Assembly (NCBI GenBank): GCA_021813445.1
Contig: JAKAKP010000100.1
Location: 1 to 44,486 of the forward strand
DNA: 44,486 nt
Reading direction: 5' to 3'
Source of the DNA: Deltaproteobacteria bacterium
GTDB lineage: Bacteria > Desulfobacterota > Desulfobaccia > Desulfobaccales > 0-14-0-80-60-11
The notes below the pieces were generated by a model. It did not search any database. It worked only from the letters and a program-made list of their open reading frames with translations, and had not been told where the DNA came from. Shown here one piece after another: positions 1 through 44,486 of the stretch. The position numbers and the translations under genes are program-made. Every line of letters starts with the position of its first letter. Positions within the stretch are counted from its first letter, which is position 1.

Positions 1-2
1 AC

Positions 3-1124
3 ACGACCTTCGGCAGTTTGGCCCTGGGGCTTAACTTGGGGGTTGACTCGCAAAAGGTCCTCGGCATTCCCGGTGGCACCTTCGGCGTCGAATTCGTTGA
101 ATACACCGGGGGTGCGACCAACCCCGCAGCCGGGTCCGTCCAGCTATACGATGGCTTAAACGACGGTCCGCCCCACGTTCGCCAGGAGCTTTACTTACTG
201 TGGTATCATCAGCGACTGTTTAATGACAAATTGATCTTCCAGATTGGCAAGATGAACGCCGCGGGCATTTTTGGCGCGGTTTTGTCACCGGTCCCACTGA
301 CTAACCCCAAACTTCAGGATACCGACATCAGCGTCCTCACCTGGGTGCCGTCGGGTTACAACCCCACCGTGATAAGCAGGATGTCGGTTTGGCCCAACAG
401 CGCTTACGGTGCGGTGGTGCATTTGGCCCCCACCAAGAACCTGTACGCTTCCTACGGCATTTTCGATGGCAACTTCGCCCGGGGAGCGCAGACAGGCCTG
501 ATTTTGGAACCGCGCATCAATAACTACAAGTTTAATGTCGGCGAGTTAGGGGCTTGCTGGCTTCTCGGCGCTAGCCAACTGCCCGGTAGATTCGGGGTCG
601 GAGGCTGGGTGCAGACCGGAGACCTTTTTACAGCCTATCTCACTCATCAAAAGGGCGCTACCGGCTTTTACCTGTTTGCCAATCAGCGCCTCTGGTACCG
701 GCAGCCGGACCTCGATAACTCCGGACTTATCGGCTACCTGCAATTCGCCCACACCAGCGACCATGCGGCGTTTGCCAATAATTATGTCGGCGCCGGTCTC
801 ACCGCCATCAGCCTGTTGCCCGAGTTACTGACGCCCGCGCTACCTAACAATAAGATAAGCGTCGGTATGGCCTGGTCGCAGCTGAATCGTGCACCTTACG
901 CAGGCGCCGTCTTCTTTCCCGATGTGCCGTCAGATTCACTCAGCCTCAGGGCGAGCGAATTAATGCTTCAGATCGCCTTGCAGCCAACTTTCGTCTTTCC
1001 GCTGGGCCAGGGTTACTGGAGCCTCAGTCCGAATGTCGCCTACACCTTTATCCCGACCCCGGGTGAGCGTCCCCACCTCCCGGCCGCCCATCTGCTGACG
1101 GCTCGGATGGTTGTATTGTTCTAA
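3..1124 (+). CDS. OprB-type carbohydrate porin, 5' end outside the window
   Basis: The reading frame is open to the first base, and the residues before the first possible start (TTFGSLALGLNLGVD-like) already look like the OprB family, so the true start lies upstream and only the C-terminal ~373 residues are present. The protein is rich in alternating aromatic and glycine stretches and ends in Phe, as expected of an outer-membrane beta-barrel. OprB-family porins let sugars and other small solutes diffuse across the outer membrane; the substrate here cannot be told. The stop lies about 35 bases before the next gene's likely start, so the two may be co-transcribed. Family assignment is from recognisable sequence style, not a search. 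Confidence 0.75.
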   Translation, partial: TTFGSLALGLNLGVDSQKVLGIPGGTFGVEFVEYTGGATNPAAGSVQLYDGLNDGPPHVRQELYLLWYHQRLFNDKLIFQIGKMNAAGIFGAVLSPVPLTNPKLQDTDISVLTWVPSGYNPTVISRMSVWPNSAYGAVVHLAPTKNLYASYGIFDGNFARGAQTGLILEPRINNYKFNVGELGACWLLGASQLPGRFGVGGWVQTGDLFTAYLTHQKGATGFYLFANQRLWYRQPDLDNSGLIGYLQFAHTSDHAAFANNYVGAGLTAISLLPELLTPALPNNKISVGMAWSQLNRAPYAGAVFFPDVPSDSLSLRASELMLQIALQPTFVFPLGQGYWSLSPNVAYTFIPTPGERPHLPAAHLLTARMVVLF

Positions 1125-1158
1125 CGAGGCTTGGCCTCAGATCATCGAGGAAGGTATA

Positions 1159-2433
1159 TTGGGCGTTGCTCCCCGAATCAAAGAGTCTAATCTCTCTCTG
1201 GAGGTTGTGATCTTACTCATCTTCGGAGTATTCATGCTCCTTTTTGGCCTGCTGCTGTTGGCAATTCACACCGGAAATTTGCCATATAACCAGAACAGCA
1301 AGGATTTCACCTACGGACTTTTTCTGGTCCTGGTCTCTTTTCAGGTTATCACCATGGGTAAGACGCCGTTTGGTGATCTCCGTCGGTCCTGGGCGCTCAT
1401 CATCATGGGCATATGCACGGCCACTCTGGGGATGGCCGCCTGTTTCCTTCCCGGCTACCTTACAGAATATGTCCGCGTGCTGGTGGGAATACTCCTTTTT
1501 GCCGGCGGTATTTCCCTTCTCATACAGCTATCCGTCTCTAAGAAAAAAGCAAGAATGTGGCTGAAGATTGGCGGAATATTCCAGCAACTAACCATTGCCT
1601 GTGGCCTGGTCTATGCGTTAGCAGTTGTTTCAGGTCTGATAACCCTCTTTCCCGGCTTCACCACAGTTCCACAGATTGCAATACTTCTCATTATTTTTGG
1701 AACAAGTTTTTTCTATCTATCTTGGTGTCTTTGGAAGATTGCAAAGTCATATCCTCCTGAAAATCCGAATGACATGACATTGAGTATCCAGAATTCAGAT
1801 AAGGCTGATTCAATAAGGCGGTTCAGATTTTTCCGGGATGCCTCTCTTCCTCACTCGCAGGCAATACTAATCTTGCTAGGAATTCTCTTGGCATTTCTTG
1901 GATTACTGCTCTTTCCGGTAAACCTTGGCGTGCTTCCGTTCTTTCCTGATGGACAGTTTGGTCTGCTGCTGACTATCATGGCCATCCAGATGATGGCCTT
2001 GGGAGAAACCCCGCTGGGCCAGTATAAGCGCTCAGGTTTAATGATAATCATAGGAATCATATTTGCCGCCTTAGGAGCTGTCTCATGTATCGTTCCGGGT
2101 TTGCTGACCGGAATAATTCAAATACTCCTCGGATTCCTGAATATCATGTCAGGAGCCGCATTACTCATCAAACGGTTCCTCCCGAGAGGGCCTGAAATCA
2201 GAACCCCTCCGGAGACCCCGGCTATTGTTCCCCCCATTGTTAAAAAATTGGCGGTTATTCAGACAGTGCTAGCTATCGTGTCCCTAGCCTTTGGTATATC
2301 CATGCTCGTACCGGGTTTCGTTTCAGGTCTGCTTATTGCGGGAATCCTCGTCATCAACGGACTCCTCCTCTTTATATTGGTGTCCTTGCTTCAGAAGGTA
2401 ACCAGAATGCAATTAAGCAGAGAACCATCCTAA
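1159..2433 (+). CDS. DUF308/HdeD-like multi-pass membrane protein with an internal duplication
   Basis: A roughly 424-residue, very hydrophobic protein. Two similar halves are visible: each has a helix pair, then a loop ending in (M/L)G(K/E)TP(F/L)G, then a Ser-(W/G)-(A/L)-x-I-I-x-G-I helix and a PG(Y/L)LT turn. This suggests duplication of a four-helix HdeD/DUF308-like unit with extra C-terminal helices. I chose the TTG at 1159 because GAGGAAGG lies 4-5 bases before it; an earlier TTG at 1111 would overlap the porin and has no such site. It sits between a porin and a DUF362 protein on the same strand, which starts about 20 bases after its stop. Function unknown; HdeD in E. coli is linked to acid resistance, which I would not transfer. 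Confidence 0.7.
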   Translation: MGVAPRIKESNLSLEVVILLIFGVFMLLFGLLLLAIHTGNLPYNQNSKDFTYGLFLVLVSFQVITMGKTPFGDLRRSWALIIMGICTATLGMAACFLPGYLTEYVRVLVGILLFAGGISLLIQLSVSKKKARMWLKIGGIFQQLTIACGLVYALAVVSGLITLFPGFTTVPQIAILLIIFGTSFFYLSWCLWKIAKSYPPENPNDMTLSIQNSDKADSIRRFRFFRDASLPHSQAILILLGILLAFLGLLLFPVNLGVLPFFPDGQFGLLLTIMAIQMMALGETPLGQYKRSGLMIIIGIIFAALGAVSCIVPGLLTGIIQILLGFLNIMSGAALLIKRFLPRGPEIRTPPETPAIVPPIVKKLAVIQTVLAIVSLAFGISMLVPGFVSGLLIAGILVINGLLLFILVSLLQKVTRMQLSREPS

Positions 2434-2454
2434 GATTTTTTGCAGGAGGAAAAG

Positions 2455-4857
2455 ATGAGCGCAGCGCCAGGAGAGTTTTCCAAAGGTGCAGTGGTCGATT
2501 CGCCACTGGGGCAGAAAAAGGTCGATTCCGAGGGAGCACCAATCTGCGGCGTCAGGATGGAGGTCTCCAGGGCCTACCCTGGCGTCCCCGCATTGCTTCA
2601 GAAGGTGATTAACGACAACGATACCGGGGCCTGGACAGAGATAACCGCTAAAATCGATTACATCTATGACCATCTCGATTATTCCTTGGCGGGCTTGGAT
2701 AAGGAAACCGGTTTTGCCGGGGAGGTGCAGGCGCAGATCAAGTCGGGCAAGAAACTCTTGTTCAAGCCCAACCTGGTAAACCCGATGGTCATAGAGCCGA
2801 TGAATCACGGGGAAGACCTGGCAGGCGCGCCCCTCTGCACCGAATGGCCCTTGATAGCCGCGTTGATGCGGTGGTTCCACGACAAGCTGGACATAAGCTA
2901 TCACCAGATGGCCCTGGGGGAAGCGGCCACAGGTGCTTTTCTTACAGCACTTATTTACAGCAAAATCGCCGGCAAGAACATCACCACGGAGGCGGTTTTT
3001 GAGGGGCGAAGTGGCGATTTCTATGGCGGCTGGGGTTTCTACTTTGTTCGCAGATATCTTTCAGAGCGCCATCCCGCCTCCCATCAAGACGATCCCCTGC
3101 AGGGCTACGAAGACAGCATGGCCGGAAGATTTATCCCGCCGGGCCGAGCCACAGACCGGCTGCTGGTCTATGACCTGAACAAGATTCAAGATGAGCCCTC
3201 CAAAGGAAGAACTGTTGCCGTTCCGGATGGGGCCAACTTTAAGGAGATCACTCTGCACAAGGCCATCGTGGGCGGTGATCCCCAGGACCAGGACGACCGC
3301 CAGGACTATCCGGGCTGCGTCTTAGTAAACGTCCCCAAGTTGAAAATCCATTTCTCGGACCTGATAACCAATGCCATCAAGAATCTGGGTATCGGTCTTT
3401 ATCCGACGTTTTGCGCCTCTGGAGGGAGCAAAAGCGAAGCACCGTGGAAGTATTCCTGTCCTTCCGCATCCGTGCCCAGCTATAAAGGCCGGCTGCCGCA
3501 TATGCCCTGGATTCTCAAGATCGATGCGGCCACCAATCTGCCGTTGCAAGATGAAAAGGGCGAATACATCCTGACCAAAACCGCCGGCATACCGGGCACC
3601 CAAGCCGACGTCATCAGGGCGGTTCAGGGCCAGAATGTCTTTATACTACATGTAGTTGACGCCATCGAAATGATCAATATCAGCCATGCCGATGGCACCA
3701 TGGCGGTTAGGGTCCCGGAAGGTTTTATCTGGTCGTCTCTGGACTGCGTGGCCCTGGACCTCTTCTGCGCCCGTTACTGTTTCAAGACCGTGCCCATGCT
3801 GGAAGCCTTGAAGCTCAAGGAGGAGAACGGCTGGCCCACGGAATTCGTCCATCAGGTGCCGGTGGCCAGGATCGAAGGAACGAATATCATCACCGCGGAG
3901 GGGCTCGATTCGCCTCTCTTTAGATATGACCTGTATAAGTACGCGGAACAGAGAGGAGTTGGGCAGCAGAAATACTACGTGGTTGGCCGGGACAATTTGA
4001 CGTCGTCGCCCCTTGCTTCCTTGGCGGGCCATCTGGGCCGGGTAGACCAGGGGAAATTCCTCGAGTTGATAACGAAGACGATGTATTTTAATCCCGGCTG
4101 CATCCTCTGGGACCTGCAAGAGACCATCTTCAGTTATGCCAGGGCGCACGATACCTTGACCGGGTCAACGCTTTTCCAGGAATTCCTGGATGCCTTCGAT
4201 GAGAACCATGACGGCGTGATCGATTACAACGAGAACGGGCGGAAAGGGTTCTGGATGCCGGCCTTCCAGGTATTGACTGATGCCTTTGATCTGCAGCTGA
4301 ACGGAAAATACGGCGCTCTTAAAGGGGGGTTTTATACCGCGGCCAATTATAGTCTCAAACCGGTGCAAAAAGATTGGCATCCGCATGGTCATGATTTTGC
4401 GCGGGAGTATGCCCTGGTGTGGATCGCCAATGTCGCGTTTGGCATGTCGGAATCCGTTGAGGTGAACCCGGATCCTTTTGTGCCGGGGATGACTTGGGGC
4501 CAGGGCAGGTGGCCGAGCTGGCGCTTAGCCACCCATATGTGGTTTACCGGCAATATTTATGGCTCTCCCTCCCCCCAGAGCATCAGCCTCCAATCTCTCT
4601 ACGGCGCGGCTTTCCAATATGCGGACAAAGTTTTCGGGCAAGGAGCCTATACCGGCAGCACAGAGCAAAGTAATCCCGATGCTCTCCATAAATATTTCGA
4701 GGCCCTCTCCAAGGGCTCTCCGGCTCTGGACTTCACCCTTTATGTGCCGGCGGGCTATGGGAGCCTGGATACGGTTAAGATACCTAATGTGGAGGAGACG
4801 GCAGACCCGCAAAAAATCTTCACGGCTCACTTCAACGGCGGACAGGAGGTATGGTGA
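2455..4857 (+). CDS. DUF362-family protein with a C-terminal EF-hand
   Basis: An 800-residue protein starting at ATG 2455, chosen because AGGAGGA lies just upstream. DUF362 hallmarks are an early KPNLVNP strand and a later VNVPKLKIH...NAIKNLGIG segment. Near residue 582 is a canonical 12-residue EF-hand loop (D582, N584, D586, Gly587, D590, E593), which predicts Ca2+ binding. Several DUF362 proteins carry a ferredoxin domain, but no CxxCxxCxxxC motif is present here. The protein is much longer than the usual ~300-400 residues, with a long inserted or appended region of unknown fold. There is no clear signal peptide, so it is probably cytoplasmic. It is followed after about 60 bases by an acetoacetate-decarboxylase-like gene. 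Biochemical role unknown. Confidence 0.75.
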   Translation: MSAAPGEFSKGAVVDSPLGQKKVDSEGAPICGVRMEVSRAYPGVPALLQKVINDNDTGAWTEITAKIDYIYDHLDYSLAGLDKETGFAGEVQAQIKSGKKLLFKPNLVNPMVIEPMNHGEDLAGAPLCTEWPLIAALMRWFHDKLDISYHQMALGEAATGAFLTALIYSKIAGKNITTEAVFEGRSGDFYGGWGFYFVRRYLSERHPASHQDDPLQGYEDSMAGRFIPPGRATDRLLVYDLNKIQDEPSKGRTVAVPDGANFKEITLHKAIVGGDPQDQDDRQDYPGCVLVNVPKLKIHFSDLITNAIKNLGIGLYPTFCASGGSKSEAPWKYSCPSASVPSYKGRLPHMPWILKIDAATNLPLQDEKGEYILTKTAGIPGTQADVIRAVQGQNVFILHVVDAIEMINISHADGTMAVRVPEGFIWSSLDCVALDLFCARYCFKTVPMLEALKLKEENGWPTEFVHQVPVARIEGTNIITAEGLDSPLFRYDLYKYAEQRGVGQQKYYVVGRDNLTSSPLASLAGHLGRVDQGKFLELITKTMYFNPGCILWDLQETIFSYARAHDTLTGSTLFQEFLDAFDENHDGVIDYNENGRKGFWMPAFQVLTDAFDLQLNGKYGALKGGFYTAANYSLKPVQKDWHPHGHDFAREYALVWIANVAFGMSESVEVNPDPFVPGMTWGQGRWPSWRLATHMWFTGNIYGSPSPQSISLQSLYGAAFQYADKVFGQGAYTGSTEQSNPDALHKYFEALSKGSPALDFTLYVPAGYGSLDTVKIPNVEETADPQKIFTAHFNGGQEVW

Positions 4858-4919
4858 CGGGCTGACGGACTCGTCAGCAGGCCGGTTCTGAAAACCCCAC
4901 AAACGTAAGGAGGCCGACC

Positions 4920-5714
4920 ATGTTCAAGTTTGACGACCATAAATGTTACAGGATGCCCGCCCATTTTGGCGGTTTTGACTTTAACCCCGCAGGAACCTAT
5001 TATCGTGATGTGGTCGGAGTATCCTTCACTTGCACCACGGATGGAAACCGGCTGGCCGACTATCTGCCCGAGGGCTTTGAGCTGTTAAGACCGGAATTGC
5101 TCATTATGTATATGCAGGGTCGGGAGATCGAGTGGATGGCGGGGTCAGCTTATAATCTGATCGAGGTTGGCGTCCCGGCCCGCTTCCAGGGGAAACGTGA
5201 TCGAGTGGATGGAGTATTTGCCCTGGTGGTCTGGGAGAATAAAACCACGCCCATCCTGGGAGGACGAGAAGAGACCGGCATCCCGAAAATTTTTGCCGAT
5301 ATCCAGGACCTGCACATAATTCAAAATAACTACTTCACCAATGCCAGCTATGAAGGGAACGCCTTTTTGCGCTTGGAGATGACGGGGGCACAGCCCCTAG
5401 ACGCAGCGCGACTGGCAGAACTTAAAGCCGCAACGGCCGAGAGAGCCTGCTTCGGGTGGCGGTATATTCCCAAGGTTGGAGGTCCGGGAGCGGATTTGAG
5501 CCAGCCCATACTCTATCCCCAGAGCACAGAAGTTAACAGTGCCTGGGTAGGCAAGGGCGCGGTGCAATGGACTCAGCTAAAGTGGGAGCAAAATCCCTCG
5601 CACTGGCACATCATCAAAGCGCTGGCGGAGTTGCCCGTAATTGAGCTGGCCCCGGTGATGATGGTGAAAGGCGTCGGCTGTTTGAAGCCCAATCAGGCGC
5701 GAGTTCTTGAGTAG
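4920..5714 (+). CDS. Acetoacetate decarboxylase family protein
   Basis: 264 residues, the normal length for the ADC family. Family features include the FxxPxxF-like start, YNL(I)E..V central strand and a GREE-TGIPK motif in which Lys123 matches the Schiff-base lysine of the clostridial enzyme. That enzyme has two adjacent lysines; here the second is Ile124, so the classic lysine pair is not kept. Family members decarboxylate or dehydrate beta-keto and related acids through a Schiff base, and some homologues do not use acetoacetate. AAGGAGG precedes the ATG. The next gene is a short-chain dehydrogenase with its own strong ribosome site, so the pair may act on one keto-compound. The true substrate is unknown. 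Confidence 0.8.
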   Translation: MFKFDDHKCYRMPAHFGGFDFNPAGTYYRDVVGVSFTCTTDGNRLADYLPEGFELLRPELLIMYMQGREIEWMAGSAYNLIEVGVPARFQGKRDRVDGVFALVVWENKTTPILGGREETGIPKIFADIQDLHIIQNNYFTNASYEGNAFLRLEMTGAQPLDAARLAELKAATAERACFGWRYIPKVGGPGADLSQPILYPQSTEVNSAWVGKGAVQWTQLKWEQNPSHWHIIKALAELPVIELAPVMMVKGVGCLKPNQARVLE

Positions 5715-5791
5715 TCCACCGCTTGAGCATTGAACCAACGGCAGCCCCCGGTCCTGTCCGGGGACTGACTTGCACCGTAGGAGGACAGCAT

Positions 5792-6598
5792 ATGCAAGTT
5801 GAAGAGTACTTCCGAAGCAAAGGGTGCGTGGTCACCGGCGGCGCCTCGGGCATCGGCTTTGCCCTGACTGAAGCGCTGCTGCAAGCGGGCGCGGTGGTCT
5901 TTATGGCGGACCGGGATACGCAGGCGCTGGCTACTGCGGTGAATCAACTTAGCGCCTACGCCAAACGGATTCATCCCATGACTGTGGACGTGACGAACCA
6001 GGAGCAGGTCCAGCATCTGGTGGAAGAGGCGGCCGCGCGTCATGGCCGCCTAGACGTTCTTTTCAATAACGCCGGCATCGGCGGCACCATGCCGATTGAG
6101 CAAGCAACGCTGGAACATTGGCGCCGCATCATCGACATCAACCTCTGGGGGGTCATCTACGGCGTTCATTACGCCCTGCCGATTATGCGCAAACAGGGCG
6201 GCGGCCACATCGTCAACACCGCCTCCATTGCCGGGCTTATCCCACCGCCGTTCCAAGCCCTGTACTGCGCTACCAAGTATGCGGTGGTCGGCCTCAGCGA
6301 AAGCCTGCGCTTCGAGTTGGCGGACGAGGGTATATATCTCTCCGTGGTGTGCCCTGGAAATGTCGCCACCCCCATCTTTGGGACAGTGAAGCCCCCGGAA
6401 GACGCCATATCCCCAGAGGAGGCCGCGAAGATTACCCTTGAGGGCGTAGCCAATAAACAGGGCATCATCGCTTTGCCTGAAAAATACCGGCAGATTTGGC
6501 GGCGGTACTGGAGCAATCCTGAAGCCGAGGAACGTAGTCTTCTGGATACGGCCCGGCAGCGCCGCAGTGCGTTTCAATCAAAAGGGACGTATTATTAA
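5792..6598 (+). CDS. Short-chain dehydrogenase/reductase (SDR)
   Basis: 268 residues, classical SDR. The nucleotide-binding motif TGGASGIG is at residues 15-22, NNAG at 92-95, and the catalytic set is Asn117, Ser145, Tyr158 and Lys162 (YCATK). Start ATG 5792 is preceded by AGGAGG; an in-frame ATG at 5723 exists but would add 23 residues unlike an SDR N-terminus. The family reduces carbonyls or oxidises alcohols with NAD(P)H. Asp40 after the second strand suggests NAD(H) preference (inference). It lies directly downstream of the ADC-family gene, 77 bases away. A related keto or hydroxy substrate is plausible but not shown. Confidence 0.88.
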   Translation: MQVEEYFRSKGCVVTGGASGIGFALTEALLQAGAVVFMADRDTQALATAVNQLSAYAKRIHPMTVDVTNQEQVQHLVEEAAARHGRLDVLFNNAGIGGTMPIEQATLEHWRRIIDINLWGVIYGVHYALPIMRKQGGGHIVNTASIAGLIPPPFQALYCATKYAVVGLSESLRFELADEGIYLSVVCPGNVATPIFGTVKPPEDAISPEEAAKITLEGVANKQGIIALPEKYRQIWRRYWSNPEAEERSLLDTARQRRSAFQSKGTYY

Positions 6599-6993
6599 GC
6601 CGATGAAAGCTTATCCGCCATTTTTCAAGGCCTACAACAAACACTCATGGCAGGGGGAGGGTGCCAGGGGAGAAGCCTGGAAACCAGGCCTACCGGCTCC
6701 GGGTTATTGAAAACCGGGTATGAGGGAGCCAAAGGCTAATGCAGCCGGTTTATTCTTACATCCGCACGCAAGGGTGCTCTCCCCGGGCGGGACGTTTGCT
6801 CTCGCACCTGCCTAAAGGGGCCTAAAATCAAGATAGTTACTTGCCAAACTTCTCACCCATCATCTGCCCGTGGGAAAAAGCAGATATGACAAAGTTATCT
6901 CTTAAGCCGCTCCATCACCCCTTAAATCCTTTTTAGGTAAAACTTGGGGCAGAAAATCTGGCCCAAGCATTTCAAAAGCTATATTTTTAAGAA
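6599..6993. other. Gene-free stretch with a small REP-like hairpin
   Basis: About 395 bases without a convincing gene. At 6675-6689 GCCTGG and CCAGGC form a hairpin followed by CTACCGG, resembling the hairpins near 9575 and 38902. No strong promoter or terminator was recognised. Confidence 0.5.
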
Positions 6994-8010
6994 ATGTCAC
7001 CAAGTGAACTACCGCTTCCCGAGGCAGTGGAGAAAATCCTCATCTGGCATCAGGGGGCGCTGGGGGACCTGCTCCTGGCGGGCCCGGCCCTGTTGGCGGT
7101 GCGGCGGCATTACCCCCTGGCCCGGATCACGGCGCTGGGCCATCCTGAGCGCTGGGCCCTGCTCACTCCCACCCTCTTTCTGGAGGGGGTCTGGGACAGC
7201 GCCACGGCCGTCTGGGCGCCCTTATTCGTTGAGGATACTCCCCTACCCCCGATGCTCCGGGAGCGCCTGGCCCCTTTCCAGCTGGCCCTGGTCTTCAGCC
7301 CCCGGCCCCACCCTGCCCTGCTGGCCCGCCTGGTCCAAGCCGGCATCGCCGCGGTGCATTGGCTGCCTTCCTTCCCCCTGGCCGGGGAAGACGCGGTGGA
7401 GATGGTCCAGGCTGCGGCTTTGGCCCGCCTGGGCATTGCCCCGGCGGGTGCGGCTTTTCGTCTGCTGATAGGAGATGATTGGGCGGACCAGGCCCCGCGG
7501 TTGTCCGGTCCCGGCCCCTTCCTGGCGGTGGCTCCGGGCAGCGGCCATACCTGCAAAAACTGGCCACTGGGCCACTATTATGAAGCGACCAGGGCCCTGG
7601 CCTGGCAGCACGGCGGGCAAATCATCTGGCTGGCGGGCCCCGCGGAGGAACCGATCCTTCCTTATCTCCAGGGATTGGCCGCGGCCCAGGACCATCTTCT
7701 CTTGGCAAATCTGCCCCTGACCGCGGTGGCCGCCACCCTGGCCCGCTGCCGCCTCTATCTGGGGGGGGACAGCGGCCTGACCCATCTGGCCGCGACCGTG
7801 GGCGTTCCCGGGGTTGTGGCCCTTTTCGGCCCCACTGCTCCCCGGGTCTGGGCCCCCCAGGGCGAAGGCGTCCGGGTTTTGACCGGCCCCTGCCCCCAGA
7901 CCCCTTGCACCCCGGGCAGGGATATAACCTGCACGGAACCTCGCTGCCTGGAATACCTCACGGTGAAGCAGGTTTTGCAAACCGTGACCGCTTTGCTCCA
8001 GGGCAGTTAA
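6994..8010 (+). CDS. Glycosyltransferase family 9 (heptosyltransferase-like)
   Basis: 338 residues with the GT9/ADP-heptose:LPS heptosyltransferase pattern. The N-terminal segment is ILIWHQGALGDLLLAGPAL; the C-terminal nucleotide-sugar half has AVAPGSG near residue 179, GGDSGLTHLAA, and VALFGPTAPRVWAP. These enzymes add heptose to lipid A-core on the cytoplasmic face of the inner membrane. LptD and HldE elsewhere in the window show that LPS is made. The ribosome site before ATG 6994 is weak (TAAGAA). Whether it is WaaC, WaaF or another GT9 cannot be told. It has no same-strand partner and converges with NagZ. Confidence 0.85.
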   Translation: MSPSELPLPEAVEKILIWHQGALGDLLLAGPALLAVRRHYPLARITALGHPERWALLTPTLFLEGVWDSATAVWAPLFVEDTPLPPMLRERLAPFQLALVFSPRPHPALLARLVQAGIAAVHWLPSFPLAGEDAVEMVQAAALARLGIAPAGAAFRLLIGDDWADQAPRLSGPGPFLAVAPGSGHTCKNWPLGHYYEATRALAWQHGGQIIWLAGPAEEPILPYLQGLAAAQDHLLLANLPLTAVAATLARCRLYLGGDSGLTHLAATVGVPGVVALFGPTAPRVWAPQGEGVRVLTGPCPQTPCTPGRDITCTEPRCLEYLTVKQVLQTVTALLQGS

Positions 8011-8165
8011 AATATTTGGTCTGACCCAATTCTGGTTGCAGAATCAGGGCCTCCCGCTCCAGAGAAAGCCTCTCCCTGAATTAAAACCCTTCTTTGGTAC
8101 AATTAATTGAACCGTCAATCCCGGCCCCCCAACCTGACATAACTTTGCAACATATTGTAATTACT

Positions 8166-8183
8166 TTATTATCACGATAATAA
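8166..8183. promoter_or_regulatory. Perfect 8-2-8 palindrome
   Basis: TTATTATC and GATAATAA flank an AC centre, a perfect inverted repeat in AT-rich DNA. It ends 7 bases before a sigma54-like -24 element. It looks like an operator for a dimeric regulator; the regulator is unknown. Confidence 0.45.
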
Positions 8184-8190
8184 CTAAGAC

Positions 8191-8206
8191 TGGCACCAAT
8201 AGTGCA
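8191..8206 (+). promoter_or_regulatory. Sigma54-like promoter (-24/-12)
   Basis: TGGCAC-N5-GTGCA has the invariant GG and GC separated by exactly 10 bases. The -24 half is consensus; the -12 half differs from TTGCA at one base. No gene follows on this strand before the terminator at 8263, so it could drive a small RNA of about 83 nt. Confidence 0.4.
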
Positions 8207-8216
8207 TGTGTTAATA

Positions 8217-8299
8217 GACAGGTTACCCCCGTATACCCCAAACCATATTCTCCTTTCTCCATAAAATGACCGGGCTTCCCCCTCCCGGTCATTTTTTTT
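8217..8299 (+). ncRNA. Candidate small RNA between a sigma54-like promoter and a terminator
   Basis: The predicted start is about 12 bases after the -12 GC and the 3' end is the T-tract of the terminator. The interior contains CTCCTTTCTCC, complementary to Shine-Dalgarno sequences, followed by a strong GC hairpin and U-tail typical of trans-acting sRNAs. This is inference; the hairpin may simply end the two converging genes. Confidence 0.3.
8263..8299. terminator. Strong, probably bidirectional terminator
   Basis: AAAATGACCGGG (8263-8274) pairs perfectly with CCCGGTCATTTT (8284-8295) and is followed by more T. It lies between the converging GT9 and nagZ genes, 19 bases past the nagZ stop. 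Confidence 0.8.
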
Positions 8300-8317
8300 G
8301 TCTGCGGTCCTTTCTAA

Positions 8318-9370
8318 TTACCTTCTTCTATCCTCCGGCGGCTGCCGGAAATATGCCTGCACCTCCTGCAGATCGGCTAAGGGCAGGCTGATCTTCTGTC
8401 TTAGAAGCCGGAGACGCCGGGCCGCGGCCTCGGCCCGGGGCGCCAGCGCCGCGTCCCCTTGCAGCAGGCGGACGGTCTCCCTGATGGCTTCCCAGTTGTT
8501 GCAGATGAGCAGGAGATCGGCCCCGGCCGCCAGCGCTTCCCGGCCTGCCTGGGCCACCGGCAGTTGCGAGGCGATACCCCCCATCTCCAGGTCGTCAGTG
8601 ATGACCACGCCTTGGAACTTTAGCCGGCGGCGCAGCCAATCTTCCAGGGCCACGGCCGATAGGGTGGCGGGCCGGTCATCCCACTGGGGCACCAGCAGGT
8701 GGGCGGTCATGACGGCCGGCACTCCCGCGGCCGCGGCCTCCCGGAAAGGCAAAAGGTCCGCCTCCCGCTTGGCGTCGTTAGACAGGGCCTGGGGCAGCAC
8801 CTCATGGGAATCAGCCATGGTGTCCCCCAGGCCTGGAAAATGCTTGGCCACAGGGATGACCCCGCCGGCTAAATAACCGCGCATGGCAGCCAGCGCAAAA
8901 CGGGCCGCCTTCTCAGGGTCAGAACTGAAAGCCCGGTGCCACATAGGGCAGGCGGGGGAGCGCGGGACATCCACCACCGGGGCCAGGTTCATGTTGATCC
9001 CCGCCAGGGCCAGTTCCCGGGCCGTCTGCCGGGCCAATAGCTCTACTTCCGGGGGGGTGGCCTCCAGCCCCAAGTTCCGGGCCGGGGGAATAATGGTAAA
9101 GGGGGCTTTCAAGCGCTGCACCGGGCCGCCTTCCTGGTCCACCGAGATCAGCAGGGGCAGGCCAGATGCGGCCAGGGCTTCCTGCTGCAGGTCCCGGCAG
9201 AGTTCCCAGACCTGCTCCGGGCTCTCAATATTGCGGGCGAAGAGGATCACCCCGCCCACCTGCAGGTCCCGCACCATTTCCCGGGCTACTTCGTCCATCC
9301 TGGGTCCGGGGACGCCCACCATGAGCAACTGCCCCCAGAAAGCGGGGGCATCGAGGTCTTGGTGATTCAT
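8318..9370 (-). CDS. nagZ: Beta-N-acetylhexosaminidase, GH3 family
   Basis: 350 residues from the ATG at 9370, preceded by AAAGGA; a longer frame upstream lacks family similarity. GH3/NagZ motifs are DQEGG (residues 79-83), KHFPG (176-180), the mobile-loop Asp-Ser-His (187-189, acid/base dyad of the family) and ITDDLEM with the nucleophile Asp at 259 or 260. In the usual KHFPGHG the second His is Leu here, which is not the catalytic one. NagZ removes GlcNAc from anhydromuropeptides during cell-wall recycling in the cytoplasm. No other recycling gene is nearby. Confidence 0.9.
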   Translation of the reverse strand: MNHQDLDAPAFWGQLLMVGVPGPRMDEVAREMVRDLQVGGVILFARNIESPEQVWELCRDLQQEALAASGLPLLISVDQEGGPVQRLKAPFTIIPPARNLGLEATPPEVELLARQTARELALAGINMNLAPVVDVPRSPACPMWHRAFSSDPEKAARFALAAMRGYLAGGVIPVAKHFPGLGDTMADSHEVLPQALSNDAKREADLLPFREAAAAGVPAVMTAHLLVPQWDDRPATLSAVALEDWLRRRLKFQGVVITDDLEMGGIASQLPVAQAGREALAAGADLLLICNNWEAIRETVRLLQGDAALAPRAEAAARRLRLLRQKISLPLADLQEVQAYFRQPPEDRRR

Positions 9371-9487
9371 TGATTTTCCTTTGGTTAAAAAAATAGCCGC
9401 ACGCCAAGGCGCCAAGACGCAAAGAAAGGCGCAAGAAATAGAAAGCAAAGACAATTGTTACCGTCTTTCTTTATAAATCAACAGGTG

Positions 9488-9596
9488 GGTGGGCACTGCC
9501 CACCGGTTCCTGGGCTTCCAGATTGTCATAAATAAACGGATGAGCCAGAGGATTGGTCCTAAAAATCTCGCCCCGCACAGGCTGGAAAGCCTGTGC
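9488..9596. repeat. REP-like hairpins
   Basis: Two palindromes lie upstream of nagZ and at the 3' end of the LutA-like gene. GGTGGGCA-C-TGCCCACC spans 9488-9504. GCACAGGCT-GGAA-AGCCTGTGC spans 9575-9596 and touches the stop codon of the LutA-like gene. The second has a near-identical, inverted copy at 38902-38923. Just upstream, 9401-9436 holds a degenerate 8-bp periodic stretch (CGCCAAGG-like) also seen at 32190-32218. Confidence 0.6.
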
Positions 9597-10303
9597 TACC
9601 GCTCAGACATCAAAATCTCCGCCAGGTGGAAAAACTGCAGGTCCCGGGCCTGGGCCAGGCCCCGGAGGTGCAGGAGGCAACTGGAGTCCAGGGAAACCAG
9701 GCCCTGGGCCCCGGTGGCTTGCACCGCGTCCAGGTAGTCTTCGCCGATGTCCTGGGACAGTTGGGGCTGCAGGGCGCTGAATACCCCGCCGAAACCGCAG
9801 CAGGCATAATAGGGAGACACCTCCAGGAGCTTTAATCCCGCCACCTGGGAGAGGACTTGCCGGGCGGCGGGTAAAACCCCAATTTGCCGGGCCTTACAGG
9901 ACCGGTGCAGCACCAGGGTCCCGGGAAAGCGGGGCGTCCAGGGCAAGGGCCCCCATTCCGCCAGCCACTCGCTCAATTCCCGGACGCGGCCGGCCAGACC
10001 TTCGATTTCCCGCAGTTCCCCGGGATTCAGGGCCAGTTGCGGATAATTCCGCCGCACCATATAGCTGCAGGACGCGCTGGGACAAAGGATGGTCTCCGCC
10101 TGCCCGAAGACCCTGAGAAAATGGCGCATCAAGCGTCGGGCCGTGGCCGGATCCCCGGAAGTGAAAGCGAACTGCCCGCAGCAGGTCTGGGCTTGAGGAT
10201 AGTTCCAAGCCACCCCGAGCCGGCCCAGAAGACTGGCAGTCGCGGCCGCCACCTGGGGAGCTCCCTGGTCCATAAAGCAGGGGATGAAAAGTTGCAGAGC
10301 CAA
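9596..10303 (-). CDS. LutA/YkgE-like Fe-S protein with two CCG domains
   Basis: 235 residues. The IPCFMDQ N-terminus, QTCCGQ, the later HRSCKARQ and YACCGFGG are the two cysteine-rich CCG half-domains (PF02754 type) that bind a noncubane cluster in HdrB and are used in LutA/YkgE lactate-oxidation proteins. Start is the TTG at 10303 with GAGGAGG five bases upstream. LutA normally works with LutB and LutC, which are absent next to it. The role as a lactate-utilisation subunit is therefore only a family-based guess. It could serve another (Fe-S) oxidoreductase encoded elsewhere. Confidence 0.8.
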   Translation of the reverse strand: MALQLFIPCFMDQGAPQVAAATASLLGRLGVAWNYPQAQTCCGQFAFTSGDPATARRLMRHFLRVFGQAETILCPSASCSYMVRRNYPQLALNPGELREIEGLAGRVRELSEWLAEWGPLPWTPRFPGTLVLHRSCKARQIGVLPAARQVLSQVAGLKLLEVSPYYACCGFGGVFSALQPQLSQDIGEDYLDAVQATGAQGLVSLDSSCLLHLRGLAQARDLQFFHLAEILMSER

Positions 10304-10496
10304 TCAAGCCTCCTCAGCTATCCTTCTATCACAGACTTCTGCCAATGGGGAATCTCAGAAGATGGATGCAGCATTATAATTGCTCCTACCTGACAAAATA
10401 GACCGCGCCAACCGCCACATTTTATTCCCCTCCCTTGCCTAATGCATCTGGCGGCATAGAAGAGCCCTTTCCTGGCAACCGCCTGAGTTCCTCCCC

Positions 10497-10525
10497 TTGA
10501 CAGGTCCTGGGGGGTTTAATAGAAT
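10497..10525 (+). promoter_or_regulatory. Sigma70-type promoter of the NtrC-like regulator
   Basis: TTGACA (10497-10502), a 17-base spacer, and TAGAAT (10520-10525). This is a 6/6 and 5/6 match, about 60 bases upstream of the regulator's start. Confidence 0.7.
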
Positions 10526-10588
10526 GAAGTCGGCTTCTGCGAAAATTCCAGAAAATACCATTAGTTGAATATTAGGGAAATTTTTCTC

Positions 10589-11932
10589 ATGAGCGACCCC
10601 TCGGCCCAGATCCTGGTAATCGACGACGACAAGGTCATGCGGGATGCCTGTTATCAGATCCTCTCTCGCCAGGGCTACCGGGTGGAAATGGCCCCCAATG
10701 CCCGCCAGGGGCTGGCTCTGCTGGAGAAAATCTCCTTTGACGCGGTGCTTCTGGACCTGGTGATGCCCGACATCGATGGCCTGGAAACCTTGAAGAGAAT
10801 CAGGGGCATCGACCCGGAAAGCGAAGTGATCATCATCACCGGCTACGGCACCATTCAGTCCGCAGTGGAATCCATCAAGGCCGGGGCTTTCCATTTTCTC
10901 TCCAAGCCCTTTACTCCCGATGACCTCCGGCATCTGGTGGACCGGGCCCTGGAAAAGCGGCGGGTCAACCTGGAGAACCTCTACCTGCGCCAGGAGCTGA
11001 AAAAGGATGAACGCTCCGTGCTGGTGTACCAGGGCGAGCCCATGGAGCGCATCATGGACATGGTGACCCGGGTGGCGCCCACGGACAGCACGGTCCTCTT
11101 AACCGGCGAGTCGGGCACCGGCAAGGGCCTGGTGGCCCGCAAGCTCCACCAGTTGAGCCAACGCTCCCGCCGCCCCTTTATCACCGTGGACTGCGGCACC
11201 CTGGTGGAGACCCTCTTTGAAAGCGAACTCTTCGGCCACGTCAAGGGCTCCTTCACCGGCGCGGACGCCAATAAGATCGGCAAATTCGAACTGGCCCAGC
11301 ACGGCACCCTGTTCTTCGATGAAATCAGCAACATCGGCCTGGAAGTGCAGGCGAAACTGCTCCGGGCGGTGGAGGAGCGCAAGATCTCCAAGGTGGGCAG
11401 CCACCGGGTCATCACCGTGGACGTACGGATCATCGCCGCCACCAACAAGGACCTCACCAAAGCCATCAAGGACGGCTCCTTCCGGGAGGACCTCTTTTAC
11501 CGGCTCAACGTGGTGCTGATCCAGATGCCCCCTTTGCGAGAGCGAAAAAACGACATCCCTTTGCTGGCCCAACACTTTCTGGAAAAATACAACGCCCGCC
11601 TGCGGAAAAACCTCCAGGGCATCGCCCCGGAGGCCATGGAACTCCTGGTGCGCCACGACTGGCCGGGAAACGTGCGGGAACTGGAAAACACGGTGGAGCG
11701 CCTGGTGGTGTTGAGTTCCGGCCCCTTGCTGGAGCCCAAGGACCTGGCCTTTGCCGGCACCATCAGCTCTCCGGCGGCCGAGGGATCGTCCCTGTCCCTC
11801 CGGGACCTGGAGCGGGACCATATCATCCAGACCCTGCAGCGCTTCGACGGGCACAAAAGCGAAACCGCCCGGGCCTTGGGAATCGACCGCAAGACCCTAC
11901 GGGAGAAACTGCGGCGCTATAATATCGAATAA
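10589..11932 (+). CDS. Sigma54-dependent NtrC-family response regulator
   Basis: 447 residues in three parts. The receiver has Asp11-13 and phospho-acceptor Asp56 (LLDLVMPD). The AAA+ domain has Walker A GESGTGKG at 173-180, a GSFTGA loop at 220-225 (Ser for the usual Ala) that contacts sigma54, and Walker B GTLFFDEI. A Fis-type helix-turn-helix forms the C-terminus (ETARALGIDRKTLREKL). Start ATG 10589 has TAGGGAAA upstream. No histidine kinase is adjacent, so it is an orphan here. It would activate sigma54 promoters after phosphorylation; candidates in this window are at 8191 and upstream of fliD, but no link is shown. Confidence 0.93.
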   Translation: MSDPSAQILVIDDDKVMRDACYQILSRQGYRVEMAPNARQGLALLEKISFDAVLLDLVMPDIDGLETLKRIRGIDPESEVIIITGYGTIQSAVESIKAGAFHFLSKPFTPDDLRHLVDRALEKRRVNLENLYLRQELKKDERSVLVYQGEPMERIMDMVTRVAPTDSTVLLTGESGTGKGLVARKLHQLSQRSRRPFITVDCGTLVETLFESELFGHVKGSFTGADANKIGKFELAQHGTLFFDEISNIGLEVQAKLLRAVEERKISKVGSHRVITVDVRIIAATNKDLTKAIKDGSFREDLFYRLNVVLIQMPPLRERKNDIPLLAQHFLEKYNARLRKNLQGIAPEAMELLVRHDWPGNVRELENTVERLVVLSSGPLLEPKDLAFAGTISSPAAEGSSLSLRDLERDHIIQTLQRFDGHKSETARALGIDRKTLREKLRRYNIE

Positions 11933-12035
11933 TATAGTTTTTGGTTTTGGCTGTAAGCTTCAGGTAAAAATCTTCTCATAATCGCCAAATTATCAATTAG
12001 ACCTGACGCCACAAAAACCGGATTTGCATCATAAC

Positions 12036-12216
12036 TTGAGACCTCTGCGAGATTTGCCTATTTTGTCATTCTGAACGGAGCGCAGCGGAGTGAAGAATCT
12101 AGGGTTCGAAGAACCGGCCACGGTTTGCCTGGCTTTTAGCTGTCTCCAGCCCTAGATTCTTCGGTCGCTCCGCTCCCTCAGAATGACAAATAAAATTACT
12201 TCCGCAGAGGTCTCAA
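12036..12216. mobile_element. MITE-like palindromic element, copy 1
   Basis: 181 bases bounded by perfect 14-base terminal inverted repeats (TTGAGACCTCTGCG and its complement). Inside is a second inverted pair: TTGTCATTCTGA...GAAGAATCTAGGG against CCCTAGATTCTTC...TCAGAATGACAA. It has no coding capacity, so it resembles a non-autonomous element or large REP. A diverged copy lies at about 31092-31240. No target duplication is evident. Confidence 0.7.
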
Positions 12217-12246
12217 CTTGGTTGATATTTTGTTTTCTTTTTAACG

Positions 12247-12273
12247 GAAAACTGAAAACTGAAAACTGAAAAC
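12247..12273. repeat. 7-bp tandem repeat (GAAAACT)n
   Basis: Three exact GAAAACT units plus a partial fourth, just inside or before the 5' end of the spermidine-synthase-like gene. It is one of several arrays in the window with a 7-bp period. Confidence 0.85.
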
Positions 12274-12318
12274 GGTCTTATCCTCCTTTACGGCGCCGGC
12301 AGCCTGGTTTCCCAGGTT

Positions 12319-14505
12319 TTGATCCTCCGGGAGTTCCTGGTGCTGGCCCAGGGGCAGGAGCTGAAGCTGGCTCTGGGGCTCTGGTGCTGGCTGCTCTGGA
12401 CCGGCCTGGGCAGCCTCCTGGGGGGGCGGCTGGCCTCCCGTTATCCACCCGCAGCCCCGCAATTGGGAGGGCTCCTCTTCCTCCTGGCCTGGCTGCTGCC
12501 GGGCACCATCCTGATCACCAAGGCCCTGCCCCTGCTGGCTCCCCTGCCCTGGGGCCAATCCCTGCCCGCAGGGGCTACGCTGCTCCTGTTCCTGATCCTC
12601 CTGGCTCCCTTCGGACTGGTCTCCGGCCTCTTCTTTCCCCGGGCCTGTCGGGTCCTGGCCGCGTCCGCCCACGAAGGAGCGGTGGGGCGGGTTTATTATC
12701 TGGAGACCCTGGGCGCGGCTCTGGGGGTCGGCCTACTGCAGCTCCTGCTGCTGGGCCGTTATTCCACCCTGGCCTTGAGCCTGGGCTGCGGATTCCTGGT
12801 GGCCCTGGCCGCCTGGCTCCTGGCTCCTCCCCGCACCTGGCCTGCCCGGCTGGCCGCGGCTGGGGGATTGTTTATCCTGGCCGGGGGTCTGATCTTGCAT
12901 GGCCCCCTGGATCGACTCAGCCTCGCCTGGCAGTGGCCCGGCCGCCAGGTTCTGGCCAGCGTGGACAGCCCCTATGCCCGCCTCGCCGCCACCCGGGAGG
13001 GAGAGCAGGTCAGCTTCTTTGCCAATGGCCTGTGGCTTTACACCTATCCCGATCCCTTAACCGCCGAACACCAGACGCAATTGGGCCTCCTGGAGCATCC
13101 CCGGCCCCGGCGGGTCCTCCTCCTGGGGGGCGGAGCCCCGGGCTTGGTGCCGGAGGTCTTAAAGACCTCCACCGTCTCTCATCTGGATTATGTGGAGTTG
13201 GACCCGCAACTGGTGACCCTGGGCCGTGAGTTCCTGGCCTCGCGTCTGGATGCCCGTAAAGTGCGCATCATCTATCAAGATGCCCGCCGCTTCTTGAGCG
13301 CCACTGACGCCCGCTATGATGTCATCCTCATGGCCCTGCCGGAGCCCCAGAACGCCCAATTGAACCGCTATTACTCCCGGGAATTTTTTACTATTGTCGC
13401 CCGGCACCTTTATCCCCATGGGGTTTTCAGTTTCTGCCTGGCCGGGTCCGAAACCAGCCTGCAGCCCCTGCGGGCCGCCTATCTGGCCCTGGCCTACCAC
13501 ACCCTGCGCCTGGTCTTTCCGGAGGTTTTGGTCTTTCCCGGAGAACGGGTCCGCTTTTTTGCCAGCCCCACCCCCGGGACTTTGGTGTCGGACCCCGAGG
13601 TCTTGGCCGCCCGGATTGCCGCGCGCCATTTACAATTAGATTACGTCCGGGATTATTACCTGCTCCAAGACCTGTCCCGGCCCCGCCAGGACTACCTGCG
13701 CCGGGTCCTGGAGAGCCAGCCCCCGGAGGTGAATACCGACCTCAATCCCCGCTGTTACTTCTATGATCTGGCCTTAAGCGGCCTGCAGGAAGGGCTGCCT
13801 TTGACGGAAATTCTGCTGTTCCTCAGGGACCGCTCTCCCCTGGGCCTGTGGGCGCTAATCGCCCTGGCGACTCTCCTCCTGGCTGCGCTGTGGCGCCGCC
13901 GGTCCGGCCCCCTCTATCTTTATCAGGTGGTGATCATGGGTCTGGGCACCATGACCCTGGAAATCGTCATGCTCATTATTTTTCAGATCCAACTGGGGTC
14001 GCTCTACCGGCAACTGGGCCTGCTGCTCGCGGCGTTCATGGCCGGGATGGCCGCAGGGGGGGCCTGGGGCACCAGGGCCATGAAGTTCAGGGAAGCTGCC
14101 GCTGCCGGGGGCGCGCCTCCCCAGGCGTGGTCCCTGTTGGCCCTCTGGCAAGGGGGACTGGCGGCCTTGGCCTTGGTTTTGGCCCTGGCCCTGCCCGGCG
14201 TCTCCCATTTCTCCTGGGCCGGCCGGGAACTGGCGCTCCAGGCGGGCTTTGCCCTGCTCTTAGCCTTGGTGGGTGGTTTGGGCGGAGCCGTGTTTGCCGG
14301 CAGCGCCGCTCTTTGGGGACAGGCCCGGCCGGATGCCGGGATGAGGGGGGGATTCCTTTATGCCGCGGACCTGTTGGGAGCCACGGTGGGGTCCCTGGGC
14401 ATCAGTCTGGTGGCGCTGCCGGTATGGGGTTTAGGGCCAACCCTCTACCTGGTGGCCGCACTGCACGCGGGCGCGGCCCTGATGCTGGGCCGCAGCCGCA
14501 TTTAA
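12319..14505 (+). CDS. Spermidine-synthase-like domain embedded in a multi-pass membrane protein
   Basis: At least 728 residues: several N-terminal membrane helices, a Rossmann methyltransferase-like polyamine-synthase domain (about residues 210-400, LLLGGGAPG... and DYVELDP), then more helices. Family-like residues (LLYGAGSLVSQV, before LILREFLVLAQGQEL) are encoded upstream of the TTG at 12319, back to about 12280. The in-frame stop is at 12253 and no ATG, GTG or TTG lies between. The true start is thus unclear: a rare codon, or a 5' end damaged by the neighbouring heptad repeat and MITE. The usual catalytic Asp segment of spermidine synthase is replaced by LPEPQNAQ, so polyamine synthesis is doubtful. 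Function of this fusion family is unknown. Confidence 0.8.
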   Translation: MILREFLVLAQGQELKLALGLWCWLLWTGLGSLLGGRLASRYPPAAPQLGGLLFLLAWLLPGTILITKALPLLAPLPWGQSLPAGATLLLFLILLAPFGLVSGLFFPRACRVLAASAHEGAVGRVYYLETLGAALGVGLLQLLLLGRYSTLALSLGCGFLVALAAWLLAPPRTWPARLAAAGGLFILAGGLILHGPLDRLSLAWQWPGRQVLASVDSPYARLAATREGEQVSFFANGLWLYTYPDPLTAEHQTQLGLLEHPRPRRVLLLGGGAPGLVPEVLKTSTVSHLDYVELDPQLVTLGREFLASRLDARKVRIIYQDARRFLSATDARYDVILMALPEPQNAQLNRYYSREFFTIVARHLYPHGVFSFCLAGSETSLQPLRAAYLALAYHTLRLVFPEVLVFPGERVRFFASPTPGTLVSDPEVLAARIAARHLQLDYVRDYYLLQDLSRPRQDYLRRVLESQPPEVNTDLNPRCYFYDLALSGLQEGLPLTEILLFLRDRSPLGLWALIALATLLLAALWRRRSGPLYLYQVVIMGLGTMTLEIVMLIIFQIQLGSLYRQLGLLLAAFMAGMAAGGAWGTRAMKFREAAAAGGAPPQAWSLLALWQGGLAALALVLALALPGVSHFSWAGRELALQAGFALLLALVGGLGGAVFAGSAALWGQARPDAGMRGGFLYAADLLGATVGSLGISLVALPVWGLGPTLYLVAALHAGAALMLGRSRI

Positions 14506-14543
14506 CCTGGAGAAATGCTTTTGGGGGGAGAGGGTCGGGGAAA

Positions 14544-14564
14544 CCACAGGGAAGACTCCTGTGG
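14544..14564. repeat. Short REP-like hairpin
   Basis: CCACAGG and CCTGTGG around a 7-base loop, followed by CTACCGG as at 6675. It has no T-tract, so it is not a typical terminator. It lies between converging genes. Confidence 0.45.
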
Positions 14565-14638
14565 CTACCGGCCCCTGCCCCCTTTTCCCAACTCTGGTCA
14601 GTTTTCTCGCGGCCCTCTCTTGGTCCCGACTCTGCCGC

Positions 14639-14929
14639 TTATTCGACGATGAATTGTGGCCCCAGCTCTTTGAAGGCAAAGGTGAGCAAGATATGATGGC
14701 CGTCGTAGTCCAGCACCCGCAGATCGTCGGTCTGGCGCAGGTCGTTGAGCACCACCGGGTAGTGCTCGCCGTAGCGCTTCTGACACAGCTCCAGGGGTAC
14801 TTCGTAGCCAATCACTTTCTTGATCCCCTTGACCTTCAGCTTCTCCACCAACTTGGGCTCGGTGAAAGAATCGTAGGAGGTCAATACCAGAATAGGTCCA
14901 GAGCCCGTGATAATAATGCCCGCCTTCAT
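14639..14929 (-). CDS. Conserved small protein of unknown function
   Basis: 96 residues with good codon structure and a strong ribosome site (GAAGGAGG) before ATG 14929. The sequence begins MKAGIIITGSGPILVLTSYDS and contains a YEVPLELC segment and a DDLRVLDYDGHHILL strand pattern. It looks like a compact alpha/beta cytosolic protein with no membrane segment. Its single Cys is at residue 49. I recall similar small proteins in anaerobic bacteria and archaea but cannot assign a role. It stands alone on its strand and converges with the membrane fusion gene. Confidence 0.7.
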   Translation of the reverse strand: MKAGIIITGSGPILVLTSYDSFTEPKLVEKLKVKGIKKVIGYEVPLELCQKRYGEHYPVVLNDLRQTDDLRVLDYDGHHILLTFAFKELGPQFIVE

Positions 14930-15250
14930 CTGCTTTTCCTCCTTCTCTGGCCTTGCGGCCAGTCTGTTATCCTTAAAATAAAAACTGCTTTGCCAAAGTC
15001 AATATTGACCTCTCCGGCAGATTCCCAGGCTGAGCGAAGAGGCAGGGAAAACCGGGAAGATGCGGGCCCATCACCCCCCGGCCATTACCGGCCCAGAGGC
15101 AGGCCAGGGTGCATTTCCTGGCTAATCCCTTGCATTGCACCGGGGAGTTCTTATTTTTTAAGTTACATCACCTTTCCTGAGGTCTGGACCAAGATGATCC
15201 GGTGTGCCGGCTAATGCGCACCCATTAGCCGCCAAGGCAGGAGGCCAGTC

Positions 15251-15490
15251 ATGCCACAGCCGATGCAAGCCAAACGGGCCTGGGCCGTGAGTTATACTCC
15301 CCAATATTTCCTGGAAATGGGGGAAGAATATGACAACGACCGCCTGGAACAATTAAATGCGCATCTGGCCAAAGGGGATTACGCGTTGCTGAGCGATGAC
15401 ACCCAGGGGTTCCCCGGCGATCTGGTGATTGATTTCCCGGCCGCTTCGGAATCGCCTTATACGGCGATCATCCAGGTGTCGGCGGCATAA
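15251..15490 (+). CDS. Small hypothetical protein
   Basis: 79 residues, start ATG 15251 preceded by CAGGAGG. It is acidic and soluble, with no cysteine and no membrane segment; the centre reads DYALLSDDTQGFPGDLVIDFP. I do not recognise it. The strong ribosome site and typical base composition support a real gene. A perfect hairpin at 15628 lies downstream on the same strand. Confidence 0.55.
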   Translation: MPQPMQAKRAWAVSYTPQYFLEMGEEYDNDRLEQLNAHLAKGDYALLSDDTQGFPGDLVIDFPAASESPYTAIIQVSAA

Positions 15491-15627
15491 ATTGCCAACC
15501 AACACCAGGCGCGGTCAGAATTCGGCGTGTGAGAGTATTTCCTGCTCTTAGAACTGCCAGGGGAAAAGTACGCCGGGGCGGGATAACCTAGCCGCAGCGG
15601 AAGTGGGCGCCTGCGGCTTTAAGTCCA

Positions 15628-15649
15628 GGGCGGACACCCAGGTCCGCCC
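15628..15649. repeat. Perfect 8-bp hairpin
   Basis: GGGCGGAC and GTCCGCCC around ACCCAG, followed by CCTTTAAG. It could be a weak terminator for the small gene ending at 15490. A similar GGCGGA/TCCGCC hairpin is at 15810. Confidence 0.5.
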
Positions 15650-15717
15650 CTTTAAGAAGATTGTTTATTGGAATGAGATTCGTATCAGGCTTGAACCAAG
15701 CCTGGGTTTCATCTTCC

Positions 15718-15786
15718 TCAGCAACCGCCGCCCCATTTTGCTGCTACCACCAAAAATATGATGGCCAGAACGATAAGCCACTCCAT
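15718..15786 (-). CDS. Putative 22-residue single-pass membrane peptide
   Basis: ATG 15786 opens a 22-codon frame, MEWLIVLAIIFLVVAAKWGG followed by GC and a stop. A hydrophobic helix of about 14 residues is bounded by Trp and a Lys-Trp-Gly-Gly-Gly-Cys tail, a typical micropeptide layout. AAGGAG precedes the start with an 11-base gap, slightly long. It follows the response regulator gene on the same strand after 82 bases. The C-terminal Cys may be modified or form dimers (inference). It could be chance, but hydrophobic composition over the full length plus a ribosome site is suggestive. Confidence 0.45.
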   Translation of the reverse strand: MEWLIVLAIIFLVVAAKWGGGC

Positions 15787-15809
15787 CTGGTTTGCTTCTC
15801 CTTAGTGAG

Positions 15810-15834
15810 GGCGGACCAGGCGTCCGCCTTTTTT
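15810..15834 (+). terminator. Terminator-like hairpin with T-tract
   Basis: GGCGGA (15810-15815) pairs with TCCGCC (15823-15828), followed by six T. It reads as a terminator on the plus strand, 320 bases past the last plus-strand gene, and is similar to the hairpin at 15628. Confidence 0.5.
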
Positions 15835-15868
15835 AAGGGGTGCGCCTGAGTGCGCTCCCCCCACGATA

Positions 15869-16288
15869 TCAGCTTTTTTCCCCTTCCAGGCGCTTTTTCA
15901 TTTCTTTGTTCTGCCGCACCATCTCCCGCCAGCGCATGGCCTTGTCAATGGCCAGGAGAATCTGCTCCTTGCGAAAGGGCTTGGTGATGAAATCAAACGC
16001 GCCTTGAGCCATGGCTTCTTCCGCGGACTCCAGGGAGCCGTAGGCGGTGATGACTATGACCAGGGAGTCTTCATCCATTTTCCGGGCCGCAGCCAGGAGT
16101 TCCATGCCGTCCATACCCGGCATCTTTAGATCGGTGAGGACCAAGTCGAAGGGCTCCTTTCCCAGAAACTCCACCGCTTCCAAGGGGTTATTGGTGGCGG
16201 TGACCTGATGGTCGGAATATCCCTCGATAATCATTTTCAGCAGGGCCAACATGTCCAGTTCGTCATCCACGGCCAGAATGCGTCCCAT
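15869..16288 (-). CDS. Single-domain response regulator (receiver)
   Basis: 139 residues, essentially one CheY-like receiver: Asp8-Asp9 acidic pair, phospho-acceptor Asp53 (VLTDLKMPGMDG), Thr/Ala switch (VITAYGS) and Lys in ITKPF. A short charged helical tail (QNKEMKKRLEGEKS) takes the place of an output domain. AGGAGG precedes the ATG. It lies 144 bases downstream of the PEP-synthase-like gene, separated by two heptad repeat arrays. It may relay phosphate from an unlinked kinase, or act by protein contact. The partner is unknown. Confidence 0.9.
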   Translation of the reverse strand: MGRILAVDDELDMLALLKMIIEGYSDHQVTATNNPLEAVEFLGKEPFDLVLTDLKMPGMDGMELLAAARKMDEDSLVIVITAYGSLESAEEAMAQGAFDFITKPFRKEQILLAIDKAMRWREMVRQNKEMKKRLEGEKS

Positions 16289-16333
16289 TCTTTACGGACC
16301 TCCTTAGGTTGCAGCCGCGCCGGCCGCTTGCGG

Positions 16334-16366
16334 AAGTTCAAAGTTCAAAGTTCAAGGTTCAAAGTT
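16334..16366. repeat. 7-bp tandem repeat (AAGTTCA)n
   Basis: Three exact units, one variant (AGGTTCA) and a partial unit. The same unit recurs at 32087-32112. Confidence 0.85.
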
Positions 16367-16414
16367 AACCGGGCGCTTCGCGCCGATTTCCCATAATTTT
16401 CCAGGGGGTTCTTT

Positions 16415-16450
16415 CTGCTCACTGCTCACTGCTTACTGCTTACTGCTCAC
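16415..16450. repeat. 7-bp tandem repeat (CTGCTCA/CTGCTTA)n overlapping a stop codon
   Basis: Five units, CTGCTCA twice, CTGCTTA twice, CTGCTCA once. The PEP-synthase-like gene ends inside the array, so its last residues (Ser-Ser-Lys-Gln) are repeat-encoded. The same array ends the short hdrA-like gene at 36370. Confidence 0.85.
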
Positions 16451-18961
16451 TTCCCCAATCCCGGCAAAAAACTCCAGATAATAATGGTCCACGGCTTCAT
16501 CCGCCAGCATGCTCATATCCAGTTGTTTGCTGATCATCATCAGCCGCCCCAGGAATTCCAGCTTTTCCTCCAAGGTGGCTGCATCATAGCCGTCGATGCG
16601 GGCAGCCAGTGAATCCTCCTTGACCTCCACCCGAAAATCCAGGCGTTGCAGCACCTTGGAGAGAAAGCGCACCCGGCGGCGCCGCCGCTCCAGCTCCGCG
16701 CCCCCGCCATAAAAGGTAAGGCTGGCGTAGCTCTCTTCCGGAGACCCCAAAAAGGATTCGATTGTGGCAAAATGGAATCCCAGGCGGTTGGACAGGTTGA
16801 GATAATCCGCGGCAATGATGGCAAAGTTTTTTTCGTGGAGGCGCTCCCGGATATTGGTGTCGGTGGCCGCGTTCATCACCACCGACATGAACCCGGCCAG
16901 GTCCACGGGCCTGGGGCCCCGCCAGCCTGCGGCCTCCACCCCCCGCCAATAGGCCCTAAAAGGCCGGGAACGCAGATGCTCGGGCTTGACCACCATCAGA
17001 TTCTTGGCCTCGGGGGTCAGCCCCCCGCCCAGGTCGATGACGAAGATCTCCAGGGGCAGATTGCTTTTCAGCCGCCGGCTGCCATCCTCTTCCGCACCCC
17101 CGGGGAAAATTTGAAAAAGCTCCGTCATGGCCTTTTCGTGGGCAAAACGGGTCATGTCGTGATAGGTGGTGCAGTTTTCGGCCCGGAAGTTCTCGCTCCG
17201 GGGGTCCAGCAGGTGCAGGGGGGTGATGTGTGGCAAGACCCGCTCCAGCACCTTCCAGGCCCGGCTTTGGCGCAGGACCAAGTCTCCCGGCGGCGGCTTC
17301 AGCAGCTCCGGGCGTTTGCCGGCATAGATGTTGCCGTAGTAGGCGTCCACGGTCACCATGGCCCCTGGCGGCAATCCGGTGGTGGCGCCTTTGGCCCCGA
17401 AAATCGCGGGCACCCCCGCTTCCCTGAGCACCGTGGCCAGGTGGGAGGTGGGGCTGCCCCGCTCGCAGACCATGGCCGCCACCCGACTGGTGGCCAAGGC
17501 GTATTCCGGCAAGGCCCGGCGGGTCACCAACACTGCTCCCTGGGGGACTTCCTGGATCTGCTGGTCCTCCAGCAGGAACACCGGCCCCGCGGCCGCGCCC
17601 CGGGAGGCAATGGTGCCTGCCTCCAGCAGGACCTCCGCGCCTTTGAGCCGGGGCGGTAGGTATTCGGCCTTTAGCTGCCGGCTGATCCGCAGAGGCCGGG
17701 CCTGGAGGAGGAAAATCTTTCCCTCCCCGCTGAGGGCCCATTCGATATCCTGGGGCATGCCAAAATGCCTTTCCAGGATCAAGCCCAGGTTATGAAGGGT
17801 CAGAACCTGGCTCTCTTCCAGGCAGGCGCCTTTTCTCTCCGGGGGCGTTTCCAGGTCCAGGAGCCCTCCTTCCGGGGCCGCCAGATGCATGTGGGTCTTT
17901 TCTCCCACCTCCTGGGCCACGATTTGCTCGTTTTCCACCCGATAGATATCCGGCTCCACCACCCCGCCCACGGCCAATGACCCCAAACCGCAGACCGCGT
18001 TGATGATGGTGGCTTCGCCGCCCTGCCGGGGATCAGCGGTGTAGAGCACTCCGGCGCTGCTGGCTGCCACCATCTCCATGACCGCCACGCCCATGGCCAG
18101 CTCTTGATAGGCAAAGCCGCTGGTATGGCAGTAGTAGAGAACCCGGGGAGTGAATTGGCTGGCCAGCACCTCTTTGTACGATGTCTCCACTTTCTCCCGG
18201 GGCACATTGAGAAAGGTTTCAAACTGGCCGGCAAAGCTGAAGAGGCTGTCTTCCTGGAGTGCGGAGCTGCGCACCGCCAACCGGGGGCCCAAAGACGCCA
18301 GGTGCAGGGCCAGGGCTTGAGAGAGTTCTCCGGGCAGCTCCTGGGCCATGACCCGCTCTCTGATATCCTTACCCGCCTCTTTCAAGCTCTCCAGGTCCCG
18401 GATATGGGATCGCCGGATCTGTTCCCGGATATACTCTTCCAGGCCTGACTGTTCGAAGAAGAGTTTCTGCGCATAGGCGCTGATGGCAAAGCCCCGGGGC
18501 ACGGGCAGCCCCAGACGCACCAGGTCCCCCAATTTTTCGGCCTTGGCTCCGAAAAACTGCCCTTCCTTGACTTCGGCCAGGGGCAAAACCAGGGGCCCCG
18601 GCTGCAGGGGGGCGCCCGATAATTCCTGGACGATTTTTGCCTCCACCCGGCGCCGGGCTTCCTCCAGTCCCTGATAACGCCCCCCGGACATGGCGGTCAA
18701 GGCCGCGACCATGGCCTCCACCTCCTGGCCCAAACGCTGGCAGGCGTTGCGAACATAGTGCATATCAAACAAAAAACCTTCATTCATCTTCACCTGGAGA
18801 TCGGTGATCATGGTGAGAATGGCGCTGTTGGCAGCCAGCAAGCGCTTGTACTGGCGGTAGCGTTCCAGGAGCGCGGGTACCGGGGCCAGGGACACGGGCT
18901 TGCGCGGCCGCGGGCGTTTGCCGGTGAGCCAATTTTTTAACTTCCCCAGGGCCTTAACCAC
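16433..18961 (-). CDS. PEP-synthase-like protein with unfamiliar C-terminal domain
   Basis: About 842 residues. I take the GTG at 18961 because GGAG lies 8 bases upstream; a TTG at 18976 has no site. An N-terminal helical region (~1-125) is followed by a PPDK/PEP-synthase ATP-grasp domain (FGAKAEKLGDLVRLGLPVPRGF, LAVRSSALQEDS, IEWAL) and the swivelling phospho-His domain. There CERGSPTSHLA carries the catalytic His near residue 507. The last ~280 residues do not show the TIM-barrel PEP/pyruvate domain of true PEP synthase; instead there is an unrecognised domain (TTYHDMTRFAHEKAM, FVIDLGGGL). It may phosphorylate something other than pyruvate (inference). A receiver gene follows on the same strand. 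Confidence 0.8.
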   Translation of the reverse strand: MVKALGKLKNWLTGKRPRPRKPVSLAPVPALLERYRQYKRLLAANSAILTMITDLQVKMNEGFLFDMHYVRNACQRLGQEVEAMVAALTAMSGGRYQGLEEARRRVEAKIVQELSGAPLQPGPLVLPLAEVKEGQFFGAKAEKLGDLVRLGLPVPRGFAISAYAQKLFFEQSGLEEYIREQIRRSHIRDLESLKEAGKDIRERVMAQELPGELSQALALHLASLGPRLAVRSSALQEDSLFSFAGQFETFLNVPREKVETSYKEVLASQFTPRVLYYCHTSGFAYQELAMGVAVMEMVAASSAGVLYTADPRQGGEATIINAVCGLGSLAVGGVVEPDIYRVENEQIVAQEVGEKTHMHLAAPEGGLLDLETPPERKGACLEESQVLTLHNLGLILERHFGMPQDIEWALSGEGKIFLLQARPLRISRQLKAEYLPPRLKGAEVLLEAGTIASRGAAAGPVFLLEDQQIQEVPQGAVLVTRRALPEYALATSRVAAMVCERGSPTSHLATVLREAGVPAIFGAKGATTGLPPGAMVTVDAYYGNIYAGKRPELLKPPPGDLVLRQSRAWKVLERVLPHITPLHLLDPRSENFRAENCTTYHDMTRFAHEKAMTELFQIFPGGAEEDGSRRLKSNLPLEIFVIDLGGGLTPEAKNLMVVKPEHLRSRPFRAYWRGVEAAGWRGPRPVDLAGFMSVVMNAATDTNIRERLHEKNFAIIAADYLNLSNRLGFHFATIESFLGSPEESYASLTFYGGGAELERRRRRVRFLSKVLQRLDFRVEVKEDSLAARIDGYDAATLEEKLEFLGRLMMISKQLDMSMLADEAVDHYYLEFFAGIGEVSSKQ

Positions 18962-19162
18962 CAGATATTTCTCCAAGAGAGATGAGTATAATTATAAAAT
19001 AAACTATAATCGTCTGCTACCACAAGCCGAATTGCGATCTCACCCAAAGCATTTTGCCAGAGAGGAAAAAGAATCGCCCCGACCGGCTTCTTGCCGCTGC
19101 CAGCCGGCCCCAGCGTTTCGACGGCAAACTGACCTGGCCTATGGCCAAAAGACAAAAATTTG

Positions 19163-19191
19163 TTGACATTGTAAGGGTTTTGCGGTTTTAT
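19163..19191 (+). promoter_or_regulatory. Sigma70-type promoter of the zinc-ribbon gene
   Basis: TTGACA (19163-19168), 17-base spacer, TTTTAT (19186-19191). This matches 6/6 and 4/6 and lies about 45 bases before the next start codon. Confidence 0.5.
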
Positions 19192-19237
19192 GGGCTTGCC
19201 TCAGGCAGGTTCTTAATGCTGCAGTCTGGAGGTCCAT

Positions 19238-20155
19238 ATGCCAGAATGTCCCCATTGTCAGGCCGAATACGAGCAAGGCCAACGGTATTGCAAGATTTGC
19301 GGGAGCTATCTGCTGCACCCGGAAACCGGGGATACTTTCTGCCCCCAATGCGGCATCCGGGTTTCTCAGCGCCAGGAATTCTGCCATGAATGTGACGCCC
19401 CCCTGAAAGGCGAGGCAGCAGCAGCTCCGAAACCAGCCCCGGCAGAGGAGCCCTCTCCGGCTGCGGCCCCTGCGGCCGCCGCGCCCTCCGCTCCCGAGGC
19501 CCCGGCCCCAACCCCAACTCCGGCCCCGGAACCAGCCCCGACTGCGGCCCTGGCCCCGGCCAAAGGGATGCAGTCGCTGCTGATCGGCTTGCTGATCGCC
19601 GCCGGCGTCATCATCATTATCCTCCTGGTCATAGTTTTCACCCGCAAAGAGGCGCCCACTCCACCCCCGGCACCGCCGAAAGCGGAAGCCCCGGCGCCTC
19701 CCGCCGCGCCTCCGGCACCGCCGAAAGCCGAAGCTCCGGCCCCGCCAGCGGCGGCTCCGGCCCCTGCTCCCGCTGCTCCCGCGCCTGCGGCTGAAGCCCA
19801 GGCCCCAAGCCTGAAAGAGCAGTTGCAGGCCGTGCTCGCTAAGATGCGGGAGGCCAGGATGAATAAAAATATCATTCAATTAATGAATTGTTATTCTGTG
19901 ACTTTCCCGGACCTGGAAGAGAAGCGGCGGGAAACCCTGAAATCCTGGGAGAATTATGATTATACCAACATGGTGTTCACGGTTGACGAGGTGCAGCCGT
20001 TGGACCAGGATAATGCCAACGCCAAGGTTACCTGGTATGTGGACCTGAGAAACCGGCGCACCGGAGAATTAATCAGCTCTACTCAAACCTTCCAGGTACG
20101 GTTTGCCAAGGAGCTGGGGCAGTGGCGCATCCGCTCCCTGGAAGAAATCGAATAA
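19238..20155 (+). CDS. Zinc-ribbon membrane protein with Pro/Ala-rich linkers
   Basis: 305 residues. Two four-cysteine zinc ribbons lie at the N-terminus (CPHC...CKIC and CPQC...CHEC, residues 4-53). A long Ala/Pro-rich linker, one membrane helix (about 112-131, LLIAAGVIIIILLVIVF), a second Ala/Pro/Glu linker, and a ~100-residue C-terminal domain resembling NTF2/SnoaL-like folds follow. GGAGG precedes the ATG. The ribbons should face the cytoplasm and the C-terminal domain the periplasm. The linker repeats (PAPPAAPPAPPKAEAPAPP-like) are low complexity. It is followed after 9 bases by an SH3 lipoprotein, suggesting a cell-envelope sensing or scaffolding pair. Function unknown. Confidence 0.8.
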   Translation: MPECPHCQAEYEQGQRYCKICGSYLLHPETGDTFCPQCGIRVSQRQEFCHECDAPLKGEAAAAPKPAPAEEPSPAAAPAAAAPSAPEAPAPTPTPAPEPAPTAALAPAKGMQSLLIGLLIAAGVIIIILLVIVFTRKEAPTPPPAPPKAEAPAPPAAPPAPPKAEAPAPPAAAPAPAPAAPAPAAEAQAPSLKEQLQAVLAKMREARMNKNIIQLMNCYSVTFPDLEEKRRETLKSWENYDYTNMVFTVDEVQPLDQDNANAKVTWYVDLRNRRTGELISSTQTFQVRFAKELGQWRIRSLEEIE

Positions 20156-20164
20156 GGGGAATTA

Positions 20165-20547
20165 ATGGGACAGCGTCATCTCCTGCGCGGCTTTCTGCTT
20201 CTGGGATTGATCCTCACCCTGGTGGGCGCTTGTGAGCCGCCGCCCGTCACCTATTCGGTGCCTCCCTCCTACTATTATGTGGTGCCTACCACCTCTTATC
20301 TGCGCTCCTGCGCCAGCTATGCCGATGATTGTTATATCGTGGCCCAGGTCTACAGCGGCGACCGGCCAACTCTGCGGGCTGGTCCCAGGTTCGCGACCTG
20401 CGCACCAATATCATGGGCTGGGTGGCGTCCCGCTATCTGGAAGCCTTCCCGGTGAGTTATCCCCGGGGCGTCCACAAAAAGCGGGCCCCTGCCAAGGAGA
20501 AAGGGCCTGCGCCTCAGGGAAAACCTGGGACCCCTAAGGCCATGTAA
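20165..20547 (+). pseudogene. SH3-like lipoprotein interrupted by a frameshift
   Basis: The first part reads a lipoprotein signal with lipobox LVGAC (Cys23) and a Tyr/Pro-rich segment up to DCYIVAQVYSGDR. The expected continuation of the bacterial SH3 domain (AGWSQVRDL...NIMGWVASRYLEAFP) lies in the frame one base back, ending at 20547. A single missing base at about 20375-20385 (near CGGCCAAC) explains this. As it stands the first frame stops at 20455 after 96 residues with a nonsense tail. The ATG follows the zinc-ribbon gene closely with TAAGGGGA upstream. Either a true frameshift or a base-calling error; the conserved second part argues the break is recent or artefactual. Confidence 0.75.
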
Positions 20548-20597
20548 GAGACAGTTTTTATTCCTAGTTTTCAGTTTTCAGAAAAATCCTTAAAAAC

Positions 20598-20632
20598 AAA
20601 GAGGACCCGGAGATTATTTCCGGGTCCTCTTT
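20598..20632. terminator. Bidirectional terminator
   Basis: AAAGAGGACCCGGA (20598-20611) pairs perfectly with TCCGGGTCCTCTTT (20619-20632). A-rich and T-rich flanks lie on the two sides, between converging genes. Confidence 0.9.
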
Positions 20633-20654
20633 TGTTAGGAAGTAATGGCTTGTA

Positions 20655-21620
20655 CTAAAAACTTAAAACTTTCTTTACCAGGTATTCGCTGGCGGAATAG
20701 GGGTCGGTGCGCTTGGCCACGATCTCCTGCAGAATTTCCTCCAGAAGGCCGCTGTCGGTGATTCGTGCCACGAGTTCCCGGAAGACTCCCTCCTTCAGCA
20801 ATTCCAGAAATTCCTGGCGCACTCGCTGGTAACGGGCGGCAAGCAGGGCCTCTCCCTGATTTTTCATCAGATAGTCCCGATGTTCCCGCACCCCGGCCAG
20901 TAATTCCTGGATACCCTGGTCTTCTTTGGCCTGGGTCATAAAGACCTTGGGCCTCCAGGCATTATTCTTGCGGATACTCTGCAAATCCAACATTTGCAAC
21001 AGATCCTGGTAGGTGCGGGACGCCCCCTCCCGGTCGGCCTTATTGACCACCAGGAGGTCGGCCACCTCCAGGATGCCTGCCTTAATGGCCTGGATGTCAT
21101 CCCCCAGCCCCGGGACGGTGACCACCATGGTAGTGTACGCGGTGGCCGCAATCTCCACTTCGTCCTGGCCAACCCCCACGGTCTCCACCAGAATATAGTC
21201 CTTGCCCATGGCATCCAGGACGGTGATCACCGCCCGGGCAGACGCAGTGAGCCCCCCGAAGTGGCCCCGGGTGGCCAGGGAACGGATAAAGACCCCTTCA
21301 TCCAGGGCGTGGCGCTGCATGCGGATGCGGTCTCCCAGGATGGCGCCCCCGGAAAAGGGGCTGGTGGGGTCTACCGCCACTACCCCCACGGTTCGTCCTT
21401 CCTGCCGCAAGTATTGGATCAGGCGGTCGGTCAAGGTGCTTTTGCCCACGCCGGGAGAGCCGGTAATGCCGATGATGTGGGCCCGGCCGCTGTGGCGATA
21501 GAGTTGTTTCAAGACTTCCCGGGCTTCAGGGATACCGTCATCCAAGTCCCGCATCAGGCGGGCCGCAGCCCGCACCTCTCCCTGCAAAATCTGCTCAACT
21601 ATCGTGGAGACCCGGTCCAT
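20655..21620 (-). CDS. meaB: MeaB/ArgK-family GTPase (methylmalonyl-CoA mutase chaperone)
   Basis: 321 residues, standard for the family. The P-loop GSPGVGKS is at 54-61, followed by VAVDPTSPFSGGAILGDRIRM and the VETVGVGQ(D/E) G-protein segment; NKAD gives guanine specificity. MeaB guards and reloads cobalamin-dependent methylmalonyl-CoA mutase, using GTP. No mutase gene is adjacent, which is unusual but known. GGAGG precedes ATG 21620. In an anaerobe this points to a propionate/succinate or branched-chain pathway (inference). Confidence 0.93.
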   Translation of the reverse strand: MDRVSTIVEQILQGEVRAAARLMRDLDDGIPEAREVLKQLYRHSGRAHIIGITGSPGVGKSTLTDRLIQYLRQEGRTVGVVAVDPTSPFSGGAILGDRIRMQRHALDEGVFIRSLATRGHFGGLTASARAVITVLDAMGKDYILVETVGVGQDEVEIAATAYTTMVVTVPGLGDDIQAIKAGILEVADLLVVNKADREGASRTYQDLLQMLDLQSIRKNNAWRPKVFMTQAKEDQGIQELLAGVREHRDYLMKNQGEALLAARYQRVRQEFLELLKEGVFRELVARITDSGLLEEILQEIVAKRTDPYSASEYLVKKVLSF

Positions 21621-21887
21621 AATTCCTCCGCACCAAACGGGGAAGGCAGCCCAGAGCCGCTTTCCCAGTTCCTTTATTTATAAGGGAGGGAGGGGGGAAT
21701 GGCAAAGAAAAAGGAGACACCCGTTCCAGCTAAGTGCGGTTTGCAGAAGGATGGCAAAGCGCGGCAGGAGCGGAAAACCCGCCTCCGGGTAATCCTATCC
21801 CAGTAATTCCTGCCGGGGCGACCGCGGTGCGGACGCCCCTAATCAAGATAATTGGCTATAAACCTGAACCGGCAAATCATTCCGGGC

Positions 21888-22337
21888 TTATACCACCAGG
21901 GAGCCCAGACTCTTTCGGGGCACCAGGGTCTGGTCCTCCAGCGCCTCTTTCAGCTCTCCCTTTTTCGACTTCTGGCAGACTTCCTCCCAGGCGTCCCGCA
22001 GCCGGGAGAGCATCGTGACCACGTCATCCAGGGCCACGGTATCCCAGTTGAGATTGGCCCGGGTCAGATGGGCGGTCATGAAATTGTAAAGATGGAAAAG
22101 ATTAGCAGCCACCTCCTTGCCGTCCTGGAAGTTGAGGGAGGCGTTCAGTTCGCCGATGATATCCAGGGCCTTGCCTATAAACAGCCCTTTGCCGGCGGCG
22201 TCCTGGGCAGCCATCTTCTCTTTCGCCTGCTTTAGAAAAGTGATGGCCCCATCGTAGAGCATAACCACCAGTTGCAGCCGGTCGGCGGTGCTCACCTGGG
22301 TCGAGATGTACTGCTTGTGGACGATTTGGGTTTGCAT
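21888..22337 (-). CDS. fliS: Flagellar export chaperone FliS
   Basis: 149 residues. The N-terminal YISTQVSTADRLQLVVMLYDGAITFL pattern is diagnostic of FliS, which binds the C-terminus of flagellin in the cytoplasm and prevents premature assembly. AGGAGG lies about 10 bases before the ATG. It follows fliD by 67 bases on the same strand, probably on the same transcript, a common fliD-fliS order. The C-terminal tail after residue 125 is somewhat long. Confidence 0.92.
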   Translation of the reverse strand: MQTQIVHKQYISTQVSTADRLQLVVMLYDGAITFLKQAKEKMAAQDAAGKGLFIGKALDIIGELNASLNFQDGKEVAANLFHLYNFMTAHLTRANLNWDTVALDDVVTMLSRLRDAWEEVCQKSKKGELKEALEDQTLVPRKSLGSLVV

Positions 22338-22404
22338 GAGCCACTAACCTCCTGATTTCTTGGTTCCTAAGTTATCTTTTCTCCGCGCTTATGGCGTGCG
22401 TTAA

Positions 22405-24135
22405 TTAACCGCTGCCGCTTAACTTCGACAATTGTTGGGTTAAATATGTGGATTGTTGATTAAGCGTCGATAAGATGGTGTCCACCTTGGCAAATCGTTG
22501 GGTGAGGCTGGTCCGGAGATTACTGATCCGGGTCTGTTCCGCCTGGATTTTGGAGTCGATGCTGCTGATAATGTCATTGTAGTTGTTGATCAGAATATTA
22601 ATGGGGCCGGACGTCGTATTCAAAAGATCAGTCAACTTTGAATTAAATGCGCCATTGATGCCCATTTGCAGACGCACCGTGCCGGTATAAGTGCCGTTCA
22701 CCGTCGTATTGACGTTTACCGCCAGGCCGTATTCCGGAAAACCGCTGGCGCCATTGAGGGTGCTGCCCGAGACCGTGGCTGGATTGCCGTTGATGGTCCC
22801 TGACGTCAAGACCCCGCCGGCCACCGTGGCCGATAAATTGTAAACCCCCGCCTGGGTGATCCCCGGCAGAGAACTGTAATAAGTAATGGTCCCGGTGGCG
22901 TCGTCACTGATTCCCTTGAAATAATTGGACATCAGGTTGGCCACCCCTTGGGGGTTACTGGTGATGGCCGCGCTCAGGGCGCTGCTGTCGACGAGCAGTT
23001 GCCCAAAGGTCGTGGAAGTTTCATCGCTGTCAGTGGTAATGCCGATCTGGCTCAGGTTGATATAGGGGTCGTTAGGGTCTTGAAAACCCGCGGCATTGCC
23101 GGTGCCGATGGCGTTCAGCTCGGTTTTGACGATCTCCACCGCGTAGTTGCCCAGCAGGATGCCGGCCTGGCCGGAAGTGGTGTCGTATTTGGTTACGTCC
23201 TTGATGTAGGAAATCACGTCGTTGTATTTGTCCACCATGCTCTGGATATTTTTCTGCATGGCGGAGGTATCTTGACTGATGGTCACCTGCACCGGGGTGG
23301 TGGGAGAGGTATTCAACAGACTGAGGGATACCCCGGGAATCACGTCGGTGACGGTGTTGCTGGAGCGCTCGATCCAGGAGCCGGCAGGATAGCCGTCCAC
23401 CCGGATTTGGGCGTTTTGGGCCGCCTGGCTGGTGGTAAAGGCGGTATCTCTAAAATCCGTAGTCCCCCCGGTGCCGTCCAAGGTGGTGCTGGCGTCAATC
23501 ACAATGGTGTTGCCGGCGCCGGTGTCCTTCCCCTGCAGCATCAGGCAATAAGGGTTGGCGCCAGTGCCTATGTTAAGAACCGAGGCCGTGACCCCCTGAT
23601 TGGCGCCGCTGGCATTGATGGCATTCGCCAGGTCGGTAAGGGTGGCGCCATTAGCCACAGAAACCGAGATCACGGAGCCGCCGGCGTAAGTAAAGGCAAA
23701 GGTCTTGGCGCTGCCGCTGTTGTTAATCACGGTGGTGGCGGAGGCCACGCCGGTGGTCTCGACCCTGATGTTGTTTTGGGCCATTTGGTTGACCAGGACC
23801 TGGTGCGTGCCGGCAGTAGCGGTGGTGGAGGCCGTAGCCGTCAGCACCGAGGTGTTGCTGCTACTGGCGGTCTTGGCTTGAAACTGGGACGGGGTTTTCA
23901 TCGCCGACACTGCGGTATTAAAATCCGTGAGTTTCGAATTCAAAGTCTGCAGCGCGGTAATTTTATCACTCCATTCCTGTTTCCAGGTGTCGTATTGAGT
24001 GATCCTCGCGCCTTCCACCGACACCAGTTTATCGACGATGCTGGAGAAATCGACGGAAGAACCCAAACCGGAAAAAGTAATGGGGGTGGTAAAAGAAGTA
24101 TCGATGCCGGATATACCCGTCGTACTGGTGGCCAT
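22405..24135 (-). CDS. fliD: Flagellar hook-associated protein 2 (filament cap)
   Basis: 576 residues. The N-terminus has the FliD pattern (ITFSGLGSSVDFSSIVDKLVSVE, and W..KI.ALQTLNSKL). The middle is Thr/Ser/Gly-rich and hypervariable, with low Cys content as for exported flagellar proteins. The C-terminus has the conserved coiled-coil (SIDSKIQAEQTRISNLRTSLTQRFAKVDTILSTLNQQSTYL). FliD caps the growing filament. AGGAG precedes ATG 24135; a sigma54-type promoter is 46 bases upstream. A 418-codon frame on the opposite strand is a shadow of this gene. Confidence 0.95.
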   Translation of the reverse strand: MATSTTGISGIDTSFTTPITFSGLGSSVDFSSIVDKLVSVEGARITQYDTWKQEWSDKITALQTLNSKLTDFNTAVSAMKTPSQFQAKTASSSNTSVLTATASTTATAGTHQVLVNQMAQNNIRVETTGVASATTVINNSGSAKTFAFTYAGGSVISVSVANGATLTDLANAINASGANQGVTASVLNIGTGANPYCLMLQGKDTGAGNTIVIDASTTLDGTGGTTDFRDTAFTTSQAAQNAQIRVDGYPAGSWIERSSNTVTDVIPGVSLSLLNTSPTTPVQVTISQDTSAMQKNIQSMVDKYNDVISYIKDVTKYDTTSGQAGILLGNYAVEIVKTELNAIGTGNAAGFQDPNDPYINLSQIGITTDSDETSTTFGQLLVDSSALSAAITSNPQGVANLMSNYFKGISDDATGTITYYSSLPGITQAGVYNLSATVAGGVLTSGTINGNPATVSGSTLNGASGFPEYGLAVNVNTTVNGTYTGTVRLQMGINGAFNSKLTDLLNTTSGPINILINNYNDIISSIDSKIQAEQTRISNLRTSLTQRFAKVDTILSTLNQQSTYLTQQLSKLSGSG

Positions 24136-24180
24136 GAGCGGCTCCTAATTTTTTTCCTTGCCGTGGTCGACCCTTGGGAA

Positions 24181-24196
24181 TGCAAAGGCTATACCA
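24181..24196 (-). promoter_or_regulatory. Sigma54-type promoter of fliD
   Basis: Read on the minus strand: TGGTAT-N5-TTGCA, GG and GC exactly 10 bases apart, with a full -12 half. The predicted start is near 24170, giving a leader of about 35 bases. Confidence 0.65.
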
Positions 24197-24256
24197 AATG
24201 GTGAGGAGCCGCTGGCTCAGTATTTACGGGCGTGAGAGGAAAGTAGGGCTGGTGGT

Positions 24257-24286
24257 GGGGCGGGGAAGAATTTTCCTCCCTGCCCC
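24257..24286 (-). terminator. Imperfect GC hairpin after flagellin
   Basis: On the minus strand GGGGC(A)GGG(A)GGAA faces TTCCCCGCCCC a few bases past the flagellin stop. There is no T-tract, so it may protect the 3' end of the mRNA rather than terminate. Confidence 0.4.
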
Positions 24287-24300
24287 GGCAAGAGGTTAAT

Positions 24301-25179
24301 TTAGCCGATGAGCTTCAGGGCCAATTGCGGCAGGCTGTTGGCCTGGGCCAGCATGGCCACGCCGGCCTGCACCAGGACCTGGTTGCGGGTAAATTCCGTC
24401 ATCTCCGTGGCCACATCCACGTCGGAGATTTGGGACTCAGCCGCTTGCAGGTTCTGCGCCTGGATTCCCAAGACGGAGACGGTGTTGGCCAGCCGGTTCG
24501 CCAAGGCGCCCAGGTTCGCCCGCATATTGTCCTTGGTGGCGATGGCGCTGTTGAGGGCATCCAAGGAATTCTGGGCCGCAGATTGAGTGCTGATGGTATA
24601 GCCCGCACCCACAGCCGCAGCGTTCCCTACCCCCAGAGCGGAGGCGGTGGCAGTGCCGATCTTGACATAGTAATAGTCTTCCGCCGAGCTGTTGCCGGTG
24701 CCGAAGTGGATCTTCATCTGGTTGCCGGCGGTGCCGTCCAGACCGGTGCCGGAGAGGCTGCCATCCAGCAGTTTCACGCCGTTGAAGTCCGTGGCACTGG
24801 CGATTCGAGTGATTTCCGAGGCCATGGCCTGGTATTCACTGTCCATGATCAAGCGTTGGGCCGTGGTGTAAGTGCCCGTTGCCGCCTGTTCCGCCAGCTC
24901 TTTCATCCGGGTCAGCTTCTCGTCGATGACCGAGAGAGCGCCGTCCGCAGTCTGGATCATGGAAATGGCGTCGTTGGCGTTCCGTGCACCCTGATTCAAG
25001 ACGCTGATATCAGTGCGCATCATTTCCCGGACCGCCAAACCGGCGGCATCGTCTTGGGCGCTGTTGATCCGGAGTCCTGAAGAGAGGCGTTGTACGGAAG
25101 TGGCTAAGCGGCCATAGGAGATGTTGAGGGACCTGGCTGCGCCCATCGCCATCAAATTGTGGTTGATAACTAGACTCAT
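24301..25179 (-). CDS. fliC: Flagellin
   Basis: 292 residues from ATG 25179, preceded by AAGGAGG at 8-base spacing. The conserved D0/D1 start (SLVINHNLMAMGAARSLN, then RLSSGLRINSAQDDAAGLAV) and end (EMTEFTRNQVLVQAGVAMLAQANSLPQLALKLI) are intact. The variable central D2/D3 region is short, so this is a compact flagellin. No cysteine is present. It forms the extracellular filament after export with FliS. Expression is explained by a consensus sigma28 promoter at 25302. Confidence 0.96.
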   Translation of the reverse strand: MSLVINHNLMAMGAARSLNISYGRLATSVQRLSSGLRINSAQDDAAGLAVREMMRTDISVLNQGARNANDAISMIQTADGALSVIDEKLTRMKELAEQAATGTYTTAQRLIMDSEYQAMASEITRIASATDFNGVKLLDGSLSGTGLDGTAGNQMKIHFGTGNSSAEDYYYVKIGTATASALGVGNAAAVGAGYTISTQSAAQNSLDALNSAIATKDNMRANLGALANRLANTVSVLGIQAQNLQAAESQISDVDVATEMTEFTRNQVLVQAGVAMLAQANSLPQLALKLIG

Positions 25180-25301
25180 ATGCGTATCCTCCTTGAATTG
25201 AATCAAACCGCATCCGTGCGGTTACCGGGCAGGCCTCCGGCGGGCATTTACCCACCCCCTTCCCCCGCTTTTTTCTTAGGCCTTGTTCGGTTTCGATTAC
25301 T

Positions 25302-25328
25302 TTATCGGCACTTGGCTCTGAAACTTTA
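25302..25328 (-). promoter_or_regulatory. Consensus sigma28 (FliA) promoter of flagellin
   Basis: On the minus strand TAAAGTTT (25328-25321), 11 bases, GCCGATAA (25309-25302). This equals the enterobacterial FliA consensus at every position. The predicted start is near 25295 with a leader of about 115 bases. Confidence 0.92.
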
Positions 25329-25339
25329 AGTTCCATCAA

Positions 25340-25760
25340 ATAACTTTTTGGTTACGTGAAAACTTTATTCTGAGTTTTTTAGAATTCCTACTTTCAGTCG
25401 CATGTTTGCAACCTCATGATTACCCAATCCAATCTTAAAAATATTGATAATAATTATATTTTTGTCTCCCCATCCCGACCATATATTAATACCACTGGAA
25501 AAAAGCTAAAGTTAAATGGAAGTATTACCAAGTTATTTTTCAGGATAAGGAACTTATAAAATATATTTAACTTTATTATAATTAAATTACGAAATAATTA
25601 TAACTTAGTTTAAATTTCTTATAGTTAAATTCAGCTTACTTATAACCTATTTCATTTTAATGCAAACTGAACGCAGCTTTTGAGACAGGCCCAGGGCCTC
25701 GCCCCACCGCCAGCCTCCCTTCCCCTGAATATGCCTTTTAAAAAGGAAGCCTTTTAAGAT
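25340..25760. other. Gene-free AT-rich block
   Basis: About 420 bases upstream of flagellin and of the DHH gene without a gene. It is strikingly AT-rich against a GC-rich genome, with many short TTATAA/AATTA motifs and A/T runs from about 25430 to 25660. It may be an UP/curved region or nucleoid-protein binding site. No repeat family seen elsewhere in the window occurs here. Confidence 0.5.
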
Positions 25761-25790
25761 AGAATGGGGGCGCAATTTACGGGGAGGACC

Positions 25791-26768
25791 ATGAGCACAC
25801 TATTATCCCGGTTGTACCAGCTTTTTTCCCACGAGGATCGCCTCCTGATCCTCATTGACGCCGATCCGGATGCCATTGCCAGCGCCCTGGCTTTAAAACG
25901 CCTCTTGTGGCATCGCCTCTCCGCCTGCGTGATCTCTAACATCCGCCCCATCACCCGGGCCCAAAACGAGCGGATGCTGGAGCTTTTGGGAATCAGCCTC
26001 ACCCCCTACTCGAGGCTCAACCCCGCCGAGTTCAACCGCAAGGCCCTGGTGGACAACCAGCCGGGGCACCATCAGACTTTTGCGGCCCATCACTATGAGG
26101 TGATCATCGATCACCATCCCCGGCTGCCCGACACCACGGCCGGCTTGGTGGATATCCGGCCGGAATACGGGGCCAACTCCAGCATCCTCACCGAGTACCT
26201 CCGGGCCGCGCATATCAAGCCCTCCTTGAAACTGGCCACTTCTCTCTATTACGGCATCAAGACCGACACCTCCAATTTTGAGCGGCCGGCCATCGAGGCC
26301 GATGTCCGGGCCTTTCACTATCTCTTCAAATTTACCCGCCGCCCCCTGGTGCGGCGCCTAGAATTTGCGGAATTCAACATCTTCTTACTGAAATACTTCC
26401 AGCTGGCCTTCAGCCGCTACCGCCTCCGGCACCAGCGGCTGTACGCCTTCCTGGGCCCGGTGTCCACCCCCGACATCCTGGTGATTCTGGCCGATTTTTT
26501 CCTCCGGGTCCATGAGATCTCCTGGAGCATCGTCGGCGGCATTTACGAGGACAAGCTGGTGGTCATCTTCCGCAACGACGGGCTCAGGAAAAATGCCGGC
26601 AGCCTAGCGAGCAAGGCCTTCGGCAAGCTGGGTTCCGCGGGCGGCCACGCGTCCAGCGCCCGGGCCGAGGTGCCCCTGTCCTTGATCAACGACTTGGCCC
26701 CCAACGCCCAGTGGCAGCAATGGCAGGACTTCCTCATCCACCTGGTGGAAGGCAGGGGACGGGAATAA
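25791..26768 (+). CDS. DHH-family phosphoesterase
   Basis: 325 residues from ATG 25791, preceded by GGGGAGGA. Motif I is DADPDA (Asp23, 25, 27); motif III is DHH at 107-109; a GIKTDTSNF segment follows. Near the C-terminus GSAGGHASSARAEVPL is the substrate-binding GGGHxxA-type loop of the DHHA1 domain. Such enzymes degrade nanoRNA or cyclic dinucleotides (NrnA/GdpP-like) with Mn2+; there is no GGDEF or membrane part, so a free cytosolic nanoRNase or pAp-phosphatase role is more likely. The exact substrate is unknown. Confidence 0.85.
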   Translation: MSTLLSRLYQLFSHEDRLLILIDADPDAIASALALKRLLWHRLSACVISNIRPITRAQNERMLELLGISLTPYSRLNPAEFNRKALVDNQPGHHQTFAAHHYEVIIDHHPRLPDTTAGLVDIRPEYGANSSILTEYLRAAHIKPSLKLATSLYYGIKTDTSNFERPAIEADVRAFHYLFKFTRRPLVRRLEFAEFNIFLLKYFQLAFSRYRLRHQRLYAFLGPVSTPDILVILADFFLRVHEISWSIVGGIYEDKLVVIFRNDGLRKNAGSLASKAFGKLGSAGGHASSARAEVPLSLINDLAPNAQWQQWQDFLIHLVEGRGRE

Positions 26769-26859
26769 GTTCCAAGCAGGATAAGATTTGAAGCAGAAGG
26801 TGGACCGGGTTATAGAGGTCTAGACGAGTATAAGGCATGTGACGAGGAGCGCGTCAAGG

Positions 26860-26939
26860 GCGAACACAAGGTTCGCTACGAGAAAAATATTCCTTCAATG
26901 GCGAATCAGGATAGGGCGCACAGGCGAGACGCCTATGCC
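26860..26939. repeat. Two REP-like hairpins
   Basis: GCGAAC-ACAAG-GTTCGC (26860-26876) and an AGGCG-AGA-CGCCT-centred palindrome (26915-26939). The second shares its GGCG-AGA-CGCC core with 38932-38952. They lie in the 200-base gap between the DHH gene and hldE. Confidence 0.55.
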
Positions 26940-26967
26940 ACCAACTTTTGGCCCATTCCCTCCTTAC

Positions 26968-28470
26968 CTACTCCTCCCCCCTAATCCTGTTAATCAGCCC
27001 CGACACGGACACCGGCTCCGTGACCGGCAACAGTCTCACCTGGCCGCCGTAGGCCTGGACGATCTCCCGGCCCGCCACTGCGGCCTCCGGGTAATTGCTG
27101 CCCTTGGTGAGGATGTCCGGTTGCAGGTTCCGGAGGATTTCCGGGAGCTGGGCACTGTCGAAGAGGGCGACGTAATCCACCACTTCCAGGGCCGCGAGGA
27201 TGCGCAGGCGCTGCTCCTCGCCGATGACCGGGCGGCCCTCCCCTTTCACCCGGGCCACGGAGGCATCTGCGTCCAGGGCCACCACCAGGACGTCCCCCTG
27301 GCGGCGGGAGTCTTCCAGGAACTTGATGTGCCCGGCATGGAGCAGGTCAAAACAGCCGTTGGTGAAGACCACCTTTTTGCCCTGGGTCTTGAGATGGGGA
27401 ATCAAAAAGCCCAGTTCCTTGAGGGTGACGATCTTTTCCTCCAGGTGGACGTGGCCCCGCAGTTCCCGCTCCATCTCCGAGCGGAGAATAGGCGCGGTGC
27501 CCTTTTTGGTGACTACCACCCCTGCGGCCAGGTTCGCCAGGGCCGCAGCCACGGCCACATTGCCCCACTGGGCCAGGCCCAGGGCCAGGACCGCCACTAC
27601 CGTATCCCCGGCGCCGGAGACATCAAAGACTTCCCGGGGGGTGCGGGCCGGGATGCGCAAATCCCCGTCTTCCAGAATCAGGGTCATGCCGGCCGCGCCC
27701 TGGGTAACCAAGAGGGCCTGAAGATCCAGGTGTTGCCGCAGTTCCCTTCCTTGCCGCACCAATTCCGCCTGGGAGGTTAAGGGCCGGCCGCACACCAGCT
27801 CCATTTCCTTCAGGTTGGGGGTAATGACCGTGGCCCCGGTATAAGGGGAATAGTCCGTGCCTTTGGGGTCCACCACCACCGGGAGGTTCCGGGCTCGGGC
27901 CCGGCGGATGGCCTCCGGCAGCAAAGCCGGGGTGAGCACGCCTTTGCCGTAATCGGAGAGGACCAGGGCGTGTTGGGCAGGCAGCAGGGTCTCCAGGCGG
28001 TCCAAGGCCCAGTCTACAAAGGCGGCAGTCCCGGGAATGCGGGTTTCCCGGTCGATGCGCACCACCTGCTGCTGATTGGCGAAGACCCTGGTTTTGCGGG
28101 TGGTGCGGCGCTGGGGGTCGGCAAAGAGCCCCGCAGACGCGATCCCCAGGCGGCGTAATTCCTCCCGCAGCAGGGCCGCGGGGGTGTCCTCGCCCACCAG
28201 GGCCAGGACCTCCACCTGGGCTCCCAGGGCCACCAGGTTGTTGGCCACATTGCCGGCCCCGCCCAAGGTGCGGGTCTCCCGCTCCACATCCACCACCGCC
28301 ACCGGCGCTTCCGGGGAAATGCGCTCCACCCGGCCCCAGATGTATTCGTCCAGCATGAAATCCCCCAAGACCAAGACCCGGAGGTCGGAAAAATGGTCCA
28401 GGGGCAGGTCCCGGAGGCGCTCCCAGGAAACCTGAGTATTATCCGGGTCCTGTAGGCTTTTTTGATCCAT
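26968..28470 (-). CDS. hldE: Bifunctional heptose 7-phosphate kinase / heptose 1-phosphate adenylyltransferase
   Basis: 500 residues, the full bifunctional enzyme. The N-terminal PfkB/ribokinase domain (~30-345) has GDFMLDEYIWG, GGAGNVANN and the catalytic GAGDTV. The C-terminal cytidylyltransferase-like domain (~365-495) starts VVFTNGCFDLLHAGHIKFLE with HAGH as the nucleotide-binding HxGH. It makes ADP-heptose for the LPS inner core in the cytoplasm. It lies 96 bases downstream of lptD on the same strand, so the two LPS genes may be co-expressed. The ribosome site is weak. Confidence 0.95.
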   Translation of the reverse strand: MDQKSLQDPDNTQVSWERLRDLPLDHFSDLRVLVLGDFMLDEYIWGRVERISPEAPVAVVDVERETRTLGGAGNVANNLVALGAQVEVLALVGEDTPAALLREELRRLGIASAGLFADPQRRTTRKTRVFANQQQVVRIDRETRIPGTAAFVDWALDRLETLLPAQHALVLSDYGKGVLTPALLPEAIRRARARNLPVVVDPKGTDYSPYTGATVITPNLKEMELVCGRPLTSQAELVRQGRELRQHLDLQALLVTQGAAGMTLILEDGDLRIPARTPREVFDVSGAGDTVVAVLALGLAQWGNVAVAAALANLAAGVVVTKKGTAPILRSEMERELRGHVHLEEKIVTLKELGFLIPHLKTQGKKVVFTNGCFDLLHAGHIKFLEDSRRQGDVLVVALDADASVARVKGEGRPVIGEEQRLRILAALEVVDYVALFDSAQLPEILRNLQPDILTKGSNYPEAAVAGREIVQAYGGQVRLLPVTEPVSVSGLINRIRGEE

Positions 28471-28566
28471 GCTGGTTTTGCGTCCTATGCTTGGGGAGGG
28501 GAGACTTATTTCCTAAAATCTGGTCCTGATCGAGATTATTATTGCGCCGGCTGACCAATCCCGGGG

Positions 28567-30804
28567 TTATTCCTGTTTCGCTTTCTCCTCCGAGAAATGT
28601 CCCGGTCCTTTTCTAAACCTTTCGCCGATGCCGGGGAGGAACAAACTGACACCGATGCGTTGATCATCGGGCCGGTCGGTATAAGAAAGGACTATGCCCC
28701 AACATTGACGCTGGAACACTATCCCGTAGGTCCTTTCCAATTTGTTGTTGGTCTGGAAGGTATTACTGTAGGTAACCCAGGTTTTCACCGAACGGAAGAG
28801 ATTGAGATAGGTGGAGACGTTGATCTGTTTGGCGAAATCCTTGATGTAGAGATAGCCCACATTGAACAAATGCTGATGCTGCTGATCCAGAAATGATAAC
28901 CTGACATTGGCCCGGTTGAAGCCCTCCTTATAGGTGGAGGTCCCCAGATCCAGGCCCGCCACTACCCGTTTAAAGGGATAATACTCGGCTTCCCCCAAAA
29001 TATCCGAGAAACGGTGGTGATATTGGGGAGTGCCATCCAGCCCCATACTGGTGGTATTGAAAAATGCGCTTTGACTGAAGCGCACCCACAGTTTTTCTGC
29101 CACCTGGGCCTGGCCCTGGGCATTTTGATCGCGCATCAGAAGATGATTGCTGAAACCATAAGTCAGGGCGTTGACTCCGCCGACGGGGTCATCCCCACTC
29201 CTGATCGGTAAGTTGCGGTTGGCCCGCACCACCCAGCCGATATCGAAGGGATCGAAGGCCGGAAAGCGGACGGGATCAAAGTGGGGGATGTTCCAATAGG
29301 TGACTTCCGGACGCACAATGTGCCGGAAAAAACTGCTAGCTCCGGAATCCCGGCCATAATCTTTGGCCCAGGAGCTGGTCAGGGAAACCTTGGAGTCAAA
29401 CAGTTGCCGTGATTGCGTGGTATTCTGGGGGCTGCTGGGGGTGGTTTGGTCTGTCACGAACAACGTCTCCCGGAACCCCACCCGGCTGTTGAGAGAAACG
29501 CTCTGTATGGGCAGGACCTCTAAAGAGGCCTGGGGGTGCAAGTCCAGGCGGTGTCCATCCAGGCCGCGTTCCTGATAGAAATGGGTATAGGAGGAATCCA
29601 CGCCCACACGCAGGGGCAGGTTCCCCAGGGGCAGATTGACGGTGCTCAGGGACAGGCCGGGCAACCGGTTGACCGCGAAGGGTTCATCCGACCGCAGCCG
29701 CTGATAATAACGGCTGAAGCCGGTAATGTTGGCCCAGGAATAATTCTTGGCCAAGAGGCCGGTGGAGACCCGCTGACTCACTTCCTCCTGTTCCAGATTG
29801 CGGCCGAAATCCCCCAGGAGTTCCCGGGAAAAGCGGGTGAGACCCATGTAGCCGAAATTAAAATCCTTCAGATAATTTTGATCGCTCACCTTATCCAGCG
29901 TGCCCCGGATTTGCCAGCCGTTCCCCAGCGGCTGGTTCACCATGCCGGCCACCCAATAGCGGTGGTTGACCGGCGCCTCGCCGGAGCCGTCACTCAGAGT
30001 GAAGCCCCTAATAGTGGCCGCGGCCTCTTCATGGCCCCGGTGCCGCAGCTCGCCGCCCTGCATGTAACCGCGATTGGTCAGGATGGTTTGATATAAGGTG
30101 GCGTCCGCATTGTTGCTGATAGCCCAGTAAAAGGGCAATTCCACCACCGTCCCGCCGGCCCGGTGCTGCCCGTATTGGGGCAGGAGGAACCCGCTTTGCC
30201 GTTCGGTCTGAACCGGCAAGATCGAGAAGGGGAAGTAAAAAACGGGCAGGCCGGCCAGCTTCAGCAGGGTATGCTGGCTGGTGGCATAACCGCCCAGGGT
30301 CACCTGCAGTTGCCGCGCGGAGAAACTCCAAACCGGCACATCCGCATCGCAAGTGGTTATCGTGGAATTTTCCGCATAATAGGTATTGTCGCCGGTTTTG
30401 CGAATCAGGGAGCTTTTCACCTGGAAGTGGTTTCTTTGGAGAAAGAGCCTGGCCCCTTTCATCTCGCCGGTACGGGTCACCAGGTTGAATTCGCCTTCCT
30501 GGCCGGAGAAGATGTCCTCCCCCATGACCAGGACGACGTTGCCCCGCATCCTGGCGATCTTCGTAACATCGTTGACCTGCACCCAATCCGCGCTGAGGCG
30601 GCGGTCACCCTGGCGGATGTCCACCCGGCCCTGGGCCGTATAGGTATGAGTGGGGGCATCATAGGTAATTTTCTCGGCGCGGATCCGCCAGGGCCCGCCC
30701 TGGATCCTTTCAGGCTTGAAAAGCTCCATTTCTGCGGACCCCGCCACCCCGGCGCCAAGAAAAAAGAGTATGATTACCCAGGCCCAGACCCGGTATCGCC
30801 GCAT
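28567..30804 (-). CDS. lptD: LPS-assembly protein LptD
   Basis: 745 residues from ATG 30804, with GGGGAGAGG upstream. An N-terminal signal peptide (RRYRVWAWVIILFFLGAGVA, cut near GSA-E) leads into an OstA/LptA-like periplasmic domain (EKITYDAPTHTYTAQGRVDIRQ...ADWVQV). A large beta-barrel follows with FPFSILPVQTERQSGFLLP, a family hallmark. LptD inserts LPS into the outer leaflet with LptE. One internal Cys near residue 150 is visible (TTCDADV). A short AT-rich leader precedes it. Confidence 0.93.
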   Translation of the reverse strand: MRRYRVWAWVIILFFLGAGVAGSAEMELFKPERIQGGPWRIRAEKITYDAPTHTYTAQGRVDIRQGDRRLSADWVQVNDVTKIARMRGNVVLVMGEDIFSGQEGEFNLVTRTGEMKGARLFLQRNHFQVKSSLIRKTGDNTYYAENSTITTCDADVPVWSFSARQLQVTLGGYATSQHTLLKLAGLPVFYFPFSILPVQTERQSGFLLPQYGQHRAGGTVVELPFYWAISNNADATLYQTILTNRGYMQGGELRHRGHEEAAATIRGFTLSDGSGEAPVNHRYWVAGMVNQPLGNGWQIRGTLDKVSDQNYLKDFNFGYMGLTRFSRELLGDFGRNLEQEEVSQRVSTGLLAKNYSWANITGFSRYYQRLRSDEPFAVNRLPGLSLSTVNLPLGNLPLRVGVDSSYTHFYQERGLDGHRLDLHPQASLEVLPIQSVSLNSRVGFRETLFVTDQTTPSSPQNTTQSRQLFDSKVSLTSSWAKDYGRDSGASSFFRHIVRPEVTYWNIPHFDPVRFPAFDPFDIGWVVRANRNLPIRSGDDPVGGVNALTYGFSNHLLMRDQNAQGQAQVAEKLWVRFSQSAFFNTTSMGLDGTPQYHHRFSDILGEAEYYPFKRVVAGLDLGTSTYKEGFNRANVRLSFLDQQHQHLFNVGYLYIKDFAKQINVSTYLNLFRSVKTWVTYSNTFQTNNKLERTYGIVFQRQCWGIVLSYTDRPDDQRIGVSLFLPGIGERFRKGPGHFSEEKAKQE

Positions 30805-30891
30805 TGACCTCTCCCCCTCGGAGCCTAGGCTCCAGAGTCGCGAGATAATACCATAGGGGCCCCTGTCGATCAAGAAAGTCGCGTCTGTCAA

Positions 30892-31091
30892 AGGGCCCCT
30901 TTTGCCTTAAGTAACTTGTTGTTATTAATATAATAAATTTATTAGCAAAAAATTATCTCCCCGGTAATCCGGTCAAACCGGGAGCCGGAGGCCAAGAGAA
31001 AATTTCCTCCCCCCAATAATCAGTCGGCACTGGGACCGCGGAAAAGCCCCTGGCGGCAGGGGACCATTAATTTATAGAAGTTTGTGATAAC
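30892..31091. other. Gene-free leader region of lptD
   Basis: Contains an AT-rich patch (30910-30950) but no clear promoter match and no gene. Confidence 0.4.
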
Positions 31092-31240
31092 AAGTCCAGG
31101 TCTCAGGGAAACCCCCTTTTTTGTCATTCTGAACGAAGCGCAGCGAAGTGAAGAATCTGGTATTTAGTTAGAAACCTTAGATTTTCGGTCGCGCTGCTCT
31201 CTCAGGATGACAAGTTGGCAGACTTTCGCATAGGTTTCAA
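31092..31240. mobile_element. MITE-like palindromic element, copy 2 (diverged)
   Basis: It shares TTGTCATTCTGAACG(A/G)AGCGCAGCG(A/G)AGTGAAGAATCT in two parts with the copy at 12036-12216. The right half ends in GCATAGGTTTCAA, close to that copy's GCAGAGGTCTCAA. The left end is degraded. Total ~149 bases. Confidence 0.6.
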
Positions 31241-31427
31241 ATTAGTATCAGAATGTCACCCGGTATCAGGGGTCCCCAAAAGCCGGCAGGCTCGGAGGTG
31301 CATTGGGCGGCTGATAGTTGCAGACGATGCCTGGCTGGCTTATAATATCGTCCATGTCCAGGCCTTAACTAACTGGCCGCCAGGCTCACGCCAGGCCGGA
31401 ACCTGGACGGCTCCTTGATATCCTCCA

Positions 31428-31506
31428 GCCCCCGTAGCTCAGTAATGGATAGAGCAAAGGATTCCTAATCCTTGTGTCCCGAGTTCGAGTCTCGGCGGGG
31501 GCACCA
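31428..31506 (+). tRNA. tRNA-Arg (CCU)
   Basis: The acceptor stem GCCCCCG pairs with CGGGGGC and is followed by encoded ACCA. The D-stem is GCTC/GAGC with an 11-base loop. The anticodon stem AAGGA/TCCTT surrounds loop TTCCTAA, giving anticodon CCT. The T-stem CCGAG/CTCGG has loop TTCGAGT. All parts are intact. It lies alone and faces the hdr operon. No integrase is visible beside it. Confidence 0.95.
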
Positions 31507-31631
31507 ATTTTGCTGAAGTTGGTGAGGGTGGGTCAAGGGAGGATGGCGCCTGGCTTCTCCCCCCTCAACCCTGGCATGGCTGGGGCCGGCGTCCAGGTTT
31601 TTCTTCCGCCTGGCTGCGTCCGGCCGTATTT

Positions 31632-32003
31632 TCAATAAACTGCAGTGGATTTGGCGCTGGTCATTTCGATTACTAACCTACCGGCCTTAACCAATTCTGT
31701 TCCCTGGATCAAGTCAGCCTGACTGATCTTGCGCTCCTCGAGGCAGGGAATTCAGCACAAAAACTTGCCGCCGTTGGCCACGTAGCTGTCCACCAGCGTC
31801 TTGAGAGGGGTGAGGCCGGGGAAAGTGATGTTGTCGGCGTATCCCTTTTTGGCCAGAAGTACTCCGTTCGCCTGCAGCACCACCACCGCTTCCACGTCCA
31901 TGGACTGGGCCGCGTTGGCCAGTAGCAGGGGAAAGATGGCCCGTTCCGGGTCCTCTCCCGCATGGGTGGCGATCAATACAATTTTCTCTTTTTCTTCCGC
32001 CAT
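31632..32003 (-). CDS. DsrE-family sulfur-transfer protein, candidate selenoprotein (UGA = Sec84)
   Basis: ATG 32003 follows AAGGAGGG. The frame reads a DsrE-like fold (KIVLIATHAGEDPERAIFPL, VEAVVVLQANGVLLAKKGYAD, LVDSYVANGGKFLC) and meets TGA at 31752-31754. In the same frame it continues I-P-C-LEERKISQADLIQGTELV...VY for 39 codons to TGA at 31632. The continuation matches the family (C-L-x-x-R-x-I..ADLIxGxELV.AG.LV). UGA sits at the first Cys of the CxxC, giving C83-U84-I85-P86-C87. A stem-loop begins right after the UGA. DsrE proteins pass persulfide sulfur; a selenol would be a stronger nucleophile. Alternative: a recent nonsense mutation, giving an 83-residue protein. Last gene of the hdr operon. 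Confidence 0.78.
31700..31751 (-). promoter_or_regulatory. Candidate bacterial SECIS stem-loop
   Basis: On the minus strand, starting one base after the UGA, TTCCCTG pairs with CAGGGAA (31744-31750 with 31700-31706). Inside, GATCAGTCA pairs with TGACTTGATC (one bulged U) around apical loop GGC at 31717-31719. The apical loop is 32 bases after the UGA and begins with G. This fits the general spacing reported for bacterial SECIS elements, though I cannot score it. Confidence 0.5.
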
Positions 32004-32086
32004 GTTAGCCCTCCTTTTTTCCTCAAGGTTATTACTGCTGAGGCCGGGGGTCAGCGCCTCACCCCTTGCCGTAATACCAGTTCCAT

Positions 32087-32112
32087 GTTCAAAGTTCAAA
32101 GTTCAAGGTTAA
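32087..32112. repeat. 7-bp tandem repeat (GTTCAAA)n
   Basis: Three units with one variant, the same unit as at 16334-16366. It lies in the hdrB-dsrE gap. A degenerate 8-bp periodic stretch (TGCGCCTT-like) follows at 32190-32218. Confidence 0.8.
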
Positions 32113-32228
32113 GACTGCGGCCTTGCGATAATATAATTAATTTTGGTGAGATCAAAGTTGCCCATCGCCCCAGCCGAATAATGATTTATTGCGCCTTTGC
32201 GCCTCTGCGTCTTGGCGTGAGATTATTT

Positions 32229-33182
32229 TTATCCTCCGTTGTTGACCGTGCGCCCCACCAGGCTGGCCAGGTCTTCCACCGGCAGGCCCGCCTTGAGCAG
32301 GTTGGCCAGACAGATGGGGCAAAAAGTGACCACCGGCGCGGCCGCGGCCTGCAGTTCCGCGGCTCTCCGTTCCAGGATCTCCCGGCTCAGGGCCGGGGAA
32401 ACCGACTCCGCGGGGCCGCCGCAGCAGGAGGTAAACTCGCCACAGTTCCGCACTTCCACGTACTCCAGCCCCAGGCTGCGCAGCACCTGGCGCGGCCCCT
32501 CCGCCAGCTTGAGGTATCTCCCGTAAAAGCAGGGATCGTGGAGGACCACCGGCGGCTGGCCGTTGCCGCCGCCTTCTTTGGCGAGGTGGAGTAAAGTGAA
32601 ATATGGGGTCACTTCGAAGCTTTCCCCCGTGTATTTGGGGTAGAGCTCTTTTAAGGCATAAGTAGTATGGGGGTCCACGGTGATTATTTTTTGGACGCCG
32701 TGGAGCTTTAAGGTCCGGGCTACGAAGCGGGCGTGGCGCAGGAACCCTTCCTGATCTCCCAGGTCGTAGAGCAGGATGCCGCTGTAGAAATCCATTTCCG
32801 GGTGATAGAAAAAGCCCACCTGGGATTTCTTCAGGACCCGGCAGATGGTCTGGAGGATGCCGTTAAACTTCTTCTTTTCCGCGGCGGCGGTCAGGTAATC
32901 CAGCCCCAGGCCCCGCAGGGAAGCGGGGACCAAGCGGCCCCAACGCAGGTGCTCGGCCCACGGGCTGTCCTCCAGACGCTCCAGGTAGCGGGTGGTGGCT
33001 TCAATAAAGGGAATGGCCTGGTACATCAGGCCGGTGAACAGGAGAGCGTCCCCCGGCCGCCGGGTGGAACCGCCCGCATCACGCCACCAGGTGTTGAACC
33101 GGGAGGCGGGCACTCCGAAGGGGTTCCGGGTCTGCCGGACATTGGCGGCGAGGAGGTCGATGATGTCCGTGGGCTTAAACAT
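32229..33182 (-). CDS. HdrB-like subunit with one intact CCG domain
   Basis: 317 residues. The C-terminal CCG domain is complete: HDPC218, CGEFTSC253C254GGPAES, and FC288PIC291. In HdrB such residues bind the noncubane [4Fe-4S] site of disulfide reduction. The N-terminal half keeps the fold's length but lost cysteines (FTGLMYQ where FxGCxxxY is usual). It therefore probably has one catalytic cluster instead of two. Starts inside the end of hdrC (8-base overlap), so they are translationally coupled. It should be the electron-accepting subunit for an S-S or persulfide substrate, perhaps TusA/DsrE-bound (inference). Partners are HdrC and the two HdrA-like proteins. Confidence 0.85.
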   Translation of the reverse strand: MFKPTDIIDLLAANVRQTRNPFGVPASRFNTWWRDAGGSTRRPGDALLFTGLMYQAIPFIEATTRYLERLEDSPWAEHLRWGRLVPASLRGLGLDYLTAAAEKKKFNGILQTICRVLKKSQVGFFYHPEMDFYSGILLYDLGDQEGFLRHARFVARTLKLHGVQKIITVDPHTTYALKELYPKYTGESFEVTPYFTLLHLAKEGGGNGQPPVVLHDPCFYGRYLKLAEGPRQVLRSLGLEYVEVRNCGEFTSCCGGPAESVSPALSREILERRAAELQAAAAPVVTFCPICLANLLKAGLPVEDLASLVGRTVNNGG

Positions 33183-33486
33183 GTTCGCCCCTCCGGGATT
33201 GGGCCACCACGTAACGGCGCAATCCCAGGATGAGTTCCCCGGGATTGGCCTGGCGGGGACAGGTCCGGGTGCAGAGCCCGCAGTGGAGGCAGCGCCAGAG
33301 GTCCTGGGCCTGCTGCAAGATCTGTTGTTTGGCCCCCACCTGGATGTAACGGATCATTTTCCGGGGAAAATGCTCATAGTTCAGAGGGCAGATGGCCGCG
33401 CAGGTGCCGCAGTTGAAGCACTCCAGGGCTGTATCCACGCCATAGGCTTGGAGTTCTGCAGCAAAATCAGGATTTACCAGGGCCAT
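33175..33486 (-). CDS. HdrC-like double [4Fe-4S] ferredoxin subunit
   Basis: 103 residues. Two complete CxxCxxCxxxCP motifs: Cys23, 26, 29, 33 and Cys66, 69, 72, 76. It is short and soluble, without the membrane helices that QmoC carries. HdrC passes electrons from HdrA to HdrB. The gene overlaps hdrB by 8 bases. Upstream is a ~90-base inverted repeat separating it from the winged-helix-like gene. Together with hdrB it matches the hdrBC pair that replaces qmoC in some sulfate reducers (family knowledge). Confidence 0.9.
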   Translation of the reverse strand: MALVNPDFAAELQAYGVDTALECFNCGTCAAICPLNYEHFPRKMIRYIQVGAKQQILQQAQDLWRCLHCGLCTRTCPRQANPGELILGLRRYVVAQSRRGEHV

Positions 33487-33510
33487 AGCATTTGAGCCTG
33501 ATTAGATGAA

Positions 33511-33600
33511 TTTATTCCCCCCTTTGAAAAAGGGGGGAGGGGGGATTTGGTAAGCGCCCGAAATCCCCCTCAATCCCCCTTTTGCAAAGGGGGACTTTAA
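33511..33600. repeat. ~90-bp inverted-repeat element, copy A (inverted)
   Basis: TTTATTCCCCCC...CTTTGAAAAAGGGGGG at one end and AATCCCCCTTTTGCAAAGG..GACTTTAA at the other, in the winged-helix/hdrC gap. It is the reverse complement of copies B (34001) and C (36114). Confidence 0.75.
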
Positions 33601-33659
33601 ATACCTTATTTCTATGAAGCTCAGAATTTCCATAAGGGAATTAATCCTTCGACAACCTG

Positions 33660-33989
33660 TTAGTCGACAGATTCCTGCTCTGCCTCCGGGGCTTCGGCCT
33701 GTCCCAGGCGGTAACGGAAATAACTCCCCGCCTTAGGGCCTTCCAAAATTTCGCCGTATTTCTTCATAGTAGCCACATACCAGAGGACCTGGTCCTCCGG
33801 CAGCCCCGTGGCCGCGGCCAGCTCCGGCACGGTCAGTTCCGTATCCGCGAGGCTCTCCTTGATGGCTTTCACCGCCTGCCGCTGCGCCTTTATGCGGCTG
33901 GTGGCCGCGGTAATCTGCTCCATCCGGGCCGCCTTCAATTTTTTCAGGGCCTCTTTGCCGTTATCTTGTGCCACCGTTGTTTCCGGCAT
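33660..33989 (-). CDS. Small winged-helix-like protein in the hdr operon
   Basis: 109 residues from ATG 33989 (GAGG 7 bases upstream; a TTG two codons earlier is less likely). A basic, coiled N-terminal part (KEALKKLKAARMEQITAATSRIKAQRQAVKAIKESL) leads to a helix-turn-helix-like segment (LTVPELAAATGLPEDQVLWYVATMKKYGEILEGP) and a short wing (SYFRYRL). The C-terminus is acidic. It has no cysteine. It could bind DNA as a local regulator, or be an adapter protein. Being between hdrA and hdrC, a link to the complex is likely. I cannot name the family. Confidence 0.7.
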   Translation of the reverse strand: MPETTVAQDNGKEALKKLKAARMEQITAATSRIKAQRQAVKAIKESLADTELTVPELAAATGLPEDQVLWYVATMKKYGEILEGPKAGSYFRYRLGQAEAPEAEQESVD

Positions 33990-34000
33990 CAGCAAACCTC

Positions 34001-34091
34001 TTTTAAAGTCCCCCTTTGTAAAAGGGGGATTTAGGGGGATTTGGAGGCGTCCCTAATCCCCCCTACCCCCCTTTAGAAAAGGGGGGATAAA
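34001..34091. repeat. ~90-bp inverted-repeat element, copy B
   Basis: TTTTAAAGTCCCCCTTTG..AAAGGGGGATTTAGGGGGATTT and its mirror ...CCCCCCTTTAGAAAAGGGGGG. It lies in the long-hdrA/winged-helix gap. Confidence 0.75.
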
Positions 34092-34122
34092 CACTTGAGC
34101 CTCTTTGACCTTGCTGGCAACC

Positions 34123-36063
34123 TCACGCCTGTTCCAAGTACTCATCGGAGACGATCATATCCACCATGGATTCGAACTGCTTCAAGGTCCAGCCCTGGAT
34201 GTTGATGGCGTTTTCCGGGCAAACCGCCACGCAGGCGCCGCACCCCAGGCACATCACCGGGTTGACCCGGGCCCGCTGGACCTTTTGGCCCCCGACCTCC
34301 ATTTCCACCATAGCCAAGGCTCCGTCTGCCAAGCAAGCCTCTACACAGGCCCCCGTGCCGGTGCACTTGCTCAGGTCCACCTCGGCCACGAAGGGGTCCA
34401 ATTCCACGTAACCCCGGGAGAGGATGGCCGCGGCCTTGACCGCGGCCGCGCCCGCGGCCGCACAGGCCTCCCCCACGCCAAAGGGGGCCTGGCAGGTGCC
34501 GGCCAGCAGGATGCCAGCCACGGATAGCTCCACGGGCCGCAGCTTGGGATGCACCTCCTGGAGAAAGCGGTCCGCGCCCACGGGGATCTTCATCTTCTCC
34601 ACCAGATCGGAGATGTTATTGGGCTCCTGGCCCACCGCCAGCACCACTAGGTCCACCGGCACCTCCAGTTCCTCTCCGAAGGTCAGGACGTCTTTCACCC
34701 GGACCAGCAAGGGCGAACCTTTGGCATCGGGATTCTGGAGAATCTGCGGCTCTTCCCCGGCTTCGAAGCGGAAAAATAAAACCTGGTTGGCGGCCGCGCG
34801 GGTGTAGAGTTCCTCCTGACCCCGGCCGTAAGTGCGGATGTCCCGGTAAAAATCAAAGAATTTTGTCTGCGGATGGCGCTCTTTGATCAGGTTGGCGGCA
34901 TGCAGGATCGCCGCACAGCAGGTGCGGGAACAATATTCGTTCAAATAGCCGCCTGGGTTCTCCTCATGAATACCCGGAATCTGGCGGCTGCCCACGCAGT
35001 GGATCAGGGCCGCGCCGCGGATGTGCCGCCCATGCAGCACCAGGGTATCCCCCGCCGCCGGGGCCGCGGCCAAGGCCCGGATAAATTCCGGCAGGGTGAC
35101 CACTTCGGGGAAATCCTTGTAACCGTATTCCCCCTGGCGCGGTTGGTAGGGCCGCATGCCCGTGGCCAGGATGATGACCCCGGCCTCCAGGTCGATCTCT
35201 TCCCGGCTTTCCGGGATGGCCGCGGGCATGAGACCCACAAAGGGCACGTATTCTCCCGGGCCGCAGCCGGATTGGCTCAATCTTTCCAATTTCTCTGAAT
35301 ATTCTGCACTTTCCGGGGATGTCCGGGTAATTTTCAGCTTAAAATTGCCGATGTAGCCCTCAAAACCCTCCACCTGGGCGCAGGTGTAAACCGTGATCGC
35401 GGGGTGCTGCAAGACCGCGCCCGCCAGTTCACCGATGACCGCGGCTGCGGTTTCACCCCCGGGAGCCAGCTCCTGTAATTGGGCCACCTGCCCCCCCAGA
35501 AACGGGCTTTTTTCCACCAGGACCACGGCCTGGCCTCTCTCCGCCAGTTCTAGAGCGGCTTTCAGCCCGGCCATGCCACCGCCGATGACCAGGGCCCGGG
35601 GCCGCACCTCCACCCGAATAGGATCCAGGGGCTTTAGTTGGGCGGCCTTGGCCGCGGCCGCGGCCACCAGGCGGGTGGCCTTGGCGGTGGCTTCGGGGCC
35701 GTGGTGCACCCAACTCACCTGCTCCCGCAGGTTGGCATGTTCATAAACGTAGGGATTGCCTCCGGCCCGGACCAGGGCGTTGCGAAACGTGGTTTCATGG
35801 AGGCTGGGGGAGCAGGAAGCGACCACCACCCGTTCCACCAGGCCGCTTTTCAAATCCTCGATAATCATTTCCTGGCCGGGATCGGAGCACATGAACATGT
35901 TGTCCCGGGCCACCACCACCCCCGGCACCCGGCGGGCCTGGGCGCAAACCTGCTCCACGTCCACCGCGTCGGAAATATTGCCGCCGCAATGGCAGACGTA
36001 GACGCCGACTTTGCCGCCCGGCGTGGGCTCAGGTGAGGCTAGGGATTTTTTCTTTTTGACCAT
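34123..36063 (-). CDS. HdrA-like FAD/Fe-S electron-bifurcating subunit (long form)
   Basis: 646 residues. The N-terminal HdrA segment (VYVCHCGGNISDAVDVEQV, Cys24/26; MCSDPGQ) precedes an FAD domain with VIGGGMAGLKAALELAERG, a CVGSR strand and YCSRTCC. Two C-terminal ferredoxin motifs follow. The second is intact (Cys605, 608, 611, 615). The first reads C567-T-G-T570-G-A-C573-V-E-A-C577, so the second ligand is Thr, suggesting a [3Fe-4S] or altered cluster. HdrA takes electrons and may split them between ferredoxin and HdrBC. The start at 36063 has only a weak site. Flanked on both sides by ~90-base inverted repeats. Confidence 0.88.
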   Translation of the reverse strand: MVKKKKSLASPEPTPGGKVGVYVCHCGGNISDAVDVEQVCAQARRVPGVVVARDNMFMCSDPGQEMIIEDLKSGLVERVVVASCSPSLHETTFRNALVRAGGNPYVYEHANLREQVSWVHHGPEATAKATRLVAAAAAKAAQLKPLDPIRVEVRPRALVIGGGMAGLKAALELAERGQAVVLVEKSPFLGGQVAQLQELAPGGETAAAVIGELAGAVLQHPAITVYTCAQVEGFEGYIGNFKLKITRTSPESAEYSEKLERLSQSGCGPGEYVPFVGLMPAAIPESREEIDLEAGVIILATGMRPYQPRQGEYGYKDFPEVVTLPEFIRALAAAPAAGDTLVLHGRHIRGAALIHCVGSRQIPGIHEENPGGYLNEYCSRTCCAAILHAANLIKERHPQTKFFDFYRDIRTYGRGQEELYTRAAANQVLFFRFEAGEEPQILQNPDAKGSPLLVRVKDVLTFGEELEVPVDLVVLAVGQEPNNISDLVEKMKIPVGADRFLQEVHPKLRPVELSVAGILLAGTCQAPFGVGEACAAAGAAAVKAAAILSRGYVELDPFVAEVDLSKCTGTGACVEACLADGALAMVEMEVGGQKVQRARVNPVMCLGCGACVAVCPENAINIQGWTLKQFESMVDMIVSDEYLEQA

Positions 36064-36081
36064 CCGCCTGGGTTCCGTTTT

Positions 36082-36111
36082 GGGTTTTTGGTTTTCGGTT
36101 TTCGGTTTTCG
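36082..36111. repeat. 7-bp tandem repeat (GGTTTTC)n
   Basis: Three exact GGTTTTC units (90-110) with degenerate units before, directly upstream of the long hdrA start. Confidence 0.8.
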
Positions 36112-36113
36112 TT

Positions 36114-36201
36114 CTAAAGTCCCCTTGGGTAAGAGGAATTTAGGGGTTTTTCGGGGGCCTACAAATCCCCCCTAACCCCCCTTTTGCAAAGGGGGGGATA
36201 A
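36114..36201. repeat. ~90-bp inverted-repeat element, copy C
   Basis: TAAAGTCCCCTTGGG..., ending CCCCCCTTTTGCAAAGGGGGGG. It has the same orientation as copy B and is more degraded at its left part. Lies in the short-hdrA/long-hdrA gap. Confidence 0.7.
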
Positions 36202-36292
36202 GAACTTCATCCCATCGGACTTTCAAGCCTTTTCCCAGCAACCTGCCAATCACTGGCTCCTTGTCTCCCGGCGGCCAAAGGCTGCCCTTTAA

Positions 36293-36382
36293 CTGGCCCC
36301 TGGCCACTGACCACTAATCCCTGGCCCCTGATCCCCGGCACCTGGCCCCTGTCTTTTCCTGCTCACTGCTCACTGCTTACTG
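36293..36382. repeat. Compound 7-bp repeat array: CTGGCCC-like then CTGCTCA
   Basis: Nine degenerate heptads of CTGGCCC type in constant phase (36293-36355), then three heptads CTGCTCA, CTGCTCA, CTGCTTA (36359-36379). The stop and last codons of the short hdrA-like gene (Ser-Lys-Gln) are encoded by the array, as at 16415. Confidence 0.75.
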
Positions 36383-37659
36383 ACCAAATAGCGGGAAGCC
36401 TCCATGGCTGCGGCTCCGGCTTCGGCGATGCTGTCCACGATATCCTTGGGGCCGGCCGCGGCCCCGGCTACGAAAACTCCTTCCAGATCGGTCAGGGTGG
36501 GCGCGGTCTTAGGTTTGACGGTCTTGATGAATTTATCCCCGCCGGTGGCAAGAACGCAGCGGCCTTGGGGGTCCCAGGCCGGCACTAGGCCCAGGGAGAG
36601 GACCACCAGGTCATGCTCCGCCACCTGCACCCCGCCCCCGGCCTCCTGGGATTCGTACCTGACCCGGACCGCCCCGTTTTCGCCAGGGTCCAGGTAGGCC
36701 ACCTTGCCCTTCACAAAATTCACCCCCATGGCCTGGGCGGTTTGATAGAACTGCTCATAGCCCTTGCCGAAGGCCCGGATGTCCATGTAATAGATGGCGA
36801 TATCCGCCAGGGGTAGAGCCCCGGACAGGAGCATGGCCTCCTTGACGGCATACATGCAGCAGACCCGGGAACAGTAAGGCAGGCCCAGGCTCTGGTCCCG
36901 GGAGCCGGCGCACGGGATGAAGGCGATGGAGTCCGGCTCCATGCCGTCATAAGGCCTAAGCACCCGGTTGTAAGGGCCATGGGGCGCCAGCAACCTTTCC
37001 ATCTGCAGGGCCGTAATCACATTGGGAATCCGGCCCTGGCCATACTGGACCTTATCTTCCAGAGGAATCATTTCGAAGCCGGTGGCGATCACCGCCGTGC
37101 CTGCAGTCACCAGGAATTCTTCCGGCGCCTGGAAATAATTAACGGCCTGGGTGGGACAGACCTTGGCGCAGCGGCCGCAGAGGATGCAGTTCTCCGTATC
37201 GATCAGGGCCTTCTGGGGAATGGCGTTGGAGAAAGGCAGATAGATGGCTTTGCGGGCTGCAAAGCCCCCCTGCCCGGCGTCGGGGACCAGCACCGGACAC
37301 TGGTATTCGCACTGGCGGCAGCCGATGCATTTCTCGGTATCCACGCAGCGGGGTTTTTGAGTGATCTTGGCGATCAAAGAGCCATTTCGGCGCTCCAAAG
37401 ATTGCAGTTCGCAGAAGGTCAAAAGGGTGATGTTGGGATGATGGGCCGCGGCCGCCATCTTCGGAGTGGTGATGCAACTGGAGCAATCCAGGGTGGGAAA
37501 GACCTTGGAGAGCCGGATCATCTTGCCGCCGATGGACGCGTCTTTTTCCACCACGGCCACGGTGAAATTTTGGTCCGCGAGATTGAGAGCCGCCTCCAGA
37601 CCGGCGATCCCCCCGCCCAGGACCAGGGCGTCAAAGCGGTGATTTTGCCCGGAATTCAT
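36370..37659 (-). CDS. HdrA/QmoA-like flavoprotein with two inserted ferredoxin clusters (short form)
   Basis: 429 residues without the N-terminal HdrA extension. FAD-binding VLGGGIAGLEAAL (13-25), then C59-S-S-C62, two complete [4Fe-4S] motifs (Cys111/114/117/121 and Cys158/161/164/168), IPCAGSRD and PYCSRVCC (C263, C267, C268). The size and the order NVITALQMERLLAPHGP...RPYDG recall QmoA of sulfate reducers more than methanogen HdrA. AGGAG precedes ATG 37659. The last codons and stop lie inside a heptad repeat. QmoA passes electrons from the quinone pool to APS reductase; with HdrBC and MvhD-like partners here it may couple to a soluble electron carrier instead (inference). Confidence 0.87.
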   Translation of the reverse strand: MNSGQNHRFDALVLGGGIAGLEAALNLADQNFTVAVVEKDASIGGKMIRLSKVFPTLDCSSCITTPKMAAAAHHPNITLLTFCELQSLERRNGSLIAKITQKPRCVDTEKCIGCRQCEYQCPVLVPDAGQGGFAARKAIYLPFSNAIPQKALIDTENCILCGRCAKVCPTQAVNYFQAPEEFLVTAGTAVIATGFEMIPLEDKVQYGQGRIPNVITALQMERLLAPHGPYNRVLRPYDGMEPDSIAFIPCAGSRDQSLGLPYCSRVCCMYAVKEAMLLSGALPLADIAIYYMDIRAFGKGYEQFYQTAQAMGVNFVKGKVAYLDPGENGAVRVRYESQEAGGGVQVAEHDLVVLSLGLVPAWDPQGRCVLATGGDKFIKTVKPKTAPTLTDLEGVFVAGAAAGPKDIVDSIAEAGAAAMEASRYLVSKQ

Positions 37660-37680
37660 GCCTGTTGCTCCTGAAGATGC

Positions 37681-38106
37681 CTAAGCCGCGGCCGGCCTCT
37701 CGCTCCCCGGCGGGCCCAAAGGGGAGACCAGGTCGTGCATCTGCTGCACTTCTTTTAAAAAGGCCCGGGTGCAGACGGTACAGATGGCGGTGAGGCGCAG
37801 CCGGCGAATATCCAGTCCCCTTTCCTTCATCAGGGCGTAAACCCGGTCGATGCGCCGGGCCAGGGCGTCATAGGCCCCGGGGTAGGGAGTTTCCGCGCCG
37901 CAGGACATGATGATGATCCCGGCGATGCCTTTATCGAAGCAATCCAGATAGAAATGCTCGGGGAAAAGCACCGACGCCTTGACCCGCAGGATATAGGTGT
38001 CGGCCGGATAGCTCATATGCCCCTGCCCCGTGGCATCGGCCCCGGGATAGGCGCAGGCGTCTTCGGCCAGGATCAGGATCTTCCCTCCGGGTTTTGCGGA
38101 CCCCAT
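37681..38106 (-). CDS. MvhD/FlpD-like iron-sulfur subunit with altered cysteines
   Basis: 141 residues. Family pattern: ACAYPGADATGQGHMSYP, ILRVKAS..FPEHF, GIAGIIIMSCGAETPYPGAY and a helical C-terminus. Usual ligands at CSGRV and GDCHY are missing (A44-S-V and E72-T-P), while Cys18, 56, 69 and a C109-TV-C112 pair remain. MvhD hands electrons from a hydrogenase or formate dehydrogenase to HdrA via a [2Fe-2S] cluster. The ligand set here suggests a modified cluster or none. GAGG precedes ATG 38106; 11 bases separate it from tusA and 21 from the HdrA-like gene, a tight operon. Confidence 0.82.
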   Translation of the reverse strand: MGSAKPGGKILILAEDACAYPGADATGQGHMSYPADTYILRVKASVLFPEHFYLDCFDKGIAGIIIMSCGAETPYPGAYDALARRIDRVYALMKERGLDIRRLRLTAICTVCTRAFLKEVQQMHDLVSPLGPPGSERPAAA

Positions 38107-38117
38107 GCGGCCCTCGT

Positions 38118-38372
38118 TTACTTCTTCCGGGTCACGAAAATGCGGTCGTAACCATCTGCGGGCAGCGAGCCGATGAATTCGTGGCCCACTTTTTTGGCCC
38201 AGAGGGGAATATCCTCTTTGGTCCCCGGGTCACTGGAGAGCACTTCCAGTACTTCCCCCACCTTCACCTGGGCGATGGCCTTTTTGGCTTCCATCAGCGG
38301 CCCCGGGCAGGCGCTGCCCCGGCAATCCACCACCGCTGCGGGCTTTAACGTAGTGAGATCGGCAGTTGTCAT
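38118..38372 (-). CDS. tusA: TusA-family sulfur carrier protein
   Basis: 84 residues, the usual length. Cys22 in the CPGP motif (RGSACPGPLMEAKKAI) is the persulfide-carrying residue; Cys17 is an extra Cys, not typical. AGGAGA precedes ATG 38372. TusA proteins move sulfane sulfur between partners such as DsrE, Rhd and Hdr-like or Dsr systems. Placed second in the operon, after a CsoR/CstR-like repressor, it supports a sulfur-relay function. Confidence 0.92.
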   Translation of the reverse strand: MTTADLTTLKPAAVVDCRGSACPGPLMEAKKAIAQVKVGEVLEVLSSDPGTKEDIPLWAKKVGHEFIGSLPADGYDRIFVTRKK

Positions 38373-38437
38373 GGTTTCTCTCCTTTGGCTTTGCTGGTCC
38401 CGGCCCGGCGCCGGGAGACGGGATTTACTGGCAGCAC

Positions 38438-38734
38438 TTAAGAGTCAATGAACTTGGAGAGCATGTCTATGGCCTTGTCCAGCCTGGTGAAAACCCCCTC
38501 GGCGTTCTGCTCCTCCGCGGTTTGGCCGTAACATTTGACCAGATAGACCTTCAAAATCAGGTTGCAGACCGCTTTTAAAGCGGAGTGGGCGGCCCTCGCC
38601 TGGGTGAGGATCTGATCACACTCCTTATCCGCCTCGATCATGCCTTGCAGACCGCGGATTTGCCCTTCGATCTTTTTTAGACGGGAGTGAATTTCCCGCT
38701 GCATCTGCTTTTTGGTTTCTTCCGTTGGATACAT
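38438..38734 (-). CDS. CsoR/CstR-family repressor, probably persulfide-sensing
   Basis: 98 residues of the DUF156 four-helix family: SRLKKIEGQIRGLQGMIEADKECDQILTQ. Cys39 and Cys68 match the two conserved thiols, but the copper-ligand His of CsoR (three to four residues before the second Cys) is Tyr64. A Cys57 is also present. This pattern resembles CstR, which senses per- and polysulfides by a Cys-Cys trisulfide, rather than copper. The operon context (TusA, Hdr, DsrE) agrees. A perfect small palindrome (38821-38832) upstream is a candidate operator. The ribosome site (AGGTAG) is weak. Confidence 0.85.
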   Translation of the reverse strand: MYPTEETKKQMQREIHSRLKKIEGQIRGLQGMIEADKECDQILTQARAAHSALKAVCNLILKVYLVKCYGQTAEEQNAEGVFTRLDKAIDMLSKFIDS

Positions 38735-38820
38735 AAAGCTACCTATAGTTATCTGAAAATTGACAGCCTTAAGGGTTAATCCCGCCGGGGCCTGACTATC
38801 CGTTCATTTTTCAATATACT

Positions 38821-38832
38821 ATACCGGGGTAT
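38821..38832. promoter_or_regulatory. Candidate operator of the CstR-like repressor
   Basis: ATACC-GG-GGTAT, a perfect inverted repeat 87 bases before the repressor start. CsoR/CstR-family operators are G/C-centred with flanking TATAC/GTATA, as here. Inference from position and sequence. Confidence 0.5.
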
Positions 38833-38901
38833 GGTGACATGCAAGCAAAATTTTCCGAAGGAAAAAATTTTTTTATCTGTCCTGAAAAGTTCCAAGCGGT
38901 A

Positions 38902-38952
38902 GCACGGGCTTTCCAGCCTGTGCGGATTACCGGGCGGGCGAGACGCCCGCCC
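38902..38952. repeat. REP-like hairpins
   Basis: GCACGGGCT-TTCC-AGCCTGTGC (38902-38923) is an inverted near-copy of the hairpin at 9575. It is followed by GGGCGGGCG-AGA-CGCCCGCCC (38932-38952), a perfect 9-base stem like that at 26915. They lie in the ~400-base gap between the repressor and the dehydrogenase. Confidence 0.65.
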
Positions 38953-39137
38953 CGATTCTTTTTATGCTTTACGGGTGGGCCGCGGGCCCATGAGGAACTG
39001 TTTCGGAGAAATAGGGCCGGGGAGAGATACCGGGGCCTCTGCTGCCAGGCCAGGCCGCGGATTCTCGAAGTTGCAAAAACCCGCTCAATTATTATGATAC
39101 TGGACAATAAGAAAAGTCACCGGAAGGAGCAAAAATC

Positions 39138-40115
39138 ATGAAGGTCCTGGTAACTGTGAGGTTGCCCGCCGAGGTCTTATCCTTGATTGCCCGGGAGCAT
39201 CAGGTGGAGAGCTACGATGCCGACCCGCCCCTGGAGAGGCACAAGCTCCTGCAAGGCGTCGCCGACAAGGAGGGGCTGCTGTGCACCATTACCGACCGCA
39301 TCGATAGCGAAGTGCTGGAGCGCGGCCCGGCCCTGAAAATCATTGCCAACTACGGCGTCGGCTTCGAGCATATTGAGGTGGCGGCCGCCACCCGGAAGGG
39401 AATTCCGGTGACAAATACCCCGGGCGTGCTCACGGACGCCACCGCGGACCTGGCCTTCGCCCTGATCCTGGCCACGGCCCGCCGGGTCGTGGAGGGCGAC
39501 CGCCGGGTCCGGGCGGGACAGTTCCAGTACTGGGCGCCCCTCCTGTTTCTGGGCCAGGAAGTGAGCGGCAAGACCCTGGGCATCATCGGCCTGGGCCGCA
39601 TCGGCCAGGCCGTGGCCCGGCGGGCCGCGGGCTTCGGCATGAAGATCATCTACCATAGCCGCACCCCCTTGGCCCCTGCCGCCGGGCAGGAACTGCAGGC
39701 CGCGGCGGTGCCCCTGGAGACCCTGCTGCGGGAAGCAGATTTCGTGACCCTGCACATCCCCCTGACGCCCCAGACCCGGCACCTGATCGGCAGCCGGGAG
39801 TTGGAACTGATGAAGCCCACGGCCTACCTGATCAACACCTCCCGGGGGCCGGTGGTGGATGAAGCGGCCCTGGTTGCGGCTTTGCAGCGAGAGCAGATTC
39901 GCGGCGCGGGGCTGGATGTCTATGAAAGAGAGCCGCAACTGGCGCCGGGTCTGGCCGACCTCGATAATGTGGTGCTCCTGCCCCATTTGGGCAGCGCCAC
40001 CGTGGAAACCCGCACCCGCATGGCGGTGATGGCGGCTGAGAATCTCCTGGCGGGACTCAGGGGCGATCCTCCTCCCAACTGCCTCAACTGGACGGAACTC
40101 CAGGGAAAGAAATAG
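39138..40115 (+). CDS. D-isomer-specific 2-hydroxyacid dehydrogenase
   Basis: 325 residues, AAGGAGC before ATG 39138. NAD-binding GLGRIGQAVARRAAGFG, the catalytic Arg in NTSRGPVVDE, Glu in DVYEREP and His in LPHLGSAT are all present. Family members reduce glyoxylate, hydroxypyruvate, 2-ketogluconate or similar; the short HSRTP segment after the Rossmann strand suggests NADP(H) over NAD(H), as in glyoxylate reductases (inference). The downstream YkuD gene starts within 50 bases. Confidence 0.9.
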   Translation: MKVLVTVRLPAEVLSLIAREHQVESYDADPPLERHKLLQGVADKEGLLCTITDRIDSEVLERGPALKIIANYGVGFEHIEVAAATRKGIPVTNTPGVLTDATADLAFALILATARRVVEGDRRVRAGQFQYWAPLLFLGQEVSGKTLGIIGLGRIGQAVARRAAGFGMKIIYHSRTPLAPAAGQELQAAAVPLETLLREADFVTLHIPLTPQTRHLIGSRELELMKPTAYLINTSRGPVVDEAALVAALQREQIRGAGLDVYEREPQLAPGLADLDNVVLLPHLGSATVETRTRMAVMAAENLLAGLRGDPPPNCLNWTELQGKK

Positions 40116-40165
40116 TAAGGTTAATGAGTTTAATAGCAGATAAGCCCGGTTATCAAAGGCTGAGA

Positions 40166-40954
40166 ATGAATGTTTGGACGCGAGTTTTTTCTTATCTTTT
40201 CGTTATCTTATGCCTTTTCATGGCGAGCGCCGCCGTCTGGGCCCGGGAAGAAGATTATAGTAATTTTTGCAAGGAGTTGAATAATTCCGGCCTTGAAGTG
40301 GTCGACTCAGGCGTGGCTTACGGCGTGCCTTTCGTCGAGATCGTCATTCCCCCAGGCTCTTCCATTACCTCCATCTGCCGCAGCCTGCCCACCCTCAATC
40401 GGCAATTCAAACGGTGCCGGAACCGGCTCGCCTTTTTTAATGCCTTAAATCCATCTTATATCAAGACCAGAACTCCGCAACCCAACTCCATTGAAACCAA
40501 CACCTTAAAGATCCCCCTGGATCTGCGCCTGGTGCCGGAAATTTTCCCCGCCTACGACGCCTCCCTGGAGGCCTATGAAGAATATCTCCTGGTAGATATC
40601 GGCAAAGGCTTTCTGGCGCTCTATTCACGGGGCGAACTGCGCCGGGTCTTTCCCATCTCCGCGGGAGCCGGGGGTGAACGGACGCCGCTTTTCGATTTTC
40701 GGGTCGAAGGCAAGGATGAAAATCACTGGTCCAACATCTATGACTCCTGGATGCCGTGGGCCTTGCATCTCAAGGGTCCATATTACATCCATGGCGGAGT
40801 TCTCCCCGGCAAAGCGGACTCCGCGGGCTGCATCCGTCTGCCCATTGATGACGCCGAGCAGTTATATAGATCAGTGGAAGTGGGCACTCCCGGGCGGGTC
40901 ATCGACACCCCCAAGGTGGAACAGGATATCTACCCCGCGCCTTTCTGTCGCTGA
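40166..40954 (+). CDS. L,D-transpeptidase (YkuD domain), exported
   Basis: 262 residues from ATG 40166, chosen because a signal peptide then starts at once (MNVWTRVFSYLFVILCLFMA, Ala-rich cut near AVWA) and AAAGG lies before it. An ATG at 40124 adds 14 residues. An unfamiliar N-terminal part (YSNFCKELNN...) precedes the YkuD domain with the catalytic HGGVLPGKADSAGCIRLP (His and Cys). It cross-links or anchors peptidoglycan in the periplasm. The downstream gene lies on the other strand. Confidence 0.85.
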   Translation: MNVWTRVFSYLFVILCLFMASAAVWAREEDYSNFCKELNNSGLEVVDSGVAYGVPFVEIVIPPGSSITSICRSLPTLNRQFKRCRNRLAFFNALNPSYIKTRTPQPNSIETNTLKIPLDLRLVPEIFPAYDASLEAYEEYLLVDIGKGFLALYSRGELRRVFPISAGAGGERTPLFDFRVEGKDENHWSNIYDSWMPWALHLKGPYYIHGGVLPGKADSAGCIRLPIDDAEQLYRSVEVGTPGRVIDTPKVEQDIYPAPFCR

Positions 40955-41034
40955 GTGCCCTTCCGAAGACAAGGGCAGGGAACCGGATGATCTCGGCAGG
41001 GCGCAGGAGCAATCCCCCTCAGTTGTCTACAATC

Positions 41035-42006
41035 CTAATTTTCGAGAATGAACAATTCGTTGGACCTGGCAAAGCTCAAAAGATACCGGCCCATGACGAT
41101 CATCTGGGTGTGGCATTCCAGGATGGCCCGGCGTTTAGCTGTCGCCTCCTCGGGGGAGAGGGCCAGGGAAAGCCACTGCCTCCCTTTATCGGGAAAGCCT
41201 TCAGGAGGATGGAGGCGCAACCCGGTACCCGCACCTTGCGCGAGGGGCCACTGGCCAAAATGGATCAGGAAGGTTAACACCCGGGGGTTGAAAGACGGAT
41301 TTTTCTGACGCCCATGGGTCAAGGCCCGCTGCACGAAAAAGTAAGTGACGCTATGGTCCGGATGCTGGTCCTCGGGTGAAGTGGTGGCCACCAGATTGGG
41401 GCGGAAATCCGCCAGCACCCGTTCCAGCTCTTGGGTCAGGTCGTGGCCGGTATAATCCGTATGGGGGATAATAATTTCTGAGGCCGGGGGACAGCTCTCC
41501 AAGGTGAAAGGAGATCTGTAAGCCGGAGGGCCCGCGAAAAATTGCTGACACAGGCAGGAGAGGCCGCCGTCCGGAAAGCCCAGGAAGATGGTGTCGCTCT
41601 CCTTCAGACCCAAGCAGGCGACGGCCTTGACGGCCTCCACCCGGCGTTCCGCCCCATACTTGCGGTAATCGGCCGCGGTGGGGTGGGCGATGTGATCCTC
41701 CTGTTCCACCCCTTCAGGAAAGCCGTCGCCATTGGTCATGAAAACCACTTTCACCCTGCCGCCTTCTTGGAGGACGCGCTGCATCAGCCCTGCTGCTCCC
41801 AGGGTTTCATCATCGGGGTGAGGCGAGAAGACCAGCAGCCGCGTGTCCTTAGAGAGCAGCGACTCCACCGTCACCGGTCCTTGGGCTTGAGCACAGGGGC
41901 AGATTACGGGGACAAAAACCAACAGCGCCAGCCATAATATTTTGAGCAATTGCCCTCCACGCAGCTTCCTGACCACAGGCTTGCTGCCATCAAGATTACC
42001 GGCCAT
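41035..42006 (-). CDS. PIG-L/LmbE-family deacetylase, exported
   Basis: 323 residues. A short leader, a hydrophobic helix (LLKILWLALLVFVPVICPCA), then SPHPDDETLG with the zinc-binding His-Pro-Asp-Asp and QHPDHS as the other zinc ligand. The family removes N-acetyl groups from GlcNAc-containing lipids or small molecules (MshB, BshB, LmbE). Export to the periplasm suggests an envelope glycan substrate. GAGG precedes ATG 42006, with short spacing. It converges with the YkuD gene. Confidence 0.85.
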   Translation of the reverse strand: MAGNLDGSKPVVRKLRGGQLLKILWLALLVFVPVICPCAQAQGPVTVESLLSKDTRLLVFSPHPDDETLGAAGLMQRVLQEGGRVKVVFMTNGDGFPEGVEQEDHIAHPTAADYRKYGAERRVEAVKAVACLGLKESDTIFLGFPDGGLSCLCQQFFAGPPAYRSPFTLESCPPASEIIIPHTDYTGHDLTQELERVLADFRPNLVATTSPEDQHPDHSVTYFFVQRALTHGRQKNPSFNPRVLTFLIHFGQWPLAQGAGTGLRLHPPEGFPDKGRQWLSLALSPEEATAKRRAILECHTQMIVMGRYLLSFARSNELFILEN

Positions 42007-42302
42007 AAACCTCTTTTGATTATATCCGGGATTATGGGGCAGATGCCGCCGGGGCTAGAAAATTCTTTGGGGGCAGCGCTAAAAAAATTGGCGAATCCGT
42101 ACTCGCCCTTCCTCAGCGCGGGAGAATCCCGCGTCGGCTGATTCATCCTTGACAAAAGGCTGGCTCAAAACTGCGACTTCGCTTAGAATATATTTTTTTC
42201 AGGGCGGACCTCTTAAGCCACTGCGCGTCACCCGGGCAACGGCAGTCCCTGAGACCACCAGACGAACATAACTCATATTCGCGACTTTGTGGGGAGGACC
42301 AA

Positions 42303-43574
42303 GTGGGGGAGAATCTCAAGAAGAGTGCAGCACACACCGGCTCCAAGATTTTCGTTACAACTTTTTTCCTGACCGCCCTGTTGACGGGAATAGTCTGGGG
42401 ATCCATCCAGTATGAGACTCCCGCCAACCGGCGGGCTCAAGAAGTCTTACCCTCCCGGCTGATCTCGGGTCCCCACTTCCGGGTGCAGGACCGGGTGGTG
42501 GCCGATGGCTATATGTTTCGCTTCACCGTGAACTCCGACTACGGGACTTTCCTGGTGGGCGGCAAATACGGCCTGCGTAAGCTCATCAGAGAGATTCAGG
42601 CCATCGCCGCGCTGCGGCAGGTCAACCAGGGCCAGGCCCTTCTCAATGGCGCCCGGGGCAAGGCCCGGGAGACCCTGGAGTTCGGCTTAAAACTGGCCAA
42701 TGCTCCTTTGGACACCGTGGTCAGCATCCCCCAGGGGGTGGCCAAGCTTTTCTCCAATATTTCCGGGGGGCTCCAAGATTCCCACGATCCCCGGCGGGAT
42801 ACGGTAGCCGAAAAGGTCCTGAATGTTTCCGGCGCCAAGCGCAAACTGGCCTATGATCTGGGAGTGGATGTCTATTCCAGCAACCGGGTGCTGCAAAACG
42901 AACTGGATAACGTCGCCCGGGCGCAGGCCCTGGGAGCCTTGGCGGTGTCGGCCGCAATCCCCTATGGGGGCGGGGCTGCGGTCAGCCTGAGCGGGATGTC
43001 CCGGACCGCCCGGGAGGTCAATGGGCTGCTCCGGGATGAGCCGCCTGGGGCGCTACGCACCCGCAACCAAGGGAAACTCCAGGCCATGGGAGTCGATCCC
43101 GGCTTGGCCGCCAGGTTTCTCAATCACTACGCGTTCACTCCCCGCCACCAGACTATTATCGTCGCCTGCCTGGAAAAATTGAGCGGCGCCCAGGGGCGGA
43201 ATAAGTTCATCAACTTTGCCCTTTCCGCCAGTGATGAAGAAACCGCCAACTTTTTCCAAAACATGGCGGAAATGCTGGAGACCTATAACCGCACGGTCTC
43301 TCCGATCCGGGAGATCAATGTGCCGGGGGTGCTGGTGGCCCGGGCCGCCAATGGCACCGCCCTGGTTCCCTTCCCCCTGGACTATGGGGTCTGGAGCCCC
43401 CGGGCCGAGCGGGTCGTCAAGAAAACCCTGGCCGCCCGGACGGGTCGAGCGAAACCGGCCAGTATCGAATTGTGGGTAAGCGGCGCCATGTCCCCGCTGG
43501 CTAGCAACCGCCTTGAGGCCCAGGGGATCAGGGTGGTGGAAAACGTCGACCGGCGTATCGGCCTGTCGGATTAG
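42303..43574 (+). CDS. Unknown exported or membrane-anchored protein
   Basis: 423 residues, GTG start at 42303 with GGAGG six bases upstream. An N-terminal hydrophobic helix (IFVTTFFLTALLTGIVWG, about 16-33) is a membrane anchor or uncleaved signal. The rest is soluble, Ala/Arg-rich and largely helical (KARETLEFGLKLANAPLD, NQGKLQAMGVDPGLAARFL), ending in an alpha/beta-like segment (IELWVSGAMSPLASNRLEAQGIRVVENV). No catalytic motif was recognised. Composition is like its neighbours. Its stop is followed by a hairpin at 43587. No family can be given. Confidence 0.6.
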   Translation: MGENLKKSAAHTGSKIFVTTFFLTALLTGIVWGSIQYETPANRRAQEVLPSRLISGPHFRVQDRVVADGYMFRFTVNSDYGTFLVGGKYGLRKLIREIQAIAALRQVNQGQALLNGARGKARETLEFGLKLANAPLDTVVSIPQGVAKLFSNISGGLQDSHDPRRDTVAEKVLNVSGAKRKLAYDLGVDVYSSNRVLQNELDNVARAQALGALAVSAAIPYGGGAAVSLSGMSRTAREVNGLLRDEPPGALRTRNQGKLQAMGVDPGLAARFLNHYAFTPRHQTIIVACLEKLSGAQGRNKFINFALSASDEETANFFQNMAEMLETYNRTVSPIREINVPGVLVARAANGTALVPFPLDYGVWSPRAERVVKKTLAARTGRAKPASIELWVSGAMSPLASNRLEAQGIRVVENVDRRIGLSD

Positions 43575-43586
43575 TTTTTTAAAAAA

Positions 43587-43629
43587 GCAGCACTAGTCTT
43601 TATCGCTTAATCGCTCCGGCTAGTGCTGC
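43587..43629 (-). terminator. Perfect 10-bp hairpin with T-tract on the minus strand
   Basis: GCAGCACTAG (43587-43596) pairs perfectly with CTAGTGCTGC (43620-43629). Six A precede it on the plus strand, so the U-tail appears in minus-strand transcripts. No minus-strand gene is visible to the right, so it may only stabilise the mRNA of the plus gene. Confidence 0.45.
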
Positions 43630-43816
43630 CCCCTAATCATTCAAAGGACGCCATCCAAAGTAGATCCCTTGATTTTTGGATTTCCAACCTAATAATTTAT
43701 TAATACATCATGCTGTTCAGGATCTGGAGTCCCTCGCCCCTCCAGGTTCGTCAATCTTCCCACCGGGCGGCCATAGGTTTTATCATTGAAATGTTCAGGT
43801 CAAAAAGGAAGCAACG

Positions 43817-44486
43817 ATGAAAGGCATTTGGTCATGGATGATGCCGGTTTTGATTTTCGTCTTGGCGGCGGGTTTGCTCCATGCCGGCAGCCGGCCCCGG
43901 GAGAAATCGGCCAAGGAGGGAGCGGTGACAGGAAGGTCCGAAATTTTGGGCATTGCCACCTTTGCCGGTGGCTGCTTCTGGTGTGTGCAAAACGACTTCG
44001 AGAAAGTCCCCGGGGTGGTGCAGGTGGTCTCCGGCTATACCGGCGGCTTTGGTGAAAACCCCAATTATGAAAATTATGCGGCCAAAGGCTACGTGGAAGC
44101 GGTCCAGGTGCTCTATGACCCATCAAAGGTTACCTATAAGCAACTGTTGGACTATTTCTGGCGGCACATCGACCCCACCGATCCGGGAGGCCAGTTTGTG
44201 GACCGGGGGCTCCAGTACCGCGCGGTGATCTTTTATCACGACCCGGAGCAGAAACGCCTGGCCGAGGAGTCGAAGAAAGCCCTGGATCAGTCAGGGAGGT
44301 TCAAGAAACCCATTGTTACTGAAATCATGCCCGCTTCCAGGTTTTACCGGGCTGAGGATTACCACCAGGATTATGCCCGAAAGAACCCGCTGCGTTACAA
44401 GTATTACCGCTGGCATTCCGGCCGGGATCAATTTCTTGAAAAGGTCTGGGGGAAAGAAGATAGAACAGAAAATCGCGGCAACGCGT
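43817..44486 (+). CDS. msrA: Peptide methionine sulfoxide reductase A, 3' end outside the window
   Basis: The frame from ATG 43817 runs off the end after 223 codons. A hydrophobic signal-like N-terminus (WMMPVLIFVLAAGLLHAGS) precedes the MsrA core. Catalytic Cys lies in AGGCFWC, with an extra Cys three residues later. Family motifs VSGYTGGF, GYVEAVQVLYDP, DYFWRHIDPTDPGGQFVDRG and QYR follow. It reduces Met-S-sulfoxide, probably in the periplasm because of the leader. An MsrB domain may follow outside the window, as fusions are common, but this is not visible. Confidence 0.9.
   Translation, partial: MKGIWSWMMPVLIFVLAAGLLHAGSRPREKSAKEGAVTGRSEILGIATFAGGCFWCVQNDFEKVPGVVQVVSGYTGGFGENPNYENYAAKGYVEAVQVLYDPSKVTYKQLLDYFWRHIDPTDPGGQFVDRGLQYRAVIFYHDPEQKRLAEESKKALDQSGRFKKPIVTEIMPASRFYRAEDYHQDYARKNPLRYKYYRWHSGRDQFLEKVWGKEDRTENRGNA

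Follow-up and report, generated by a model that had tools for sequence, protein, structure and literature searches.

A predicted DsrE-family selenoprotein encoded at the end of a tusA-mvhD-hdr operon in a deltaproteobacterium

Gene content of the locus

The window, meaning the whole 44,486-nucleotide stretch of DNA analyzed in this study (contig JAKAKP010000100.1 of the Deltaproteobacteria bacterium assembly GCA_021813445.1), contains an operon read from one strand in the order csoR-like, tusA, mvhD, two hdrA-like genes, an ORF of 111 amino acids, hdrC, hdrB and dsrE (Table 1). The CsoR-like gene is probably the first gene of this operon, judging by strand and spacing, and its product has its best NCBIfam match to the RicR model at a score below the cut-off. 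The HdrC-like protein scored 81 bits against the QmoC model, which is below that model's cut-off of 300; the two HdrA-like proteins and HdrC presumably resemble parts of Qmo. For the 111-amino-acid ORF, which has a listed start of TTG and is conserved behind the second hdrA-like gene throughout the phylum, no Pfam or NCBIfam matches were found. Neither dsrF nor dsrH was found in the operon, with dsrE being the one DsrE-family gene and the other operon proteins belonging to other families or to none.

Table 1. Coordinates of the operon genes and of the features within dsrE (window positions).
Feature	Position	Strand	Basis
CsoR/RicR-type metal- or persulfide-sensing repressor	38438..38734	minus	profile match; operon place from strand and spacing
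TusA sulfur carrier	38118..38372	minus	80 bits; conserved
MvhD/FlpD	37681..38106	minus	61 bits; conserved
Second HdrA-like flavoprotein, shorter	36370..37659	minus	profile matches; conserved in relatives
HdrA-like flavoprotein with C-terminal 4Fe-4S domain	34123..36063	minus	profile matches; conserved in relatives
111-aa ORF	33660..33995	minus	conserved in operon
HdrC-like / QmoC N-terminus-like 4Fe-4S protein	33175..33486	minus	profile matches; conserved
HdrB-like protein (CCG domain)	32229..33182	minus	adjoins dsrE in relatives too
dsrE-like predicted selenoprotein gene	31632..32003	minus	123 codons plus TGA stop, UGA84 read through; AGGAGG ribosome-binding site upstream
In-frame UGA codon 84, predicted selenocysteine	31752..31754	minus	TGA in 8/8 close orthologues; TGC/TGT in Cys homologues
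Cys87, resolving Cys of UxxC	31743..31745	minus	invariant in close alignment; >=90% in wider alignment
Codons 86-100, holding candidate bSECIS	31704..31748	minus	free of synonymous change in eight Sec orthologues
Candidate bSECIS hairpin GAUCAGUCA-GGC-UGAC-U-UGAUC	31707..31728	minus	identical in eight orthologues except loop GGC/GGU

A first-pass annotation made from the sequence alone had left unchecked whether dsrE lies in an hdr/tusA operon context, and this context is indeed present around the gene. Conserved across the phylum, the operon keeps its order in genomes encoding either selenocysteine (Sec; G013) or Cys (G403) in DsrE, and in G131 over the length read; other Cys lineages have the operon set with changes. 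In G142, G079 and G217, dsrE precedes hdrC/hdrB-like genes that are more distant. Because its genome encodes DsrA, the organism probably reduces sulfate.

An in-frame UGA codon within the DsrE domain

The dsrE gene begins with an ATG at positions 32003-32001, immediately preceded by its ribosome-binding site, and its coding sequence runs from 32003 to 31635 before a terminal TGA at 31634-31632, with 39 codons following UGA84. The read-through product scored 47.9 bits against the Pfam DsrE model (PF02635, cut-off 22.7 bits) over residues 7-112, a match that extends on both sides of the UGA. AlphaFold2 predicts a DsrE fold for it (pLDDT 91), with structure comparison Z scores of 18.1 to 3mc3, 16.4 to YchN and 14.6 to TusD; the Pfam score and the fold together place the protein in the DsrE/DsrF-like family PF02635. 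The first-pass annotation had recognized this frame and its internal UGA as codon 84; both are confirmed, and the strand is the minus strand. The truncation at codon 83 anticipated there is also seen, with the plain ORF list ending the frame at 31752, and automatic annotation would cut the selenoprotein gene short in the same way. The proposed motif Cys-Sec-Ile-Pro-Cys holds in part: Sec84-x-x-Cys87 stands, giving U84-I-P-C87 within the DsrE domain as in DsrE-like UxxC selenoproteins, and Cys83 falls outside the motif, being Ala or Val in most orthologues.

Conservation of UGA84 and Cys/Sec changes

All eight close dsrE orthologues, counting that of the window, have TGA at codon 84, and UAA or UAG occurs in none; the TAA or TAG that had been named in advance as grounds for rejecting a selenoprotein was absent from every relative seen. 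The seven other orthologues come from separate genomes of the same family; they were found by searching whole genomes and a second time in GTDB contigs. The read-through frame is far beyond chance because in all seven it remains open past TGA84 and encodes a protein 80-94% identical in amino acids to the window DsrE.

Of 395 sampled genomes of the phylum, 69 contained a DsrE match, with most close matches free of an internal stop, and about 30 homologues read among these matches carry TGC or TGT as codon 84, in line with the cysteine expected there. TGC is found at this codon in G022, a member of the same order with a DsrE 63% identical to that of the window, and in an Elusimicrobiota homologue. 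Additionally, a second, separate Sec lineage was detected in G178, whose DsrE is 48% identical with a TGA exactly at codon 84 and whose genome contains SelA; the tree requires at least two Cys/Sec changes. In a 28-sequence alignment that takes in distant members of the family, the sole invariant column is number 84, and Sec84 falls on the only cysteine that is invariant in the family. When aligned by sequence, 3mc3 and YchN likewise have a Cys opposite Sec84. Searching solved structures with a profile returned only a sub-threshold match, to the DsrE of A. vinosum; Sec84 is therefore equated with DsrE Cys78 by fold and family position rather than by a residue-level alignment.

Several other DsrE-family genes with in-frame UGA codons or differing cysteines were noted. 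Two distant DsrE genes have a UGA at position 84 (L054:1613-1924 in G345 and, by alignment, L055:1556-1879 in G391), and after each UGA comes a hairpin whose loop is GGU or GGGG; SelA is present in both genomes. Another distant DsrE (L056:1801-2124, G384) has the reversed order, CxxU, its Cys being residue 84 and its UGA codon 87; in the selenoprotein surveys consulted, DsrE is described as UxxC only (PMC1088965, PMC1794560, PMC2398784, PMC13188914). Members of the same subfamily as the dsrE described here, at L040:1501-1860 (G232) and L052, combine Cys84 (TGC) with a TGA near codon 54, a place at which close relatives within their family encode Cys. No hairpin resembling a bSECIS was detected downstream of this TGA, which may reflect gene decay, an error in sequencing or an unusual Sec site. 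The genus also has a separate second DsrE-family protein (L018:1501-1812, G002), in which the position-84 Cys is present and Cys87 is lacking.

Silent-site conservation and a candidate bSECIS element

Within codons 86-100 of the eight Sec genes, synonymous differences were seen in 0 of 384 codon comparisons, which share ancestry and so are not independent, vs. 29% outside codons 84-101. A permutation test for the quiet of silent sites in codons 85-101 gave p = 2e-4, and codons 102-123 show silent variation equal to that of the codons before the UGA. This stretch contains a hairpin whose apical loop (31717-31719) begins 32 nt after UGA84 and reads GGC except in L023, where it is GGU; a bSECIS is expected to have a small apical loop in which one of the first bases is G, and the dsrE hairpin has this form. 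As to the bSECIS for which the first-pass annotation proposed a check, a bSECIS-like hairpin is present inside the very stretch that is devoid of synonymous change. The stability of the hairpin is unremarkable, with 71 of 400 synonymous recodings being equally good in the energy test, and in three orthologues an alternative fold is better over the same 48 nt. Because the hairpin energy is not significant relative to recoding, the argument for a bSECIS rests on silent-site conservation, from which the hairpin is considered a good candidate.

Comparable hairpins follow other UGA codons: the hairpin after the SelD UGA of the same genome is stronger and has GGU as its loop, the one after an HdrA UGA elsewhere in the genome has a GGUCG loop, and the distant Sec protein at L054 has CGUCA-GGU-UGACG. 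The hairpin of G178 differs, being GAGCG-CGGGAU-CGCUC at 20 nt after its UGA. When the gene region was scanned with Rfam, neither a riboswitch nor a SECIS family was matched, and a neighboring tRNA-Arg was the only hit above threshold.

Selenocysteine machinery and genetic code

All four components of Sec insertion, whose absence would have spoken against a selenoprotein, were found in the genome (97% complete): SelA (598 bits), SelB (364 bits), SelD (371 bits) and tRNA-Sec (selC) with the anticodon TCA. SelD contains a UGA of its own, and other UGA-containing selenoprotein genes outside the operon encode three MvhD and one HdrA, each with a single in-frame TGA. The loci of these three MvhD, the HdrA and SelD are L076, L077, L074, L081 and L066; the MvhD UGA context is clearly readable only for L076, in which the UGA precedes HLGDCHY. 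Within the operon, the ORF list with TGA read through contains no internal UGA in MvhD, either HdrA, HdrC or HdrB. The dsrE gene and both operon HdrA genes terminate in TGA, indicating that there is no general reassignment of UGA; in the remaining seven Sec orthologues of dsrE the stop is TAA.

Alternative explanations

Insertion of selenocysteine at UGA84 of dsrE is, on this comparative sequence evidence, the most probable reading, at roughly 95%. Were UGA84 a real stop, the locus would encode an 83-residue truncated protein or a decaying pseudogene, which is how an ordinary gene caller treats it (ORF list stop at 31752). Such an outcome is very improbable given the same UGA, open frame and conserved downstream protein in eight genomes, the suppression of both silent and replacement changes right after UGA84, and the presence of Sec machinery in the genome. 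A genome-wide code change assigning UGA to another amino acid, e.g., Trp, found no support and can be given almost no weight: the TGA stops of dsrE and both HdrA genes contradict it, the matching residue at position 84 is Cys and not Trp, and a tRNA-Sec with anticodon TCA is present.

A different question is whether the selenoprotein carries sulfur at all, since it could instead be a redox switch, a selenol reductase or a metal/metalloid-binding protein. CsoR-type repressors can respond to metals as well as persulfides, and the operon is probably headed by a CsoR-like repressor whose best NCBIfam match, below cut-off, is RicR; the UxxC also resembles a thiol-redox pair. Against this, TusA and HdrB/C/MvhD are conserved with DsrE across the phylum, which points to sulfur and electron transfer, and a non-carrier function is accordingly regarded as rather unlikely.

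Relation to known systems

Selenoproteins of this kind are already known, since DsrE-like UxxC proteins (PF02635) were described in 2005-2006 by Zhang and Gladyshev and have appeared in surveys since 2005 (PMC1088965, PMC1794560, PMC2398784, PMC13188914); these four papers bear out the mention, in the first-pass annotation, of DsrE-like entries in selenoproteome surveys. Published members, WP_014524487.1 among them, include sequences from the Sargasso Sea and Desulfovibrio vulgaris (PMC1794560) and the GOS entries 'DsrE 1' and 'DsrE 2'. Compared by description, the window protein agrees with this family in its DsrE domain, predicted Sec in UxxC and candidate bSECIS after the UGA. In those listings the family appears without operon context, whereas the dsrE described here ends a tusA-mvhD-hdrA-hdrA-hdrC-hdrB operon. 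No description of a Sec DsrE in a tusA-mvhD-hdr operon was found in the open-licence papers searched, and the operon context is the addition over the known DsrE-like selenoproteins.

The protein shares its fold with the DsrE of DsrEFH types I and II and with TusD of TusBCD. The active residue carrying persulfide in DsrE is Cys78 in type I and Cys67 in type II, with the type II DsrE exchanging sulfur with TusA via the conserved Cys67 (PMC13293266). Unlike the DsrEFH and TusBCD systems, the operon has a single dsrE without adjoining dsrF or dsrH, a predicted Sec with a Cys three residues on, and a coupling to Hdr genes. The DsrE fold is also shared with E. coli YchN (1JX7) and Sulfolobus 3MC3, from different organisms, both of which have Cys (in YchN as CxxC) where the window protein would have Sec. 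Hdr/MvhD-type modules are likewise combined with selenoproteins in the deltaproteobacterial frhA-frhD-hdrA operons outlined in a 2026 review (PMC13188914); by comparison, Hdr and MvhD are without Sec here and DsrE is the predicted selenoprotein. The same review describes the functions of DsrE-like and most other predicted prokaryotic selenoproteins as largely uncharacterized (PMC13188914).

Proposed function and implications

In the proposed mechanism, SelB with Sec-tRNA(Sec) would read UGA84 under the direction of the candidate bSECIS hairpin just downstream, giving a 123-residue DsrE-family protein with a Sec84-x-x-Cys87 center. Sec84 could then accept sulfane sulfur that TusA delivers, holding it as Se-S, or pair with Cys87 as a selenenylsulfide, and the HdrABC/MvhD complex of the same operon would, as suggested by gene order, exchange electrons with that sulfur or disulfide. 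From gene order and fold, we infer that the DsrE selenoprotein is a sulfur-relay or thiol/selenol redox protein, and on the same basis a role in sulfur transfer appears somewhat favored. The more specific proposal, that Sec84 is the sulfur-accepting atom of a TusA to Hdr/MvhD relay, is put forward tentatively. It would give sulfate reducers a selenium-dependent sulfur-transfer step tied to flavin-based electron transfer, in which Cys and Sec have been exchanged at least twice while the operon was conserved.

The setting of this gene in a widely conserved operon of electron and sulfur transfer suggests what purpose selenium may serve in this DsrE. Natural Cys versions of the operon exist, one of them in the same order. 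Together with the operon setting, they lead directly to a hypothesis and supply Sec and Cys forms that make a matched pair.
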